From NCBI GenBank assembly GCA_029194675.1, contig JARFXP010000003.1:186001-250000 (forward strand): DNA of 64,000 nucleotides, read 5' to 3'. The first letter of the stretch is position 1. Each line of letters begins with the position of its first letter. A model generated the notes under the pieces. It saw only the letters and a program-made list of their open reading frames with translations. It did no database searches and was not told where the DNA came from. Made by a program: the position numbers and the translations under genes. Positions 1 to 64,000 of the stretch are shown here, in pieces. The DNA comes from Nitrospira sp. Lineage in GTDB: Bacteria; Nitrospirota; Nitrospiria; Nitrospirales; Nitrospiraceae.

Positions 1-2
1 TG

Positions 3-800
3 GCGCAAAACGACATCAAGAAGACGCTCGGCTTCTCGACGATCGGCCAAATGGGTTACATGATCATGGAATGCGGCTTGGGAGCCTTTTCGCTGGCCGT
101 GTTCCACTTGATTGCCCACGGATTATTCAAGGCAACCGTCTTCTTGAACTGCGGCAACGTGATCCATAAGGCGCGACAGGAGCCACATTTCCCCCATATG
201 GACCATGAGGGCGAGGAGGTGGGATTCTCTCGCCTAACCTGGTCGACCGGCTTTGTGACGACACTCTTTATTCCGCTGCTTATTCTATTGGTCACGCACG
301 GAGTCCTGCACATTCCATTGTTGGAATCCCAGGGAACCGTCATTATCCTGTTTTTCATCTGGATCACTTCATCGCAAGCCATCTTGACGCTCACACGACT
401 TCGCGCTGTGGCCTCATGGAAGGTCTCATCCGCCATGTTGCTGACGCTCCTCTTCATCGTGTTCGTCTATCTGTTTGCCGTCGGGTCGTTCACTTCATTT
501 CTCTACCCGAATCCGGAAGAGGTCGCGTCGTACTTCAAGGCCGCCGATCTCCCGGATTGGCTCTTCGACCTCATTGTCGTGATGGCCGCGCTCATGACGA
601 TCTTGGGCTGGACCTACCTGTACATGCGTGCCCACGGCCGGACGGTCTGGATGCCGGCCTGGATCGACGACATAAGAGCTCACCTCTATACGGTGTTCCT
701 GAATCGTGTGTATGCCGATGAACTCTATCAGCTGGTCGGTTCGATGACCGCGCAGCTGATTCATCGGATCGATAAGCTGGAACGCGGGTGGTCTCGATGA
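3..800 (+). CDS. NuoL/DabB-like proton-conducting membrane subunit (5' end missing)
   Basis: The reading frame is open from the first base, so the N-terminal part lies outside the window. The visible ~265 residues start inside the conserved core of the NuoL/MrpA-type family: GFSTIGQMGYM, then FHLIAHGLFKATVFLNCGNV with the conserved helix-8 His and Lys. Several hydrophobic segments follow. Downstream are a second Nuo-like gene, DabA and a PII-like gene, which is the arrangement of DAB inorganic-carbon uptake systems, where the NuoL-like subunit is DabB. The known role is coupling cation or proton flow to DabA-driven CO2 hydration at the inner membrane. Its stop overlaps the next start (ATGA, 797-800), so translation is probably coupled. 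A Mrp or hydrogenase-4 type subunit is excluded mainly by the neighbouring dabA. Confidence 0.8.
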   Translation, partial: AQNDIKKTLGFSTIGQMGYMIMECGLGAFSLAVFHLIAHGLFKATVFLNCGNVIHKARQEPHFPHMDHEGEEVGFSRLTWSTGFVTTLFIPLLILLVTHGVLHIPLLESQGTVIILFFIWITSSQAILTLTRLRAVASWKVSSAMLLTLLFIVFVYLFAVGSFTSFLYPNPEEVASYFKAADLPDWLFDLIVVMAALMTILGWTYLYMRAHGRTVWMPAWIDDIRAHLYTVFLNRVYADELYQLVGSMTAQLIHRIDKLERGWSR

Positions 801-2104
801 CGGATCTGCTCATACCATGGCTGTTGGTCGGAGTTCCGTTTGCTGGTGCGCTCGTGTGTCTGACCTGTTGGTCCGACCCCTACCGGGTGAAGAGGTCCAC
901 GATCGTCTGGTCCGTCATCAGCCTTGCGTCGATCGCCGGAGTTGCGGAACGGCTTCCGACTCCACCCGATGGTCTCTTACCGCTCTATTTGCTGCCGCTC
1001 GCAGCCGTGGTGTCCGCATTAGGCCAGCCGGTTCACGAAACCCATCGGCTCTCCTGGATCATGACCTTGGTCTTTCTCGGTTTGGGAATGGGCCTGCTCA
1101 CCGCCGGGAATTCGGTCGGTCTGTTGTGCCTGATCTTGGTCATGCTGACCATCATGCTCCTCCTCTACCGTCACCACACCACGCTTTGGCCCATCTCCTG
1201 GTGGGGCATCGGCTGCTTCGGTATCGGAATCGGTGGCGCGGTTTTTTCTCTCGTGGCAGAACCGCCGATGTCATCGGTGGCGTCCTTAGCGACCTGTGCC
1301 GTTCTGTTGCCGCTCATGCCGTTTCATGATGGATACCTCACGGCGCTGACCAGATTGCCTGGTAGTTTGCCGTCATTTATTGTGTTGCTGTTGCCGGTGC
1401 TAGGCCTTCACCGATTGGCGACAGTCATGCCGACGATGCCGAATGAATTCGTTGCGGTCGTCAGTCTGATGGCCCTGATGAGCGCCCTGTACGGTGCGAT
1501 CAAAGCCTTGGCCCAGTCGCGTGTCCGTCTCTTGGTCGGCTATGGCAGCGTCTCGTTTTTTTCGATCCTCTGGTGGTTTGTGGCTGGAGCCCACAGGGCG
1601 ACCGCGCGCGGGGCCGTGCTGGCCGGAGCAGTCGGTCTCGCGACTAGCGGATTGTTGGTGGCCTGGCAAGTGATCCGCACGAGATACGGCGACGATGTGG
1701 ACCCGCAGGCCATCAGGGGCCTGGCCGCTGCGATGCCGAAATATGCGGTCTTGTTATCTCTGTTGGGCCTTGCGGCCATGGGAATTCCTCCCTTCGGGGT
1801 CTTTGCGGGGTTCATGGGGTTGCTGCTGACCGCTCCGCCCTTTTCAACGATCGGCCTGTTCATCGCGCTCGCGGCCTGGCTTGCCGCCTCGTGGTATATC
1901 ATGCAGATGATGCAACAGTTGCTCTTCGGCGCCCGCCGATCGGATCTACGCTATGCGGATCTCCGTCATCCCGAATTTACGTCCCTGTTGATCGTGGTGC
2001 TGGCCTTGCTGGCGCTCGGCCTGGCCCCGACCAGCTTGTATGCGCCGGATCAGACTCCGAATCAGACCGCCGCCATGGAGCAACCTCTCTCATGGAACCG
2101 CTAG
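797..2104 (+). CDS. NuoM/NuoN-like membrane subunit of the DAB operon
   Basis: A 435-residue, very hydrophobic protein with about a dozen membrane segments. The C-terminal half has antiporter-subunit signatures: ALAQSRVRLLVGYGSVSF (the usual LAYSSV region) and GLAAMGIPPFGVFAGFMGLL. I chose the ATG at 797 because it overlaps the previous stop as ATGA; an in-frame GTG at 788 is possible. It ends 13 bases inside dabA. Minimal DAB systems have only DabB and DabA, so this extra Nuo-like protein probably forms a second antiporter-like module of the complex (inference). The first half is poorly conserved and I saw no clear lysine-bearing broken helix there. Confidence 0.72.
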   Translation: MTDLLIPWLLVGVPFAGALVCLTCWSDPYRVKRSTIVWSVISLASIAGVAERLPTPPDGLLPLYLLPLAAVVSALGQPVHETHRLSWIMTLVFLGLGMGLLTAGNSVGLLCLILVMLTIMLLLYRHHTTLWPISWWGIGCFGIGIGGAVFSLVAEPPMSSVASLATCAVLLPLMPFHDGYLTALTRLPGSLPSFIVLLLPVLGLHRLATVMPTMPNEFVAVVSLMALMSALYGAIKALAQSRVRLLVGYGSVSFFSILWWFVAGAHRATARGAVLAGAVGLATSGLLVAWQVIRTRYGDDVDPQAIRGLAAAMPKYAVLLSLLGLAAMGIPPFGVFAGFMGLLLTAPPFSTIGLFIALAAWLAASWYIMQMMQQLLFGARRSDLRYADLRHPEFTSLLIVVLALLALGLAPTSLYAPDQTPNQTAAMEQPLSWNR

Positions 2105-5100
2105 AGACCGTTCCTGACATTGAATCCAGGCGAATGGAATTGCGCGGCGTCGTCCGCCTTGCGGGGGAAGTCATCGCGCAGTACTGGCCGATGCGGACCT
2201 TCGTCCACCACAATCCATTGCACAGCATCGAATATTTGCCGTTCGAAGAAGCCGTCAAGCGAGGGAAGCAGTTTATGAGCGGCAACGGCTATCTTCCCAG
2301 CCTTCTATATCGTGAGTACCTCAAGACTGGTCGAATCCGCGCGACTCATCTCGATGACGCGCTCAAGACGCGAGTCATCGATAAGCCTGTGACCATCGGA
2401 TCGCACCACGTCACGCACGGCTCGGTTTTGCGCGCCTGTCTGGCCGAAGGACTTTGTGCTCCGGTCATGGAACCGCTTGACGATCAACTGGAGGATCCCG
2501 ACAGGCCGATGATCGATGCCCTCGTCCGTAAGCTCGAGCTCGTCATCCTTCCGTTCTCACTGGATGATCGAGTCCGCAAGGTCGTGGATGAGAATCGAGC
2601 CGCGCTTTGCCGATGGCTCACGCTTTCGCATTGGTGCGACGACACGCTCGGCACACAAATCGTCCAACAGATCAATGAACAAATGATCAAGTGGTGCGGC
2701 GCCTTCCTGGACGAAGGTCATGCCACATGGGCCATGCCGGGGCGTGAAAAGGGTCTGTATGAAGCCTGGAAGGCCATGGCCTCCCACGAATGGTCTCCCT
2801 GTGGAATCAAGGATAGTCGCAGGAAGATCGCTCGGCTACCGGACCATCCCGAAGACGCGCTCCTCGAAAGCCTGGATGCACTGGGGATTCCCTCTGATCT
2901 ATTACAAGATTACTTATCGTTACAATTGACCGCGCTGCCAGGCTGGGCCGGCTTTATTAAATGGCGTGGTGAAGAACGTGATTATCCATGGCAACAAGCA
3001 TACCCGGTGGGTCTGGTGAAATTTCTGGCGATTCGCCTCTGGTACGCGTGTGAACTGGTCTCCCAGGCTTGCCAGGACCATCTTGGTATCGACGGGCGAT
3101 ACGAGGCCGTCATGGCCTATATGCGCGATTATCCAGAAGAATATTATCTCCGACGGCAGCGCGTGGCCGGCCGGTTGCCCGCTCTCTACGCCGAGGAAGT
3201 CGACCGGCTCTCGCATCGAAAGGGGCAAAGCTGGAACAATGTCCTCACGAGATACCGTGCCGAAGTCATTCCCCGCCTGCAAACGGCCGTTCGTCGCGCG
3301 GCTGCGCGCCGGCTTCTTGCCCTGGCCCGGTCATTGAACATTGATGCAACCGCTCTCGTCGGAAGCGTCCCCGCGGACCTCAAGCAAGTCGTCGACTGGA
3401 TGGAAGCGTTCCCTGAATCGGACCATGGACCGGTGTGGCTCAAGGCCCTGGAAGCCAGCTACCAGGAACAGCTGTTAGGACTATTGCGCGCGCGTACCGA
3501 GAAGACCGTTCCCGCTGAGACGGTGCGCCCGTCCTCGCAGTCGGTCTACTGCATCGATGTGCGTTCCGAACCGTTCCGTCGCCATCTCGAATCGATCGGC
3601 CCACACGAGACCTATGGTTTCGCCGGCTTCTTTGCCGCCTTCATCCGCTATCGGGCTTGGGGAAAGGAGCATGATACAGAACAATTCCCGGTGATCATGC
3701 GGGCGAAAAACGAGGTGCGCGAGATTCCGCGCAGCTATCTCGATCATAAAGTATCGCTGCACGCGGCGCGGGCCAAGTGGGTGCATGCGGGTCATACGCT
3801 CTTGCACGACCTGAAAGAAAATGTCGTGACCCCCTATGTCATGGTGGAATCGCTGGGCTGGTTTTACGGCCTGCCGATTTTCGGCAAGACATTGGTCCCG
3901 GCGCTCTACCAGCGCTGGACCGCCTGGTTGCGACGCCTGTTCGTTCCCTCTCTGCCCACCACGTTGACGATAGACAAGCTGGCGCCCGGTGAAACTGCGG
4001 AAATGCTCGAAGCGGAACAACAAGCCGTGATCAGGGAGGCCTTGCGCGAGCAACTGGGGCTCCGCAGCTTCCGTATCACGCCCGCCCTCGTCGAAGGCTT
4101 GCGCCAGCGCGCGCTGACCGTGGAAGGGGACCCGGAACCGCCGATCGCTGCCGAAGAAATCAAGCAGGCCGGGCTCACCCCGGAGACGATCAACGCGTTT
4201 GTCGAAACCCTGCGGCGGCAATACGATCTGACGGCGCGATCGGCGTCGCGACACAGGGAGCGGCTCACCAGGACCGGTTTCACCTTGGAAGAGCAGATCC
4301 TGACCGTCGACACTGCGCTCCGTATGATGGGACTGACCAAGAACTTCGCGCGGCTCGTCCTCTTCTGCGCCCACGGGAGCACGTCGGACAACAATCCCTA
4401 TGAATCCGCCCTCGATTGCGGGGCCTGCGGCGGCAATGAGGGCAAGCCCAACGCTCGTGCCCTCGCGATGATGGCGAACAATCTCAAGGTCCGCGAGCGA
4501 ATCGCCAAACATGGGATTAACATCCCATCCGACACGCATTTTCTCGCCGGCCAGATGGATACGACGACCGATACCATACAGCTTTTCGACCTCGAAGACG
4601 CTCCGTCTACCCATCGCGCGGACATTGCCCGCCTCCAAGAAGACCTCAAAGAAGCCTCCGCGCTCACCAGTCAAGAGCGCTGTGCGCGCTTTCCCGACAT
4701 CCAACAAGGTGTCACGGAGACGGAAGCCGAGGCGCATGTCCGTAGGCGGAGCGTGGACTGGAGCCAAGTCAGACCGGAGTGGGGCCTGTCAAACAATACG
4801 TCGTTCCTGATCGGGCGGCGCGAACTGACGAAAGGCCTAGACCTGAGGGGCCGTGTCTTCCTGCAATCGTACGATTATCGAGAAGATCCGAGCGCCCGAC
4901 TGCTTGAAGTGTTGCTCACGGCCCCTCAGGTCGTGGCACAGTGGATCAACATGGAACATTATTTCTCCGCCGTCGATAACGAAGTGTACGGCAGCGGGAG
5001 CAAGATCTACCATAATGTGGTCGGCCGGCTCGGCATCATGTCCGGACCATGGAGCGATCTTCGGCTTGGATTGGCCAGACAGACCGTCATGAGCGGCGAA

Positions 5101-5343
5101 GGCGCCTACCACGAGCCGATGCGGCTGCTGACGATCATTGAAGCGCCTCGCCCACGCATTGAGAAATTGATTGCAAGACATGAAATTTTGCAGCACTTTT
5201 ATCACAACGAGTGGGTCCATTTAGTTGCGCTCGACCCCGAGGACCGGGTTTGGTATCGCTACCGTTCCGATGGGACGTGGCACCCGATCGTGATAGCCTT
5301 AGAAGCGGCGTCGGTTCAAGAAGGGATCGAAACCAGGCCGTGA
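2092..5343 (+). CDS. dabA: DabA-type (DUF2309) inorganic carbon uptake protein
   Basis: A 1083-residue cytoplasmic protein of the DabA/PF10070 family, beta-carbonic-anhydrase-like proteins thought to hydrate CO2 vectorially with an antiporter-like partner. The four predicted zinc/active-site residues are present with the family's spacing: C487 and D489 in YCIDVRSEP, H761 in FCAHGSTSDNNPY, and C776 in DCGACGGNEGKPNAR. The N-terminal motif FVHHNPLHSIEYLPF is also typical. The frame is open back to 1891, but ATG 2092 is preferred because family similarity begins there and it overlaps the previous gene by 13 bases. The protein is at the long end for DabA. A PII-like gene follows 13 bases downstream. 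Confidence 0.92.
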   Translation: MEPLETVPDIESRRMELRGVVRLAGEVIAQYWPMRTFVHHNPLHSIEYLPFEEAVKRGKQFMSGNGYLPSLLYREYLKTGRIRATHLDDALKTRVIDKPVTIGSHHVTHGSVLRACLAEGLCAPVMEPLDDQLEDPDRPMIDALVRKLELVILPFSLDDRVRKVVDENRAALCRWLTLSHWCDDTLGTQIVQQINEQMIKWCGAFLDEGHATWAMPGREKGLYEAWKAMASHEWSPCGIKDSRRKIARLPDHPEDALLESLDALGIPSDLLQDYLSLQLTALPGWAGFIKWRGEERDYPWQQAYPVGLVKFLAIRLWYACELVSQACQDHLGIDGRYEAVMAYMRDYPEEYYLRRQRVAGRLPALYAEEVDRLSHRKGQSWNNVLTRYRAEVIPRLQTAVRRAAARRLLALARSLNIDATALVGSVPADLKQVVDWMEAFPESDHGPVWLKALEASYQEQLLGLLRARTEKTVPAETVRPSSQSVYCIDVRSEPFRRHLESIGPHETYGFAGFFAAFIRYRAWGKEHDTEQFPVIMRAKNEVREIPRSYLDHKVSLHAARAKWVHAGHTLLHDLKENVVTPYVMVESLGWFYGLPIFGKTLVPALYQRWTAWLRRLFVPSLPTTLTIDKLAPGETAEMLEAEQQAVIREALREQLGLRSFRITPALVEGLRQRALTVEGDPEPPIAAEEIKQAGLTPETINAFVETLRRQYDLTARSASRHRERLTRTGFTLEEQILTVDTALRMMGLTKNFARLVLFCAHGSTSDNNPYESALDCGACGGNEGKPNARALAMMANNLKVRERIAKHGINIPSDTHFLAGQMDTTTDTIQLFDLEDAPSTHRADIARLQEDLKEASALTSQERCARFPDIQQGVTETEAEAHVRRRSVDWSQVRPEWGLSNNTSFLIGRRELTKGLDLRGRVFLQSYDYREDPSARLLEVLLTAPQVVAQWINMEHYFSAVDNEVYGSGSKIYHNVVGRLGIMSGPWSDLRLGLARQTVMSGEGAYHEPMRLLTIIEAPRPRIEKLIARHEILQHFYHNEWVHLVALDPEDRVWYRYRSDGTWHPIVIALEAASVQEGIETRP

Positions 5344-5356
5344 AAGGAGCGTATTG

Positions 5357-5695
5357 ATGGGATTAACCTTGCATCAGATGAAGGAAATCCGCGTGATTGT
5401 CGCGGGAGAACACCGAGCGTTCGTCACCGATCTGTTGGATCGAGTGAAAGCGAGCGGCTACACGATTATCGGCAACGTGTCCGGAAAGGGTCACCACGGG
5501 GTGCGGGAGGCGCACTTCATGTCGAGCGAACAGGAGAGCCTCGAAATCATCTTGACCGTCGTGCCCGAAGACAAAGTCGAACCGATTCTCGCGGGGCTTC
5601 GTCCCCTCTTCGATCGGCATGCCGGCCTTATGCTCGTCGCCGACGTGGCCGTGGGCAGGCAAGAATACTTCGGAAAGAAAGGCACTAAACCCTGA
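5357..5695 (+). CDS. PII-like signalling protein of the DAB operon
   Basis: A 112-residue protein with the size and alternating pattern of PII-like (ferredoxin-fold trimer) proteins: strand KEIRVIVAG, helix FVTDLLDRVKASGY, a loop around NVSGKGHHGVREAHF in the T-loop position, strand LEIILTVVP, helix, and C-terminal strand GLMLVADVAV. A Shine-Dalgarno GGAG seven bases upstream supports ATG 5357; an in-frame TTG at 5354 is less likely. It follows dabA by 13 bases, so it is probably the last gene of the operon. PII-like proteins often sit beside bicarbonate transporters (SbtB with SbtA) and sense nucleotides; control of the DAB complex is therefore a reasonable inference. The classical PII uridylylation tyrosine region is not recognisable. 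Confidence 0.78.
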   Translation: MGLTLHQMKEIRVIVAGEHRAFVTDLLDRVKASGYTIIGNVSGKGHHGVREAHFMSSEQESLEIILTVVPEDKVEPILAGLRPLFDRHAGLMLVADVAVGRQEYFGKKGTKP

Positions 5696-5843
5696 TGGCA
5701 AAGCCTCTGTTTGAGAAGAGCCGGCCGATTCCTCTATCAACCGGCAAACCGCGATTCAGGCTCAGTCCATTGATCCAACGGTCCGGAGGGTTAGAGATTG
5801 CATGACTGTTAGCGAGAAAGGGGACAGCTGCTCATCCATGACG

Positions 5844-6164
5844 CTACACATGCTCTTCGCAAGGGAACGAGAAGACCTTGAGCGGGATCGGGGTGTCATG
5901 GGACGAGGCTTTGCGGGTGGCATGCAGGGTTTGCAGCGCCGTGACCGCCTGGTCGGCATGGTCGGAGGGGAGGACCGCAAAAATGATCGTATTGGTGTCG
6001 GGATTGAGGAAGGTCCCATACACGCGCCCCGAGACCCCCTTCCCCATGACGTTGCTCAGGACCGTGTAGGCCTTGACCCCGTTTCGCTCCAGGAGCTCCT
6101 CTAAGTCCCCTAACATCGAGTCCCGGGCCACAATGATGAGGGTTTTCATCTGCATACCAGCCAT
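5844..6164 (-). CDS. PII-like protein linked to RND efflux pump (unit A)
   Basis: A 106-residue protein with PII-like fold pattern: MKTLIIVARDSM strand, helix LGDLEELLERNGVKAY, strand plus GKGVSGRVYGTF turn, NTIIFAVLPSD strand, helix ADQAVTALQTLHAT and a C-terminal strand ending in CEEHV. A divergent PII group (PII-NG) is known to be encoded beside heavy-metal or CusA-like RND pumps, which matches the position at the 3' end of this efflux operon. The start ATG has GGAG nine bases upstream. It is separated from the OMF gene by 527 bp. An identical copy is at 16608-16928. Ligand and target are unknown; metal or nucleotide sensing is a guess. Confidence 0.7.
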   Translation of the reverse strand: MAGMQMKTLIIVARDSMLGDLEELLERNGVKAYTVLSNVMGKGVSGRVYGTFLNPDTNTIIFAVLPSDHADQAVTALQTLHATRKASSHDTPIPLKVFSFPCEEHV

Positions 6165-6691
6165 CTATTCTCACTCCTCTCGTCCAGAGAACCACCTCAG
6201 GAGGCCGACCGCCTCCAGAGCGACTCCCTAATCTCAGGGACGGTTCACGGCTCAGTTCCTGGACCAACGGCTCGCCATGCGTGCTCGAGGCCCCGCCATC
6301 ATAACGGATTAGGGGCCCCGGTCGTGGGCATTCCGCTGGTCAGCCGCGTCGTTCGGGAGATAGTTGCCGGAGGGAGGGGGGGCCCGAACTGATGCTCGCC
6401 GCTGAGCCCGCCCGCCTTCTTCGACATCGGCTGCTCAGATCGAGCACCGGAGACCCGCTCCTCCCTGGATGGCTGGGCGTCGGACCAACTCTCGGCCCCG
6501 GACATCCAGAAGTCGTCGCTCGTGGGCTCGGCCTAGCCAGCCTCGCCTTCCTGATTCATCGAGCGCATTCGGCTGGCATGCTCACCCCGTTGTGAGCCGT
6601 CCTCCCCATCGCCCACGCACCCGGTCCCCTGGGGGCCAGCCCATCGATGCCGCTCCTATTCTACGTCCGTAGAGGCCGCAGAGGCAAACCC
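6165..6691. other. Spacer between OMF and PII-like gene (unit A)
   Basis: I see no convincing gene. A 68-codon minus-strand frame (6299-6505) has no recognisable domain and no clear ribosome-binding site. A 6-bp stem (TCTACG/CGTAGA, 6660-6673) lies just after the OMF stop without a T-tract. The whole spacer is repeated exactly at 16929-17455. Confidence 0.5.
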
Positions 6692-8314
6692 TCATTGCCG
6701 CACCGAGGGCTTGGTCAGATCGTTGTACAAATGGTTATTGTCGGCGTGCCCAGCGATCCCGCTGGCGGGAGGCGCTTTGTCTAGGTTGACATATTGGAAC
6801 GTCCCAAACGGTTGAATCTGATCGTCCGAGGGCAATTGCTGACGGTTCCACCCTCCGCCCAGGGCGCGGATGAGGGCGACGGAGGAGCGCAGCAGTTCGG
6901 CCTTGATTTGCACTGCGTCGATGCGCGCCAGCAGCGTCTGGAGCTCGGCGTAAATGACTTCCAGGCTGGACGCCAGGCCGCCCTGGTACAGTTCTATGGT
7001 GAGATTCTGCGTTTTGAAGTACGCGCCCACGGCGGCGTCTTGCCGATCGGCCGCGAGGGTCAGGCGGTTCGTCAGGGTCAAATTGCTCTCGACCTCGCGA
7101 AACGCGTTGAGCACGGTCGATCGGTACAGGTCCTCCATTTCGCGATAGGCCGCCCACGCCTGGTTCAATTGGGCGCGGCGATAGCCCCCTTGGAACACCG
7201 GGAGCGACACGGCTGCGCCATAGGCCCAGAAACTATTGGCTAGCTTGACCAGATTGAAGCCGTCTTCAAAGCCGCCATCCGCACGAAACGCGAGGTTGGG
7301 AAAAAACGCGGCTCGGGCGATCCCGACGGTGCGGCTGGCCTGGGCCATCCGGCGCTCACTGCCCGCGATATCGGGCCGGCGCTCCAGCAAGGTGGCGGGC
7401 AGGACACGCGGCACCGTAAAGTTGGCGACCCGCAGTTCATTGACCGGGTCAATCGTAAAACTGGTCGGCGTCACATTGAGGAGGATGGCGATCGCCTGTT
7501 CCGTCACTTGGCGTTGGGCTTGCACCTGCGCAAGTTTCGTCTGGGTACTGTAGTACAGCGATTCTACCCGGGCGACATCGAGGGCGGACGCGATCGCGCC
7601 GGCAAACTGGGAGTTGACGAGGTCGAGCGTGCTTTTGTAGAGGTCGATCGATTGCACGTAGATGGCCGTCTGGGCGTCGAAGCCCCGGAGGAGGAAATAG
7701 TCGGCCCCTACCTCCGCTTGGAGGCTCAGGCGGGCGAGGCCCCAGTCGGCGGCCCGTTCTTGGGCTCGGTAGGTCTCCACCTGGGCGGTATTGCGGAGCG
7801 CCGACCATAAATCGTACTCCCAGGAGGCCAGGCCGCCCAGTTCCATCGTGGCTTGTTGCAGCGGACTCTCAGGGGCCCGAAAGAGTCGCTCAAACGACTG
7901 GCGTTGGTGGGACCCGCCGAATTCGATCCCGATCTGCGGCAGGTATTGCGCCCGGGCCTTCATCATGACATTGCGGGCCTGCACGAACCGCTCGGCGGCG
8001 GCCTGGAGGTCCGGATTGGCCTCCATGGCCTGTTCGACGAGCTTGTCCAGCACCGGATCGTTATACGCTTTCCACCAATCCGGGCGCAGTTCCGCATCCG
8101 ACGGATTGGCCTCCACGAAGGGACTGGAGCCATGCCACGACGCCGGTACGACGTATTCCGGCGGCTCATAGGTCGGCGCCAGATTGGCGCGCGGTAACCA
8201 ATCACTGCACGCCGGAAAGGTGAGCGCCACCAACACCATGAGACCGGCGTGCCAACCTGCGGCGTGATTGGTACGCGACACCTGCGCACTCGATTGTAAA
8301 GGTTCGCCCGTCAT
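6692..8314 (-). CDS. Outer-membrane efflux lipoprotein, NodT/CusC type (unit A)
   Basis: A 540-residue outer-membrane factor that forms the exit duct of a tripartite RND pump. A lipoprotein signal ends at LVALTFPAC (lipobox Cys), followed by the family start NLAPTYEPPEY. Two repeated OEP domains contain long amphipathic helices and motifs such as DLQAAAERFVQARN, SWEYDLWSALRNTAQ, LLERRPDIAGSERRM and FPNLAF. Its start overlaps the membrane-fusion gene stop as ATGA. From the lipobox onward it is identical to the unit B protein (17456-19096); only the first residues of the signal peptide differ. Confidence 0.92.
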   Translation of the reverse strand: MTGEPLQSSAQVSRTNHAAGWHAGLMVLVALTFPACSDWLPRANLAPTYEPPEYVVPASWHGSSPFVEANPSDAELRPDWWKAYNDPVLDKLVEQAMEANPDLQAAAERFVQARNVMMKARAQYLPQIGIEFGGSHQRQSFERLFRAPESPLQQATMELGGLASWEYDLWSALRNTAQVETYRAQERAADWGLARLSLQAEVGADYFLLRGFDAQTAIYVQSIDLYKSTLDLVNSQFAGAIASALDVARVESLYYSTQTKLAQVQAQRQVTEQAIAILLNVTPTSFTIDPVNELRVANFTVPRVLPATLLERRPDIAGSERRMAQASRTVGIARAAFFPNLAFRADGGFEDGFNLVKLANSFWAYGAAVSLPVFQGGYRRAQLNQAWAAYREMEDLYRSTVLNAFREVESNLTLTNRLTLAADRQDAAVGAYFKTQNLTIELYQGGLASSLEVIYAELQTLLARIDAVQIKAELLRSSVALIRALGGGWNRQQLPSDDQIQPFGTFQYVNLDKAPPASGIAGHADNNHLYNDLTKPSVRQ

Positions 8315-9555
8315 TTGGACGCAACCTCCTTGTCCGCAACCTTCTTGTCCACAACCTCCTTGACCGATGAAGGTTTTTGTGGATGCTCATCTGTCAGCTC
8401 ATATCCCGGTGCTGGCGTGACCAGGACAACCTTGTCGCCTTCGAGCAACGCGGCACTGGGGTTGTTGATGATGCGGTCGCTTTCGGTAATCCCTTCTGTG
8501 ATCTCCATGACATTGTCGAGGACTCTGCTCATGGTGATTGGTTTGAAATGCACGCGATCATCCTCGGTCACCAGTGCTATTTGCGCGCCATGCTCCTGGA
8601 ACACCAACGCAGTTGTGGGAATGGTGAGAACGTTCTTTTCGACCGGTGCTGTGAGACGAACAGTGGCGTAGGAGCCGGGCCAGAGCGCCCTGTCCTCGTT
8701 GTCAATCTCGAAGACCGTAATGGCCGTACGCGTACTGACGTCGAATCCGCGAGCGACGGTCAGAAACTTGCCGGTGAAATGGCGATTGGGTAGTTGCGGC
8801 ACGGTGATGTCGGCCGTCAAACCCGGCTGGAGAAAGGGCCCGAATGTCTCCGGCACGCTGACGAAGAGGCGTAGTTTGTTGACGTCGGCCACGGTAAAGA
8901 GGTCCCTGATTGCGCTAGAGCCGCCTTCTCCAGGCGTAGCTTCCTTATTGACATAGTTGCCGACGTTGATGTTGCGCGCGGTCACCACACCGTCAAAGGG
9001 CGCCACGATCGTCTTGAACCGGATCAGTGCCTCGAAGTTCCTGACGTTCTGCTCCGAAGCTCTGACTCTCGCCGCCTGGGCTTTTGCCTCTTGAACCTGC
9101 ACCGAGATCGACTGCTCGGAGACCGCCTGATTTGGTCGCAACGCCACATAGCGATTCGCGGTCAGTTCAGCCAGTACATACTTAGCTCGCTCGGTTTCCA
9201 AATCCGCTTTGGCTTGGGCATATTGGGCGTCGAGCGCCGGCGCGTTGATTTCCGCGAGCGCGTCGCCTTTCTTAACTATTGCCCCGTAGTCCTTGTGCCA
9301 CATCTTCACATAGCCGGAGACCTGCGCGTAGATCTGTGCCTCATACCAAGCCTGAATATTGCCGGGGAGTGTGATCGTCTCGCTTGGCGGCAGCATCTTT
9401 GGAGTGATCACGGACACCTTCTGAATCGAATGGTCAAGAGTGGTCTCGCGCAAAACTGCAGCATTGGTCTCGGCGGAATAGTAACGATAACTGAAATACA
9501 TGGCGCACAGCACAATTCCCAGAGTTGCAAGGGCTTTAGCACGCATAATGTTCAT
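8311..9555 (-). CDS. RND membrane-fusion (periplasmic adaptor) protein, unit A
   Basis: A ~414-residue HlyD/AcrA-type adaptor. It has an N-terminal membrane anchor (ALATLGIVLCAMYFSYRYY), a biotinyl-lipoyl half with YVKMWHKDYGAIVKKGDALAEI, a coiled-coil hairpin, the second lipoyl half KTIVAPFDGVVTARNINVG, a beta-barrel with LFVSVPETFGPFLQPGL, and a membrane-proximal domain. It bridges the RND pump and the outer-membrane factor. AAGGAG precedes ATG 9555 by 10 bases; the open frame extends to a TTG at 9564, but that start is too close to the Shine-Dalgarno. It overlaps the OMF start by four bases. The unit B homologue has diverged clearly, although flanking OMF sequence is identical. Confidence 0.9.
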   Translation of the reverse strand: MNIMRAKALATLGIVLCAMYFSYRYYSAETNAAVLRETTLDHSIQKVSVITPKMLPPSETITLPGNIQAWYEAQIYAQVSGYVKMWHKDYGAIVKKGDALAEINAPALDAQYAQAKADLETERAKYVLAELTANRYVALRPNQAVSEQSISVQVQEAKAQAARVRASEQNVRNFEALIRFKTIVAPFDGVVTARNINVGNYVNKEATPGEGGSSAIRDLFTVADVNKLRLFVSVPETFGPFLQPGLTADITVPQLPNRHFTGKFLTVARGFDVSTRTAITVFEIDNEDRALWPGSYATVRLTAPVEKNVLTIPTTALVFQEHGAQIALVTEDDRVHFKPITMSRVLDNVMEITEGITESDRIINNPSAALLEGDKVVLVTPAPGYELTDEHPQKPSSVKEVVDKKVADKEVASK

Positions 9556-9556
9556 A

Positions 9557-12500
9557 TTAGACAAGCTCCTTTTGGCTAACGGTTCGCCGATTGTAGATCA
9601 TTGCGTACATGCAAGGCACAAAAAACAGGGTAAACAGGGTGGCGACTAGTAACCCGCCCATGACAGCGCGGCCCAGTGGCGCATTCTGAGAATTCGCCGT
9701 CGCCATTGGGAGCATGCCGATGATCATGGCTGCGGCGGTCATGAGCACCGGGCGGATACGGGCTGTTCCGGCCTCCACCGCGGCCCGCAATGCATCGCCA
9801 TGGGCGGCGAGCCGTTCGCGGGCATAGGACACAAGCAGGATGGAATTGGCTGTCGCCGTGCCCATCGTCATAATCGCGCCCATGAACGCCGGGACGGAAA
9901 TATTCGTATGGGTCATGAACAAGGACAACGCGATGCCCGCCAGCGCGCCGGGCAAGGCGGTGATGATGATGAAGGGATCGAGCCAAGATTGGAAATTGAC
10001 GACGATCAGAAGATAGACGAGCACAACCGCTGCAATGAGGCCGAAGAGCATTTCACGAAGCGCGGCGCGCATCACTTCAGCTTGGCCTTTTATTTCGATG
10101 ATTGAGCCTCGAGGCAGCTCTGATTTCATATCGTCAATGACCCGCTCGACCTCCACCAAGACGGAGTTGAGGTCGCGTCCCTCAGCCGCCACATAGACGT
10201 CGATAAGCGGCATGATATTGCCGTGTGTGACCGCACCAGGCGTGCCGATTGCTGAAATATTCGCCAAATTGCCGAGGAGCTGCACGTTTTTCTCCCCTTC
10301 CGAGGACTCGTGTTCCCGACTAACTGGAACGGTCATAAGGTCTTTGACGCTCGTGAGCTGCGACTGTGGCGTATAGACGTTGATCCGGTAGGACATGCCG
10401 GATTGGCGGTCCAGCCAATACTTCTGGTCCACCTGCTGACTGCCGGCGGTCGTCACAAGCATGTTGTTGCCGAAGTCCGTCTGGTCCAGGTTCATACCGA
10501 GCGCGAACTGACGGTTGGATTCTGCGAGGAGGGTCGGCATGCCCATCGGCTGCTGGACTACTACGTCGCTTGAGCCGGGGATCTGTCGAAATTTACCAGC
10601 CAATTTGCGGGCGAACTCATGGTTGGCATAGAGATCCGGGCCGTTGATCTGCACATCGATCGCCGCGAGTGAGCCGAAATTGAGAATCTTTGCGGTCAGG
10701 TCGGCCGGCTGGAACGTAAATTCGCTTCCTGGATAGCGTTCCGATAGACCTTTACGAAGAATGTCGCGAAACTCCCACACCGGTGCCTTCTCATTCGTCA
10801 GTGAGATCGTCAAATCGCAATCCTGGGTACCGACCGTCGGTGTCGGAATGAACGCCAGGTTATGCGCCCCGACCGGTATGCCGCAATTGCTCACGATGTC
10901 TTGAACCTGTCCAGGTAACAGGCGTTCGACGTCCTTTGCGACCAAAGACGTGATACGCGCGGCAGCTTCGATGCGCGTGCCGAGCGGCGCCCGCATGTGC
11001 ATCTGTAATATGTTTGACCGGATCTCGGGAAAGAACTCGCGCCCATTGAAGTAAAAGAGGACGAGGCAGCCTGCCGCTACGACAGACGAGACGACGACAA
11101 AACGGCCACGATGAGCAACGGCCCGTTCAAGCTGCCCGGTATAGCGTTGACGGAACCGTTCAAAACCGTCCTGGAACCCCTGCTGAAAGCGGGTGAAGAT
11201 GTTCCGCGACTGTTCCGCGTGGGATTGTCCACCATGCCCATGCGCGTTGTGAGCCTTCAGGATGTATTTCGCCATGGTGGGCACCAGGGTGTACGTCAAG
11301 ATGAAGGAGGCGATCATCGCGAAGATGACCGCTTGCGCCATCGGCGGAAATACCCAGCCGGAGATCCCGCTCAGATGGAACATTGGGACCCAGACGATTG
11401 TGATGGCCAACGTGGCGACGAAGGTTGGAAGGATGATCTGACCGGCGGCGTCGAGGATCGCGGTCTCCACCGGTTTACCCTCAGCGAGATGGGTATCGAT
11501 ATTCTCGATCATGACCGCGGCATTGTCGACGAGAATGCCGACTGCCAAGGCCAATCCTCCCAGAGTCATGATATTGATCGACTGTTCGAGCGCATGCAGG
11601 GCGATGATCGAGACAAGGATGGACAGCGGGATCGACGCCAAGACGATGACCGTCGGTCGCCAGGAACCGAGCAATACCAGCACGATCAAGCCGACCAACC
11701 CGGCGGCAATGATCATTTCGTGCAACACGTCTGCGATTGCCTGCTTCACGAAACCCGAAGCGTCGATGAGGAGCTTCACCTTCACGCCTTGAGGCACGAC
11801 ATCCTGGATGCGTGGGAGGATCTCCTTGATCCCGTCCACCACTTCCAGGGTCGACGCCTCGCTGCTCTTCATGACGACGAGGATGACGGCCTGCTGCCCC
11901 TCCACTATGACGGCATTGGTTTGCACCCGTCCGGCGAGACGCGTCACGCTGACGTCGCGCAGATGGATCCATGCGTTCCCCTCCTTCTTGATCGGGATGT
12001 CGTCGAAGTCTTCGATCTTCAGCGGTTGCGCGTTGGTCAGAACAATCCAGTCGGTCGACTTGATCTTGATATCACCTCCGGGCAACACAAGATTCTGTCT
12101 GTCGAGGGCTTGGTGGATCTCCGCCGGAGTAAGATGACGAGCGAGCAATTTCTGTTGATCGAGATTGATCATCACCTGCATGTCCTGGCCTCCATAGGGA
12201 TGCGGCAGGATCGCGCCCGGTATCGTGACCAAGAGGGGCCGAATGCGCATGATGCTGAGGTTATAGAGTTCCGCCGGTGTGTGTGAGTCTGAGGTGACTT
12301 GTAATGTGGCCACAGGGACTTGGGACGGGAACAGGCGCATGACCATGGGGGCATTGATATCCGGAGGCAGCGCTTTGACGGTGGTTTGCGCAATAGCCGC
12401 GATATCGGCTTCACTCCCGCCCAGGTCGACTCCGTCCTGAAGATAGATATTAATAATGGCATTGCCGAATAACGAGTTGCTCCATATGTATTTGATGCCT

Positions 12501-12730
12501 TCGACCGTCTGCGTCAGGAAGCGCTCGAAGACATATGTGATGCGTCCCTCGACATCCTGCGGCATCAGGTTGTCGTAGATCCAGACGACGGAGCTGACTG
12601 GAATTTGAATGACCGGGAAAACGTCGGTCGGCATCTCGGACACTGCCAATGCTCCGAACACCACGATAACGATGGCCAGCACAACGAAGGTGTATGGTCT
12701 GCGCAAGGCGATGTGGACAAGCTGTTTCAT
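9557..12730 (-). CDS. RND efflux pump, full-length (unit A)
   Basis: A ~1057-residue inner-membrane RND transporter, first gene of the efflux operon. Two homologous halves are visible: N half with TM1 (RRPYTFVVLAIVIVVFGALA), porter domain and TM2-6; a His-rich linker (KAHNAHGHGGQSHAEQS); then the C half. ATG 12730 was chosen because unit B proteins start at the same place (MKQ.VxIALRRPYTF) and because the longer frame to 12805 runs through a leader hairpin. TM4 reads GILVDNAAVMIEN, so the second Asp of the AcrB D407/D408 pair is Asn. TM10 reads GTATANSIL, lacking the AcrB Lys940 equivalent. Substrate unknown; the PII-like gene hints at metals. Confidence 0.9.
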   Translation of the reverse strand: MKQLVHIALRRPYTFVVLAIVIVVFGALAVSEMPTDVFPVIQIPVSSVVWIYDNLMPQDVEGRITYVFERFLTQTVEGIKYIWSNSLFGNAIINIYLQDGVDLGGSEADIAAIAQTTVKALPPDINAPMVMRLFPSQVPVATLQVTSDSHTPAELYNLSIMRIRPLLVTIPGAILPHPYGGQDMQVMINLDQQKLLARHLTPAEIHQALDRQNLVLPGGDIKIKSTDWIVLTNAQPLKIEDFDDIPIKKEGNAWIHLRDVSVTRLAGRVQTNAVIVEGQQAVILVVMKSSEASTLEVVDGIKEILPRIQDVVPQGVKVKLLIDASGFVKQAIADVLHEMIIAAGLVGLIVLVLLGSWRPTVIVLASIPLSILVSIIALHALEQSINIMTLGGLALAVGILVDNAAVMIENIDTHLAEGKPVETAILDAAGQIILPTFVATLAITIVWVPMFHLSGISGWVFPPMAQAVIFAMIASFILTYTLVPTMAKYILKAHNAHGHGGQSHAEQSRNIFTRFQQGFQDGFERFRQRYTGQLERAVAHRGRFVVVSSVVAAGCLVLFYFNGREFFPEIRSNILQMHMRAPLGTRIEAAARITSLVAKDVERLLPGQVQDIVSNCGIPVGAHNLAFIPTPTVGTQDCDLTISLTNEKAPVWEFRDILRKGLSERYPGSEFTFQPADLTAKILNFGSLAAIDVQINGPDLYANHEFARKLAGKFRQIPGSSDVVVQQPMGMPTLLAESNRQFALGMNLDQTDFGNNMLVTTAGSQQVDQKYWLDRQSGMSYRINVYTPQSQLTSVKDLMTVPVSREHESSEGEKNVQLLGNLANISAIGTPGAVTHGNIMPLIDVYVAAEGRDLNSVLVEVERVIDDMKSELPRGSIIEIKGQAEVMRAALREMLFGLIAAVVLVYLLIVVNFQSWLDPFIIITALPGALAGIALSLFMTHTNISVPAFMGAIMTMGTATANSILLVSYARERLAAHGDALRAAVEAGTARIRPVLMTAAAMIIGMLPMATANSQNAPLGRAVMGGLLVATLFTLFFVPCMYAMIYNRRTVSQKELV

Positions 12731-12772
12731 ATGAGGGGGCTCTCCATAATATCGAAGTTGTTTTTTGTCAGA

Positions 12773-12808
12773 AGTGTGAGTCCGCTTTGCGGTCTCCGAA
12801 CTCACACT
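12773..12808 (-). promoter_or_regulatory. Stem-loop in leader of RND pump mRNA (unit A)
   Basis: A perfect 9-bp inverted repeat, AGTGTGAGT (12773-12781) with ACTCACACT (12800-12808), encloses a second small stem CCGC-TTT-GCGG. It lies 43 bases upstream of the chosen pump start and downstream of the sigma-54 promoter candidate. On the minus strand it is followed by an A-rich run, so it is not a usual terminator. A role in mRNA stability or translation is inferred. Confidence 0.5.
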
Positions 12809-12911
12809 GTCCCACCCTGATTTCCCTGTCTTTAACCCTAGAGAACCTATTCCGAGATAAAAGCATCGTTGAGAAGAAATTCATAAACCATGGTTCATGA
12901 CCGAACTACTT

Positions 12912-12927
12912 AGCAAGGTGTCTGCCT
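12912..12927 (-). promoter_or_regulatory. Sigma-54 (-24/-12) promoter candidate, efflux unit A
   Basis: On the minus strand the sequence reads AGGCAGACACCTTGCT, against consensus TGGCACGNNNNTTGCW, with GG and GC ten bases apart as required. It would start transcription near 12900, ~170 bases upstream of the pump ATG. Nearly the same sequence precedes the unit B pump (25292-25307). Each unit also encodes a sigma-54 activator, so the match is meaningful. Confidence 0.65.
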
Positions 12928-12930
12928 GGC

Positions 12931-13513
12931 ATGCCATGACACAAAATCGTGACAATTCGTTACAGACGGATCGTGTCACAATTGCACACTGTGCCAAAGG
13001 TATCCGGTCAACAGAATATGAAGCTCAACGAATGGACGACTTACTCAATATCTTAGCGGTTGTGTTGGCATTTTCTCGAAATCGATGTTCGCCTTATGTC
13101 TTTGAACTACGATCAGAAACAGAAACGATGATCAGCCCATCTATACTTGGTTTTTGGCCTCCACTGACGCAGAGAGAAGCATCGGTACTCGTGAACGGTT
13201 AGTCGAAATATGTGCGGGTTAGAAAAGTGTGGTACGTGCGCGATCGCTCGTTTATCGTAATGTAAACGTAATTTAGAGGTGATGAACGATACGTTGACCG
13301 TGAAGTTATCGTTTAATCAGTCAATGACAAACGATACTGTGTCAGGATCATGTTTTGCAGTATGTGTCATTGTGACATTGGCTGACTGTGGGGGAATACC
13401 GAGGTCAAAGTCGTAGGTTTCACTATTTTTCATATGGCAGAGTCACTTCCTAGCTATACAACCGAAATAATGTCCCGCTACTTCAGCTAAGAAAGTGCCT
13501 GGAGATACCCCGG
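12931..13513. promoter_or_regulatory. Divergent regulatory region between pump operon and kinase gene
   Basis: No credible gene is seen here. Possible activator sites upstream of the sigma-54 candidate are GTGACAATTCGTTAC (12949-12963, imperfect palindrome), TGTCAC at 12974-12979 as the inverted partner of GTGACA at 12949, and a palindromic stretch centred on CAATTG (~12980-12984). A TGTCA-TTG-TGACA inverted repeat lies near 13370-13385. The TGACAATT core recurs upstream of the unit B promoter (~25339-25346). The assignment as activator sites is inference. Confidence 0.4.
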
Positions 13514-15193
13514 ATGTCATCGAACCTATTGCGTATGTATAAGTATAGGGAGGAACCGTTTGACGAAGGCGAGATGTTCAAAAAGTGGTTCAAGTTCGAC
13601 GGCATCATGGCCTGGTTCATCGTCACCGGAGCCATGCTTGTCGGACTGTCGATCGGCCTCATGACACTCCTTGAAAGGGACATCGTCAATCGGGCAGGAG
13701 CGGAAAATCGCCACGTCGCGTTTCTCCGCATTTCCGAGTTTGTGGGCAATATGATCGGCAGGACAGGAGGAATCGAGGATGTGGCAGTTCTCCAAGAACT
13801 GATCCAGGATGTGCGCGAGATCCGCCCTCGAATCCTGCGTCTCTCTGTGTTTGAAATCACGCCCTCGTCCAGTTTCCTCATTGTGAGCACCGATCCGAAA
13901 GTACCACCTCAAACGTTAGACCCACAGGAGCGAGCTGAGATTGAAGCGGGACGCCCGATCATGCAACTCGATGAATCATCGGCAGAGCGGGCTTGGCGCA
14001 TTACGGCTCCGATTGCGATCGACGGCAAAGTCGTCGGCGCGTTGCGCGGGCTGTTTTCGGTGCAAGAGTATGATGATCTCATCAAGCAGGAAATTGAGTT
14101 GGCCAAAGCGATCGGCATCGGCGTCGTCCTCGTCGCATCGTTGACCTTTTTGCTGTTGATCCATGTCAAGATCCATCGGCCGGTTCACCGGCTCTTGCAT
14201 GCCATGCGGAACGTGGAGGCTGGAGATCTATCCAGCCATGCAGCGACCACAGGCCCGGTTGAAATTCGAGAGGTGACGGGTCAGTTCAATCGCATGCTTG
14301 ATCGCGTGCGGGAAGCCGGATTAGAAAAGGATCGTCTCCTGGATGAGATTCAACATTTCAACCAGACGCTGCAGAAGCGGGTCGCAGAGGCCACTGAGGA
14401 ACTGCAGCGAGCCAACAGTGACCTGGTCGAGGCGAGGCTCGCGGTGGAAGAAAGTCAGCGTTTGGCCGCTCTGGGAGAGTTGTCCGCCACAATGGCCCAT
14501 GAATTGGGCAACCCATTAAACGCGCTCTCCGGCCATTTGCAAATGCTCACCCATGGCGGCGAATCCTCGAACCGGCAGCGACATCTTGGCGTCATTCGAT
14601 CCGAGGTCGATCGCATGGTCGCAATCATCAGGCAGGTGTTGGATCAGACCCGTGTGCGTCTCCGGTCGGCTCCCATCAGCCTCAACTGCACCATCCAAGA
14701 AGTGTTGTCCCTGCTTTCACCAGATCTGCAAAAGCAGCACGTGACCCTGAAGACGGACTTACAAGCCGATCTCCCGCCGGTTGCCGGTGACCCCCGTGCC
14801 TTGCATGGATTGCTGTTCAACTTGGCCGTTAACGCCGTCCAGGCGATGCCGTCCGGTGGGAAATTGACGATCCGGACGCACACTGTCTGCGGGACGGAGC
14901 TTCCAGGAACCGTTATAGTGAGTGAAGGTGCGGTCGTCAACGGCAGGGCGGTTCGCTTGACCATCGCCGACACGGGCAATGGGATTCCTCCTGAACACTT
15001 ATCACGAATATTCGAGCCGTTTTTCACGACGCGACACGAGCAAGGCGGAACAGGACTTGGGTTGGCGATCTGCCAGCGCGTGGTGACGGACAGCGGCGGC
15101 AGCCTCGCCGTGAAGAGTGCGGTGGGACAGGGTACGGAGTTCACGGTGGATCTGCCCATGTGGACGGAGCGGGAGATCTGGAGACGCCAATGA
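13514..15193 (+). CDS. Sensor histidine kinase of efflux unit A
   Basis: A 559-residue membrane kinase. TM1 (~30-54), a periplasmic sensor region (~55-195), TM2 (~197-217), HAMP, a coiled coil, HisKA with phospho-acceptor H329 in TMAHELGNPLNAL, and an HATPase domain with NLAVNAVQAMPSGG, DTGNGIPP and GGTGLGLAICQRVV. The ATG has GGAG nine bases upstream. The stop overlaps the regulator start (ATGA), so the pair is co-translated. The HELGNP motif is typical of NtrB-like kinases. The likely partner is the adjacent sigma-54 activator, controlling the divergent pump operon. Only its last ~32 codons survive in unit B (25983-26085). Confidence 0.92.
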   Translation: MSSNLLRMYKYREEPFDEGEMFKKWFKFDGIMAWFIVTGAMLVGLSIGLMTLLERDIVNRAGAENRHVAFLRISEFVGNMIGRTGGIEDVAVLQELIQDVREIRPRILRLSVFEITPSSSFLIVSTDPKVPPQTLDPQERAEIEAGRPIMQLDESSAERAWRITAPIAIDGKVVGALRGLFSVQEYDDLIKQEIELAKAIGIGVVLVASLTFLLLIHVKIHRPVHRLLHAMRNVEAGDLSSHAATTGPVEIREVTGQFNRMLDRVREAGLEKDRLLDEIQHFNQTLQKRVAEATEELQRANSDLVEARLAVEESQRLAALGELSATMAHELGNPLNALSGHLQMLTHGGESSNRQRHLGVIRSEVDRMVAIIRQVLDQTRVRLRSAPISLNCTIQEVLSLLSPDLQKQHVTLKTDLQADLPPVAGDPRALHGLLFNLAVNAVQAMPSGGKLTIRTHTVCGTELPGTVIVSEGAVVNGRAVRLTIADTGNGIPPEHLSRIFEPFFTTRHEQGGTGLGLAICQRVVTDSGGSLAVKSAVGQGTEFTVDLPMWTEREIWRRQ

Positions 15194-16592
15194 GTGGCTT
15201 GCCTGCAATCCTGGTCGTGGATGACGACCAACAGAATCGGGAGATGCTGGCCGAAGCCTTGAGCCAAGTCGGCTTCGAGGTGGATATCGCCTGTGATGGT
15301 GCAGAAGCCCTGAGCAAGGCCAATGAGGTGATATATGATGCCGTCTTGAGCGACATCCGCATGGCCCCCTTGTCCGGGTTGGATCTGTTGAATTCGTTTC
15401 GCAAGACCATGCCGGAGATGCCGATTGTCCTGTTAACCGCGTTCGGTTCCGTCGACACGGCGATCCAAGCCATGAAGCTGGGGGCCTACAATTACATCAC
15501 CAAACCGGTGAATCTCGAAGAGCTCGTGCTCACCATGACGCGCGCCGTCGAGTACCGGCGCCTGATCGAGGACAATCGTACGCTTCCACGTGCGTTCAGT
15601 GAACGGCCGCGGACCGCCTCGTTGATCGGGCAAAGCAAGAAACTGGTCGAGGTGTTCAAACTCGTCGGACGAGTCTCTCGCAGCCGGACCGCCGTGTTGA
15701 TTCAGGGGGAGAGCGGCACCGGCAAGGAACTCATCGCCCGCGCCATCCACGACAACAGCCCCCGGGCCACGCACCGGTTCGTCGCCGTGAACTGCAGTGC
15801 GATTCCCGACTCCTTGCTCGAAAGCGAACTCTTCGGTCACATCAAGGGGTCGTTTACCGGGGCCCATATCTTACGGCGGGGCTTGCTGGAGGAGGCGAGC
15901 GGCGGCACCTTCTTCTTGGACGAAGTCGGCGATCTCTCGTCGGCCGGCCAGGCCAAACTGCTGCGCGTCCTCCAAGAAGGAGAAGTCCGACGGATCGGGA
16001 GCAACGAGTCGGTCCGAGTGGATGTGCGGATCATCGCCGCGTCGCGCCGGAATCTTGCCGACTTGATCGAGGCCGGTCGGTTTCGGGAGGATCTGCTCTA
16101 TCGGCTGAATACGGTGAACATTTTCATCCCGCCGCTCCGGGAGCGGCCCGAAGACATTCCCTTACTGGCTGAGTTCTTTCTGGCACGCTACGGAGATGAA
16201 AAAGAAGTGCCGGTCACGTCCTTTTCCCCCGCCGCGATGCGGGCGCTGACGGGCTATGCATGGCCGGGCAATGTGCGTGAGTTAGAGCACGTCGTGGAAC
16301 GAGCGGTGGCGCTGGCCTCACATGCAATCCTCTCCATCGACGACCTGCCGCCCGAAGTCCTGCAGACTAACGGCAGTCATGCGGACCGCATCGAGATCTT
16401 ACCCGGCACGCTCAAGGCGCTGCAGCGAGATCAGGTGCTTAAGATGCTGGAGTCCGCCCAGGGCAACAAGGAGCGGACGGCGCGTTTGCTCGGCATCAGC
16501 AGGCGAACGCTGTATCGGCTCCTCGACCGATACGGACTCGGCAAAACTCGGCTTCCGACCGAGGCCGATGTCCCGGATCCCACCGGCTCCTG
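15098..16592. repeat. ~1.5-kb direct repeat, copy A (matches 25990-27484)
   Basis: It covers the last ~30 codons of the kinase and the full regulator gene; offset 10,892. Mostly identical, with clustered differences around receiver positions 70-75 and between the AAA+ domain and the DNA-binding domain. Confidence 0.9.
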
Positions 16593-16593
16593 A
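15190..16593 (+). CDS. NtrC-type sigma-54 activator, efflux unit A
   Basis: A 467-residue three-domain response regulator. The receiver domain has acidic pocket VVDDD and phospho-acceptor D55 in LSDIRMAP, with conserved Lys in ITKPVNLEEL. The AAA+ domain has Walker A GESGTGKE, the sigma-54 contact loop GSFTGA, Walker B GGTFFLDEVGD and arginine-finger region ERPEDIPLL. A Fis-type helix-turn-helix ends the protein (NKERTARLLGISRRTLYRLL). Known activity: after phosphorylation it oligomerises and uses ATP to open sigma-54 promoters. The shared -24/-12 sequences upstream of both pumps are its likely targets (inference). Start ATG 15190 overlaps the kinase stop; the frame is open 30 bases further upstream. 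Confidence 0.94.
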   Translation: MSGLPAILVVDDDQQNREMLAEALSQVGFEVDIACDGAEALSKANEVIYDAVLSDIRMAPLSGLDLLNSFRKTMPEMPIVLLTAFGSVDTAIQAMKLGAYNYITKPVNLEELVLTMTRAVEYRRLIEDNRTLPRAFSERPRTASLIGQSKKLVEVFKLVGRVSRSRTAVLIQGESGTGKELIARAIHDNSPRATHRFVAVNCSAIPDSLLESELFGHIKGSFTGAHILRRGLLEEASGGTFFLDEVGDLSSAGQAKLLRVLQEGEVRRIGSNESVRVDVRIIAASRRNLADLIEAGRFREDLLYRLNTVNIFIPPLRERPEDIPLLAEFFLARYGDEKEVPVTSFSPAAMRALTGYAWPGNVRELEHVVERAVALASHAILSIDDLPPEVLQTNGSHADRIEILPGTLKALQRDQVLKMLESAQGNKERTARLLGISRRTLYRLLDRYGLGKTRLPTEADVPDPTGS

Positions 16594-16605
16594 TCCTGAC
16601 GGGTG

Positions 16606-18996
16606 CGCTACACATGCTCTTCGCAAGGGAACGAGAAGACCTTGAGCGGGATCGGGGTGTCATGGGACGAGGCTTTGCGGGTGGCATGCAGGGTTTGCAG
16701 CGCCGTGACCGCCTGGTCGGCATGGTCGGAGGGGAGGACCGCAAAAATGATCGTATTGGTGTCGGGATTGAGGAAGGTCCCATACACGCGCCCCGAGACC
16801 CCCTTCCCCATGACGTTGCTCAGGACCGTGTAGGCCTTGACCCCGTTTCGCTCCAGGAGCTCCTCTAAGTCCCCTAACATCGAGTCCCGGGCCACAATGA
16901 TGAGGGTTTTCATCTGCATACCAGCCATCTATTCTCACTCCTCTCGTCCAGAGAACCACCTCAGGAGGCCGACCGCCTCCAGAGCGACTCCCTAATCTCA
17001 GGGACGGTTCACGGCTCAGTTCCTGGACCAACGGCTCGCCATGCGTGCTCGAGGCCCCGCCATCATAACGGATTAGGGGCCCCGGTCGTGGGCATTCCGC
17101 TGGTCAGCCGCGTCGTTCGGGAGATAGTTGCCGGAGGGAGGGGGGGCCCGAACTGATGCTCGCCGCTGAGCCCGCCCGCCTTCTTCGACATCGGCTGCTC
17201 AGATCGAGCACCGGAGACCCGCTCCTCCCTGGATGGCTGGGCGTCGGACCAACTCTCGGCCCCGGACATCCAGAAGTCGTCGCTCGTGGGCTCGGCCTAG
17301 CCAGCCTCGCCTTCCTGATTCATCGAGCGCATTCGGCTGGCATGCTCACCCCGTTGTGAGCCGTCCTCCCCATCGCCCACGCACCCGGTCCCCTGGGGGC
17401 CAGCCCATCGATGCCGCTCCTATTCTACGTCCGTAGAGGCCGCAGAGGCAAACCCTCATTGCCGCACCGAGGGCTTGGTCAGATCGTTGTACAAATGGTT
17501 ATTGTCGGCGTGCCCAGCGATCCCGCTGGCGGGAGGCGCTTTGTCTAGGTTGACATATTGGAACGTCCCAAACGGTTGAATCTGATCGTCCGAGGGCAAT
17601 TGCTGACGGTTCCACCCTCCGCCCAGGGCGCGGATGAGGGCGACGGAGGAGCGCAGCAGTTCGGCCTTGATTTGCACTGCGTCGATGCGCGCCAGCAGCG
17701 TCTGGAGCTCGGCGTAAATGACTTCCAGGCTGGACGCCAGGCCGCCCTGGTACAGTTCTATGGTGAGATTCTGCGTTTTGAAGTACGCGCCCACGGCGGC
17801 GTCTTGCCGATCGGCCGCGAGGGTCAGGCGGTTCGTCAGGGTCAAATTGCTCTCGACCTCGCGAAACGCGTTGAGCACGGTCGATCGGTACAGGTCCTCC
17901 ATTTCGCGATAGGCCGCCCACGCCTGGTTCAATTGGGCGCGGCGATAGCCCCCTTGGAACACCGGGAGCGACACGGCTGCGCCATAGGCCCAGAAACTAT
18001 TGGCTAGCTTGACCAGATTGAAGCCGTCTTCAAAGCCGCCATCCGCACGAAACGCGAGGTTGGGAAAAAACGCGGCTCGGGCGATCCCGACGGTGCGGCT
18101 GGCCTGGGCCATCCGGCGCTCACTGCCCGCGATATCGGGCCGGCGCTCCAGCAAGGTGGCGGGCAGGACACGCGGCACCGTAAAGTTGGCGACCCGCAGT
18201 TCATTGACCGGGTCAATCGTAAAACTGGTCGGCGTCACATTGAGGAGGATGGCGATCGCCTGTTCCGTCACTTGGCGTTGGGCTTGCACCTGCGCAAGTT
18301 TCGTCTGGGTACTGTAGTACAGCGATTCTACCCGGGCGACATCGAGGGCGGACGCGATCGCGCCGGCAAACTGGGAGTTGACGAGGTCGAGCGTGCTTTT
18401 GTAGAGGTCGATCGATTGCACGTAGATGGCCGTCTGGGCGTCGAAGCCCCGGAGGAGGAAATAGTCGGCCCCTACCTCCGCTTGGAGGCTCAGGCGGGCG
18501 AGGCCCCAGTCGGCGGCCCGTTCTTGGGCTCGGTAGGTCTCCACCTGGGCGGTATTGCGGAGCGCCGACCATAAATCGTACTCCCAGGAGGCCAGGCCGC
18601 CCAGTTCCATCGTGGCTTGTTGCAGCGGACTCTCAGGGGCCCGAAAGAGTCGCTCAAACGACTGGCGTTGGTGGGACCCGCCGAATTCGATCCCGATCTG
18701 CGGCAGGTATTGCGCCCGGGCCTTCATCATGACATTGCGGGCCTGCACGAACCGCTCGGCGGCGGCCTGGAGGTCCGGATTGGCCTCCATGGCCTGTTCG
18801 ACGAGCTTGTCCAGCACCGGATCGTTATACGCTTTCCACCAATCCGGGCGCAGTTCCGCATCCGACGGATTGGCCTCCACGAAGGGACTGGAGCCATGCC
18901 ACGACGCCGGTACGACGTATTCCGGCGGCTCATAGGTCGGCGCCAGATTGGCGCGCGGTAACCAATCACTGCACGCCGGAAAGGTGAGCGCCACCA
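16606..18996. repeat. 2,391-bp direct repeat, copy B (identical to 5842-8232)
   Basis: It starts 13 bases after the unit A regulator stop, so unit B directly adjoins unit A as a tandem. Sequence is the same as 5842-8232 through coding and noncoding parts; the match stops at 18997 inside the OMF signal-peptide codons. Confidence 0.93.
16608..16928 (-). CDS. PII-like protein linked to RND efflux pump (unit B)
   Basis: A 106-residue protein identical in sequence, ribosome-binding site and spacer to 5844-6164. It is the last gene of the unit B efflux operon, 527 bp after the OMF gene (spacer 16929-17455 holds nothing else convincing). Because the two copies are identical, a trimer formed from either gene would be the same protein, so it may serve both pumps. 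The assignment rests on size, PII-like strand/helix order and the known link of PII-NG proteins to RND pumps. Confidence 0.7.
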   Translation of the reverse strand: MAGMQMKTLIIVARDSMLGDLEELLERNGVKAYTVLSNVMGKGVSGRVYGTFLNPDTNTIIFAVLPSDHADQAVTALQTLHATRKASSHDTPIPLKVFSFPCEEHV

Positions 18997-19096
18997 GCAC
19001 CAAGCTGCAGCGCCATGCCGAGTTGAGCCAGGGGGTGGACATTGCTGGTGTCGTTCGCCCGCGCGCACTTATATCGATCGGCTGTAATGTTGTCAT
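17456..19096 (-). CDS. Outer-membrane efflux lipoprotein, NodT/CusC type (unit B)
   Basis: A 546-residue outer-membrane factor. From LVALTFPAC onward it is identical to the unit A protein; the residues before the lipobox are different and slightly longer. After signal-peptide cleavage the mature proteins would therefore be the same, and one duct type would serve two diverged adaptor/pump pairs. The start overlaps the membrane-fusion stop as ATGA. Domain content as in unit A: two OEP repeats with long alpha-barrel helices. Confidence 0.92.
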   Translation of the reverse strand: MTTLQPIDISARGRTTPAMSTPWLNSAWRCSLVLVALTFPACSDWLPRANLAPTYEPPEYVVPASWHGSSPFVEANPSDAELRPDWWKAYNDPVLDKLVEQAMEANPDLQAAAERFVQARNVMMKARAQYLPQIGIEFGGSHQRQSFERLFRAPESPLQQATMELGGLASWEYDLWSALRNTAQVETYRAQERAADWGLARLSLQAEVGADYFLLRGFDAQTAIYVQSIDLYKSTLDLVNSQFAGAIASALDVARVESLYYSTQTKLAQVQAQRQVTEQAIAILLNVTPTSFTIDPVNELRVANFTVPRVLPATLLERRPDIAGSERRMAQASRTVGIARAAFFPNLAFRADGGFEDGFNLVKLANSFWAYGAAVSLPVFQGGYRRAQLNQAWAAYREMEDLYRSTVLNAFREVESNLTLTNRLTLAADRQDAAVGAYFKTQNLTIELYQGGLASSLEVIYAELQTLLARIDAVQIKAELLRSSVALIRALGGGWNRQQLPSDDQIQPFGTFQYVNLDKAPPASGIAGHADNNHLYNDLTKPSVRQ

Positions 19097-20316
19097 AGGG
19101 TCGACGATGATCCTTCCTTTGGTGCCGCGGCTTCTGGTGCCGGCTTCTCTCCCGTGACAAGATCATAGCCGGCCGTGGGTGTGACGATGCGTACCTTGTT
19201 GCCTTCGAGCAACGCGGCGCTGGGGTTGTTCACGATGCGGTCGCTGGGTGAAAGTCCCTCTTCAATCTCGACAATTTGGTCCATGAGTTTACTGACCTTG
19301 ACGGATTTCAAATGGATACGGTCGTCCTCCGTTACCACGGCCACTTGTGTGCCTCGCTCCTGGAACACCAACGCAGTGGAGGGCATCGTGAAGGCTTGTC
19401 GATCGATCGGCGCCGTCAGGTGGACCTGGGCGTAGGAGCCGGGCCAGAGCGCTCGGTCCTCGTTCTCGATCGTGAACACAGTGGTTGCAGTGCGCGTGCC
19501 CACCTCGAATCCCTTGGCAACGGTCAGAAACTGGAAGTTGAAATGCCGATGAGGCAATTGCGGCACAGTCACGTCGGCCGTCAAGCCTGGATTGAGAAAA
19601 GGCCCGAACGCCTCCGGCACACTGACAAAGAGACGCAACTTATCGACGACGGCGACTGTAAACAGGTTGGTTTTCGCATTGGGGGTGCTGAGGTTGCCCT
19701 CCTTACTGACCAAGTCGCCGACGTTGATGTTGCGTTGGATGACGACACCGTCAAACGGCGCGACGATCTTTTTGAACCCGATGAACGCCTCGATGTTCTT
19801 GACCTTTTGCTCCGCTGCCTTGACCATCGCGCCTTGGGCTCTCATGTTTTGTTCCTGCACCGTGATCGACTGCTCGGACACCGCATGATTGGGGCGCAGC
19901 GCGATCCAGCGATTCGCGGTCACCTCGGCGAGCCGATACTTGGCGCGCTCGGATTCCAAATCCGCATGAGCTTGCCGAAATTCGGCGTCGAGATCCGGAG
20001 TGCTGATTTCGGCGAGGAGGTCGCCTGCCTTCACGGTGTCACCGTAGTCCTTGTGCCACATCTTCACATAGCCCGTGACCCGCGCGTAGATCGGCGCCTC
20101 GTACCAACCCACGATATTGCCGGGAAGCACAATCGTCTCGGACCCTGGAAGCGGCTTGGGAGAAACGACCGCGACCGTGGGCACGGCCTCTTCGAGCGTC
20201 TTGTTGTGCAGCAAGGCGGCGTCGCTTTTGGCCTCTTGCATCCGATAGCCGAGGTAGGCTCCGCACACAATGACGGTTGCAATGATGATACGTGATTTAA
20301 TGGATGTCATTATCAT
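19093..20316 (-). CDS. RND membrane-fusion (periplasmic adaptor) protein, unit B
   Basis: A 407-residue HlyD/AcrA-type adaptor, homologous to the unit A adaptor but clearly diverged. It has an N-terminal anchor (IIIATVIVCGAYLGYRM), lipoyl halves YVKMWHKDYGDTVKAGDLL and KKIVAPFDGVVIQRNINVG, and the barrel motif LFVSVPEAFGPFLNPGL. The tail lacks the Lys/Val-rich end of the unit A protein and is Ala/Pro/Ser-rich. It overlaps the preceding pump C-half gene by four bases (ATGA) and the OMF gene by four bases, giving a continuous coupled operon. Confidence 0.9.
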   Translation of the reverse strand: MIMTSIKSRIIIATVIVCGAYLGYRMQEAKSDAALLHNKTLEEAVPTVAVVSPKPLPGSETIVLPGNIVGWYEAPIYARVTGYVKMWHKDYGDTVKAGDLLAEISTPDLDAEFRQAHADLESERAKYRLAEVTANRWIALRPNHAVSEQSITVQEQNMRAQGAMVKAAEQKVKNIEAFIGFKKIVAPFDGVVIQRNINVGDLVSKEGNLSTPNAKTNLFTVAVVDKLRLFVSVPEAFGPFLNPGLTADVTVPQLPHRHFNFQFLTVAKGFEVGTRTATTVFTIENEDRALWPGSYAQVHLTAPIDRQAFTMPSTALVFQERGTQVAVVTEDDRIHLKSVKVSKLMDQIVEIEEGLSPSDRIVNNPSAALLEGNKVRIVTPTAGYDLVTGEKPAPEAAAPKEGSSSTL

Positions 20317-22013
20317 GAGATCTCCTTCTGTTGTGTAGCCATACGCCGGCTGTAAACGATGGCATACACGCAGGGTACGAAAAACAGGGTGAAGAGCGTG
20401 GCCATGAGCAAGCCGCCGATGACGGCGCGACCCAGCGGCGCGTTCTGCGAATAGCCCGTCGCCATGGGGACCATCCCTATAATCATGGCCGCGGCAGTCA
20501 TGAGCACCGGGCGGAACCGGGTCGTTCCGGCTTCAATCGCGGCCCGTAATGCGTCGCCGTGCTCTTGAAGCATCTCGCGCGCATAGGACACCACGAGGAT
20601 CGAATTGGCGGTCCCTGTTCCCATGCACATGATGGCGCCCGTCAGCGCTGGTTCGGACAGACGCGTATGGGTGAGGAACAAGGCCCAGGCGATACCCGCC
20701 AGCGCGCCGGGCAAGGCCGTGATGATGATGAAGGGATCGAGCCAGGATTGGAAATTGACGACGATCAACAGATAGATCAGCACGATCGCGGCGAGCAGTC
20801 CGAAGATCAGCTCGAAATAGGCGTCCCGCATCAGCTCGGCTTGGCCGTGGATTTCAATTTCAGCCGTGCGAGGCTTCTCGTGCTCCAGACTCTTGGTAAC
20901 CTTTTCAACGTCCGCCAGCACCGAACCGAGGTCGCGGTCCTCGGCCGAGACATAGATGTCGAAGAGCGGCATGATGTTGCCGTGCGTGACCACGCCCGGC
21001 GTTCCCTCCACCGACAGATCGGTTAAATTACCTAGGAGTTGCACTTCGTTAGTGGTGGTATCATTTGCTGAGTCGACCGGGACGGTCTTGAGACTATTGA
21101 CGCTATTGATGAAGGGTTGCGGTGTATAGACGTTGATCAGATACGACATACCGGTTGAGGGATCGAGCCAGTAAACCTGATCCACTTGTTGGCTCCCGGC
21201 AGTCGTCATGAGCAGGTTGTCGGCCATGTCCGACAGAGTTCTATTGACTCCGAGTCCGAATGTGCGGTCGCCTTCGACCATCATGGTCGGCGTGCGCATT
21301 GTTTGCTGGATGACCACATCTGTGGCGCCGGGGATCTCGCGATATTTGTCCATCAATTTCCGGGCAAACTCATAGCTGGCGTAGATATCCGGGCCGTTGA
21401 CCTGCACGTCGATCGGCGCGGGCGCGCCGAAGTTGAGAATCTTGGCGGTCAGATCGGACGGCTGAAACGTGAATTCGGTCCCCGGAAACCGTTCTTTCAA
21501 GCCCTTGCGGACGATCTGCCGGTACTCCCACACGGGAGACTTTTCGTCCTTCAAGAGGATCGTCAAATCGCAATCCTGAGAGCCGACCGTCGGCGTCGGA
21601 ATGAACGCGAGATTGTGCGGCCCGACCGGCAGACCGCAATTGCTGACGATGTTTTCGACTTGATCGGGCAACAGCTCTTCGATGCTGGAGGACACCAACG
21701 TGGACAGACGCCCGCTCACCTCGATGCGCGTTCCGAGCGGCGCCCGCATATGCATTTGCAAAACCCCCGACCGGATCTCCGGGAAATAGTCGCGACCGAG
21801 GAAGAAAAACAGGCCCATCGAGGCTACCGCGACGGCGAGCGAAACGGTGACGAAGGCGCGACGACGAGCGATCGCCCATTCCAACAACGTGCCGTAGCGC
21901 TCTCGGAACTTGTTGAAGCGACGCTCGAACCCCTTCTGAAAGCGGACGAAGATATTCGATGATTGTTCCGCGCCTGGTTGTCCGTGCTGGTGGTCTTCAT
22001 GCGGTTGCGACAT
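20313..22013 (-). CDS. RND efflux pump, C-terminal half (unit B split pump)
   Basis: A 566-residue protein corresponding to the second RND repeat. It starts in the His-rich linker (MSQPHEDHQHGQPGAEQSSN), then TM7 (AFVTVSLAVAVASMGLFFFLG), the second porter domain, and TM8-12 with GTGTANSILVVSYARE and PVLMTAAAMIIGMVPM. It lines up with the C half of the full-length unit A pump. Its ATG lies 17 bases inside the end of the N-half gene, so the two are translationally coupled. A two-subunit pump is plausible because the break falls in the cytoplasmic loop between repeats. A frameshift of a once-continuous gene is the other explanation. Confidence 0.85.
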   Translation of the reverse strand: MSQPHEDHQHGQPGAEQSSNIFVRFQKGFERRFNKFRERYGTLLEWAIARRRAFVTVSLAVAVASMGLFFFLGRDYFPEIRSGVLQMHMRAPLGTRIEVSGRLSTLVSSSIEELLPDQVENIVSNCGLPVGPHNLAFIPTPTVGSQDCDLTILLKDEKSPVWEYRQIVRKGLKERFPGTEFTFQPSDLTAKILNFGAPAPIDVQVNGPDIYASYEFARKLMDKYREIPGATDVVIQQTMRTPTMMVEGDRTFGLGVNRTLSDMADNLLMTTAGSQQVDQVYWLDPSTGMSYLINVYTPQPFINSVNSLKTVPVDSANDTTTNEVQLLGNLTDLSVEGTPGVVTHGNIMPLFDIYVSAEDRDLGSVLADVEKVTKSLEHEKPRTAEIEIHGQAELMRDAYFELIFGLLAAIVLIYLLIVVNFQSWLDPFIIITALPGALAGIAWALFLTHTRLSEPALTGAIMCMGTGTANSILVVSYAREMLQEHGDALRAAIEAGTTRFRPVLMTAAAMIIGMVPMATGYSQNAPLGRAVIGGLLMATLFTLFFVPCVYAIVYSRRMATQQKEIS

Positions 22014-23496
22014 GGTGACTCCTCATCATATATTTGGCCATGGTCGGCACTAGTGTGAACGAAAGGATGAACGAGGCGAGCATCGCGATCATGACGGCCT
22101 CCGCCATGGGCTTAAAGAGATAGCCGGAACTGCCGGTGAGCCCGAAGAGCGGCAGCCAAGCGATTGCGATGCACAGCGTGGCGACGAGCGTCGGGACGAC
22201 GATCTGATTGGCGGCGTCGATGATGGCCTGTTCCAAGGGCTTGCCCATCTCGAGATGGCGATCGATGTTTTCGATCATCACAATCGCATTATCCACGAGG
22301 ATCCCGACCGCCAGGGCCAGACCGCCCAAGGTCATGACGTTGATCGACTCCCCGAGCCAATGCAGGCCGATGATGGCGGTCAAGATGGACAGCGGGATCG
22401 ACGTCCAGACGATGACGGTGGCCCGCCAGGAGCCGAGCAACAGCAGCACAATGAAGCCGACCAGCGCGCCGGCGATCAACATTTCATGCAGGACGTCCGA
22501 GATTGCATCCTTGACGAAGGTCGAAGCGTCGTCCAGAAGCCTGATCTTCACCCCCTCCGGGACGACGTGCTCGGCCCGAGGAATCATCTTCTTGATCCCA
22601 TCCACCACCGCCAGAGTCGAGGCCTCGGTGCTCTTCATGACGACGATGATGACGGTCTGCTTGCCCTTCACCAGCACCGCATTCTGCTGGACTCGGCCCA
22701 TGAGGCGCACCGAGGCCACGTCGCGCAGATAGACGAACGCGTTGCCTTCCCGCTTGACCGGGATATTGGCGAACTCTTCGATCTGCAGCGGTGACGCATT
22801 CGTCTGGACGATCCAGTCCGTTGTGTTGATCTTGATATCGCCGGTGGGCAGCACGCGATATTGCTTCATGAGGACATTGTGAATGTCGGACGGCGTGAGG
22901 CTGCGCGCGAGCATTTTCTGCGGATCGAGGTTGACCATGACCTGCATATCCTGGCCTCCATAGGGATGCGGCAGGATGGCGCCGTTGACGGTTACGAGCA
23001 GCGGTCGGATCCGCATGTAGGCGAGGTTATAGAGCTCCGCCGGGGTCATGTTGTCGGAGCTCACCTCCAGCATCGCCACGGGGATCGACGAGGGGGCGAG
23101 TCGCATGATCATGGGCGGAGAAATGTCCGGCGGCAACGCTTTCACGACCGTCTGGGCAATGGCCATGATATCCGCTTCGGCTCGACCGACATCCACTCCG
23201 TCTTGGAGATAGATATTGGTGATACTGCTCCCGTAGTACGAGTGACTGTGCATGTACTTGATGCCTTCCACGGTGGCGGTCACGAACCGTTCGAACAGAT
23301 ATGTGATGCGGCCTTCCACCTGTTGCGGCAACAGGCCGGAGTAGATCCAGACGACAGAGGTGACGGGGATCAAGATATTCGGTAAGACATCGGTCGGCAT
23401 GTGCTGGATCGTCAGCCCCCCGAACAGCACGATGAGGATCGACATCACCACGAAGGTGTATGGCCTGCGCAAGGCTATTGCGACGATCTGCTTCAT
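21997..23496 (-). CDS. RND efflux pump, N-terminal half (unit B split pump)
   Basis: A 499-residue protein covering TM1, the first porter domain and TM2-6 of an RND pump, ending MAKYMMRSHHVATA where the full-length unit A pump continues. TM4 reads GILVDNAIVMIEN (D402, N403), so the second proton-relay Asp is replaced. It overlaps the C-half gene by 17 bases. Its own start overlaps the stop of a 29-codon mini-ORF as ATGA. It is nearly the same as the upstream N-half copy 23566-25065 but differs at several positions, including this TM4 residue. Together with the C half it gives ~1065 residues, the size of a normal pump. Confidence 0.86.
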   Translation of the reverse strand: MKQIVAIALRRPYTFVVMSILIVLFGGLTIQHMPTDVLPNILIPVTSVVWIYSGLLPQQVEGRITYLFERFVTATVEGIKYMHSHSYYGSSITNIYLQDGVDVGRAEADIMAIAQTVVKALPPDISPPMIMRLAPSSIPVAMLEVSSDNMTPAELYNLAYMRIRPLLVTVNGAILPHPYGGQDMQVMVNLDPQKMLARSLTPSDIHNVLMKQYRVLPTGDIKINTTDWIVQTNASPLQIEEFANIPVKREGNAFVYLRDVASVRLMGRVQQNAVLVKGKQTVIIVVMKSTEASTLAVVDGIKKMIPRAEHVVPEGVKIRLLDDASTFVKDAISDVLHEMLIAGALVGFIVLLLLGSWRATVIVWTSIPLSILTAIIGLHWLGESINVMTLGGLALAVGILVDNAIVMIENIDRHLEMGKPLEQAIIDAANQIVVPTLVATLCIAIAWLPLFGLTGSSGYLFKPMAEAVMIAMLASFILSFTLVPTMAKYMMRSHHVATA

Positions 23497-23582
23497 GCTT
23501 CGCCCTCGATGCTCATGACCAGCCTCCGCAACGATTCCGCGTCGGGTTGTCCGTGCTGGTGGTCTTCATGCGGTTGCGACAT
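23493..23582 (-). CDS. 29-aa mini-ORF joining the two N-half genes
   Basis: This ORF begins with the same codons as the C-half gene (MSQPHEDHQHGQP) and then runs into new sequence for 16 codons. It stops at a TGA that overlaps the ATG of the next N-half gene (ATGA, 23493-23496). Its start lies inside the end of the upstream N-half copy, as in the true C-half gene. It is a scar of the tandem duplication that still keeps stop-start coupling through the whole operon. Whether the peptide itself does anything is unknown; a ribosome-relay role is inferred. Confidence 0.55.
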   Translation of the reverse strand: MSQPHEDHQHGQPDAESLRRLVMSIEGEA

Positions 23583-25065
23583 GGTGACTCCTCATCATAT
23601 ATTTGGCCATGGTCGGCACCAGTGTGCGCGAAAGGATGAACGAGGCGATCATCGCGATCATGACGGCCTCCGCCATGGGCTTAAAGAGATAGCCTGAGGC
23701 ACCGGTGAGCCCGAAGAGCGGGAGCCAGGCGATTGCGATGCACAGCGTGGCGACGAGCGTCGGGACGACGATCTGATTGGCGGCGTCGATGATGGCCTGT
23801 TCCAGCGGCTTGCCCATCTCGAGATGGCGATCGATGTTTTCGATCATCACGGTTGCGTCATCTACGAGGATCCCGACCGCCAGGGCCAGACCGCCCAAGG
23901 TCATGACGTTGATCGTCTCCCCGAGCCAATGCAAGCCGATGATGGCGGTCAAGATGGACAGCGGGATCGACGTCCAGACGATGACGGTGGCCCGCCAGGA
24001 GCCGAGCAACAGCAACACGATGAGGCCGACCAGCGCGCCGGCGGTCAGCATTTCGTGGACCACGTCGGAGATCGCATCCTTGACGAAGGTCGAAGCGTCG
24101 TCCAGAAGCCTGATCTTCACCCCCTCCGGGACGACGTGCTCGGCCCGAGGAATCATCTTCTTGATCCCATCCACCACCGCCAGAGTCGAGGCCTCGGTGC
24201 TCTTCATGACGACGATGATGACGGTCTGCTTGCCCTTCACCAGCACCGCATTCTGCTGGACTCGGCCCATGAGGCGCACCGAGGCCACGTCGCGCAGATA
24301 GACGAACGCGTTGCCTTCCCGCTTGACCGGGATATTGGCGAACTCTTCGATCTGCAGCGGTGACGCATTCGTCTGGACGATCCAGTCCGTTGTGTTGATC
24401 TTGATATCGCCGGTGGGCAGCACGCGATATTGCTTCATGAGGACATTGTGAATGTCGGACGGCGTGAGGCTGCGCGCGAGCATTTTCTGCGGATCGAGGT
24501 TGACCATGACCTGCATATCCTGGCCTCCATAGGGATGCGGCAGGATGGCGCCGTTGACGGTTACGAGCAGCGGTCGGATCCGCATGTAGGCGAGGTTATA
24601 GAGCTCCGCCGGGGTCATGTTGTCGGAGCTCACCTCCAGCATCGCCACGGGGATCGACGAGGGGGCGAGTCGCATGATCATGGGCGGAGAAATGTCCGGC
24701 GGCAACGCTTTCACGACCGTCTGGGCAATGGCCATGATATCCGCTTCGGCTCGACCGACATCCACTCCGTCTTGGAGATAGATATTGGTGATACTGCTCC
24801 CGTAGTACGAGTGACTGTGCATGTACTTGATGCCTTCCACGGTGGCGGTCACGAACCGTTCGAACAGATACGTGATGCGGCCTTCCACCTGTTGCGGCAA
24901 CAGGCCGGAGTAGATCCAGACGACGGAGGTGACCGGAATCGTGATATTCGGGAAGACATCGGTCGGCATGTGCTGGATCGTCAGCCCCCCGAACAGCACG
25001 ATGAGGATCGACATCACCACGAAGGTGTACGGTCTGCGCAGAGCAATGAGAACGATCTTATTCAT
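23566..25065 (-). CDS. Extra RND N-terminal half (unit B, first gene of operon)
   Basis: A 499-residue N-half transporter without its own C half. It resembles 21997-23496 across its length, but starts MNKIVLIALRRPYTF and keeps the canonical TM4 pair (D402, D403 in GILVDDATVMIEN), whereas the downstream copy and the unit A pump have DN. It is the promoter-proximal gene of the unit B operon, ~227 bp downstream of the sigma-54 candidate. It could pair with the single C half as an alternative N subunit, or be a duplication relic. No frame damage is visible. Confidence 0.85.
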   Translation of the reverse strand: MNKIVLIALRRPYTFVVMSILIVLFGGLTIQHMPTDVFPNITIPVTSVVWIYSGLLPQQVEGRITYLFERFVTATVEGIKYMHSHSYYGSSITNIYLQDGVDVGRAEADIMAIAQTVVKALPPDISPPMIMRLAPSSIPVAMLEVSSDNMTPAELYNLAYMRIRPLLVTVNGAILPHPYGGQDMQVMVNLDPQKMLARSLTPSDIHNVLMKQYRVLPTGDIKINTTDWIVQTNASPLQIEEFANIPVKREGNAFVYLRDVASVRLMGRVQQNAVLVKGKQTVIIVVMKSTEASTLAVVDGIKKMIPRAEHVVPEGVKIRLLDDASTFVKDAISDVVHEMLTAGALVGLIVLLLLGSWRATVIVWTSIPLSILTAIIGLHWLGETINVMTLGGLALAVGILVDDATVMIENIDRHLEMGKPLEQAIIDAANQIVVPTLVATLCIAIAWLPLFGLTGASGYLFKPMAEAVMIAMIASFILSRTLVPTMAKYMMRSHHVATA

Positions 25066-25981
25066 GCAAGATCCTCTTATTCTTATTCATGGAAGAAGAC
25101 TGTTAACAACAACCATACGAGGGTGCTTCTCAGGAACGTCATCGCTCAGCTTCATAAAGTTTCTCAGCGATCGAGCTTGAAGTAACCGATGCAGCATGCC
25201 AGCCGCCGATTCTTTCATCGGACTGTCCTGATCGACCATCGACCCAATTGCGAGATCGTCATCTTGAATGCGGATCATGAGACCGATACTGTGCAAGGTG
25301 TTTGCCTAACTTAGTGATGTACCCATGTCGTACGAATCATGACAATTAGGCTTGTTTTCCCCGGATAAAATGAATTTCGCGCAAAACACAACTGTGTCAG
25401 TAATACATAGGTGTGCCAAGATGACCTATTCAGAAGCGATCTATCGGCGATGGATTCGGAGCGATTCGTCAAAAGCGATTCTTTGAGAAAGGTTGGTGCT
25501 GCAGCGCGAGCAGACTGAGAAACCAATCGTCGAATTACTCAGCAAAACATGTGTTTGTCTTTGAGCTCTGTGTTGTAGGTTGCTTTTCGGAGTACTGCGT
25601 TTCAATCCTGAAAGAGACGCTAGACAATATTGAGGACAACCCCTCCGTCAGTCGGAAACCGCACGTCTGTAGCGCCTAGAGAGTCTCAGTCAAAGAGTTT
25701 CGCTGCTTTCGAGGCGAGGCAAAACGACAGTCATGTGCGACTACGCCCTCTCTCGTCCATCAAGAAACCGGCGAGGTCTATCAAAAGACATCATAACAAA
25801 TTCAATTGCATGCTCAGCGAAACCAACTTGTCCGGCTGCTCAATGTCGTAGGATTCCATCGCGGAGTATCGCTTGCGAGAAAGATGGACAAGAGTAACGC
25901 AGGGCATACACAGGCTCTTGGCATGGCACGTGCTTAGAGACAGTAACGGAGGAAATGGTTCTCTGATTGAATTTGTTATAT
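25066..25981. other. Noncoding region upstream of unit B pump operon
   Basis: Nine hundred bases with no convincing gene; short frames at 25087-25296 and 25311-25526 lack domains and ribosome-binding sites. It holds the sigma-54 promoter candidate (25292-25307), a TGACAATT motif (~25339) and CTGTGTCAG (~25389). Most of the kinase gene expected here by comparison with unit A is missing. Confidence 0.5.
25292..25307 (-). promoter_or_regulatory. Sigma-54 (-24/-12) promoter candidate, efflux unit B
   Basis: The minus strand reads AGGCAAACACCTTGCA, matching the consensus at GGCA and TTGC with correct 10-base GG-GC spacing. It differs from the unit A element at two of 16 bases. Start of transcription would be near 25280, ~215 bases before the first pump gene. 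Confidence 0.65.
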
Positions 25982-25982
25982 G

Positions 25983-26085
25983 GATCAGTGGCAGCCTCGC
26001 CGTGAAGAGTGCGGTGGGACAGGGTACGGAGTTCACGGTGGATCTGCCGCTGTGGACGGAACGGGAGATCCGGAGACGCCGATGA
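25983..26085 (+). pseudogene. Remnant of unit B histidine kinase (C-terminal end only)
   Basis: The last ~32 codons of the kinase (SGSLAVKSAVGQGTEFTVDL and following) are preserved in frame and still end in an ATGA overlap with the regulator. Upstream of 25990 similarity to the unit A kinase ends. No other kinase piece (HisKA, ATP-binding) is seen in the preceding 900 bp, so the gene was almost wholly deleted. Confidence 0.85.
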
Positions 26086-27484
26086 GTGGCTTGCCTGCAA
26101 TCCTGGTCGTGGATGACGACCAACAGAATCGGGAGATGCTGGCCGAAGCCTTGAGCCAAGTCGGCTTCGAGGTGGATATCGCCTGCGATGGTGCAGAAGC
26201 CCTGAGCAAGGCCAATGAGGTGATGTACGATGCCGTCTTGAGCGACATCCGCATGGCCCCCTTGTCCGGGTTGGATCTGTTGGATTTTCTTCGCAAGACC
26301 ATGCCGGAGATGCCGATTGTCCTGTTAACCGCGTTCGGTTCCGTCGACACGGCGATCCAAGCCATGAAGCTGGGGGCCTACAATTACATCACCAAACCGG
26401 TGAATCTCGAAGAGCTCGTGCTCACCATGACGCGCGCCGTCGAGTACCGGCGCCTGATCGAGGACAATCGTACGCTTCCACGTGCGTTCAGTGAACGGCC
26501 GCGGACCGCCTCGTTGATCGGGCAAAGCAAGAAACTGGTCGAGGTGTTCAAACTCGTCGGACGAGTCTCTCGCAGCCGGACCGCCGTGTTGATTCAGGGG
26601 GAGAGCGGCACCGGCAAGGAACTCATCGCCCGCGCCATCCACGACAACAGCCCCCGGGCCACGCACCGGTTCGTCGCCGTGAACTGCAGTGCGATTCCCG
26701 ACTCCTTGCTCGAAAGCGAACTCTTCGGTCACATCAAGGGGTCGTTTACCGGGGCCCATATCTTACGGCGGGGCTTGCTGGAGGAGGCGAGCGGCGGCAC
26801 CTTCTTCTTGGACGAAGTCGGCGATCTCTCGTCGGCCGGCCAGGCCAAACTGCTGCGCGTCCTCCAAGAAGGAGAAGTCCGACGGATCGGGAGCAACGAG
26901 TCGGTCCGAGTGGATGTGCGGATCATCGCCGCGTCGCGCCGGAATCTTGCCGACTTGATCGAGGCCGGTCGGTTTCGGGAGGATCTGCTCTATCGGCTGA
27001 ATACGGTGAACATTTTCATCCCGCCGCTCCGGGAGCGGCCCGAAGACATTCCCTTACTGGCTGAGTTCTTTCTGGCACGCTACGGAGATGAAAAAGAAGT
27101 GCCGGTCACGTCCTTTTCCCCCGCCGCGATGCGGGCGCTGACGGGCTATGCATGGCCGGGCAATGTGCGTGAGTTAGAGCACGTCGTGGAACGAGCGGTG
27201 GCGCTGACCTCGCACGCGATCCTCGCGCTCGATGACCTTCCTTCTGAAATCCTTCGTAAAGACGGAAGCATCTCGAACCACACTCACCTCTTGCCCGGCA
27301 CGCTCAAGGCGCTGCAGCGAGATCAGGTGCTTAAGATGCTGGAGTCCGCCCAGGGCAACAAGGAGCGGACAGCGCGTTTGCTCGGCATCAGCAGGCGAAC
27401 GCTGTATCGGCTCCTCGACCGATACGACGTCGGTAAAACTCAGACTTCGCCCGAGGCCGACACGTCGGATCCTAACGGATCTTG
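25990..27484. repeat. ~1.5-kb direct repeat, copy B (matches 15098-16592)
   Basis: Second copy of the kinase-end/regulator repeat. Similarity starts abruptly at GGCAGCCTCGCC (25990) and ends at the regulator stop, marking the right edge of efflux unit B. Confidence 0.9.
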
Positions 27485-27485
27485 A
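26082..27485 (+). CDS. NtrC-type sigma-54 activator, efflux unit B
   Basis: A 467-residue paralogue of 15190-16593 with the same three domains: receiver with phospho-acceptor D55 (LSDIRMAP), AAA+ with GESGTGKE, GSFTGA and FLDEVGD, and the same Fis-type recognition helix (ARLLGISRRTLYRLL). Differences are few: LDFLRK for LNSFRK in the receiver and a replaced linker before the DNA-binding domain. ATG 26082 overlaps the kinase remnant stop. Its own kinase is lost, so it would depend on the unit A kinase or another donor (inference). The identical DNA-reading helix suggests both regulators bind the same sites. Confidence 0.93.
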   Translation: MSGLPAILVVDDDQQNREMLAEALSQVGFEVDIACDGAEALSKANEVMYDAVLSDIRMAPLSGLDLLDFLRKTMPEMPIVLLTAFGSVDTAIQAMKLGAYNYITKPVNLEELVLTMTRAVEYRRLIEDNRTLPRAFSERPRTASLIGQSKKLVEVFKLVGRVSRSRTAVLIQGESGTGKELIARAIHDNSPRATHRFVAVNCSAIPDSLLESELFGHIKGSFTGAHILRRGLLEEASGGTFFLDEVGDLSSAGQAKLLRVLQEGEVRRIGSNESVRVDVRIIAASRRNLADLIEAGRFREDLLYRLNTVNIFIPPLRERPEDIPLLAEFFLARYGDEKEVPVTSFSPAAMRALTGYAWPGNVRELEHVVERAVALTSHAILALDDLPSEILRKDGSISNHTHLLPGTLKALQRDQVLKMLESAQGNKERTARLLGISRRTLYRLLDRYDVGKTQTSPEADTSDPNGS

Positions 27486-27615
27486 TAGGTCGTTCTATGG
27501 GTGTTCTCAGCAGAGGCATTCCATACCCTCGGGTGTTATTCAGAAACGGTCTGGCAGGGCTCCTCAAAACTGTGAAAGGGCATCGACCTCGGCGATACCG
27601 ATCGTCCGTGGGTCA

Positions 27616-28002
27616 TCACGGCGTCGAATGAAGTTGTTGGGTCATATCGGATGGGATCTCCCGCGCGGCCTTCTTGGCTTGCGTGTCCGCATAGTCGGCC
27701 GCTTCTTCCAACTGGTGAGCGAAGAGCCGCATCTGCTTCACGAACTCGGTCGTCGCCGGCCCAGGCTTTGTCCTCAAGAGCAATTCCGTTTCGCGTTCTC
27801 TGTGCCTCGCCATGGCATGGAGCTCTCGCCCTTCCTCTCGCCAGTAAAACATTCGGTCCGACGCACGCATCTGTGATGCGGACTGCGTCGCGGCCGGCGC
27901 CGTGGAGGTGGCTGTCGATTGCGCCGATCCATTTACCGTACAGGCAGTGAGTATCCCGAGTACCCCACAGAGCGTGATCGAATGCATTTCCACTGCGTTC
28001 AT
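27616..28002 (-). CDS. Small lipoprotein, uncharacterised
   Basis: A 128-residue protein with a lipoprotein signal (ITLCGVLGILTAC, Cys ~20), an Ala/Ser/Thr-rich linker, then a charged helical domain (SDRMFYWREEGRELHAMARH ... MRLFAHQLEEAADYADTQAKK). ATG 28002 has AAAGGAGG upstream and overlaps the sthA stop (ATGA), so it is co-translated with sthA. The helical part resembles small periplasmic four-helix proteins, but I do not recognise a family. Confidence 0.7.
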   Translation of the reverse strand: MNAVEMHSITLCGVLGILTACTVNGSAQSTATSTAPAATQSASQMRASDRMFYWREEGRELHAMARHRERETELLLRTKPGPATTEFVKQMRLFAHQLEEAADYADTQAKKAAREIPSDMTQQLHSTP

Positions 28003-29432
28003 GTGGCCTCCTTTGACAAGTGGGACGCCGTCATGGCGAGTTTGTTGTGCGCATCCAACGCGGCCACCTTGTAACATTCGGCCAACGTCGGATAGTTGAA
28101 GATCGTGCGCAAGAAATACTCCAAGCCGCCACCGAGGTCGAGGACTGCCTGACCAATATGCGTTAATTCCGTCGCCCCCGTTCCGATGGCATGGACGGCG
28201 AGCAGCCTTCGATTCGCACGATGAAACAGTAATTTGACAAGCCCGCTGTCGTCGCCAAGGATCTGTCCCCGGGCGATCTCGCGATACCGCGCGACCCCTG
28301 TTTCGTAGGGTACGTGCTGGTCGGTCAGAACCTGCTCCGGTGGCCCGGTCATAGAAATCTCGGGGATTGCGTAAATGCCTACAGGTGGGTGATCGGGGAG
28401 TGGGTCAATCTCCACTCCAAACGCGTGACAAGCCACGTGCCGCCCTTGGGAGGCAGAAGTGGAGGCGAGGCTGGGATAACCGATAATATCGCCCGCTGCA
28501 AAGATGTGGGGGATTCCGGTGCGAAACTGAGCATCGACCGTCAGGCGACCTCGCTTGTCCGCACTTAAACCTGCTGCGGCCAGGTTGAGTCTCTCGACGG
28601 CGCCCATCCTTCCGACCGAGTAGAGAACGGATTCGGCCATTATCCGCTTCCCGGACTCCAACGTGAGGATGGCTCGACGGGGCTTTTCATCGGTCAGATC
28701 GAGCTTTTCGACCGCCTCGCCCAGTCGAAAGGTAACGTTGCGATTGCGCATCTGATGCATCAATTCCTCGACGATCTCGGAGTCCAGAAACTCCAACAGG
28801 CCCGTTCGCTTGTCGACCAGTGTGACGTTGATTTTCAGGGCGGCCAGCATGGAGGCATATTCAACGCCGATGATGCCGCCGCCGACGACGACCATCTTTC
28901 GCGGGAGCTTCTTGATGTTCGTGATGTCGTCACTGGTCAGAATCACCTCTCCATCAACCGGCACGCCTTCGGGTTGAGCGGGAATGGTTCCGGTTGCGAT
29001 CAAGATGTTCGCCGCGGTGAGGAGCCTGGACTCTTGTTCGCCGGCCACAGCCATGGTATGGGCGTCTTTGAACGACGCCTCCCCTTGGATCAACACGACG
29101 TCGTTCCGGCGAAGTTGATCGGCGACGACTTCGACCTCCCGCTTGGTGACGTCCGCGACCCGTGCCAAGAGTTGTGCCGCCGTCGGTCGGCTGTCGAAGT
29201 GATTCCCTAAATGTTGTTCGACGTGATGAGCGGCGCACAGAAAGGACAGCACCGCTTCACGAAAGGTTTTGCTGGGGATCGTGCCGGTTTCTACGCAGAC
29301 GCCGCCCAGAAGGCGCCTGCGTTCAACGACGGCGACGCGTTTGCCGAGTTTTGCGGCTTGGATCGACGCCCGCTGGCCGGCCGGGCCGCTTCCGATACAG
29401 AGCAAATCAAAATCGTACGTCTCACGAGCCAT
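27999..29432 (-). CDS. sthA: Soluble pyridine nucleotide transhydrogenase (SthA type)
   Basis: A 477-residue flavoprotein disulfide-reductase family member. It has an N-terminal FAD site (CIGSGPAGQRASIQAAKLG), an NAD(P) site (VVVGGGIIGVEYASMLAALK), a second FAD motif (GIPHIFAAGDIIGYPSLAST) and the C-terminal dimer domain. The redox-active disulfide region reads GGVCVETGTIPSKT with only one Cys, as in SthA and unlike lipoamide dehydrogenase or glutathione reductase. Known reaction: reversible hydride transfer between NADPH and NAD+ in the cytoplasm. It is co-translated with a small lipoprotein downstream. A related uncharacterised flavoprotein is the alternative. Confidence 0.85.
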   Translation of the reverse strand: MARETYDFDLLCIGSGPAGQRASIQAAKLGKRVAVVERRRLLGGVCVETGTIPSKTFREAVLSFLCAAHHVEQHLGNHFDSRPTAAQLLARVADVTKREVEVVADQLRRNDVVLIQGEASFKDAHTMAVAGEQESRLLTAANILIATGTIPAQPEGVPVDGEVILTSDDITNIKKLPRKMVVVGGGIIGVEYASMLAALKINVTLVDKRTGLLEFLDSEIVEELMHQMRNRNVTFRLGEAVEKLDLTDEKPRRAILTLESGKRIMAESVLYSVGRMGAVERLNLAAAGLSADKRGRLTVDAQFRTGIPHIFAAGDIIGYPSLASTSASQGRHVACHAFGVEIDPLPDHPPVGIYAIPEISMTGPPEQVLTDQHVPYETGVARYREIARGQILGDDSGLVKLLFHRANRRLLAVHAIGTGATELTHIGQAVLDLGGGLEYFLRTIFNYPTLAECYKVAALDAHNKLAMTASHLSKEAT

Positions 29433-29624
29433 AACTAGTCAACGGCCAAGGTGATCATTGAACAGAGAGAGTACGGGAATAGATAGACGGGTTGCTGAAA
29501 TGAACGCCTCTTTTCCCCATGATGGTTGAAGCAATGTCTACTCAAGTCATCCATTGATCGAACCACACTCCTCAAAACGACCAACATATGGGTGACGAGT
29601 ACCCGTCGCATCTCCATCTCCTCA

Positions 29625-30041
29625 TCACGAAGACAGGAAGATCGATGTCGACGATCGTGATCGATGTTCGCGCGTCAATCGGACGGCGTTCGTCATGAGC
29701 TCCAGCAGCTCACTGAAAGGATAGGGTTTACGAAGGATGCCGTACGCTCTTCCGAGGTCGGCCGTTTCTGACAAATTCGTATCGCCATCCAGCACAAGAA
29801 TCGTGGGCATACCCGGCCAAACAAGCCGTACTAGCAAGATGAGACGAAATCCATTGATCTGGGGTATGTGATGAGCGCTAATCACCACATCGAACCGGCG
29901 TCGTTTCATCTCTTCCAGCGCTAGGGATTCCTCCGGCACCTGCTGGACATTGTATCCTTCACGCTCCAGCATTAGACTCAGTACGTTCCGCTGGTCGTCG
30001 TCGTGCTCGACGATCAGCACTCTTCTGCCACACCCAGTCAT
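29625..30041 (-). CDS. Stand-alone receiver domain lacking the phospho-acceptor Asp
   Basis: A 138-residue single receiver domain. The acidic pocket is kept (VLIVEHDDDQRN) and so is the Lys-Pro near the end (GILRKPYPFSELL). In the position of the phosphorylated Asp (usual LLD.xMP) it has Ala: DVVISAHHIPQINGF. It is therefore a pseudo-receiver, probably not phosphorylated in the normal way. Start ATG 30041 follows AAGGAGG; the open frame extends further upstream. No output domain or adjacent kinase is present. A scrap of a second copy is at 32580-32680. Confidence 0.8.
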   Translation of the reverse strand: MTGCGRRVLIVEHDDDQRNVLSLMLEREGYNVQQVPEESLALEEMKRRRFDVVISAHHIPQINGFRLILLVRLVWPGMPTILVLDGDTNLSETADLGRAYGILRKPYPFSELLELMTNAVRLTREHRSRSSTSIFLSS

Positions 30042-30156
30042 GGCGACCTCCTTGATAATCCCCCATAGCGATGCATGACGCACACTCCTGCGCACCTCGG
30101 TGAACCGGGCTCCATGGTCCTGCGGCAGTGAGTGGTCCTCAGCGATGTCGATGCAC

Positions 30157-30390
30157 TTATGCGCAAGTTGTCCCTAGCTTTATTCCATGTGATGGAACTC
30201 CGACTTCGATGTTGCGACGTGCTGCTCCACGTGGCGAGTGATTCTTCAGCCGATTGGTATAAATTGCCGCATCCTCGATGTTTCCACAGTTGACACATCG
30301 CGATCCTTGCAGCTCGCTCGGAACAGCCTGTCCCGTGACGTCAGAGATTGGCTCAATGACCATGAACCCACTGCAGCGTCCACATGTCAA
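30157..30390 (-). CDS. Small zinc-ribbon-like protein
   Basis: A 77-residue protein with two CxxC knuckles, TCGRCSGFMV near the N-terminus and SRCVNCGNIED ~30 residues later, the spacing of a zinc ribbon. The start chosen is TTG 30390, preceded by GGAGGTGA five bases upstream; the open frame continues to a GTG at 30501 but that part overlaps the SPFH gene and looks non-coding. It follows the SPFH lipoprotein gene in the same direction. Function unknown. Confidence 0.6.
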   Translation of the reverse strand: MTCGRCSGFMVIEPISDVTGQAVPSELQGSRCVNCGNIEDAAIYTNRLKNHSPRGAARRNIEVGVPSHGIKLGTTCA

Positions 30391-30457
30391 GGTCTCACCT
30401 CCATTTCCGTTGCCGCTCGGAAGGAACCAATTCCATGATTCGATAAGCGACGTCCTG

Positions 30458-31357
30458 CTACCGGCCAAAACGCATGTCTGAGCCCGTGTGGAATTCCTCA
30501 CGAGCCTGCCCCGTTGAGTGATCAGTCCCGGGGTTGATCAAAATCGGCACATTCAGTTTGTCCGGTAGCAGCACAAACTTAGAGTTCGAGCTGTCATAGA
30601 GCTTGAACCGGAGATATTCCGGGGTCAGCGTCTTGGTAATGGTTTCCTGCGCTTTCGCCTGACCAACCGACCGAATTCTTAGACCTTCCGCCTCGCCTTC
30701 GGCTCGAATACGGATAGAATCTCCCTCACCTTTGGCACGACGGCGAGCAATCTCTGCATCCTTTTCGGCGATAATGAGCTCGAATTCTTTTTGTTCCTTC
30801 TCCTGTTCTTTTGCTTGCTTGCGTTCCACAGCCTCCAGGACGACCCTGGCCAGATCGATATCGGCCAGAGCAACGCTGGCCACTTCGAGATGACGGCCTT
30901 TAAGTTTATCGACCACAACCGCCTGTACTTTGCTGGCAATTTCCGAGCTTTTCTCGGGTACACTGACCATGGGATAGTTGGAGACAACACTTCTGACCGC
31001 CGCCAATAGCTCCGGTCTGACGACGCGAGGATAGTAATCTGGTCCGATCTCCTGGGCGAGGAAATATATCTCCTCGGGAATCGGCCTCAGAATAATGGCT
31101 GCTTTGAGGACGACAAGCAGGTCGTCCAAGCTCAGTGCGTCGACCTCTTCGGTGTAACTGCGCACCTGCACGTCGTACAGGTAGATGTCGTTCCAAGGTG
31201 CCCGCCAATAGAACCCGCTCTTGAGTGTTTCGGTGGTCAGGCCTTCGGTCAAAGGATACCAGCGCAATCCTCGCTGACCTGGCGCGACGGTGGTCCCGCA
31301 AGCTTGCAGTGAACCCAATATCATGACAAGAAGCATGACCTTCGCAACATAACGCAT
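30458..31357 (-). CDS. SPFH/prohibitin-type lipoprotein
   Basis: A 299-residue protein with a lipoprotein signal (VMLLVMILGSLQAC), then an SPFH (band 7) domain starting APGQRGLRWYPL and including FYWRAPWNDIYLYDVQ. A long charged coiled coil follows (ERKQAKEQEKEQKEFELIIAEK), then an Ala/Glu/Arg-rich stretch typical of prohibitin-like proteins and a C-terminal strand region. ATG 31357 has GGAGG upstream; the open frame extends 96 bases further. SPFH proteins form large membrane-bound rings that organise proteases or lipid domains. A lipid-anchored form at the outer leaflet or outer membrane is unusual. A truncated paralogue lies at 33308-33988. Confidence 0.82.
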   Translation of the reverse strand: MRYVAKVMLLVMILGSLQACGTTVAPGQRGLRWYPLTEGLTTETLKSGFYWRAPWNDIYLYDVQVRSYTEEVDALSLDDLLVVLKAAIILRPIPEEIYFLAQEIGPDYYPRVVRPELLAAVRSVVSNYPMVSVPEKSSEIASKVQAVVVDKLKGRHLEVASVALADIDLARVVLEAVERKQAKEQEKEQKEFELIIAEKDAEIARRRAKGEGDSIRIRAEGEAEGLRIRSVGQAKAQETITKTLTPEYLRFKLYDSSNSKFVLLPDKLNVPILINPGTDHSTGQAREEFHTGSDMRFGR

Positions 31358-31565
31358 GGTCCCTCCTTTTCTGCCGAACGAGGGCTGCGGTCGGCCTATG
31401 GAAATCCTGACCGCGGGACAGAAGGTGGCCTCGACTCGCCAAGCTTTTCCCACTTCCCTGCACGGTCGACCATCAACACCAAGAAAACCAGTAATATAAG
31501 AAAACCTACGACCTCAATGCTCCGATGGTTGTCTCGTCTTTCTATGTCTTATAAGGAAGACGCCG

Positions 31566-31733
31566 CTACTGCCGAATCTCTCGGTGTTGCCTCTCCCATA
31601 CCTCTTGCAGCAGGATGATCTTACTGAAGGAGAGATCTGCCACAAACTCGCGCAGCTGCTTAGTTTCTTCCTCGATTTGCCGTTTTTGTCTCGCAGCTAC
31701 GACCCGCCTCTTGGAATATCTAGCATCTGCCAT
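31566..31733 (-). CDS. 55-aa basic coiled-coil protein
   Basis: An ORF of 55 residues, rich in Arg, Lys, Glu and Gln. ATG 31733 follows GAGGAGGGAAG, a strong ribosome-binding site, and overlaps the HicB-like gene by 14 bases. The segment LREFVADLSFSKIILLQEV resembles the end of IS3-family OrfA proteins (LKRLVADLSLDK... pattern), so it may be a transposase-derived fragment. It may instead be a small helical partner of the upstream protein. Neither is proven. Confidence 0.5.
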   Translation of the reverse strand: MADARYSKRRVVAARQKRQIEEETKQLREFVADLSFSKIILLQEVWERQHREIRQ

Positions 31734-31965
31734 TGGCTTCCCTCCTCATTAGTGTTATGGAATTCGAAAATGCGCCGCTGTCAGTACCGGCAGAGTGGAG
31801 CAGGGTTGATGAGTTGGTTGAACGGGTCAGACCGAGACGCAGGTGACGGAGCTTCAGCTGCAGTTGTTCGAACGACTTGCCATAGACCTGATAGTCAGGA
31901 TGGGCTTTCGGATAACCACGCCAAATCTCTTGATCTGGAAGAAACGTGTAGTCCATCAATTCCAT
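31720..31965 (-). CDS. HicB-like small protein
   Basis: An 81-residue protein. The first ~47 residues resemble the HicB antitoxin/HicB-like fold: YTFLPDQEIWRGYPKAHPDY then QVYGKSFEQLQLKLRHLRLG, with the pattern (strand, strand, ..GxSFEELxxxL..). The rest is low-complexity Ser/Thr and may be degenerate. It overlaps the downstream 55-aa gene. No HicA toxin is seen nearby, so it is either an orphan or a non-TA HicB-like protein. The similarity is from memory of the family pattern and short. Confidence 0.45.
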   Translation of the reverse strand: MELMDYTFLPDQEIWRGYPKAHPDYQVYGKSFEQLQLKLRHLRLGLTRSTNSSTLLHSAGTDSGAFSNSITLMRREANGRC

Positions 31966-32538
31966 GCTGGATCAACAGGCTAAAAGAGAGTTTTCATTTG
32001 TGCGTTATCTCATCAGACCACTACTGCGGCTCTGACGCGTGCGATCCGCTGCGTTCTGATTGATTGCCGCTCCCGTCTGCTATTAGTCGTCGACCACCTG
32101 CCTTGATAAAGAGCAAACGCAATGCCAGTAATGAAAGTGAATTGCCGGCCTATCCGTGGAGAGAGTTTTCAGTTTTTCGTCTTTGGTTGGTTGTAACACC
32201 GGAGGACATCGGGCATACCTGCATGACAGCCTGACATGATGTGCCACAAAGACACAGAGACGAGATGATGGTGTGATGATAAATATATAAGAATGAAGCT
32301 CAGAAACAGAGCTATCCTGCCTTGCTCTAAAGCAGTCTAACTTTTACCCCTACCGAGAGTTATTTGCTAAATTGCAAAGTGAAGACTGGGATTGTCGTTG
32401 AAGCGGGCATCGGGCGGCTGCCCGCTGCGAAGGAGATTAGTTAGGGAGAAAATGATGAGGAGTATCCCACGCCTTTACATTGGCTTGACTTGTTGAAACG
32501 GTTGAAACGACGCTCAGGAGTCGGATTGCTTTTCAAAA
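31966..32538. other. Noncoding stretch
   Basis: No convincing gene on either strand and no recognised RNA. It is relatively AT-rich, with A/T runs around 32270-32390, and separates the HicB-like pair from the degenerate second lipoprotein module. Confidence 0.45.
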
Positions 32539-32560
32539 GCACACTGTGTACATTGTGCGA
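32539..32560. promoter_or_regulatory. Recurring CACTGTGTACA element, copy 1
   Basis: GCACACTGTGTACATTGTGCGA, shared with 34229-34250. Similarity extends ~20 bases to the left (GGATTG.TTTT.AAA). It lies between the receiver-gene scrap and the HicB-like genes. Confidence 0.4.
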
Positions 32561-32579
32561 GGTCGCTCGTGTAAATACG

Positions 32580-32680
32580 TATTCTGCAGCATCAGACTCA
32601 ACGGGTTCTGCTCATCTTCGTTATGCTCGATGATCAGGACTCGCTGCCCATACCCGGTGATGTCGACCTCCGTCGTCACT
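32580..32680 (-). pseudogene. Remnant of a second pseudo-receiver gene (5' end)
   Basis: On the minus strand, the ribosome-binding region (GGAGGTCGAC) and ~27 codons match the start of 29625-30041: ITGYGQRVLIIEHNEDEQNP against MTGCGRRVLIVEHDDDQRNV. The start codon is ATC instead of ATG and similarity ends after ~LSLMLQ. It is a decayed duplicate. Confidence 0.75.
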
Positions 32681-32705
32681 TCCGGACCGACTCGTCGCCT
32701 CTTCT

Positions 32706-33320
32706 TCACGAGCCTGTGGAGTCCGTTGTCTGGTTATCCTGACCACCACCGGTTGACAAGGTCTCCCCTTTGCCCTCTTCCTGACAGAAGGTTCGGTTCT
32801 CCAGGGGGTAATGTTGTCCCATGGAGCCTTCATAATAATTGTTGGTATCGAACCCTTCTGTCTTCCAGATGTGAAGACATTGCGCAACAAGATGCGGCAC
32901 AACCCTCGGCATCTTGCCAATCATCTCTGGGCTTGAACCCTCCGTCGCTCCGACGACGGCAAGCTGATTGCCGACCTGTAGTATGTCGGCGTCCGGAAAG
33001 CCGTGAAAAACGATCGCGAATTCGAAGGCGCCTTCCCGTCTGAGGCTCGTAGGCCCATACCCTAGATACTTGTCGATTGGCTGCTCCTGGGCGAGAATCA
33101 CGACACCATCCGGCTTCCGAAGAACCTGGGTGATCTGTCCCCCCAATTCCACCTTGTGGGAAATGAAGCTGGCGCCGGACGGGTAGGATGTCTGGGCTTT
33201 CCACGCCTTGACGGCAACCGTGTCAGTTTCGATATCTTTCGTGATCTCTGGAGGAAACGCGGGTGGGGTTGTGCAGGCGGCTAATAATACGCACATCATG
33301 AATAAGCCTATTGGACGCAT
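32706..33320 (-). CDS. Slp-family outer-membrane lipoprotein
   Basis: A 204-residue lipoprotein. Signal peptide and lipobox are MRPIGLFMMCVLLAAC; the mature part begins TTPPAFPPEITKDI as in Slp/YeaY proteins, and contains the family strands GGQITQV ... GVVILAQEQPID and LQVGNQLAVVGATEG. ATG 33320 follows AGGAG; a longer frame to 33374 is unlikely. It overlaps the truncated SPFH gene upstream by 13 bases, so they share a transcript. Slp proteins are starvation or acid-inducible outer-membrane lipoproteins in enterobacteria; the role here is unknown. Confidence 0.75.
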   Translation of the reverse strand: MRPIGLFMMCVLLAACTTPPAFPPEITKDIETDTVAVKAWKAQTSYPSGASFISHKVELGGQITQVLRKPDGVVILAQEQPIDKYLGYGPTSLRREGAFEFAIVFHGFPDADILQVGNQLAVVGATEGSSPEMIGKMPRVVPHLVAQCLHIWKTEGFDTNNYYEGSMGQHYPLENRTFCQEEGKGETLSTGGGQDNQTTDSTGS

Positions 33321-33988
33321 GTGAGGCTCCTTTCTGAGGTCAACCGGAGGGGAGAAGAAGTTCTCGCCTCGCATTCTTGAACGAATTCGATCCCTTCAGC
33401 CAGGAGGAGCTCGAATTGTTTCGGTTCCTTCTCCTGTTCCTTGGCCTGCTTACGCTCGACGTCATCCAGGACGACCTTGGCCAGTTCGATATCGGCCATG
33501 GCGATGCTTGCCACTTGGAGATGACGGCCTTTGAGTTTTTCTGCCACTACCGCCTCCACCCTGCTTACGATTTCTGAACCGTGCTCCAGCACAGTAACCA
33601 TGGGATAGTGGGAGACGGCGCTCCGGATGGCGGCCAGCAACTCTGGTTTGGCGACGCGAGGATAGAATTCTGATCCTATGTCCTGGGCCAGGAAGTACAC
33701 CTCGTCGGGAATCGGTCTCATGACAATGACGGTCTTGAGGATGACCGGCAGGTGGTCTGAACTTAAGGCCTCGATCGTTTCGGTGTAACTGCGCCATTGC
33801 ACGTTGTACAGATAGATTTGGCTCCATGGCACCCGCCAATAGAATCCGCTCTTGAGTGTTTGGGTGGTTAAACCACCGGTCAAGGGATTCCAATGTACCC
33901 CCCGCTGACCAGGGTGGACAGTGGTCCCACAGGCTTGCAGTGAGAGCAGGACCAGGACAAGAAATGGGGCCTTCGTAAGATAGCGCAT
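33308..33988 (-). CDS. Truncated SPFH-type lipoprotein
   Basis: A ~226-residue paralogue of 30458-31357. Signal and lipobox (FLVLVLLSLQAC), SPFH domain start HPGQRGVHWNPL and the coiled-coil start ERKQAKEQEKEPKQFELLLAE are all preserved. After that point the two diverge, and this one ends in 29 unrelated residues (GIEFVQECEART...), losing the ~90-residue coiled coil and C-terminal domain that normally drive ring assembly. The tail overlaps the Slp gene. It may be a partly functional or decaying duplicate. Confidence 0.72.
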   Translation of the reverse strand: MRYLTKAPFLVLVLLSLQACGTTVHPGQRGVHWNPLTGGLTTQTLKSGFYWRVPWSQIYLYNVQWRSYTETIEALSSDHLPVILKTVIVMRPIPDEVYFLAQDIGSEFYPRVAKPELLAAIRSAVSHYPMVTVLEHGSEIVSRVEAVVAEKLKGRHLQVASIAMADIELAKVVLDDVERKQAKEQEKEPKQFELLLAEGIEFVQECEARTSSPLRLTSERSLTCVQ

Positions 33989-34437
33989 CATTCTTCCATC
34001 TCGCTCAAGCGTGGACTTCTGATTGCCCCCGTCAGATTCCGACCATTCGATGAACGGAATCTACGACTCGTGTCATCTTGCTCTGGCAACGCGATGTTAC
34101 TGAGATGAGGAGCAAGACCCGCACCCTAAACGGCAGAATCGCGCGATATTCAAGTGCCTGGTTTTATTGGGTGAATTTCCATGACGAGGTTGAAGGAAAT
34201 ATTCGAGCGGAGGATTGATTTTAGAAATCGCACTGTGTACAGTGTGCGATAGCGCGCGTTTTCATGCGTGAGTGCGTGGAAGAAAAGCTCACAGCCAAAA
34301 GAAGTTGGATGAGCGTAGGAGCCTGGGCCTTACAGTCATTAAAGACGCTTCTGTCCCGTCTCCGTTACCGTTTCATGATTTGTTGGTGATTAGGAGAGAC
34401 TGCGACAGATGATCAACTTATAGGGGAGGGATGGGTC
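33989..34437. other. Divergent intergenic region (SPFH-trunc / carbonic anhydrase)
   Basis: No gene seen. It contains the recurring element at 34229-34250. A weak -24/-12-like match on the minus strand (GGGTGCGGGTCTTGCT, ~34111-34126) has correct spacing but a poor -24 box. A purine-rich ribosome-binding site (AGGGGAGGGATGG) precedes the carbonic anhydrase start. Confidence 0.4.
34229..34250. promoter_or_regulatory. Recurring CACTGTGTACA element, copy 2
   Basis: CGCACTGTGTACAGTGTGCGAT contains a perfect inverted repeat CACTGT-GT-ACAGTG. It is ~240 bp upstream of the truncated SPFH gene. Copy 1 is at 32539-32560; a shorter relative (GCACACTGTGCC) is at 12984-12995. Confidence 0.45.
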
Positions 34438-35349
34438 ATGGATACATTCTCATGGCTGAGTCCAGCAGTCGCAGATACCCTGTTGCCCAACAGGGACTTG
34501 GCAAGGATTGTGATTCGGATCATAGCGATAACGCTCGCGTTGTCGCTGCCGGCGTGCCTGCACGCGGGAGAGACGGGGCATAGCACATGGGGTTATGACG
34601 GGGATCATGGACCGCTTCATTGGGGCAAGCTCGGGCCGGAATCTTCCCTCTGTGAAAAAGGCATGAACCAATCACCGATCGATCTGTTGCGCACCCGCAA
34701 GACGACACTTGACGATATTCAGTTTTCTTATAGAGACGCGCCCTTCCATGTGGTCAACAACGGGCATACGTTGCAGGAAGTCGAACCGCTTTCAGAAACA
34801 GCCAAGTCCCGTTACCCCAAGCACGGCCAGACGGTGCTCCATTTTGACAAGGACAGCGCTATCGTGTTCGACGAAGACCTCTACTTGCTCGAACAATTTC
34901 ATTTCCATACTCCGAGCGAGCACACGGTGGATCATAGACATTACCCGATGGAACTGCATCTGGTGCATCACAATGAGCGGCATGAAGCGGCGGTGGTTGC
35001 CGTCTTCATGGAAGAGGGGAAACACAATCCGTTTTTCGAGACATTTTTGGAGCATGCTCCTACCAAGGTCGGGGAAGTCATGGATGACCATAACCATACC
35101 GTCAATCCGATAACTCTCTTACCTGAACGGCGTTCCTACTACCTATACTCCGGTTCCTTCACCACTCCACCCTGTTCAGAAGGCGTCATCTGGATGGTCA
35201 TGCACGATACCATCGAAGTCTCCGCTGAACAGATCCAGAAGTTCCGCACGCTCGTGGGACACGATAATGTGCGGCCGACTCAACCTTTGCATAAACGCTT
35301 CGTGCTGGAGACGAATTTCGCAAATGCAGCGACCGCGACGAAGAAGTGA
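34438..35349 (+). CDS. cah: Alpha-class carbonic anhydrase, periplasmic
   Basis: A 303-residue protein with a signal peptide (IIAITLALSLPACLHA). The alpha-CA core includes NQSPIDL, zinc ligands H155 and H157 in QFHFHTPSEH and H174 in MELHLVHH, and the late motif GSFTTPPCSEGVIWMV. Known reaction: CO2 hydration to bicarbonate in the periplasm. AGGGGAGGG lies just upstream of ATG 34438, but the signal peptide starts ~25 residues in, so an internal start is possible. It is a single gene. In an autotroph it would supply or recapture bicarbonate for transporters such as the DAB system or SulP at 42596-44359. Confidence 0.93.
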   Translation: MDTFSWLSPAVADTLLPNRDLARIVIRIIAITLALSLPACLHAGETGHSTWGYDGDHGPLHWGKLGPESSLCEKGMNQSPIDLLRTRKTTLDDIQFSYRDAPFHVVNNGHTLQEVEPLSETAKSRYPKHGQTVLHFDKDSAIVFDEDLYLLEQFHFHTPSEHTVDHRHYPMELHLVHHNERHEAAVVAVFMEEGKHNPFFETFLEHAPTKVGEVMDDHNHTVNPITLLPERRSYYLYSGSFTTPPCSEGVIWMVMHDTIEVSAEQIQKFRTLVGHDNVRPTQPLHKRFVLETNFANAATATKK

Positions 35350-35437
35350 CTTTGATAGGCTTTGGTTGCGAATCTCTCGGAGGTCTCAGAACGTACGCAA
35401 TGGTTCCAAGGGACGGAACATTGATGCCTAGAGGCTC

Positions 35438-35483
35438 TACACACTCTCATTCGTCGGTACCGTTGCCAACGTGAGAGTGTGTA
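35438..35483. repeat. 12-bp perfect inverted repeat between convergent genes
   Basis: TACACACTCTCA (35438-35449) and TGAGAGTGTGTA (35472-35483) flank a 22-base loop containing GGTACC. It lies 89 bp after the carbonic anhydrase stop and before the convergent outer-membrane gene. A second small stem TCACTC-AC-GAGTGA follows (~35491-35504). No T-tract is present. The rest of 35350-35762 shows nothing else. Confidence 0.55.
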
Positions 35484-35762
35484 CACCTTCACTCACGAGT
35501 GAGATGAAGAACGGTGCTTGACCAGCAACGGCTGCTCATTGATTACCCGAACGAACCGCGTGATCACTAGCTCACCCTAAGTTCCATACATCCAAGCTGT
35601 ATAGTTGGCGGGTTCACGTAGACGGGCAAAGCGACCGTAGGTCCTTCTGCCGTGCTTTCTTTCCGTCATATGTGAAGAAGCCGACGCTCTCCCGTGTGGT
35701 GTTACCGCTGGGCAAACGAAGCGGCTCTTCTTCCATCACGGACCGGCTCGTCACGCAAGGAC

Positions 35763-36524
35763 CTACAGGTTGATGAAAAAATTTAATAAGATGATGTGGT
35801 TCATCTGGTTCGCAAGATCAGGAATCGACTTGCTGTTGAGGAGCTGATTTTGGTAACCGAAGTCCATATTGAAATTTTTTGAAAACGTCCGGTTGATGCC
35901 GATAAAAAAACGATTTTGATCGAATCCGGCTTCTGGTCCTCTGCGACCTTGGACCGTGTTGAGGTTGATAAACACCTCGTCGTAGGTGGCAAAGGCCCAC
36001 TGCGGAGCCTTGGGCAAGGGATACAGTCCCCGCCACAGCAGACGGAGCCGCACCGCAGTACCGGCTGCATCTTCGATCCAGCGTTCTTCCAGGCGAACGC
36101 GGCTCAGAGTGTTCCAAGATTGGAACTTGTGCACATAGTTGGCCTGTTGATAGATCCGGTTTTCTTCGAAGAAGGACGACTGAGATGGTGTATGCGGCAC
36201 ATTAAAGTTGCCGACCCAGGCATAGCCTTGCCAGATGGAGAGCTTCTCCGTCAGCTGATAGCCAACCGCCGGACGGAGTAAGAGCTGACCGATATCGCCG
36301 GCATCGTCGAGATCGAAGAAGCGTGGGTTGACTTCCATGTAGGCGTAAAACGACTTGGGCAGCTTCACCGTCATGAAAACAGGTGCCCAGAGGCCAAAGT
36401 CCTGTTTGAATGTCGAGGGGGACTGGGCGAAGGTTATCGCGTTCAGAAGGAGACTCCACACGAAGACCCAGATGCTGATGACGCCCGTGAACTTACGTGT
36501 TCGCTGATTTGCCGCTTGCTGCAT
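35763..36524 (-). CDS. Outer-membrane beta-barrel protein, DUF2490 type
   Basis: A 253-residue protein with a signal peptide ending ITFAQ. Alternating beta-strand segments follow: FYAYMEVNPRFFD, LLLRPAVGYQLTEKLSIWQGY, RVRLEERWIED, AVRLRLLWRGLYPL, FATYDEVFINLN, NRFFIGINRTFSKNFNMDFG, and a barrel-like last strand HIILLNFFINL. The order and motifs fit DUF2490. Start ATG 36524 follows AGGAGG; the GTG six bases earlier is less likely. Substrate or pore function is unknown. Confidence 0.75.
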   Translation of the reverse strand: MQQAANQRTRKFTGVISIWVFVWSLLLNAITFAQSPSTFKQDFGLWAPVFMTVKLPKSFYAYMEVNPRFFDLDDAGDIGQLLLRPAVGYQLTEKLSIWQGYAWVGNFNVPHTPSQSSFFEENRIYQQANYVHKFQSWNTLSRVRLEERWIEDAAGTAVRLRLLWRGLYPLPKAPQWAFATYDEVFINLNTVQGRRGPEAGFDQNRFFIGINRTFSKNFNMDFGYQNQLLNSKSIPDLANQMNHIILLNFFINL

Positions 36525-36735
36525 AACCACCTCCTAAACCGGATGCATGCTCGGTGCTTTCGAGGTCTTCCGTCGCCGACTCTCGTGGCAAGCGATCTCC
36601 CTTCTTGGATTACTTAGGTCACGATGACTCTTTGTCGAGCAGGGACCCAACGTGAGAACGTTATCTCGGGCACAATGTTGTACCGCTTCCAGTAAGAAAT
36701 CGCTAGCCAAAAATTTGAACAGAGATCATCAGCTG

Positions 36736-36831
36736 CCATGGATTGAGCGCAGGAAACGACAGGGTCGTCTGAAGGCGCTTAGGCGGATGGCCTTCGTCTA
36801 CGTCGAGATGGGCTAGGAGCGATGCTCCATG
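36736..36831 (+). pseudogene. Remnant matching the 3' end of arfB and its downstream sequence
   Basis: GGATTGAGCGCAGGAAACGA and the following ~70 bases match 45130-45238, the last ~17 codons of arfB (decoded here as IERRKRQGRLKALRR) plus sequence beyond its stop (CGAGATGGGCTAGGA), with a ~21-base deletion across the stop codon. The rest of arfB is absent. The remainder of 36525-36961 shows no gene. Confidence 0.7.
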
Positions 36832-36961
36832 GCTTTTTCCGAGTTATGAGGAGGGGATGGAACTGGAGAAGAAGGGATCAGCATGAAGTGAGGAGTCGAA
36901 CGAGTGAGAGTGTCCTTCGGGAAATCTCTGTGCCCTCCTTCACATGGGAGAGAGCTTCGAG

Positions 36962-37471
36962 CTACAATCTGCGTTCGCTTTGTGAAGCAGGTGTGCTTTC
37001 CGGTGATTCGACATGAACTGGCTCGTCTTCGGTCTGCCTATGGCGTCGCATTTCCATTCGTAGTTCTTGTGTCATTTCTTCCGTTCTCCTCCAAGCCCAC
37101 TGCCAGGTTTGTGCAAAGCCGACCAGTGCGAAACTGACGGTCAAGTAAACGGCGATCCCGGCTTGATCCTCCAGATCTGTAAAGCTAAGGGAATAACGGG
37201 GATGAATGAAAACCCAATTGGCAATCAGGCCACCTAAGACAACGGCCACCAACGACGGTCCTATCCCGCCATACCAGGTGGTAACTGCTATTGCGACGAG
37301 GAATGCGGCATAGGCTAGGCGGTCGTCGAGGTAAGAATCAAGAGACAAACGCAGGACAAACGCAAGGAACGTTGCACCGATGGCCATACCATACTCTTTA
37401 CCCGACTGCGGGCTGAGCGGGGTCCATCCCCTTTCTGGCCGCTGCGGCGGGTGTTTCGAATCTTTGCCCAT
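36962..37471 (-). CDS. DUF4118-type (KdpD-like) four-helix membrane protein
   Basis: A ~169-residue protein with four closely spaced membrane segments (GMAIGATFLAFVLRL, RLAYAAFLVAIAVTTWYGG, GPSLVAVVLGGLIANWVFI, GIAVYLTVSFALVGFAQ). The signature IGPSLVAVVLGGL..NWVF is typical of the DUF4118 sensor domain of KdpD-like kinases. A short charged tail (EEMTQELRMEMRRHRQTE) replaces the kinase. The ATG at 37471 is chosen over a TTG at 37498. The region 37472-37844 holds no other gene. Whether it is a truncated kinase or a stand-alone sensor is open. Confidence 0.65.
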   Translation of the reverse strand: MGKDSKHPPQRPERGWTPLSPQSGKEYGMAIGATFLAFVLRLSLDSYLDDRLAYAAFLVAIAVTTWYGGIGPSLVAVVLGGLIANWVFIHPRYSLSFTDLEDQAGIAVYLTVSFALVGFAQTWQWAWRRTEEMTQELRMEMRRHRQTEDEPVHVESPESTPASQSERRL

Positions 37472-37844
37472 GATGTCTGCCGTTGCGTCAGCTCGCAACG
37501 CCGTCTGCGAGAAGGCTCCGTTCGTCAGTTCTCTACGTCGTTCTCGATATGTGAAAGTAACGCATCCATTGCAAGGATCCCATCAATGAACCGTAGGGTA
37601 TAACATCATAAGGAACGCGCACTGGAGCATACGCCAACGGCACAGCCAATGGAAGCAGGGAACTGAGTCCTCTAAAATCTTACCGATCCGGCGCGTACTG
37701 CGATATCCGGTTTTGCGTCCTCGTTCGGCATCTTAATGGACCGTGCTCCCTTGCTGCGATCAGGCGTGAGGGCAGAACTTCATCGCTCGGTCAGGTTTTC
37801 AACGACAGGCCAGCCATTCTAGCTCGGCGAAATCGAGGAGAGCT

Positions 37845-39239
37845 TTATCTTGGTGAATCCGTGAGCTTTTTCAAGCGCCGATCCAGCGAGAATCGGGTGA
37901 GGCCAAGTTGCTTGGCCGCCAAACTTTTGTTGTAGTCCGCCAGCCGAAGGACTTCTTCGATGATGGATTCTTCGATTCGCTCCAGCGTGTGCTTTCCCAC
38001 TTGCATCTCAATGCGGATCACACGCTCAGCTCCTTGGGAAACAGACATGGTGGTGTGACCGACCTGTTCATGTAGTTCTCGCGGTAGATAGTTCGCCGTC
38101 AAGGTTTGTCCCGAACAGAAAATCATGGCTCGTTCCAGAGTGTTTTCCAGTTCTCGAATATTCCCGGGGTATGCATATCGCTCCAACATTGCGCGAGCCT
38201 CTGAATCCAATTCGGGGACAGGTTTTCCGAATTCCTGCGCAAAGCGCACGATCGTCTTTCGGCAGAGGGGTATGATATCCTCGAACCTCTTACGAAGCGG
38301 AGGGATCTCAAATGCCACGACATTGAGACGAAAATAGAGATCTTCTCGAAAGGTTCCTCGTTCCACCTCCTTCTTGATTTCTCGGTTCGTCGCAGTGATG
38401 AGACGGAAATCCGCCCCGAGATCGTCAGTTCCCCCGAGCCGCCTGAAGGATCGTTCTTGAATCACTCGCAGCAGCTTTGCCTGCATCGTCAGATCGAGAT
38501 CTCCGATCTCGTCAAGAAACAACGTGCCGCCTTCTGCCTTTTCGAGTAAACCGAGCTTGCGCTGATTGGCACCGGTAAAGGCTCCACGCTCATATCCGAA
38601 CAGTTCACTCTCAAAGAGGTCCTTGGGAATCGCAGTACAGTTGACCCCCACGAATGGAGCCGATGCCCTCGGCCCATTGTGATGGATCACCCGTGCCATG
38701 AACTCTTTCCCTGTTCCTGTCTCGCCCAGCAACATCACGGTAGGTTTTGGATTCTCCGCCACTTCGCGTACTTGTTCGAGCAATTGTTTCATCGCACGGC
38801 TGTGAGCCTCGACGTTACTCAGATGGTACCGGTTGAGCTGTCCATCGATTTCCAATTCCAGGCGACGGCGTAATTTCAGAATTTCGATCGCACGGGTGAC
38901 GACCGCCTCCACTCCTTCAAGATCGACCGTTTTGATCAAGAAATCGTACGCTCCCAATTTCATGGCTTCCACCGCATCCTGCACCGTCCCATACGCGGTC
39001 AGCATGATGACGATGGCGGAGGGAGCAAGTTGACGCACGTGTTTGAGGGCATCAAGGCCGCTGATGCCGGGCATCTTCAGATCGAGCAGCACAAGCTCAG
39101 GGAGCTTGTGCTCAAGCTCTTGCAACAACACCTCGCCGGATTCGTAACCGGTAGCGAAATGTCCTTGTCTGTTCAGCCGCTTGACGATGGCCGTGCGAAT
39201 GACTTGTTCGTCGTCGACCACAAAAACGACTGTATGCAT
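37845..39239 (-). CDS. NtrC-type sigma-54 activator (full-length)
   Basis: A 464-residue regulator. Receiver: FVVDDE, phospho-acceptor in LVLLDLKMPGISG, and Lys in DFLIKTVDLE (Thr instead of the usual Pro after Lys). AAA+: GETGTGKEFMARVIHH, sigma-54 loop GAFTGA, Walker B GGTLFLDEIGD, and R-finger region. A Fis-like C-terminal helix-turn-helix (NKSLAAKQLGLTRFSLDRRLKKL) ends it. The upstream kinase ends three bases before its start, so the pair is co-transcribed. A related but shortened regulator precedes the kinase. Target genes are not evident. Confidence 0.92.
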   Translation of the reverse strand: MHTVVFVVDDEQVIRTAIVKRLNRQGHFATGYESGEVLLQELEHKLPELVLLDLKMPGISGLDALKHVRQLAPSAIVIMLTAYGTVQDAVEAMKLGAYDFLIKTVDLEGVEAVVTRAIEILKLRRRLELEIDGQLNRYHLSNVEAHSRAMKQLLEQVREVAENPKPTVMLLGETGTGKEFMARVIHHNGPRASAPFVGVNCTAIPKDLFESELFGYERGAFTGANQRKLGLLEKAEGGTLFLDEIGDLDLTMQAKLLRVIQERSFRRLGGTDDLGADFRLITATNREIKKEVERGTFREDLYFRLNVVAFEIPPLRKRFEDIIPLCRKTIVRFAQEFGKPVPELDSEARAMLERYAYPGNIRELENTLERAMIFCSGQTLTANYLPRELHEQVGHTTMSVSQGAERVIRIEMQVGKHTLERIEESIIEEVLRLADYNKSLAAKQLGLTRFSLDRRLKKLTDSPR

Positions 39240-39242
39240 GGG

Positions 39243-41183
39243 TCAAACCCTTTCCAATGCGGTTTTTTGCTCCAACGGTAACCAGATGCCGACAATCGTA
39301 CCCTTTCCGACTTCGCTGGTGACATACATGTTCCCCTCATGGCTTTCGACGATATTCTGACAGATCGACAAGCCCAATCCTGTCCCATGTTTTTTCCCGG
39401 AGGTCACGAATGGTTGAAACACATTCGGGAGGAGTTCCGGCGCAATGCCCACACCTTGGTCTTTGACTTGAATCACCAAACCGGGCCTTTCCTCCCGGAA
39501 TAATTCATGCCCAGTGATCTCGATGGGAGGGCCACCCTTCGGGGTGGCATCAATTGCGTTGTCCACGATATTCAAGAGTACCTGTCTCAGGAGGTCTCGA
39601 TCGGCGATGAATTCGCTGATCATGGGTGAAATCGTGACCTTGATCGTGAGCTGCTTCTCCTCCAACCGGAGTTTCAACATTTTGGACACCTCACCGGCGA
39701 GCCGGTTGAGATCGATGCCTGTCGGCGCAGGTCGGCGCGGCCGTGCATAGTCCACGATCTGATTGACGATTCGATCCAATCGCCGAGTCTCCGACAAGAT
39801 CACTTCGATGTCCTTTCGCTTCGGATCGCCGGATTCGAAGTCATCCAACAATACCTTGGCTGTCGAACCGATGCCCACCAGTGGATTCCTAAGCTCATGG
39901 GCGATGCCGGCCGCAACTTGTCCCAACGTCGCCAACTTTTCCGCTCGCCTTAATTGCAATTGCAGATTGTCGAGGGTCGTAATGTCGATATTAAAGCCTA
40001 CGTATACGACATCGGGACTCTCAAAATCCATGATCGGCACACGTTGACTCAACACCGTTCGGATACTACCGTCATCTTGAAGTAAGCGGAAAATGATTTC
40101 ACAGGGTCTCCCCGCGGCTACGGCTTCTGAAAATGTCGTGAAAACACGGTCGTGATCTTCAGGATGCATCCGTTGGCGGAATGTCTCGGGATCAACATTG
40201 GATTCAGGGTCCAGCCCCGCCAACTGCTGATTGTAACGATTGCTGAACGTGACTCTGACTCCTTTTGTCATAAAGATGCCGAGCGGTGCGTGATCCACGA
40301 GACCTCGATACTTCGCCTCGGAAGCGGACAAGTGCGCATTCAGTTTCTTGAGGGTGGCTGCTGACTGCTGGACTTCATCGAGATCCTTGCGGATCTGCAA
40401 ACTCATCTTTTTCATCACGGTGGTGAGTTCCCCGATTTCGTCTTTCCGGTCAAAGACAGGAATGGAGGGAATCGTCTGGCTAGCCGTCGAACCTACGACC
40501 TTTGATAAGGCTGTTAATGGAGTTGCGATGGAATGGGCAATGAGCGCCAGCGCGAGGATGACGAGGCAGAGGGTCACCAGCCCGCCTCCGAGAATGAGAA
40601 AGCGTGTCCACGTCCGATCGTAGCTCAACCGAGACAGCTCCTGCTGCTGCATGCCGTGTTGCTCTTGATCAAACCACGCCATCCATTTCCGAACCTCAAG
40701 CATGACCTCTCGACTTCGTCCCTCGCGAACATACTGAATGGCATCGGTCCGATTTCCCTGCTGCATGCGTTGCAACAGTACTTCTTTTTCCAAAAACGAC
40801 TTCTTCACCAGAGTGCGAATGGCTTCGAATCGTGCATGCTGGGCTGGAAGTTGGATTTCCAGCTCGTGGTCCATTTCCATGACGCTTCTCCGCCCCTCCT
40901 GAAAGCGCGTCAGGTATCGATCGTTCTCAGAGATGACATAGCCCAGAAATGCCGTTTCCAAATCAGCTATGGAGCGCATGTATTGGGCTGCCGTCTTTTG
41001 AAGCTGGTAGAGGTGTGTCAGACGTTCTTCATCCTGTATAAAATTCTGAACATCCAGATAGGTCATCATGCTGAATAACATCAGAAAGACAAAGGGAATG
41101 GCCGGAATGAGAAGAAGCTTGGGAAGGATGGGGAGATCGTCTAAGAACTTCTGAGGAAAACCTCGTGGCATAAAAACTCCCAT
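39243..41183 (-). CDS. Sensor histidine kinase with CHASE3-like and PAS domains
   Basis: A 646-residue kinase: TM1 (~25-45), a helical periplasmic CHASE3-like region (~46-210) with YLTRFQEGRRSVMEMDHELE, TM2 (~215-240), HAMP, PAS (~290-400, YRGLVDHAPLGIFMTKG), HisKA with GIAHELRNPLVGI, and HATPase with NIVDNAIDATPKGG, DQGVGIAP and GTGLGLSICQNIV. It lies between two NtrC-type regulators in one direction and is 63 bp from the upstream one. The signal sensed is unknown. Confidence 0.92.
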   Translation of the reverse strand: MGVFMPRGFPQKFLDDLPILPKLLLIPAIPFVFLMLFSMMTYLDVQNFIQDEERLTHLYQLQKTAAQYMRSIADLETAFLGYVISENDRYLTRFQEGRRSVMEMDHELEIQLPAQHARFEAIRTLVKKSFLEKEVLLQRMQQGNRTDAIQYVREGRSREVMLEVRKWMAWFDQEQHGMQQQELSRLSYDRTWTRFLILGGGLVTLCLVILALALIAHSIATPLTALSKVVGSTASQTIPSIPVFDRKDEIGELTTVMKKMSLQIRKDLDEVQQSAATLKKLNAHLSASEAKYRGLVDHAPLGIFMTKGVRVTFSNRYNQQLAGLDPESNVDPETFRQRMHPEDHDRVFTTFSEAVAAGRPCEIIFRLLQDDGSIRTVLSQRVPIMDFESPDVVYVGFNIDITTLDNLQLQLRRAEKLATLGQVAAGIAHELRNPLVGIGSTAKVLLDDFESGDPKRKDIEVILSETRRLDRIVNQIVDYARPRRPAPTGIDLNRLAGEVSKMLKLRLEEKQLTIKVTISPMISEFIADRDLLRQVLLNIVDNAIDATPKGGPPIEITGHELFREERPGLVIQVKDQGVGIAPELLPNVFQPFVTSGKKHGTGLGLSICQNIVESHEGNMYVTSEVGKGTIVGIWLPLEQKTALERV

Positions 41184-41246
41184 GACACCTGAGCACTGCC
41201 GACCATGTACCGCCCGCCCGCGTCAACTGGCAAAGGCCGCAAGGCT

Positions 41247-42419
41247 TCAATGCGCTCCTGGGAGGTCACTGCTGGTCAACGTCTTGCCCATGCACAGCAT
41301 CATCGCCCGTTCTATAATGTTCTGAAGCTCTCGCACATTGCCAGGAAATAAGTACCGTTGAAGCGTTGCCGCGGCTTTCGGATCAATATCGGTCACCTCT
41401 TTCCCGAGTTCCAGTCCATACTTCATCATGAAGAGCTTGGCGAGGGGTACGATATCCTCGGTACGGTCCCTGATCGGCGGTACGACGAATGGCATCGCAT
41501 TGAGCCGAAAAAAGAGATCCTCTCGAAAACGTCCTTCCGACACTTCCTCCTTAAGATTCCGGTAGGAAGACGCGATCACGCGGAAGTCTCCGGAAATATC
41601 TTCGACTCCACCCAGACGACGAAACATTCGATCCTGCACGATCCCTACCAGCTTCCCCTGCATCACGAGGTCGAGATCACCGATCTCGTCGAGAAACAGA
41701 GTGCCGGTTTCCGCTTGATCCAGCAGACCGAGCTTTCTCCGTTCCGCCCCGGCGAAGGCGCCTCGTTCATACCCAAAAAGGTCGCGCTCGAATCGCATGG
41801 ATGAAAGGGAGGTGCAACTGATCTTCACGAACGGCCCCTTCGCGCGCGCGCTGTTATGGTGAAGGACACGGGCTAAGAATTCTTTCCCAGCTCCGGTTTC
41901 CCCCATCACGAGTACGGGCACATTCGGGTTCTGAGCCACTTCCCGCACCTGAATCAGCAAGGCTCTCATCGTCAGGCTATGGGCGATCAGGTTGGTCAAT
42001 TGATATTGATTGGCTTCGTGTTCGATGTTGTAGGACACGCGCCGCTTCAGCAGAATATGTTCAAGAGCCCGGTTGACGACCGGCTCCAGCGTTTCAAGAT
42101 CGACCGTTTTGATAAGGAAATCAAATGCACCGAGCTTCATGGCCTCAACCGCATCCTCTACCGTTCCATATGCGGTCAGCAGGACGACGAGGGCATCGCA
42201 GCCTTTGGGACGAAGCGCTTGCAGAACCTCAATTCCGGTCATGCCGGGCATCTTCAGGTCGAGCAAGATCAAGTCGGGCACATCCTCTTCTACCGCGGCG
42301 AGTAGTTCTTCGCCGGATTGAAACGACCGAATCCGGTGCTGCATACGAGAAAGCAGTTTTTCGAGCGCGTTGCGATATGCAGCTTGGTCGTCGACTACGA
42401 AAATACTCGCTTGCATCAT
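41247..42419 (-). CDS. NtrC-like regulator without DNA-binding domain and with GAFAGA loop
   Basis: A ~390-residue protein: a receiver (VVDDQ, phospho-acceptor in LILLDLKMPGMTG, Lys in DFLIKTVDLE) plus AAA+ (Walker A GETGAGKE, Walker B GTLFLDEIGD). It stops soon after the AAA+ lid (MMLCMGKTLTSSDLPGAH), so the Fis-type helix-turn-helix is absent. The sigma-54 contact loop is YERGAFAGAERR; the near-invariant Thr of GAFTGA is Ala. The frame extends to 42434, but GGAGG inside that part serves as ribosome-binding site for ATG 42419. It may modulate the kinase or full-length partner rather than activate sigma-54 (inference). Confidence 0.88.
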   Translation of the reverse strand: MMQASIFVVDDQAAYRNALEKLLSRMQHRIRSFQSGEELLAAVEEDVPDLILLDLKMPGMTGIEVLQALRPKGCDALVVLLTAYGTVEDAVEAMKLGAFDFLIKTVDLETLEPVVNRALEHILLKRRVSYNIEHEANQYQLTNLIAHSLTMRALLIQVREVAQNPNVPVLVMGETGAGKEFLARVLHHNSARAKGPFVKISCTSLSSMRFERDLFGYERGAFAGAERRKLGLLDQAETGTLFLDEIGDLDLVMQGKLVGIVQDRMFRRLGGVEDISGDFRVIASSYRNLKEEVSEGRFREDLFFRLNAMPFVVPPIRDRTEDIVPLAKLFMMKYGLELGKEVTDIDPKAAATLQRYLFPGNVRELQNIIERAMMLCMGKTLTSSDLPGAH

Positions 42420-42595
42420 GGGCGATCCTCCCATGGCATGCTACTGTATGCGAGGTTGCGCGGCAAGATGTTTGACGAGGACTACCTCATTAGATCGAGG
42501 ATTCATGACAGCGGCTGGACAGACATCTTTGGAATCAGGCTGGGAAACTTCGGCTGAAAACTTAGAGAGGACTCCAAAGCCTCAGTTGCGAGCCT

Positions 42596-44359
42596 TCACC
42601 CATAGGCCATGGCATCATCCGATTGGCTCACTCGGTAAGCGAATCGGTGGTCTGAATGAGAAAGGAAATGCTGAGTTCCAAGGATCACGCAGTTATGACC
42701 CTCCTTCAGTTGTTGCTCTCGATACCGATGCAAATACTCCATCGCAGTGTGGTCCACCACATGCCCAGCCAAGATGATCATGAAGTTGTCTCTTTGATTA
42801 GGGAGGGCCTTGAGTTTCTCATCGAGTTTCAACAGATTCATGCAGCTGAGCGATGAGAGGTAGATCTTGTAGGGATGCTTCATATTTTTGGCCGCGACAC
42901 TCATGACGGGGAGAGATCCTTTTCTATGGGTGCGCCCATCTCCAATTCGGATTATCGGATCGCGGAACAACTCTCTAAATGCAGCCCAGAGGCGGGTAGA
43001 GAAAGATGCTGTGTGACCGGCATGGGATTCCTGCTCAATCGTCAGCGCCTTTACCACATCAAAGCAAAGCACGAGCATCTTCGTCACGGTTCCGGCGATT
43101 ACTCCGGACAAGATGTCTGATGTGGAGAGTGTGACCGCGACACAGACGGTCGCGACCAGGAGTTGCTCGACCCCGATCGAAAAAACCTTCAAAAAGATTC
43201 TCGGCGCACACAGTTTCCATCCGATAAAGACGAGCAACGCAGCCAGGACGGTGAGAGGGATTCTGTTGATTAGGTCGGTGCCGACCCATACAAAGAGCGC
43301 CAGGAAGAGGGCGTGGTAGAAATTCGCCCATAGAGTACGTCCTCCTGCGATGACGTTTGCCGTACTCTTGATTCCCCCTGGAATAATCGTCAATCCGCCG
43401 ACTAACCCAGAGAGGATGTTGGATACACCCATGGCCCGAAGGGTGACATTAGGGTCCGATTTTCTGCCGAATGGGTCGATTTTATCGATGGCGGCAATGG
43501 TGGCCAAGGTCTCCATACCATCGATCAAAGTCAGAGTGACAACCGTGGTCAGTAACGTAAACCATAGTTCTGGGCGCTGCCATATCTCCGAGAAATGGGG
43601 GAAATGGAATCCTTGGATAAGAGGATCTTTAGGGACATGAATCAAATAGGCTTCGGGGAGGTGTAGCATCCACCCGGCTACCCCGCCCAAGGCAACGGCC
43701 AAGAGTGGTGCAGGAAGATTCCTCGCCCAGCTTTGGTTCTTGACCATGTTGCTGTCGAGCGCGAAGAGGAGGGCCAACGTAATGCCTCCGACGGCGAAGA
43801 TCTCAAGGTTCATCCCCATGATCTGTGCGGGGATGAGGCTGATGGCTTCAGGAATGGATTTTGGTGAAGTCGTCAGGTGACCGAAGAGTGAGGGAATCTG
43901 TTTGATGATAATCAGCATTCCGATGGCGGCCAACATGCCATGGAGCACCGACATCGGGAAGTACATGACGAACCGGCCGACCTTATAGATACTCAGCAAT
44001 ATCTGGACTGCTCCTGTAAAGCAGATGGCCACGAGTACCAGAGGGTACCCTGCCTCGAGATCGCCTTGACCGAGAGTGAGAATACTGGCCAGTAGGGCGG
44101 GTGCGAGGCCTGCCGCTGGTCCGCTGATGGTGATATAGGATCCGCCGAGAAGAGGAAAGACGAGTCCTGCAATGATGCCTGAGATCACTCCTGTAATCGG
44201 AGGTGCCCCTGAGGCGAGCGCGATCCCCAGAGAAAGTGGAAGTGCCACCAGCGCAACTTGCAACCCTGCTACTAGGTCATAGCGCCAATGTTTTAACCCA
44301 GGTATCCCGTTTTGTGGTGTTTCGCTCTGAGGCCCAGCCAGGTGTTCAAAAGGCGACAT
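42596..44359 (-). CDS. SulP-family anion transporter with STAS domain
   Basis: A 587-residue transporter. Its first helices carry the SulP signature (VAGLQVALVALPLSLGIALA, SGAPPITGVISGIIAGLVF, GSYITISGPAAGLAPALLA), with 12-14 membrane segments in all and a cytoplasmic STAS-like C-terminal region (~480-575: KIYLSSLSCMNLLKLDEKLK ... FMIILAGHVVDHTAMEYLHR). SulP proteins move sulfate, bicarbonate, nitrate or other anions. No specificity can be read from sequence. With the DAB system and carbonic anhydrase in the same window, bicarbonate is a reasonable guess. Single gene, no partner in the same direction nearby. Confidence 0.85.
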   Translation of the reverse strand: MSPFEHLAGPQSETPQNGIPGLKHWRYDLVAGLQVALVALPLSLGIALASGAPPITGVISGIIAGLVFPLLGGSYITISGPAAGLAPALLASILTLGQGDLEAGYPLVLVAICFTGAVQILLSIYKVGRFVMYFPMSVLHGMLAAIGMLIIIKQIPSLFGHLTTSPKSIPEAISLIPAQIMGMNLEIFAVGGITLALLFALDSNMVKNQSWARNLPAPLLAVALGGVAGWMLHLPEAYLIHVPKDPLIQGFHFPHFSEIWQRPELWFTLLTTVVTLTLIDGMETLATIAAIDKIDPFGRKSDPNVTLRAMGVSNILSGLVGGLTIIPGGIKSTANVIAGGRTLWANFYHALFLALFVWVGTDLINRIPLTVLAALLVFIGWKLCAPRIFLKVFSIGVEQLLVATVCVAVTLSTSDILSGVIAGTVTKMLVLCFDVVKALTIEQESHAGHTASFSTRLWAAFRELFRDPIIRIGDGRTHRKGSLPVMSVAAKNMKHPYKIYLSSLSCMNLLKLDEKLKALPNQRDNFMIILAGHVVDHTAMEYLHRYREQQLKEGHNCVILGTQHFLSHSDHRFAYRVSQSDDAMAYG

Positions 44360-44781
44360 CGCACCCCCATCTGTTCAGGGACACTTGCATTCGTCACTCA
44401 CGAGATCGAATGTGCTAGCCGATTGCCAACACGGCAGCACGATGCTCACTGATTCACAAAGCACATCCGGTGCCTACGTTATGAAAGGACTTGGTTCACT
44501 CTGGAGGGACGCACAGTGCAAATACATGCAAGAATTACAATTAGTTGGACCATGTCGCGAGCAGAAGTGCCTAGCGCATTGCCATCGTTTTAATATTTAA
44601 GTGAGCGTATTGACTGTGATCATGTGGTGCGCATTCGCTCTTTTTAAAGGAGCGCCCCTATCTTTGTGTGGTTGAAGTTGGAGAGGTTGGTCGCGCGAAA
44701 ATCTGGCCCACGGGAAACTGGCTGAGATCCGTTGTGAGGCCACTCATTGCGCCTGCATATGGACTGTGCTAGCTATTCATC
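44360..44781. other. Divergent intergenic region (SulP / arfB)
   Basis: No gene seen. It presumably holds both promoters. An AT-rich patch (TTTTAATATTTAAGTGAGCG, ~44588-44607) followed by TTGACT could be part of a sigma-70 type promoter toward arfB, but spacing is not convincing. Confidence 0.35.
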
Positions 44782-45192
44782 ATGCTGCACATTTCATCGG
44801 CTATCGGCATTCCGGATCGCGAGATAGAGATACACGCCATACGATCGCAAGGTACAGGGGGGCAGAACGTCAACAAAGTCTCGACCGCCATCCATCTGCG
44901 ATTTGATATCCATATGTCATCTTTGCCGCAACTCTATAAAGATGCCCTGTTGATGCTGCGGGATCACCGCATCTCAGCCGATGGAGTGATCACGATTAAG
45001 GCTCAGCAATACCGCACGCAAGAGCGCAACCGTGAGGATGCGCTGAATCGCTTACGGACGCTCATTCAACGTGCGGCGATTCCTCGCAAGAAGCGAAAAG
45101 CCACCGCACCGACACGGAGTTCTCAGAATCGACGGATTGAGGGCAAGAAGCGACAGGGGCGCTTGAAGGTGCTTAGGCGAACGGTTGAGTGA
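44782..45192 (+). CDS. arfB: ArfB/YaeJ-type alternative ribosome-rescue peptidyl-tRNA hydrolase
   Basis: A 136-residue protein with the class-I release-factor catalytic motif RSQGTGGQNVNKVSTAIHLR (GGQ at 26-28) near the N-terminus. It lacks a codon-recognition domain and ends in a long basic tail (RKKRKATAPTRSSQNRRIEG ... LRR), which in ArfB inserts into the mRNA channel of stalled ribosomes. Size fits ArfB (~140). The known role is releasing nascent chains from non-stop ribosomes. The 3' end is partly duplicated at 36736-36831. Confidence 0.92.
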   Translation: MLHISSAIGIPDREIEIHAIRSQGTGGQNVNKVSTAIHLRFDIHMSSLPQLYKDALLMLRDHRISADGVITIKAQQYRTQERNREDALNRLRTLIQRAAIPRKKRKATAPTRSSQNRRIEGKKRQGRLKVLRRTVE

Positions 45193-45250
45193 CGAGGGAG
45201 GGTGACCTTCGTCGATGTCGAGATGGGCTAGGAACGGTGTTGCTCGGTTT

Positions 45251-45892
45251 TTACCTCGCGTTGGCTTGTGCCTGCTGCAGTACGGCTTCTGCCTCCGGGA
45301 CGAACTCAATCTGTTTGTAGTCCTTCGCTATAGCCAAAGCATCGGCCGCCAACGTCACGGCTTCCTGGTGGTGGCCGTGCTTGCACCGAACCTTGGCGAG
45401 TGCCAACCGGGCATTGACTGCTTCGGGTGCCTGCTTGATGACGTGTTGCAAAAGTCGCTCACCTTGCTCTGAGTCACCTCCAAGGACGCTGGGAAGCCTC
45501 ACCAGCAAGGTTCCCTTGGCCGAGAGCGCACCGAGGTGAGTCGGATCAATTTCGAGGGTCCGGTTGATTTCCTTCATCATGCGTCGAAGCCCGAAGAGTG
45601 AGGTGAGGGATTCTCCATCGATGCGGAGCAGCTCCCCCAGATTGCAAAACAGCGCAAAGTGGGCATCGGCGCTTCGTTCATCCGCCGCCACCGCACGCTC
45701 GCCCAAGCTCTGCCCCTGTTGGAAATGGGCCAGGCGCGTCGCACGATCCATGGCGAGTCTCCCGCGATTACATTCCTCGAGAGCCTGTTTGGCAAGTTGC
45801 TCGCCTGACTCCTGTGCGGAGGACGGCGTCGGCAAGAAGGACAGGCCGCCTGCCAGGACAGTCACTAGCACGAGAGTGTTCATCCGCATCAT
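45251..45892 (-). CDS. Secreted TPR-repeat protein
   Basis: A ~213-residue protein with a signal peptide (LVLVTVLAGGLSFLPTPSSAQ) and three or more TPR-like helical repeats (HFQQGQSLGERAVAADERSA, GLRRMMKEINRTLEIDPTHL, ERLLQHVIKQAPEAVNARLA, HHQEAVTLAADALAIAKDYK). ATG 45892 places the signal peptide at the N-terminus; ATGs at 45889 and 45883 are alternatives and the open frame extends to 46006. The repeat layout recalls TAtT/RMD1-like periplasmic TPR proteins. No partner gene is adjacent. Confidence 0.72.
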   Translation of the reverse strand: MMRMNTLVLVTVLAGGLSFLPTPSSAQESGEQLAKQALEECNRGRLAMDRATRLAHFQQGQSLGERAVAADERSADAHFALFCNLGELLRIDGESLTSLFGLRRMMKEINRTLEIDPTHLGALSAKGTLLVRLPSVLGGDSEQGERLLQHVIKQAPEAVNARLALAKVRCKHGHHQEAVTLAADALAIAKDYKQIEFVPEAEAVLQQAQANAR

Positions 45893-46045
45893 TGACGCAT
45901 CCAACCGGGGAAACTGCGTACTTTCCACGGCCCCTTCATCCGGCGAGCACCGAGGGGCAAGCCACGGCCAACATCTGACCTGAAAGGTACAATGTCCTTT
46001 CATCAAGTTGGCTGGATTCGATAGTGGTCCTCGATCGCCGATAGA

Positions 46046-46837
46046 TCATGCGATCCCCTGTTCACGGGAAGCCATCATGCCTAGAATATTGAATCCTCCG
46101 TCCACGTAGATCACTTCGCCGGTAATACCCCGTCCCAACTGACTTACCAAAAACAACGCTGTATCCCCGACTTCGCCCTGCTCGGTTGGGCGACGGAGGG
46201 GCGCAAATTCCTTATGGAGGTCAACCATCTTGGTGATGCCTGAAACCCCGCGCGCGGCCAGCGTCTTGATCGGTCCAGCGGAGATCGCATTCACGCGAAT
46301 GTTGAGCGGGCCGAGATCGTAAGCCAAGTAGCGAACAGTCGCTTCGAGTGCAGCTTTCGCGACCCCCATCACATTGTAATGAGGTACGACGCGCTCACTC
46401 CCGAGGTAGGTGAGGGTGACGATGGAGCCTCCGGCGGCCATCAACGGCAAGGCGGCCCTTGTGACGGCCACGAGAGAATAGGCGCTGATGTCGAGCGCCG
46501 TCGCAAACCCTTGTCGAGTGGTATTCACGAATTCTCCGCTCAGCTCTTCCCGGGGAGCGAACGCCAGGGAGTGGACCAGGAAGTCGATGTGTCCGGCTTC
46601 CTTCTGAACGTGCTGCATGAGCGATGTGATGTCACCGTCGTTGCTCACGTCGCAGGGAAACGCTTTCGCGCCCGGCAAGGTGGCGGCGAGCTCTTCCACA
46701 TTTTGTTTCAGTCGTTCATTCTGATAATTGAAGAGGAGTTGAGCTCCCTGGCCGGCCGTCGATTCCGCGATGGCCCAAGCGATGCTGTGCTTATTGGCCA
46801 CACCGATGATGAGTCCTTTTTTCTCCTTGAGCAACAT
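46046..46837 (-). CDS. fabI: Enoyl-[acyl-carrier-protein] reductase (NADH), FabI type
   Basis: A ~263-residue short-chain dehydrogenase-fold enzyme. Nucleotide-binding start GLIIGVANKHSIAWAIAES is specific to FabI, catalytic residues lie in YNVMGVAKAALEA (Tyr-x6-Lys), and substrate-loop region NAISAGPIKTLAARGVSG is present. It reduces enoyl-ACP in the last step of fatty-acid elongation. ATG 46837 follows AAGGAG; a GTG six bases earlier is possible. It is the likely target class for triclosan-like inhibitors, but nothing else can be said from sequence. Confidence 0.95.
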   Translation of the reverse strand: MLLKEKKGLIIGVANKHSIAWAIAESTAGQGAQLLFNYQNERLKQNVEELAATLPGAKAFPCDVSNDGDITSLMQHVQKEAGHIDFLVHSLAFAPREELSGEFVNTTRQGFATALDISAYSLVAVTRAALPLMAAGGSIVTLTYLGSERVVPHYNVMGVAKAALEATVRYLAYDLGPLNIRVNAISAGPIKTLAARGVSGITKMVDLHKEFAPLRRPTEQGEVGDTALFLVSQLGRGITGEVIYVDGGFNILGMMASREQGIA

Positions 46838-46946
46838 GAGCACTCTTCTCCTTCTTGAAGCTCAACGACATAAGCGTTGATGAAGATTCACGTTTCGCAC
46901 AAGACTGCTCCCGACGGACTCCAGTGGTGCCCCCACCTCGTCCTGA

Positions 46947-47486
46947 TCAGCCACACTCGCTATTTCGGATAAAGACCGCCTGTAGGCCGACGATCGTTTT
47001 CCCATCTCGGATTGTACCGTCTCGAATTCGTGCAATCGCCTGATGCAGCGGCATTTCGATGATCTCCAGCACTTCATCTCGATCCAAGTGCTGACGTCCT
47101 TTCGTGAGACCGGTGGCCTTGTATACATGAATCACTTCGTCCGCAAAGCCCGGAGCCGTAAAGATACTGGAGAGCAACTCAAACGAGGATGCCCGATAGC
47201 CGACCTCTTCTTCCAGTTCTCGTGCGGCACAATGTAAAGGATTTTCCCCGGGAGCAAGTTTTCCCGCTGGAATTTCGTAAATGAATCCGCCGGCAGCATG
47301 CCGGAACTGCCTGATTAAGACCACGGTCCCATCGTCTTTGACGGGCACCACCGCTGCCGCCCCCGGATGGCGGATTGTTTCGAGGTCAACCGTCACCCCG
47401 TTCGGTAACTGGACGGTGTCGATGTTGAGCGTGATAACCTTCCCTGAATAGATGTTGCGAACCATTGGATGTTCCATTCCGCTCAT
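46947..47486 (-). CDS. NUDIX hydrolase, ADP-ribose pyrophosphatase type
   Basis: A ~179-residue protein with a complete Nudix box, GENPLHCAARELEEEVGY, preceded by VLIRQFRHAAGGFIYEIPAG, the pattern of ADP-ribose/NDP-sugar pyrophosphatases (NudF). Family similarity starts at the VRNIYSGKVITL segment, so ATG 47486 (or 47477, 47465) is preferred over the long open frame to 47645, which overlaps gcvT. Known role: hydrolysis of ADP-ribose to AMP and ribose-5-phosphate. It follows gcvT by 46 bp in the same direction. Confidence 0.85.
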   Translation of the reverse strand: MSGMEHPMVRNIYSGKVITLNIDTVQLPNGVTVDLETIRHPGAAAVVPVKDDGTVVLIRQFRHAAGGFIYEIPAGKLAPGENPLHCAARELEEEVGYRASSFELLSSIFTAPGFADEVIHVYKATGLTKGRQHLDRDEVLEIIEMPLHQAIARIRDGTIRDGKTIVGLQAVFIRNSECG

Positions 47487-47532
47487 GGTGTTCAGCCGTT
47501 GGGCAGGCCGCAAACGCGAGATCGCGCTCCGG

Positions 47533-48633
47533 CTATTTGGAGTCGCGCTTGTAGAACGGCGGCTTGACGACTTTTGCTGGAACCGCTTTTCCTCGAATGT
47601 CGATGATGAGATCCGTCCCGAGTTCAGCATACTCGGAAGATACATACCCTAAGCCGATCCCTTTCTGGAGCAGAGGCGAAAGATTGCCGCTGGTGACTTC
47701 TCCGATGGGAGACCCGGGTGACGATGCAGAGAGAATCTTGAAGCCATGACGGGGGACCCCTTTTTCCGACAATTCAAAGCCGACGAATCGGCGAGACGGG
47801 CCGGCTTGTTTTTGAATCAACAAGCTAGGCTGTCCTACAAATTCCCCCTTCTCGAAACGCACGACCCATTCTGCTCCAGCCTCGATCGGCGTCGTGTGTT
47901 CATCGATATCGTTACCATAGAGCAGATAGCCCATCTCGAGACGCAGGAGATCCCGTGCACCGAGTCCCGCCGGTTTCAAACCGTACGCCTTGCCTGTAGC
48001 AAACAGCTTGTCCCAGACGGTCGAGGCTTGTCCGTACACATAGAACTCGTAGCCGAATTCTCCGGTATAGCCCGTTCGCGCCGCCAGGCATTCGACATCC
48101 GCGACTCGCACCGTTGTTGATTCTCTGAGCTTCAGCTGTTCCAGCTGTGATAATCCGAGCGATGCGACGATCGCTCGCGCAGCCGGGCCCTGCAAGGCGA
48201 TCTGAGCGATCTCTGCCGAACGGTCGGTGACCTGACAGCCAGGAACTCCCCGACTGTGCTCCGTGAGCCAAGATAGGATCTTGGCTCGATTGGACGCGTT
48301 GACGCATAAAAGAAATTCTCCGGCCTTGGCCATCCGATAGACGAAGACATCGTCCATGATGCCGCCCTGCTGGTTGCAGACCATCGAGTACTGCGCCTGC
48401 CTGGGCCGAAGTGCAGCGAGATCGTTCGTCGTCATGCGCTGGAGGAACGACTCCGCATCGGAACCGGTGACGACGATCCGCCCCATATGGCTGACATCGA
48501 ACAGACCGGCCTTGCTGCGGACGGTGTGATACTCATCCACAACGCCGGTGTAGTGAATGGGCATTTCCCACCCCGCGAAGTCGACCAGTTTCGCCCCGAC
48601 GGCGCGATGTTGTGCGATGAGGGGAGTGTGCAC
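47533..48633 (-). CDS. gcvT: Glycine cleavage system T protein (aminomethyltransferase)
   Basis: A 366-residue protein covering the GcvT fold from TPLIAQHRAVGAKLVDFAGWEMP through SKAGLFDVSHMG, QAQYSMVCNQQGGIMDDVFV, RTGYTGEFGYEFYV and the C-terminal barrel (VGQPSLLIQKQ ... PIGEVTSGNLSPLL, IGLGYV). It transfers the methylene group from the glycine-loaded H protein to tetrahydrofolate. The start is a GTG eight bases after the FKBP stop. No gcvH or gcvP is nearby in this window. Confidence 0.93.
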   Translation of the reverse strand: MHTPLIAQHRAVGAKLVDFAGWEMPIHYTGVVDEYHTVRSKAGLFDVSHMGRIVVTGSDAESFLQRMTTNDLAALRPRQAQYSMVCNQQGGIMDDVFVYRMAKAGEFLLCVNASNRAKILSWLTEHSRGVPGCQVTDRSAEIAQIALQGPAARAIVASLGLSQLEQLKLRESTTVRVADVECLAARTGYTGEFGYEFYVYGQASTVWDKLFATGKAYGLKPAGLGARDLLRLEMGYLLYGNDIDEHTTPIEAGAEWVVRFEKGEFVGQPSLLIQKQAGPSRRFVGFELSEKGVPRHGFKILSASSPGSPIGEVTSGNLSPLLQKGIGLGYVSSEYAELGTDLIIDIRGKAVPAKVVKPPFYKRDSK

Positions 48634-48640
48634 TGGACGG

Positions 48641-49084
48641 TTACCGCACGCCGAGCAATTCGACGTCGAAAATCAGCGTGGCGTTCGGTGGGATCACGCC
48701 GCCCGCGCCCCTCGGTCCGTACCCCAAAGCGGATGGGACGGTGAGTTTGCGTTTCCCTCCCACCTTCATCCCTTGCACCCCTTCGTCCCAACCCTTAATG
48801 ACTCGTCCTGCACCGAGGGAAAATGAGAAGGGCTGCCCACGATCGAGGGAACTATCGAACTTCTTGCCGTTCTCCAGCCAACCCGTATAGTGGACGCTCG
48901 CCGTCTTTCCGACGACTGCCTCATCTCCGGTGCCGAGCACCTGATCCACGTATTTGAGCCCGGACGATGTGGTGACCTCCTGAGTGTTCGATTGCTGCCC
49001 GCTTGTGGTCATAACGCTTCCCCCTCCCAGGATCGATGTGAAAACCAATAGTGTCATGATCAATGTCATACGAGAACGTTTCAT
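48641..49084 (-). CDS. FKBP-type peptidyl-prolyl isomerase, exported
   Basis: A 147-residue protein with a signal peptide ([18 protein letters not shown]) and one FKBP domain: [70 protein letters not shown]. Active-site aromatic residues (Y, F, W, Y, F) are in place. It catalyses prolyl cis-trans isomerisation in the periplasm or at the membrane. Start ATG follows GGAGAGG. It is the first gene of a three-gene run with gcvT and the Nudix gene. Confidence 0.9.
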
Positions 49085-49144
49085 AGGCCTCTCCTTCGCT
49101 CATTGTATGGCATGGGCAAGATGGCGCGGTCAACTACGGAATGG

Positions 49145-50314
49145 CTAAGAGTCCCGTTCGGCAAAGAGCGCCAGACTAGCCGTGTACCCGTGCAAGAAAT
49201 TACGGTTTCCAATGGGCCCTATCTCACCTTGCGCAAAGAATCCCGCGATGGGAATCGGTCCCAGACGTTCCATAGTCGTGGCCGCATCATGGTTCGGCCG
49301 CCCAAAAAGCCCTCGACCACGGCCGCAACAGCTGAAGAGAAGCCCGCCGAGCGGAGGATGCCGATGGCGGGCTCGGTCGGTCGCCAACAGAAGGTTCAAA
49401 TCTTCCGCGGCTGATGCCCTGTCGCGCAGATGAAACTGCACGGTCTGGCCTTCTTGCACCACATCGCCGATTGCGATGGCGCCCGTGATACGGTCGGCTC
49501 CGAGTAGATTCCGAATGAGAAAATCTCCCCGCTCGAACCGATTCCGATGTTCGTCGATCACGATACCGAGATGGAGCGCCCGATGAGCGCGCTGCCGGTC
49601 TTCCTCCGTCAGCGATTCGAAGACGGCCTGCAATCGCTCCAAAGCCGGCACGCCCCCAAGTTCGTGAATCACATTGCGTTCGGCCTTCGTCACGATGAAG
49701 CGGTCACCGATCAGGCGACACCCTTGGGAGATGATCGGCCGAATATCCACGGCCCCCGAGAGGCGGACACCCACTAACCCGCCATCGAGGACTTGGTTGT
49801 TGAGGACCAATCGATTCATGCCGGCCTCTTGCCCACCTCCGGCTAATCCTCCGACCGCCTTCGTTCCAGGATAGCGCTCCTCCAAAAGCCCAAGGATATC
49901 CTGAACCGGCACGGTGAATGGATCGGCGAGTAAGAGGAACGACGCCTCCGGAACGCGCGGCTCGGGCCATCCCGAGAGGTGAAATTGATCGTGCGTCGGT
50001 GAAAACGAGGATCGCAACGGGTGAAGGTTGACGCCGGGAAGGACGGCGGCCCAGACGGTGATCGCCGGGACGGTTTCCAATTCCTCCGCTCCGGCAATCA
50101 CGCCCTCTCCACTGCAGCCGATCAGGAGGCTCGGGCGAAGGGTCCTTATCAACACATGAGTCAAGAGGTCGACCTCGGCGGCGTGATGAGCTGAAAAGAA
50201 GACGCAAGCAAGGTCGATCGGGGCGGCATTCAGCTGCGCCCGAATGTCCTCGACCACGGCTCGAGCCGCAGATTCCGTCTCTCTTGTTTTCGAGAGGGCC
50301 ACGGCAAATTGCAT
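49145..50314 (-). CDS. FIST-domain sensory protein
   Basis: A ~389-residue protein with FIST N and C domains: DLACVFFSAHHAAEVDLLTH, LLIGCSGEGVIAGAEELE, GGLAGGGQEAGMNRLVLNNQ, GGLVGVRLSGAVDIRPIISQ, and the C-terminal GGLLFSCCGRGRGLFG and IPIAGFFAQGEIGPIG. FIST domains are found in sensory proteins and are thought to bind small ligands such as amino acids; this one has no output domain. ATG 50314 is where family similarity begins; the open frame extends 69 bases upstream. The 75-aa gene upstream points the same way. Confidence 0.8.
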   Translation of the reverse strand: MQFAVALSKTRETESAARAVVEDIRAQLNAAPIDLACVFFSAHHAAEVDLLTHVLIRTLRPSLLIGCSGEGVIAGAEELETVPAITVWAAVLPGVNLHPLRSSFSPTHDQFHLSGWPEPRVPEASFLLLADPFTVPVQDILGLLEERYPGTKAVGGLAGGGQEAGMNRLVLNNQVLDGGLVGVRLSGAVDIRPIISQGCRLIGDRFIVTKAERNVIHELGGVPALERLQAVFESLTEEDRQRAHRALHLGIVIDEHRNRFERGDFLIRNLLGADRITGAIAIGDVVQEGQTVQFHLRDRASAAEDLNLLLATDRARHRHPPLGGLLFSCCGRGRGLFGRPNHDAATTMERLGPIPIAGFFAQGEIGPIGNRNFLHGYTASLALFAERDS

Positions 50315-50393
50315 GGTCTCGTCTCGTGATGTGGAAGGGTGGTGGATGAGTCCGGCACGAGCGAGGGGCGCGCGGGCTCGCAACGCGATCGAG

Positions 50394-50621
50394 TCAGACT
50401 CCTGGATCCATTCGCTGAGCTCTGGTCTGCGCTAATTTCTTATAATATCGCCACAGGTAGGAATGGTAGTCGTCCACCTGCGCAAGGAGGTAGTGGAGTT
50501 CTGTCGGATCCTCGGTTTCCAGGGCATGGATCATCCTGGTTTTTAGGAACTCACCGAAGGCTTCGGTCTTCTGCACCGCGGTCAGCAGTTGCAACCCGCC
50601 CCCGATCTGGTACTCACTCAT
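50394..50621 (-). CDS. 75-aa uncharacterised protein
   Basis: A small helical protein starting MSEYQIGGGLQLLTAVQKTE and ending in a Tyr-rich, basic helix (HSYLWRYYKKLAQTRAQR). AGGAGGGTGGT precedes ATG 50621. It is 79 bp upstream of the FIST gene, same direction. I do not recognise the family. Confidence 0.6.
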   Translation of the reverse strand: MSEYQIGGGLQLLTAVQKTEAFGEFLKTRMIHALETEDPTELHYLLAQVDDYHSYLWRYYKKLAQTRAQRMDPGV

Positions 50622-50683
50622 ACCACCCTCCTGGTTAACGTTCAGAAGGATAGCGAGGGAATCGCCACATTTGCAAGCTTGGC

Positions 50684-50909
50684 TCACTTTACAGCAGGCG
50701 CTAAAAATTCAGGTGATCGGTTTCGATGTGAACCGGCCAGCAGTGTTCTGAGGCGGACGAGGTCAATGGCTTCAATGCGGTGATTGTCGCGACCGGTGAC
50801 CGTGGTGGCCATGATGAGGGCATTGAGGATCGCTTCTTCCGTGGCCTCGACCGTCGCTGCGAAGAGCGGATTGAGATGAGTGTCGGCGAGATGCGTCAGG
50901 TGAGATCTT
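50684..50909 (-). pseudogene. Fragment of a second P1-family peptidase gene (3' end)
   Basis: On the minus strand the frame reads LTHLADTHLNPLFAATVEAT and continues EEAILNALIMATTVTGRDNH, matching the C-terminal ~55 residues of the intact peptidase at 55791-57017 (HLADPHLNPLFAATVEAT...), then runs ~20 codons to a stop at 50684. The DNA match (50771-50906 to 55842-55977) is ~85% identical. The 5' part is missing; the protease/radical-SAM cluster begins immediately beyond. Confidence 0.85.
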
Positions 50910-50936
50910 CATTGACCACACCCGCAGTGCGGATAC

Positions 50937-51570
50937 TTAGTTAGCTTGGACGCGGAAGCAGAGAATCGAAACGATGCGAAGTTCGCCAGGCGCGAGCGGT
51001 TCGATGAGGTGTGGGACTAGGCCGCCGAACACTCACGGCTCCTGCGTCGGGCGTGGCGCGAATGCGGGAGAGCGGCTCATGCTGGCGCTCTGGGTAAAAG
51101 CGCGTGAAGCTGCCGTTACTTCCATCGCGGTGGCGATCGAGGAGGCAGGTAACAACAGAGATATCGCACGTTTCGATGTCGCGATGGAGTGCGAGGTGGT
51201 TACCGGGGCGAGCGCAGTAAGTGTAGATGCCACTTTCGCCGCTTGGGCGCACGGGGGCATTGCAGATTTCGGCGAGGAAATGCGCGGTCTCAGGGTTACG
51301 ATAAAATGCCGCCTGCTCACGGCCGCCGCCTGTGCTGATGAAACGGCGTGCTGGGTTTCCGCCTCGCACCTCCTCGTCATCGACGGTAGCAATGGCGCTG
51401 GCGACAGCACTGTGGAGGCAAAGGCGCGATTCCACCAGGAGGCGTGAGCACGCATTGGCATCAGGAAAGTAATCAAATATCGCACGGCCTCCGTTTTTCA
51501 TCAGCCCGGAATCGCGTATGTCGCAGGGCAGGCGCTGCGGATTGCCGGTGATGGTGTGTGTACCGTACAC
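50937..51570 (-). pseudogene. 2OG-Fe(II) oxygenase-like gene with a single-base frameshift
   Basis: The main frame (209 codons from GTG 51570; ATG 51501 is the alternative start) has the prolyl-hydroxylase-like core GIYTYCARPGNHLALHRDIE with an HxD iron motif and CDISVVTCLL. After AGAVSV near 51039 it goes off pattern. The neighbouring frame continues with FGGLVPHLIEPLAPGELRIV and ends SILCFRVQAN at 50937, which carries the distal His and Arg expected for the fold. Inserting one T at ~51039 restores a continuous protein. So this is either a recent pseudogene or a sequencing error. It follows the propeptide-like gene by eight bases. Confidence 0.65.
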
Positions 51571-51578
51571 GGAGAGAG

Positions 51579-51992
51579 TTACATAAAGCTCGAAGCGGTG
51601 CCCGGCCCGAAGTCGGGTGGTGGTGTGAACGTAACTGCAGCGATTTGCGACCGGAGGGCGGACGGAATTTTTTCTGCCGCGAGCTCATAGCCCTCGCCCT
51701 CGAACTGCACCTCGCCGCCAGCCTCCTGAAGTTTTATATGGAAGCACGACTCGAAAAGCCGTACGGGGCCGGTGATCGACATGCTATTACCGACGCATCC
51801 GCCGACGTCGAAGCCCATGCTGCGCAACTCACCGGAGACCCGAACGATAGTCTCGGCGGACGGCGCCCACTCGCGGATGTTCTCCGATGTGATGCGCGTT
51901 TGCGGCCCGGGGCTTGCACCGCTGGCAGCAACAAGGACAACTTGGGCAGAGACGATTTGTTTGAGGTCCATCGGTATTGAAACGGGTTTCAT
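51579..51992 (-). CDS. Stand-alone protein resembling the protease propeptide
   Basis: A 137-residue protein that lines up with the N-terminal propeptide of the S8 protease in the same cluster: ITSENIREW...ETIVRVSGELRSMGFDV...SMSITGPVRLFESCFHIKL against ISVETVANF...EVVVRAVNRLRDAGFQV...TINIAGSQATYERAFNTRL. It contains no protease domain and ends ...PDFGPGTASSFM. The pattern is that of activation domains of subtilisin/sedolisin proteases. ATG 51992 shares a base with the radical SAM stop (TGATG), so it is translationally coupled. It could act as a chaperone, inhibitor or modification substrate; this is inference. Confidence 0.6.
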   Translation of the reverse strand: MKPVSIPMDLKQIVSAQVVLVAASGASPGPQTRITSENIREWAPSAETIVRVSGELRSMGFDVGGCVGNSMSITGPVRLFESCFHIKLQEAGGEVQFEGEGYELAAEKIPSALRSQIAAVTFTPPPDFGPGTASSFM

Positions 51993-53553
51993 CACACACG
52001 GTCCGCTTGCCACGTTTTGACCCATGGGCTGGTTTGCATGAAATCCAGCTCATTGGCGTGGGGCGTTTCGCGGACGCGCACGGCGAGGCTCAGCCAGTTA
52101 CGCCCTTCAGTAAGCATGAGCCTGTTTGCTACGAGCGAGTCGAGAAAGGCGCGAACGCCCTTATCCGTGATTTCCAGGCCGGGCGACTGTTCGCGCAGGT
52201 GTCGCATGATTGCCACGAACGGACGGAACGCATCGCAAAACTCGTACGCCGCCGCCTCGCTGCCGGACAGATTGATCTCACGCATCGTCGCGCCAGGCCT
52301 GGTGTCGCGCAGTACCAGTGAGCCGTCAGGCCGTTGCACCGAGCAAAGCAGTCCCCGCTTTTCCTTTTGCCGCCACGCCTCGGCAAAATGAATCACATCG
52401 TCCGCGTACCCGGCGGGTGCCTCGCCGGAGCGGTAGTCGAAATCGAAATGATATGCAATGTGCATCAGACTCTCGTGTGGGAATGGATACAAAAACATGT
52501 AAGGTTTCATTGGCCGGACGTTGATCAGCCCAAACTCCTCGGACTTCGTAAAGTACGGGCTGAAGCGATCCATCCGAATCGGCCCACAAGCCACGGGCGG
52601 GTCGAGAAACTCGATGGCGGGAAGCATTGCCAGCATTTCCTCGTAATCTTCACGCGTCTCGCCGGGGAAGCCGTAGAGGATATTCCAATCCACGCCAATC
52701 CCATACTCCCGGCACCACTTGAGCAATTGCACGTTGCGAAGTCCGCAAGTCCCCTTCCCTATCAGTTTGAGCACATGATCGCTCAAACTCTCAATGCCTG
52801 GCTGGATGCGTGTCACGCCGGGGGCCCGCAGCGCCGAGACTTGCGCCCGCGTCAGATTCGCCTTAACCACATAGAAAATCTCCCACGGCCTTCCGTCCGC
52901 CGCCAAGGCCGGCAGGAGATCCAAAAAATAGCGCATGTCTAGAATATTATCAACCACCTCAATACGATCCGTCTGCCATTGGTCCGACAGTTGTTGCATC
53001 TCCTCAAACGCGCGCGCACCGCTCTTGCTGCGGTACGCCATCGTCGCTCCGTTCAGCCCGCAAAACGTGCAGTGCGACTTGTCGCCCCACCAACAGCCGC
53101 GTGAAGTCTCGATCAGCACCGTCGGCATCGTCGCAAGCGCGGCGCTCTGCGCTGTGCCCGCAAGGAGTAGCGCGGCAAGCGCGGGGAAACTTTCATCCGC
53201 TTCACCGGGGCACACGTAGTCCACAGAGCCGAACTGCTGATGCAGTTCCTCGCCCATCTCGCTTCCCAGTTCGCCCCGCCGAATACGGTGGCGATGTAAG
53301 CACTATCTGTCGCAGAGCGTGGACCGTAGAGTGCCTCGGCAAAACACCAATCACCGGCAAATGCCACGTAGGGCAATGTGGAAGAAATCCATTGGTATTC
53401 TTCCACCCCGATGAAATCCACGAAGGTGAACGATGGATAGCGCACAACGCACGCAATGCCGTCGCGCGTGAGCCGCGCCTTGAGCAAGCTCAACCCGAGA
53501 GCCGGACGCTCCATCGTCCCGAAGGGCATACTGAGAAGAAGGATTTTTTTCAT
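51992..53553 (-). CDS. Cobalamin-binding radical SAM enzyme, RiPP-maturase type (frameshifted)
   Basis: Two overlapping frames make one family-typical protein. Frame 1 (53553 to ~53262) is the B12-binding-like part, MKKILLLSMPFGTMERPALG to VFGGANWEA. Frame 2 (from 53257) continues MGEELHQQFGSVDYVCPGEA and holds the radical SAM core, with cluster motif RGCWWGDKSHCTFCGLNGAT (Cys-x7-Cys-x2-Cys) followed by MAYRSKSGARAFEE, and a C-terminal domain. This motif is characteristic of 'RiPP maturation radical SAM protein 1' enzymes. One missing base near 53262 (GAAGCGAG where GAAGGCGAG would restore the usual GGANWEGEMG) splits it. Such enzymes modify ribosomal peptides, often by C-methylation. Possible partners: protease tail or propeptide-like protein. 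Confidence 0.8.
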
Positions 53554-53620
53554 TCTTTCGTGTCCAATCTCCACCTTCGCTACAGACTGCCGCTAAGGGG
53601 GGACGGCGGCCAGCATCGAG

Positions 53621-55378
53621 TTACTTGTCCAGCTCGAAATCAGACGTAGCGATCAAGTCCTGCAACGAGGCGACATCTTCCTCCGACAAGGTCGTCTGGC
53701 CCTGTTCAGGCGTGGATTCCTCGGCGGTTTTCACTGTCGCGACTGGCGGGAGGAGAACAACGGGCGCAATAGGCTTAATCGGTTGGATCGGTGTAATGGG
53801 CTGTATGGGTTTGATCGGCTGCACCGGTTTTATGAGGCCAACCGGCGTGATGGGTTGCACAGTGATGGGCTTGATTGGGACGATTGGCCCGAGGCATTGG
53901 ATCTTCGCGGAAAGGACCGCTTTGTGTGCATCGACGAGGCCGTTACCGGTCGAGGCATCCGGACCGACGACGGAAGCGACACCCCCAGGGGTCAGTGCTG
54001 TGGTATTGCAATCGCCGGCCGTGACATCTCGCGCGGTTTTCATCATGATCGTCTTGATTTGCTGCGGCGTGAGTTTCTTACAGGCCTGTTTGATAAGCGC
54101 GGCCACGCCAGCAAGCTGCGGTGCGGCGGCGGACGTGCCGCTGAACGCTGCCCACCCGTCGTTGTTCGTCGTCTCGTCTCCATTCGGGAAGACGCCGCCG
54201 GCCTTCTGTACGTCAATCTGGTCTCCGGGTTCGAGCGGGAGCATGATGTAGTTCGCACCAGGCTTCATCCCCACAAGGCCCGACAGATCCGGCACACGGC
54301 GGTTTGGGTAGATGACGCTGTTGAACCCACTCGCATAGTTCGACGCCCGAAGGCTTTGATCGATATCCATAAAGACACCGCCGGCGGAGATCACATCCGG
54401 ATGCTGGCCGGGGAAGCCCACATGGCCGTTGCCGGCGGAGAAGATGACGGTGATCCCCGCCGCGACCGCTGCCGCGATGGCTGCCGCGAGTGCCTGGTTT
54501 GCGGCGCTGAGCGTGGTACTGGTACCGGTGTCACTACCCCAGCTACAGGTGATGATGTGGGGATTCAATCCCACCGCCGCGTTGAACGCACCTAGCGAAT
54601 TGACGAAATTTATCTTTACCGGTAGCAACTCGACATCCGGCGCACAGGCGAAAATGTTCGCCGATTCGCCGGTGCCGTGCCCGCTCTCATCTGCAAGCGA
54701 GTTTGCGGCACCCGGCCCAAGCACCACAGGCGCTGCGCGGTAGCCCCGATTGACAAAAAACGGATGCTTGAACCACCCACTGTCCACCATTGCGACCTTG
54801 ATTCCCTTACCGGTGATGCCCGACCGATGCGCCTTGTCCGCGTTGCAGCCAAGCGAGACCCCCGCCGGCACGTCGAGGTGCCAATAGGCCTTGTGCGGTG
54901 CGAACATCGACGTCGCCATCGGGTACACCGGTTCCTCGATGGCCACGCCCTCGATCAGATCGCCCATGGTGCTTCCTGTCGTCGCGATGAGACCTGACAT
55001 CTCCGTTTCAGGACAGTCGATAAACGTCCCTGTGTCACGCACTCCACCAGGCTTAATGACGGGCCGTTCCTCGGCCACGAGCCTGGTGTTGAAGGCTCGT
55101 TCATATGTTGCTTGCGAGCCGGCGATGTTGATTGTCATGGGTGATATCTGGAGCACCTGGAATCCCGCATCCCTCAGCCGGTTGACCGCACGGACTACGA
55201 CTTCTTGCTCTGACAAGAAGTTGGCCACAGTTTCGACGCTGATCTGATTCCCCACCTCAAACATTGACACGCCACCCACTGAGAATGGAGAGGCATTGGC
55301 ATAAATGACCTTCGGGATAGCAGGTTGAGTTTTCTTTTTGACGTGAATAGTTGGCCCTTTCGCTTTCTTGGTGCGCAT
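53621..55378 (-). CDS. Subtilisin-like (S8) protease with Pro/Lys/Ile repeat tail
   Basis: A ~585-residue protease. A basic N-terminus (RTKKAKGPTIHVKKKTQ) with no signal peptide is followed by a propeptide (~30-150) and an S8 domain with catalytic D199 (VAMVDSGW), H234 (DESGHGTGES), N317 (FSAGNGH) and S416 (FSGTSAAAPQ). Residues ~500-545 are a repeat of PIKPI/PITPV type units, and the last ~30 residues are acidic (LSEEDVASLQDLIATSDFEL). ATG 55378 follows AAGGAGGG. It is the first gene of a four-gene cluster with a radical SAM maturase. The absence of a signal suggests a cytoplasmic protein or unusual export. Confidence 0.85.
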   Translation of the reverse strand: MRTKKAKGPTIHVKKKTQPAIPKVIYANASPFSVGGVSMFEVGNQISVETVANFLSEQEVVVRAVNRLRDAGFQVLQISPMTINIAGSQATYERAFNTRLVAEERPVIKPGGVRDTGTFIDCPETEMSGLIATTGSTMGDLIEGVAIEEPVYPMATSMFAPHKAYWHLDVPAGVSLGCNADKAHRSGITGKGIKVAMVDSGWFKHPFFVNRGYRAAPVVLGPGAANSLADESGHGTGESANIFACAPDVELLPVKINFVNSLGAFNAAVGLNPHIITCSWGSDTGTSTTLSAANQALAAAIAAAVAAGITVIFSAGNGHVGFPGQHPDVISAGGVFMDIDQSLRASNYASGFNSVIYPNRRVPDLSGLVGMKPGANYIMLPLEPGDQIDVQKAGGVFPNGDETTNNDGWAAFSGTSAAAPQLAGVAALIKQACKKLTPQQIKTIMMKTARDVTAGDCNTTALTPGGVASVVGPDASTGNGLVDAHKAVLSAKIQCLGPIVPIKPITVQPITPVGLIKPVQPIKPIQPITPIQPIKPIAPVVLLPPVATVKTAEESTPEQGQTTLSEEDVASLQDLIATSDFELDK

Positions 55379-55790
55379 AAATCCCTCCTTGAGTTGTGTT
55401 GGATTTGTTCGCCCACATGGAGACCGAAGCACGGATTCATCACCGGCGATATCCAGATTTTCATATTGTCTCTTCTAGATAGCGAGGCAATTGCTGTGCC
55501 GACCGTTTTGGATTAGGAGATTTCCCCGATTATGAATATCAGCTACATTTCGAGCCTATTCTGCGAAGGGCTATTACCCTTTCCTTGCATTGCGAGTCCG
55601 CTGGAGAATCTAAAATGATTCTACGGTGAATCGGTTTTGATACAGGCGCCTTGCAGCATTTGGGGAGAGAGAATGTTGCGCGGGAAACATCTACAGACAG
55701 TTACGACTTGAGAGATTGATTCTCACGCTTTATAGCGTGGAAATCTTCATCATTCAAAGCGGTCCTTTCTTGACCTTGAAGTCACGTGAC
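55379..55790. other. Intergenic region upstream of the protease cluster
   Basis: No gene seen. It presumably carries the cluster promoter on the minus strand. It is more AT-rich than the flanking genes (for example 55460-55600) and contains short repeats of TTGATT/GATT, but no clear terminator for the preceding peptidase gene. Confidence 0.4.
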
Positions 55791-57017
55791 TCAATGACGG
55801 GCATCGAGCAGGAGTTTCTTCAAGCGATCAAGATCGATCGCTTCAATGCGGTGATTGTCGCGGCCGGTAACCGTGGTGGCCATGGTGAGTGCATTGAGAA
55901 TGGCCTCTTCGGTGGCCTCGACCGTCGCTGCGAAGAGCGGATTCAGATGGGGGTCGGCGAGATGTGTCAAATTGTAGGTGGGAGCTGTCGGATAGTGTGG
56001 AATCACGTTGGCGGTGGAGAAAGCCAGTATGAAATCCCCGCTTCCGTGGCGCACAGTCGAGCCGGTGCGGGCCAGACCGAGCGCCGCATGTTTGGCCAGC
56101 CTGGTGAGCTGCCGCCCATCAAGCGGAGCATCGGTAGCGATCACGATGATGATGGAGCCTTCGCTCTGGCCAGGCACGACCGCTTCGGAGACCTGTTGCG
56201 GCGGATCATAGAGCTTTCCGACAGGGACCCCAGCAACCACCAGTTCCGGTTTTCGTCCGTGGTTCGCGTTGACCAGTACTCCCACCGTATAGCCACCTTC
56301 CTTCTCGGACAATGTTCTCGATGACGTGCCGATGCCGCCTTTGAACCCATAAGACACCATTCCCGTGCCGGCGCCGACCGTGCCTTCGCCAACCGGCCCG
56401 CCGCCTGCGCCATCGAGCGCGGTCATCACGTCTTGCTCCGACACGTGACGCCCCTGAATGTCGTTCAACCTTCCATCGTCGCATTCAGCTACAACCGGTG
56501 TAAGCGTATCGTCCTCGATCCCGATCGCCGGATATTGCTTGATCATCCAACTCATCACGCCGTTGGCCACGCGTGGAACGTTGAGCGTATTCGTGAGCGC
56601 GATGGGATATTCAAGAAATCCTGACTCGGCCACCCAGGCGAGGCCGGTCATCTCACCGGTACCATTGAGAACGAACGAGCCTGCCGGAACCTTCTTGTGC
56701 CAGACGTCGTCGCGTGGAATGATGACCGTCACCCCTGTGCGAATGGGGCCCTGCCCTGGCTTTAAAGGCCCCTCGCCGGAGATCAACGTGGTATGGCCGA
56801 CCTTTACGCCTGCAATGTCGGTAATCGCGTTGAGGGGGCCAGGCGGATACTGTCCGACGGCGATCCCCAAGTCACGCAGACGGTGGCGTTCTTGTTTCGG
56901 TTCTGCTGCGGCGGTGGAGAGACAACCAGCAAGCAGTGCAGCCGCGCAGGACAGCACCAGCAGCCTAGCCGCCTGCCGACCACCCACTCCGACGAAATGT
57001 AGAGACCTAGATGTCAT
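55791..57017 (-). CDS. P1-family (DmpA-type) peptidase, lipoprotein
   Basis: A 408-residue Ntn-type hydrolase of the DmpA/BapA family. It has a lipoprotein signal (LLVLSCAAALLAGC), family start GPLNAITDIAGVKVGHTTLI, RTGVTVIIP, and the self-cleavage/nucleophile region YGFKGGIGTSSRTL with the new N-terminal Thr or Ser. Later motifs are GSIIIVIATDAPLDGRQL and LNPLFAATVEATEEAILNAL. ATG 57017 overlaps the nuclease gene by 11 bases; the track frame upstream is out-of-frame sequence of that gene. Known relatives release N-terminal amino acids from short peptides. A fragment of a second copy lies at 50684-50909. Confidence 0.85.
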   Translation of the reverse strand: MTSRSLHFVGVGGRQAARLLVLSCAAALLAGCLSTAAAEPKQERHRLRDLGIAVGQYPPGPLNAITDIAGVKVGHTTLISGEGPLKPGQGPIRTGVTVIIPRDDVWHKKVPAGSFVLNGTGEMTGLAWVAESGFLEYPIALTNTLNVPRVANGVMSWMIKQYPAIGIEDDTLTPVVAECDDGRLNDIQGRHVSEQDVMTALDGAGGGPVGEGTVGAGTGMVSYGFKGGIGTSSRTLSEKEGGYTVGVLVNANHGRKPELVVAGVPVGKLYDPPQQVSEAVVPGQSEGSIIIVIATDAPLDGRQLTRLAKHAALGLARTGSTVRHGSGDFILAFSTANVIPHYPTAPTYNLTHLADPHLNPLFAATVEATEEAILNALTMATTVTGRDNHRIEAIDLDRLKKLLLDARH

Positions 57018-58404
57018 GCGTACTGCCTTGATGGGGAATCCGTACATCGATGGTCGGGTGTTCCGCGTGGATTGCTGCACCGAGGGAGAGAGCCTGTTTC
57101 TCTTCGCCGTGTACGATGAAAATGGTGCTGGGTCGTGGGGTGATGGCTCGCACGTAGGCCAGGAGATCATTCCGATCGGCATGGGCCGACAGACCATTGA
57201 ACCTGACGATCTGAGCCCGTCTTGGCGTTGGCACGCCGAAGATCGGGACGACGTCCCAGCCTTCGACGAGCTTGCGGCCGAGCGTATGTTCCGCTTGAAA
57301 GCCGACAAACACGATGATATTCGCCTCATCTTGAATCGCATGTTTGAGATGATGAATGATACGACCGCCCTCGCACATGCCCGAAGAGGAGATGATGACA
57401 CAGGGTCCGCGCATGGCGTTAAGTCGCTTGCTGTCCTCAGAGGAAGACACAAAATGGATGTAGCGGGATGAGAAGACATCTTCACCGGATGAGAAGGTCT
57501 TGATGGTTTCGTCGTCATAGCATTCAGGGTGTCGCTTGAACACTTCCGTGGCTCTGTCGGCCAAGGGCGAGTCGATGTAGATCGGGACCGGGTCCACGCG
57601 GCCTTCACCGACGAGTTCCTTGATCCGCATGACCAATTCCTGTGTCCGCCCCACGGCAAAGGCGGGCACGAGGATCTTGCTTTTGTGCGTCCGCGCATGG
57701 TCGAGCAGATCCTGCGCTTTCTTCTTCATCTCCTCGCCGACCTGTTCATGCATTCGGTCGCCATACGTAGACTCGAGAATCAAAACGTCGCAGGGAGGCG
57801 GCGGTTCAGGATCGCGCAAGATAGGCATATGAGATCGACCCAGATCTCCGCTGAACAAGACCGTGGTGGTATTGCCGCGCGCCGTATATTTCACTCTGGC
57901 GGCAGCCGACCCCAAGATATGGCCGGCGTCGTGAAACGATGCGGTGATCCGAGGCGCGATCTTAAGCTGATCGCCGTACCATTCTCCCTCGAATCTCTTA
58001 ACGATCCTCCGCACGTCCTCCCTGTCGTAAAATGGTCGAATGCAGGTTTGCCCACGTCTGCGCTCCTGTTTGTTGACATACCGGCAGTCGTTTGCTTGCA
58101 CACGAGCTGAGTCCTCGAGCATGATGCCCGTGAGATCGGCCGATGCTCTGGTGAGGTAGACTTTCCCAGAATAGCCCTGCCGCGGCAAAACCGGGAGGGC
58201 ACCCGAATGGTCGACATGGGCGTGCGAGAGCAAGACGGCGCCAAGAGATTTCGGCTCAAACCCCAAGTCGCGGTTTCGCCGGACCGCTTCTTCTCGCCGG
58301 CCCTGAAACATTCCACAATCGAACAGCAGCCGGAAGCCCGGCACCTCCAGCATATGCCGACTCCCTGTGACCGATCGAGCGGCACCATAGAATGAGAGTT
58401 TCAT
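57007..58404 (-). CDS. MBL-fold beta-CASP ribonuclease-like protein
   Basis: A 465-residue metallo-beta-lactamase protein with the beta-CASP/RMMBL arrangement. It has metal motif LLSHAHVDHSGALPV, SFHDAGHILGSAAA, FSGDLGR, a beta-CASP domain with KILVPAFAVGRTQELVMRI, IIISSSGMCEGGRIIHHLKH, and C-terminal FNGLSAHADRNDLLAY and IFIVHGEEKQA. This set matches CPSF73-like RNA endonucleases/5'-exonucleases in bacteria. ATG 58404 overlaps the LOG gene stop (ATGA). It acts on RNA in the cytoplasm by family knowledge; the exact substrate is unknown. Confidence 0.92.
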   Translation of the reverse strand: MKLSFYGAARSVTGSRHMLEVPGFRLLFDCGMFQGRREEAVRRNRDLGFEPKSLGAVLLSHAHVDHSGALPVLPRQGYSGKVYLTRASADLTGIMLEDSARVQANDCRYVNKQERRRGQTCIRPFYDREDVRRIVKRFEGEWYGDQLKIAPRITASFHDAGHILGSAAARVKYTARGNTTTVLFSGDLGRSHMPILRDPEPPPPCDVLILESTYGDRMHEQVGEEMKKKAQDLLDHARTHKSKILVPAFAVGRTQELVMRIKELVGEGRVDPVPIYIDSPLADRATEVFKRHPECYDDETIKTFSSGEDVFSSRYIHFVSSSEDSKRLNAMRGPCVIISSSGMCEGGRIIHHLKHAIQDEANIIVFVGFQAEHTLGRKLVEGWDVVPIFGVPTPRRAQIVRFNGLSAHADRNDLLAYVRAITPRPSTIFIVHGEEKQALSLGAAIHAEHPTIDVRIPHQGSTHDI

Positions 58405-59255
58405 GTCGTGGGCACTCCATTGTGGCGTGCGATCAGGTCCCAAGCCTCCTGAGCCGTCTCAGCGTGGTGAAATAGGGTGAGGTCGGTCTGCGTGATGAGA
58501 CCATACTCAACGAGCAGTTGCCAGTTAATCACGCGCTCCCAAAAGTCCCGTCCCACCAGGACAACGATCAGGCTTTTGGTTTTACCGGTCTGGAGCAGAG
58601 TCAGTGTTTCAAACAATTCATCGAGCGTGCCGAAACCGCCTGGAAAGGCGACAAGTGCTTTCGCACGAAGCAGGAAGTGCATCTTCCTGATGGCAAAATA
58701 ACGAAACTGAAAACTGAGCTTGGGTGTGATGTAGGGGTTTGGTTGCTGTTCGTGCGGCAGCTCAATGTTGAGCCCGATCGATTTGGCATTCACGTCACGC
58801 GCCCCGCGGTTGGCCGCCTCCATAATGCCTGGTCCGCCACCTGTCACGATGACGTAGTGACAATGACCGCCGATTTGACAGGTCGACGACACCAACCGGC
58901 CGAATTCTCTGGCGACGTCATAATACTTCGCCAGTTCGAGCCGCCGTTTGGCGATACCGACTTGTTGTTGGCGAAAGCGATCGTTCGGAGCTTGAGCTGC
59001 TGCTTCTTCTGCGATGAGAAGCGCCTGTTTCGCGACAGCCGGTTCTTGCAGTCTGGCGCTCCCAAATACAACGATGGTGGATTTAATATGTTCTTCTTTT
59101 TGGATCAGTTCGGGCTTCAGCAGCTCAAGCCCGATTCGGACGGAGCGAAGCTCGTCTCGCTGAAGAAACTCGGTGTCCTTATCGGCCGGGATATATGAAG
59201 AAGAGCGGCCACCGTCATAGAGGTGGGGCAAATGGCCGGATGCTTCCTCATCCAT
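58401..59255 (-). CDS. LOG-family protein (nucleoside 5'-monophosphate phosphoribohydrolase type)
   Basis: A 284-residue Rossmann-fold protein with the LOG signatures YVIVTGGGPGIMEAANRGA and ALVAFPGGFGTLDELFETLT. The N-terminal ~60 residues (YDGGRSSSYIPADKDTEFLQ) are an extension seen in longer bacterial LOG proteins. The family cleaves the N-glycosidic bond of purine nucleotides, in plants making cytokinin bases; the bacterial role is mostly nucleotide recycling. It overlaps both neighbours (eight bases upstream, four downstream), so it is part of the coupled operon. Confidence 0.88.
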   Translation of the reverse strand: MDEEASGHLPHLYDGGRSSSYIPADKDTEFLQRDELRSVRIGLELLKPELIQKEEHIKSTIVVFGSARLQEPAVAKQALLIAEEAAAQAPNDRFRQQQVGIAKRRLELAKYYDVAREFGRLVSSTCQIGGHCHYVIVTGGGPGIMEAANRGARDVNAKSIGLNIELPHEQQPNPYITPKLSFQFRYFAIRKMHFLLRAKALVAFPGGFGTLDELFETLTLLQTGKTKSLIVVLVGRDFWERVINWQLLVEYGLITQTDLTLFHHAETAQEAWDLIARHNGVPTT

Positions 59256-59757
59256 GGTTGGCCATTATAACGAGGCCACTGAATGGTCGCAATTCGTGGG
59301 GAGAGGACAGCCGCAATGGTTGGAAGGGATAGGGATGAAAGGGAGGCCTGATGAGGTGCCGCTGAAATCCTTGTTGCAACACAACCCACGTCGGATCACA
59401 CAGCACTTCAAAGGTGTCCACGCCGAGTCCCGTGCGTGAAAAGATCAAATCAGGGTCCACTGGTGTCCAGGGTTTCGCCAGCCAACCCAAATTGACCCGT
59501 GAGTATTTCAGGTCAAGGAACCGATAGGTAGCCACAACTCCCGTACCGGAATCGGTAATCGAGTCAGGCGCTCCCAGCTTGGCCACAACGTCAGCTAGGG
59601 TCGTGTGTCCCGGAACAATGAAGGCGATATCCGCTGGAGTAATGGGCGTGTTGAGGGTGATTCGGACGACATTACAGCCAAGTGGGGACAAGCCGAGGAT
59701 CGCTGCCAGAAAAAAGGCGCAGATGTCTTTCCAGTCGTTGGTCACATCAATCCCCAA
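59248..59757 (-). CDS. Small lipoprotein, BamE/SmpA-like fold
   Basis: A 169-residue lipoprotein (AAILGLSPLGC lipobox). Mature part contains AFIVPGHTTLADVVAKLGAP followed by DSITDSGTGVVATYRFLDLK, the helix-turn-strand pattern of BamE/SmpA domains (xxGxTxxxVxxxLGxPD). The last ~50 residues are Pro/His-rich. It overlaps the preceding lipoprotein gene by 11 bases and the LOG gene by eight. A role in envelope assembly is only suggested by the fold. Confidence 0.65.
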   Translation of the reverse strand: MGIDVTNDWKDICAFFLAAILGLSPLGCNVVRITLNTPITPADIAFIVPGHTTLADVVAKLGAPDSITDSGTGVVATYRFLDLKYSRVNLGWLAKPWTPVDPDLIFSRTGLGVDTFEVLCDPTWVVLQQGFQRHLIRPPFHPYPFQPLRLSSPHELRPFSGLVIMANHG

Positions 59758-60133
59758 ACGGCCAGAATCGGAACTTGAGGTCCTTCGTCCGGTTCGATGA
59801 AATCACATCTTCGACAATCCCATCCCGGTCGAGGATGACGAATAGATCGTCGCTCTTAATGGAGAGGCGCGTGAAATTGAGGGCGATCAGCAAAAGACTG
59901 CCTGCCTTTGCATCGTAGCGATAATACTGAAAGACGTCTCGGCCATTGAGGGCTAGTAGCCGATCCGGGGCTCCTAGGAGGTGAAGCACCTCTTCCTTTG
60001 TTGTAGTACCTTTCTGAATAGTGCCGACACGGTCGGATTGGACTTCGTCGCCTAGCGTCCCTCGACTGAAGGCGCAGCCTTGAAGCAACGAGACGAGCAC
60101 TAAAAGAGGAACCAAGGAGTGACCGAGTTTCAT
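59747..60133 (-). CDS. Small lipoprotein, BamE/SmpA-like fold
   Basis: A 128-residue lipoprotein (LVPLLVLVSLLQGC). Mature part VGTIQKGTTTKEEVLHLLGA then PDRLLALNGRDVFQYYRYD matches the BamE/SmpA-type helix-helix-strand pattern, followed by strands SLLLIALNFTRLSI and DLFVILDRDGIVEDV. ATG 60133 overlaps the acetyltransferase stop (ATGA); upstream continuation of the frame is not coding. With the next gene it forms a pair of related lipoproteins in one operon. Confidence 0.75.
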   Translation of the reverse strand: MKLGHSLVPLLVLVSLLQGCAFSRGTLGDEVQSDRVGTIQKGTTTKEEVLHLLGAPDRLLALNGRDVFQYYRYDAKAGSLLLIALNFTRLSIKSDDLFVILDRDGIVEDVISSNRTKDLKFRFWPFGD

Positions 60134-60645
60134 GGCAACTCCTTGTCTATTTCTGAATGGATCTCCTGCCCCAGGACGAAATCTTGCTCGAATACCGTAT
60201 ATACTGACGGGGTGAGTCCCAGACGCCGGTACACTGTTTGAGCCCTGCGATTCTCCCGTTCCACGTACAATCTGAGCCCGCAAACTCGTGGATCCGTCTT
60301 GGCTCTGACGAGGATATGGTCGTGCATGGCTCGAAACACCCCCAGGCCACGGCGATGCGGCTCGACATAGACGCTTTGGATCCACCAAAAGGCGCCGTTC
60401 CGCCAGTCGCTCCATTCGTAGGTGATCATGAGCTGGCCGACCGGCTTGCAGCTTTTGTCTTCTGGAAGTTCGGCAACGATATAGAATCCATACCCGGGGC
60501 TTTCTAAGAGTGCTTGGGTCCCTTGTCGCAATGTTGGAAGATCGAGCTGACGATGCTCTGTTTCGAGTGCCATGGCGGCATTGAACATGACAATGGTTTC
60601 TAAATCGTCCTGACATGCCGGTCTGATGCGGATGCGCTCGGTCAT
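60130..60645 (-). CDS. GNAT-family N-acetyltransferase
   Basis: A 171-residue acetyltransferase. GNAT core: RIRPACQDDLETIVMFNAAM, FYIVAE strand, AFWWIQSVYVEPHRRGLGVF (acetyl-CoA binding loop RRGLGV, close to the Q/RxxGxG/A consensus), and GLRLYVERENRRAQTVYRRL with the Asn/Tyr region of motif B. Substrate unknown. It lies seven bases from the DUF502 gene upstream and overlaps the lipoprotein gene downstream by four bases. Confidence 0.85.
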   Translation of the reverse strand: MTERIRIRPACQDDLETIVMFNAAMALETEHRQLDLPTLRQGTQALLESPGYGFYIVAELPEDKSCKPVGQLMITYEWSDWRNGAFWWIQSVYVEPHRRGLGVFRAMHDHILVRAKTDPRVCGLRLYVERENRRAQTVYRRLGLTPSVYTVFEQDFVLGQEIHSEIDKELP

Positions 60646-60651
60646 GCTGGA

Positions 60652-61260
60652 TCACGAGTGGAGCGATTGGGATGCGTCAAGCCATCCGCGCTGGGGTCTA
60701 TAGAATCCGGCTGAAAATTCCATTTTCATCGCATCTTCAACAGGAAGATTGATCGGGCGGAGCACATGCTCCGGGATAAAGGCAAGAAATCCTGTAAGAG
60801 GGTGGATGGCGGTGGGGACGAAGACCATGAAGAGGGTGCGGGATGGTTCGACCTGAAGGGATGGGGGCGCCATCCCCATGACGAATCCCAATGCCCAGCA
60901 TCCATCACGAGGGAATGGAAAGGCCACCACTTTACTGCGACCAAAGCGAGACCGGAAGTTTAGAACATCGGTCATGCCTTTCAATGTGAGGTAGATGCTC
61001 TGCACGAGTGGGATCTGTTCAATACGGTGTTCCAGCCTTACTAACAAGCCTTGCCCGATGACATGATCGCCGATGAGGCCGACAACAACGAGAAGCATGA
61101 CCAATAGCAGTAGGCCCAGGCCGGGGACTGGATCCGACATGTATCGGCCGACTACCCCGTCAAGGGTGGTGAACAGAGTCGAGAGAATCAAGAATGTGAC
61201 CCAGGCCGGGACCAAGACGATGAGACCTGTCATGCACGTCTTCCAAATGAATTTGATCAT
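60652..61260 (-). CDS. DUF502-family membrane protein
   Basis: A 202-residue protein with two N-terminal membrane segments (GLIVLVPAWVTFLILSTLF and GLGLLLLVMLLVVVGLIGDH) and a soluble domain with VQSIYLTLKGMTDVLNF, VVAFPFPRDGCWALGFVMG and FVPTAIHPLTGFLAFIPEH, all typical of DUF502. Function of the family is not established. It is the first gene of the seven-gene overlapping operon that ends with the P1 peptidase at 55791. Confidence 0.85.
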   Translation of the reverse strand: MIKFIWKTCMTGLIVLVPAWVTFLILSTLFTTLDGVVGRYMSDPVPGLGLLLLVMLLVVVGLIGDHVIGQGLLVRLEHRIEQIPLVQSIYLTLKGMTDVLNFRSRFGRSKVVAFPFPRDGCWALGFVMGMAPPSLQVEPSRTLFMVFVPTAIHPLTGFLAFIPEHVLRPINLPVEDAMKMEFSAGFYRPQRGWLDASQSLHS

Positions 61261-61388
61261 GACGAGACATCCTTCTAGAAAGCAAGTCGAGTGTATCAGA
61301 AATGGCGGAGCATGAGGAGTTCCTTATGAGAGAGCTTGCGCGAGATATCTCTTTCGATTATTCTACCGGCGTCACACACGGGAGGGCG

Positions 61389-61655
61389 ATGACCGTGAGC
61401 ATTGATAAAGAGCTTTTGGCAATCCTCTGTTGCCCGGATACCAAACAGGCGGTAAGTCTGGCGGAGGAGTCCCTCATTCAGAAGGTCAATGCCGCTGTGG
61501 CACGAGGCGGAGTGAAGAATTTGGGGAAGCACCCCGTGGCTGAAGAGCTCGACGGCGGCCTGATTCGCTCCGACCAGAAGATCCTCTACCCCATCCGTGA
61601 CAACATTCCGGTGATGCTGATCGAGGAAGGCATTCCGCTCGAACAAATTCGTTGA
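61389..61655 (+). CDS. Trm112-like small protein (YcaR type)
   Basis: An 88-residue protein with the Trm112 family pattern: start IDKELLAILCCPDTKQAVSL, middle charged insert, and the end LIRSDQKILYPIRDNIPVML followed by IEEGI. Usually ~60 residues; this one is longer by a central insert. Start ATG 61389 follows GGGAGGG; the open frame back to 61302 is not supported. One of the two CxxC zinc motifs is reduced to CCPDTK. In bacteria the function is unclear; in eukaryotes and archaea Trm112 activates methyltransferases. The 283 bases downstream hold nothing clear. Confidence 0.82.
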   Translation: MTVSIDKELLAILCCPDTKQAVSLAEESLIQKVNAAVARGGVKNLGKHPVAEELDGGLIRSDQKILYPIRDNIPVMLIEEGIPLEQIR

Positions 61656-61938
61656 CCCAGCTGGCGACGTACTTCGTCCTTCTCTGCAGCAGTGGCATTG
61701 GGTCAAGAGTCACGCGACTGTGCTCGTAGAGCGCTGCTCCATCCCTTCTAGAATTTCTAGAGTGTCCCAGTCATGTCGGTCTACGGTCCTTACCGTCTCT
61801 TGCGATGCGGGACATAGGCGGTCGGGCCTTATACGGGCGACTGGTTTGGTGTCGATGTTTGATCAGTGGAGAAGGTGAGCAGGTTAGATATCGCCCTGTC
61901 GGATGCTCCGACCGGTGATGGATTGATACTTGATGAGG

Positions 61939-62220
61939 CTAAGGAGCGACAATTTGAACAGTCTTGTCGCTATTGTCAGTCTTTGAGCCCGTCGAGGTTC
62001 CACAATGGATACAAAGATACTCATAAAGATTTCCACTGGGTAGAACGAGCAGAAGTCGTTCTCTCGTCGGGGTGGCTATGCGGCAGCGGGGGCAGAACAG
62101 GAGGGAGGCGTTGAGAGAGCCGAATTGACCTTGTGAGGTTTCTGACGAAGCGCGAGGTTGGCTGCTGGGAACCCGGTGAGTCGCGGGGAGCCATGGAGGA
62201 CCTGATCTGGGTGTACGCAT
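61939..62220 (-). CDS. Small zinc-ribbon-like protein
   Basis: A 93-residue frame whose C-terminal half looks real: LFCPRCRIATPTRERLLLVL followed by PSGNLYEYLCIHCGTSTGSK, two CxxC knuckles spaced as in a zinc ribbon. The first ~38 residues (Pro/Ser/Arg-rich) are less convincing and no good ribosome-binding site precedes ATG 62220, so the true start may be an alternative codon downstream. Function unknown. Confidence 0.5.
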   Translation of the reverse strand: MRTPRSGPPWLPATHRVPSSQPRASSETSQGQFGSLNASLLFCPRCRIATPTRERLLLVLPSGNLYEYLCIHCGTSTGSKTDNSDKTVQIVAP

Positions 62221-62565
62221 GAGTTTATATTAGTGAGAATTGTAAGTCCTGGTCAAGGGTTAATCAATTTCAACCGATGGGAGAATGACAGTCGGTCTGT
62301 CAATCAATGTTTGCCACAACAATGGGTGGTTCGGACGTCGCTTTGGGAGTTGTGATGCCACCCGAGATATCCCGAGATATAGGGAGAAGTGATAGGATCG
62401 ATCGATCCAGATGAGAGGGGTGAGCTAGTGGAGCATGGCGTACCCTTCGACCGCCAATTGATCTGGTGTCACACGGCCGATTCACATTGCTCCACGGTTG
62501 ACTGGGAAGGCAAGGCTCATGCGACGACAGGAGAGATAGGCACCGCGCTGTGATAAAGGACCAGG
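62221..62565. other. Noncoding stretch
   Basis: No convincing gene or RNA. It contains a short direct repeat CCCGAGATAT-CCCGAGATAT (~62357-62379). Confidence 0.4.
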
Positions 62566-62934
62566 TTATACCGTGGCCTTGGCGGACTCGATCTCAGTTG
62601 CTGTGATGAGGCCGGAGAGGTAATCGGCAACGAAATTGAGGGCTTCCTCCCGTCCGTCGGCTCGGCGTCCTTTCTCTCTTCGCTGTACGGATAGTTCATG
62701 ATCCAAATCTGATTTGACTTCCCCCAGGATTCGCTGGAGGGAGGATGGCGTAAGGTTGGTATCCATGTCCTCCAGCTCCTGACAGCGATCGAGAACCCAG
62801 TTGAGGCCTTCAATACGCCCGGCGTAATGCTCCTGCTCGGCGGTGTCGATCCTTGCCATCGCAGTGGCGAAAGTCTGTGCTTCGTAAATCAAATTGTAGA
62901 AACTGGTGACGCCTCTTTGTAACGATGGATTCAT
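62566..62934 (-). CDS. Uncharacterised 122-aa helical protein
   Basis: A soluble, mostly helical protein: RGVTSFYNLIYEAQTFATAM, EGLNWVLDRCQELEDMDTNL, ALNFVADYLSGLITATEI. Start ATG 62934 follows AAGGAG; two repeats of ACTCCTTATACTCCTT lie just upstream. No family recognised and no coupling with neighbours (87 bp to the next gene upstream). Confidence 0.6.
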   Translation of the reverse strand: MNPSLQRGVTSFYNLIYEAQTFATAMARIDTAEQEHYAGRIEGLNWVLDRCQELEDMDTNLTPSSLQRILGEVKSDLDHELSVQRREKGRRADGREEALNFVADYLSGLITATEIESAKATV

Positions 62935-63021
62935 AATACTCCTTATACTCCTTCTCGTTTGGATGAGACGCAATTATACATCAGATTCGAGTGCGGACAA
63001 GGAGTATTTTTAGTTGTCATT

Positions 63022-63507
63022 CTATGTGAACAGGAGGGAATGGAACTCGTTCATGAACCCGTAGTAGAGGGGTGCAAAATCTTTCAAACAGCCCGGGCTC
63101 GTTTCCTTCAAACGCTTGAAGAAGAAGACCTGTGTGCGTGGATCGAGTTGCTCCAGGAGTTGGCTCAGCTGAGCCATGGAATAACTGCCGGCGGGCACGC
63201 TGAGGACATAGTGCACAAGGCGCTCGACGAATTGCTGAGCGACATAATCACTATGCAGATAGCCATCTGGGAGTTTACCGGAAGCGAGAAACTCATCAAA
63301 TGGGATGGCCTGTGCAGCAAAGGGAACTGATTGCTGCTGATGTGATGTCACGCCGGGAGTGCTCCCCAGTTGAATAGCAAAGACGCCATAAGTAAAAACT
63401 GTACTGGACGCTATCCATCTCGTCAAGTGCGCAGAAGATGCAGTGGTGATGAGCCAAAAGATAGATGTTTCGGCTAGATCGGCTCTAGGACTTTCTGCAA
63501 TACGCAC
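63022..63507 (-). CDS. Uncharacterised ~161-aa protein
   Basis: A frame with helical content in the second half: IPFDEFLASGKLPDGYLHSD, FVERLVHYVLSVPAGSYSMA, QLSQLLEQLDPRTQVFFFKR. The N-terminal part is Ala/Thr/Ser-rich with a weakly hydrophobic patch (ASSTVFTYGVFAIQLG). The start is uncertain; there is no strong ribosome-binding site at 63507. Not recognised. Placed between nxrB and the 122-aa gene, same direction. Confidence 0.5.
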   Translation of the reverse strand: MRIAESPRADLAETSIFWLITTASSAHLTRWIASSTVFTYGVFAIQLGSTPGVTSHQQQSVPFAAQAIPFDEFLASGKLPDGYLHSDYVAQQFVERLVHYVLSVPAGSYSMAQLSQLLEQLDPRTQVFFFKRLKETSPGCLKDFAPLYYGFMNEFHSLLFT

Positions 63508-63573
63508 GTAGGTTGTAGGCAGTCACATGGGTGCTTGCTGAACAAAGCGGAGGCTGGCTGTCCTGAAACAAGC

Positions 63574-63607
63574 AGGGGGCGGCGTCCTTCGACGGACACC
63601 GCCCCCT
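63574..63607 (-). terminator. Rho-independent terminator of nxrB
   Basis: A strong GC stem, AGGGGGCGGCGTCC (63574-63587) with GGACACCGCCCCCT (63594-63607), one C-A mismatch, loop TTCGAC. It starts 24 bases after the nxrB stop. On the minus strand it is followed by TGCTTGTTTC, a modest T-rich run. Confidence 0.8.
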
Positions 63608-63631
63608 CTGAGCCTTGCGCCCGAGATCGAG

Positions 63632-64000
63632 CTACAGCCAGGTCACCCGTTCGGCGGGCCGGATGTAGATGGGCTCTTCGACCTGAATGCGGGCCACTTC
63701 TTTCCCCGACTTATTGAAGCCCAACACCGTATCGTTGTACATCTCGAACCGCTTCCCGTGAATCTGGGTTTCGAAGACTTTTGGCCCCGGAATGACGTCG
63801 TAGCGGAAGATGATCTGCTGACTGGCACGCCAGAGCTGGAGCACGGCCAACAGTTCCCGACTGGGCACCAAATACTTTTCAATGGCATTGTCCACGCCGG
63901 GTCCGAACATCTGCCGGGCATAGCCGCGCGGGCTGTGCCGGGGCGGGATGTAGTACCCATTGGGCTCCGTTCCCCACTGGGGATACAGCGGCAAGGCCAC
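63632..64000 (-). CDS. nxrB: Nitrite oxidoreductase / NarH-type beta subunit, C-terminal end
   Basis: The frame runs to the window edge, so only the last ~122 codons are visible. ALPLYPQWGTEPNGYYIPPR, then ARQMFGPGVDNAIEKYL, and the end ARIQVEEPIYIRPAERVTWL are characteristic of the iron-sulfur beta subunit of NXR in Nitrospira and its relatives in the NarH family. The iron-sulfur cysteine clusters would be upstream, outside the window. The enzyme oxidises nitrite to nitrate, passing electrons from the molybdenum subunit NxrA through NxrB. A NarH of nitrate reductase is the alternative, less likely given the sequence style. A terminator follows 24 bases downstream. Confidence 0.78.
   Translation of the reverse strand: MALPLYPQWGTEPNGYYIPPRHSPRGYARQMFGPGVDNAIEKYLVPSRELLAVLQLWRASQQIIFRYDVIPGPKVFETQIHGKRFEMYNDTVLGFNKSGKEVARIQVEEPIYIRPAERVTWL

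Follow-up and report, generated by a model that had tools for sequence, protein, structure and literature searches.

In the 64,000-nt stretch of Nitrospira sp. DNA analysed here (the window), genes for an S8 subtilase, a B12-radical SAM enzyme, a free prodomain protein and a 2OG-Fe(II) oxygenase-like protein form a cluster that, judged by comparison of sequences, is real, conserved, rare and mobile. Its content makes it a good candidate for a RiPP-like system whose putative substrate would, unusually, be borne by a protease: with a probability of roughly 40%, we favor a RiPP-like pathway with a substrate that is part of the protease itself, in the form of a C-terminal tail. More tentatively still, the subtilase would double as a RiPP precursor whose own Pro/Ile/Val tail is C-methylated and hydroxylated by the clustered enzymes, with the free prodomain copy acting as regulator. 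The four genes, their common strand and their order are as given in a preliminary description of this DNA, which had also treated all of them as working; the radical SAM and 2OG genes are however broken in the window, so that this copy is unable to run the pathway as drawn.

Genes of the cluster in the window

The S8 protease assignment is confirmed by PF00082 (84.6 bits, cut-off 21.8), and the protein combines a sedolisin-type prodomain (at about residues 24-110) with a catalytic domain (about residues 165-492) in which D199, H234, N317 and S416 are conserved, the catalytic D199, H234 and S416 being invariant. The radical SAM gene, which contains CWWGDKSHCTFCGLNG, is equally well founded as to family, scoring 438.8 bits against TIGR03975 (cut-off 281.85) with the window fragment alone; its Cx7Cx2C motif reads CWWGDKSHCTFC. 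The gene is split between two frames, one holding TIGR03975 positions 1-86 and the other about 169-209 and 255-606, and its deletions and missing base were located by alignment with the gammaproteobacterial ortholog. Because of this split and these deletions a large part of the B12-binding domain has gone. Profile positions about 87-168, which belong to the N-terminal region, are absent, and the window copy holds no complete domain of this type. The Brocadia and planctomycete copies match TIGR03975 over its full length (671 and 644.2 bits, respectively). A weak PqqD-like match at the C-terminus of the intact Brocadia enzyme (E 0.002 and E 0.036) is compatible with a peptide-recognition element; no such end was seen in the planctomycete enzyme.

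The protein previously called propeptide-like shares homology with the prodomain of the protease itself (hhalign against the S8 N-terminal domain: probability 98.7%, E 2.3e-16), although it reaches only 17.5 bits against PF09286 (S53-type prodomain), below the gathering score of 23.5. In a low-confidence model (mean pLDDT 53), its fold comes closest to pro-kumamolisin (Z 7.5) and to the TPP1 precursor (Z 6.7-6.8), with all other matches scoring lower. As for the fourth gene, an oxygenase-like frame does exist, but in the window it gave no match in a Pfam search, has lost 32 nt and is frameshifted, with the frame changing before the distal His and the last metal-binding region. The intact planctomycete ortholog contains both the HxD and the distal His, and scores 23.7 bits against PF13640, under the cut-off of 27.

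Table 1. Features of the window; strand is given as (-) for minus and (.) for unstranded
Feature	Position	Strand	Remarks
Four-gene cluster (S8 subtilase, B12-radical SAM, free prodomain, 2OG-oxygenase-like gene)	50937-55378	(-)	
S8 subtilase, 585 aa	53621..55378	(-)	intact; basic N-terminus, prodomain, catalytic domain, tail
Pro/Ile/Val-rich tail linker, residues 493-563	53690..53902	(-)	candidate substrate region; P 23%, I+V 28%
C-terminal motif LSEEDVASLQDLIATSDFELDK	53624..53689	(-)	candidate recognition helix; conserved in all radical-SAM-linked orthologs
TIGR03975 radical SAM, N-terminal fragment	53282..53553	(-)	
TIGR03975 radical SAM, C-terminal fragment	51992..53257	(-)	radical SAM core, Cx7Cx2C motif, weak PqqD-like end
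Radical SAM lesions	53145..53308	(-)	deletions of about 210 nt (near 53298-53308) and about 135 nt (near 53151); 1-nt shift near 53263
Free prodomain protein, 130 aa	51579..51971	(-)	intact; alternative upstream start 52025
2OG-Fe(II) oxygenase-like gene	50937..51501	(-)	open frame 50941-51570; frameshifted by 32-nt deletion near 51031
Inserted segment with cluster, ~4.9 kb	50899..55795	(.)	missing at this site in sister species
Direct repeat copy A, duplicated 3' end of S58 peptidase gene	50725..50898	(.)	83% identical to copy B
Direct repeat copy B, 3' end of intact S58 peptidase gene	55796..55969	(.)	

Distribution and the protease tail

A scan of genome contigs revealed orthologous loci in Candidatus Brocadia carolinensis, a gammaproteobacterial MAG and a Bryobacteraceae MAG (S8 85%, 74% and 65% identical, respectively), and a fifth locus was found by searching a sample of the Brocadia genome's phylum, in planctomycete G873 (S8 52% identical; radical SAM about 52% identical to that of Brocadia). 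The order S8 - radical SAM - free prodomain (- 2OG) recurs in these four genomes, from at least three phyla: all four genes are present in Brocadia, the gammaproteobacterial MAG and the planctomycete, each being a single open frame in the last, and the first three in the Bryobacteraceae locus, which is without a 2OG gene. Since orthologous clusters exist in other phyla, the grouping is not due to chance, and the co-occurrence of protease and radical SAM genes elsewhere, on which the preliminary description had made its reading depend, is borne out. No orthologs were found in 58 relatives of the window genome, none beyond those named, save remote or tail-less ones, in samples of 349, 369, 343, 296, 277 and 279 genomes, and no relative among viral contigs and phage records; one further match (L028) was discarded, since here a Pro-rich stretch of some unrelated protein had matched by chance. 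A literature search covering a minority of subscription journals, in which TIGR03975 is named by two papers only, returned no description of this arrangement or of the protease and free prodomain module defined below.

Directly after the Brocadia cluster (L025 12700-16943) lie genes for HlyD, an ABC ATPase and MacB/FtsX-type permeases, a possible exporter in which one permease is apparently frameshifted; the absence of a transporter noted in the preliminary description may not extend to this genome.

Among the loci examined, S8 tails, which are 93-128 residues long, occur only where a radical SAM gene is present: tail and gene are found together at five of five loci and are both absent at eight of eight (within the 5-10 kb examined). 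The tail linkers of the radical-SAM-linked loci consist of 23-33% Pro and 18-28% Ile+Val and are followed by LS[DE]ED and a conserved amphipathic stretch; the residue pattern of the tail is not the same across lineages, and it is the C-terminal motif that is conserved while the linker varies. In the predicted S8 structure (mean pLDDT 31.6) the terminal helix is a low-confidence hint only. A resemblance of the motif to pheganomycin-family precursors, perceived by eye only, was set aside.

Further S8 relatives, with identities of 33-63%, come from Calothrix, Nonomuraea, Rhizobium, Mesorhizobium and Paenibacillus, and also from two Acidobacteriota and from one genome (G592) in the sample of the gammaproteobacterial class. 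The S8 genes of Calothrix, G592 and G1470 have a free prodomain gene upstream, and that of Nonomuraea a candidate. Protease and free prodomain are found together in other phyla without a radical SAM gene, and there the proteases are tail-less. By this comparison the pair is an independent module of several phyla, which is defined here and whose core would be a fused-prodomain protease with a trans-acting copy, in parallel to free propeptide-like inhibitors.

The tailed proteins may represent a single clade, which reduces the association of tail and radical SAM gene to few independent events, perhaps one or two; a tail-trimmed tree does place the tail-bearers in one clade (support 70/85). A joint loss of both in Acidobacteriota G1619, which is nested in a 13-row tree (82/86), is not claimed in view of that grouping.

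Candidate substrates and proposed pathway

The preliminary description had noted the absence of a classical precursor, and indeed a six-frame comparison of the regions around the five clusters found no shared small ORF outside them. For this reason the tail is the leading candidate substrate, and the C-terminal end of the free prodomain the second. In annotated plasmid loci of TIGR03975 enzymes, the upstream neighbor is a pheganomycin-family precursor, an NHLP-clan protein or an epimerase beside Nif11 precursors; further such loci are similar, with a hypothetical protein or an acetyltransferase, and one Niallia locus has no precursor upstream. Precursor genes lie just upstream in most of the annotated TIGR03975 loci examined, and here that place is taken by the tailed protease, at a distance of 43 nt from the radical SAM gene in Brocadia and 142 nt in Bryobacteraceae.

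In the pathway that we propose, the radical SAM enzyme would dock on the C-terminal motif of the protease, perhaps via its weakly PqqD-like end, and C-methylate side chains of the tail; these would be Ile and Val by analogy with PoyC, a Cx7Cx2C enzyme for which methylation of both residues at Cβ is reported (PMC11285071). The 2OG enzyme would hydroxylate the tail, and the free prodomain would inhibit or chaperone the protease in trans. The decorated tail might then remain on the protein or be cut away, perhaps by the protease, with the neighboring ABC exporter as a possible way out in Brocadia. Docking, methylation, hydroxylation, trans-inhibition and release or export are all steps that we infer. 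If the proposal is correct, RiPP chemistry would reach from small dedicated precursors to the tail of a working protease. It would also offer a natural example of a protein tail whose radical C-methylation may govern proteolysis, or which proteolysis may set free; the unbroken planctomycete cluster lends itself to a direct test.

The preliminary description also pointed to the C-terminal ends of protease and propeptide-like protein as places to look for conservation, and conserved ends are present in both at the radical-SAM-linked loci, the protease tail being missing from relatives without the radical SAM gene. An unlikely alternative makes the free prodomain itself a RiPP-like precursor, with its fold as a large leader and its FGPG-type C-terminal end, which would lie in the protease active site, modified to yield a tuned inhibitor or a released short peptide. 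Its gene is directly downstream of the radical SAM gene, and at all five loci with a radical SAM gene its C-terminus is a stretch containing P-x-x-F-G, which extends further than the ends (EFLP, DFHAL or similar) of most relatives that have no radical SAM gene; proteusin leaders are likewise unusually large and structured (PMC10858898). Yet the extension amounts to only about 6-10 residues, Brocadia reads FGTDTASSF, so that the FGPG part is not strict, and free prodomains also exist without the enzymes.

Less probable again is a role of the S8 protein as a common maturation protease of the QhpE or PatG kind, the true precursor being encoded elsewhere in the genome. Subtilases do take part in the maturation of RiPPs and quinoproteins; QhpC, which a radical SAM enzyme modifies, has its leader cleaved by QhpE (PMC7876137), and contig C13 of the window genome holds another TIGR03975 locus with a PatG-type protease. 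This explanation, however, finds no small ORF shared near any of the clusters, leaves the tail unexplained, and has to accommodate S8 scores far under the cut-offs of the QhpE (NF049966, 33.9 versus 165 bits) and PatA/PatG (TIGR03895, 22.1 versus 421 bits) models.

Pro-rich linkers can also be plain spacers, and such sequences are common in that role. That the tail, whose length varies from 93 to 128 residues, is a mere flexible spacer or targeting tag, and that the two enzymes modify another cellular protein, is nevertheless quite improbable, because the same protease family lacks it when the radical SAM gene is absent and the C-terminal motif is conserved despite the variation of the linker.

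Among known systems, borosins, in which an enzyme carries its own C-terminal core, resemble the favored protease-borne arrangement in that the candidate core forms the C-terminal end of an enzyme; in the present cluster a protease serves as carrier, and modification would fall to separate enzymes. RiPP C-methyltransferases of the PoyC/PoyB type share the above-cut-off TIGR03975 score, the Cx7Cx2C motif and, in intact copies, the B12 and radical SAM domains, but the present gene has a tailed subtilase as its neighbor, and not a precursor of the NHLP, Nif11 or pheganomycin-family kind, and its window copy is broken. The closest characterized radical SAM and subtilisin-like partnership found is that of QhpD and QhpE (PMC7876137), in which both likewise act in the cytoplasm on a clustered protein; QhpD, however, makes thioether cross-links, the S8 score is far below the cut-off of the QhpE model, and no quinoprotein genes were seen in the cluster. 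Cyanobactin PatA/PatG similarly place an S8 protease within a peptide-modification cluster, but besides the gap in score the other modifying enzymes differ and no cyanobactin precursor was identified. Malaria SUB1 and its propeptide-like inhibitor (PMC6993865) offer a parallel for a free prodomain homolog expected to act in trans; the present proteins are bacterial, with a sedolisin-type prodomain fold, a gene beside that of the protease and a putative inhibition.

Insertion and decay in the window genome

The FIST gene, the S58 peptidase gene and a small gene between the two follow one another without interruption in sister species, whereas in the window they are parted by ~4.9 kb, whose interior is without an integrase gene. 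This insertion is bounded by a 174-nt repeat, each copy of which is about 90% identical to the nearest sister, the two being about equally close. Its absence from the sisters, together with the contrast in G+C of the Brocadia cluster (59.8%) with its flanks (42-48%), points to horizontal transfer of the cluster.

Values of dN/dS between window and Brocadia (S8 0.058, radical SAM fragments 0.09-0.15, free prodomain 0.19, 2OG 0.20) indicate that selection on the cluster was purifying until recently; the lesions of the window are therefore young, and decay of both modifying genes has left an intact protease and free prodomain. The Brocadia 2OG gene is frameshifted too, and the gammaproteobacterial copy (L026 820-5590) has frameshifts in S8, radical SAM and 2OG with open neighboring housekeeping genes, so either decay recurs or some MAG sequences contain errors. 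The single-base shift of the window may be due to assembly error, which is harder to invoke for the three deletions of 32 to about 210 nt.

On plasmids of Rhizobium (L038 7999-19680), a tail-less S8 relative is located among folE, purB, queC, queE and nitrile hydratase alpha genes, in what looks like a deazapurine pathway. The second TIGR03975 enzyme of the window genome, on contig C13 (L041, 11576-18599), is intact and 42% identical to the window C-terminal fragment over 352 aa; its neighbors are another B12-radical SAM protein, a PatA/PatG-type protease (723.6 bits) and a Pro/Gly/Trp-rich protein of 184 aa, which contains PTPVVDPGPFPTPIVDPGP, loosely like the planctomycete S8 tail.
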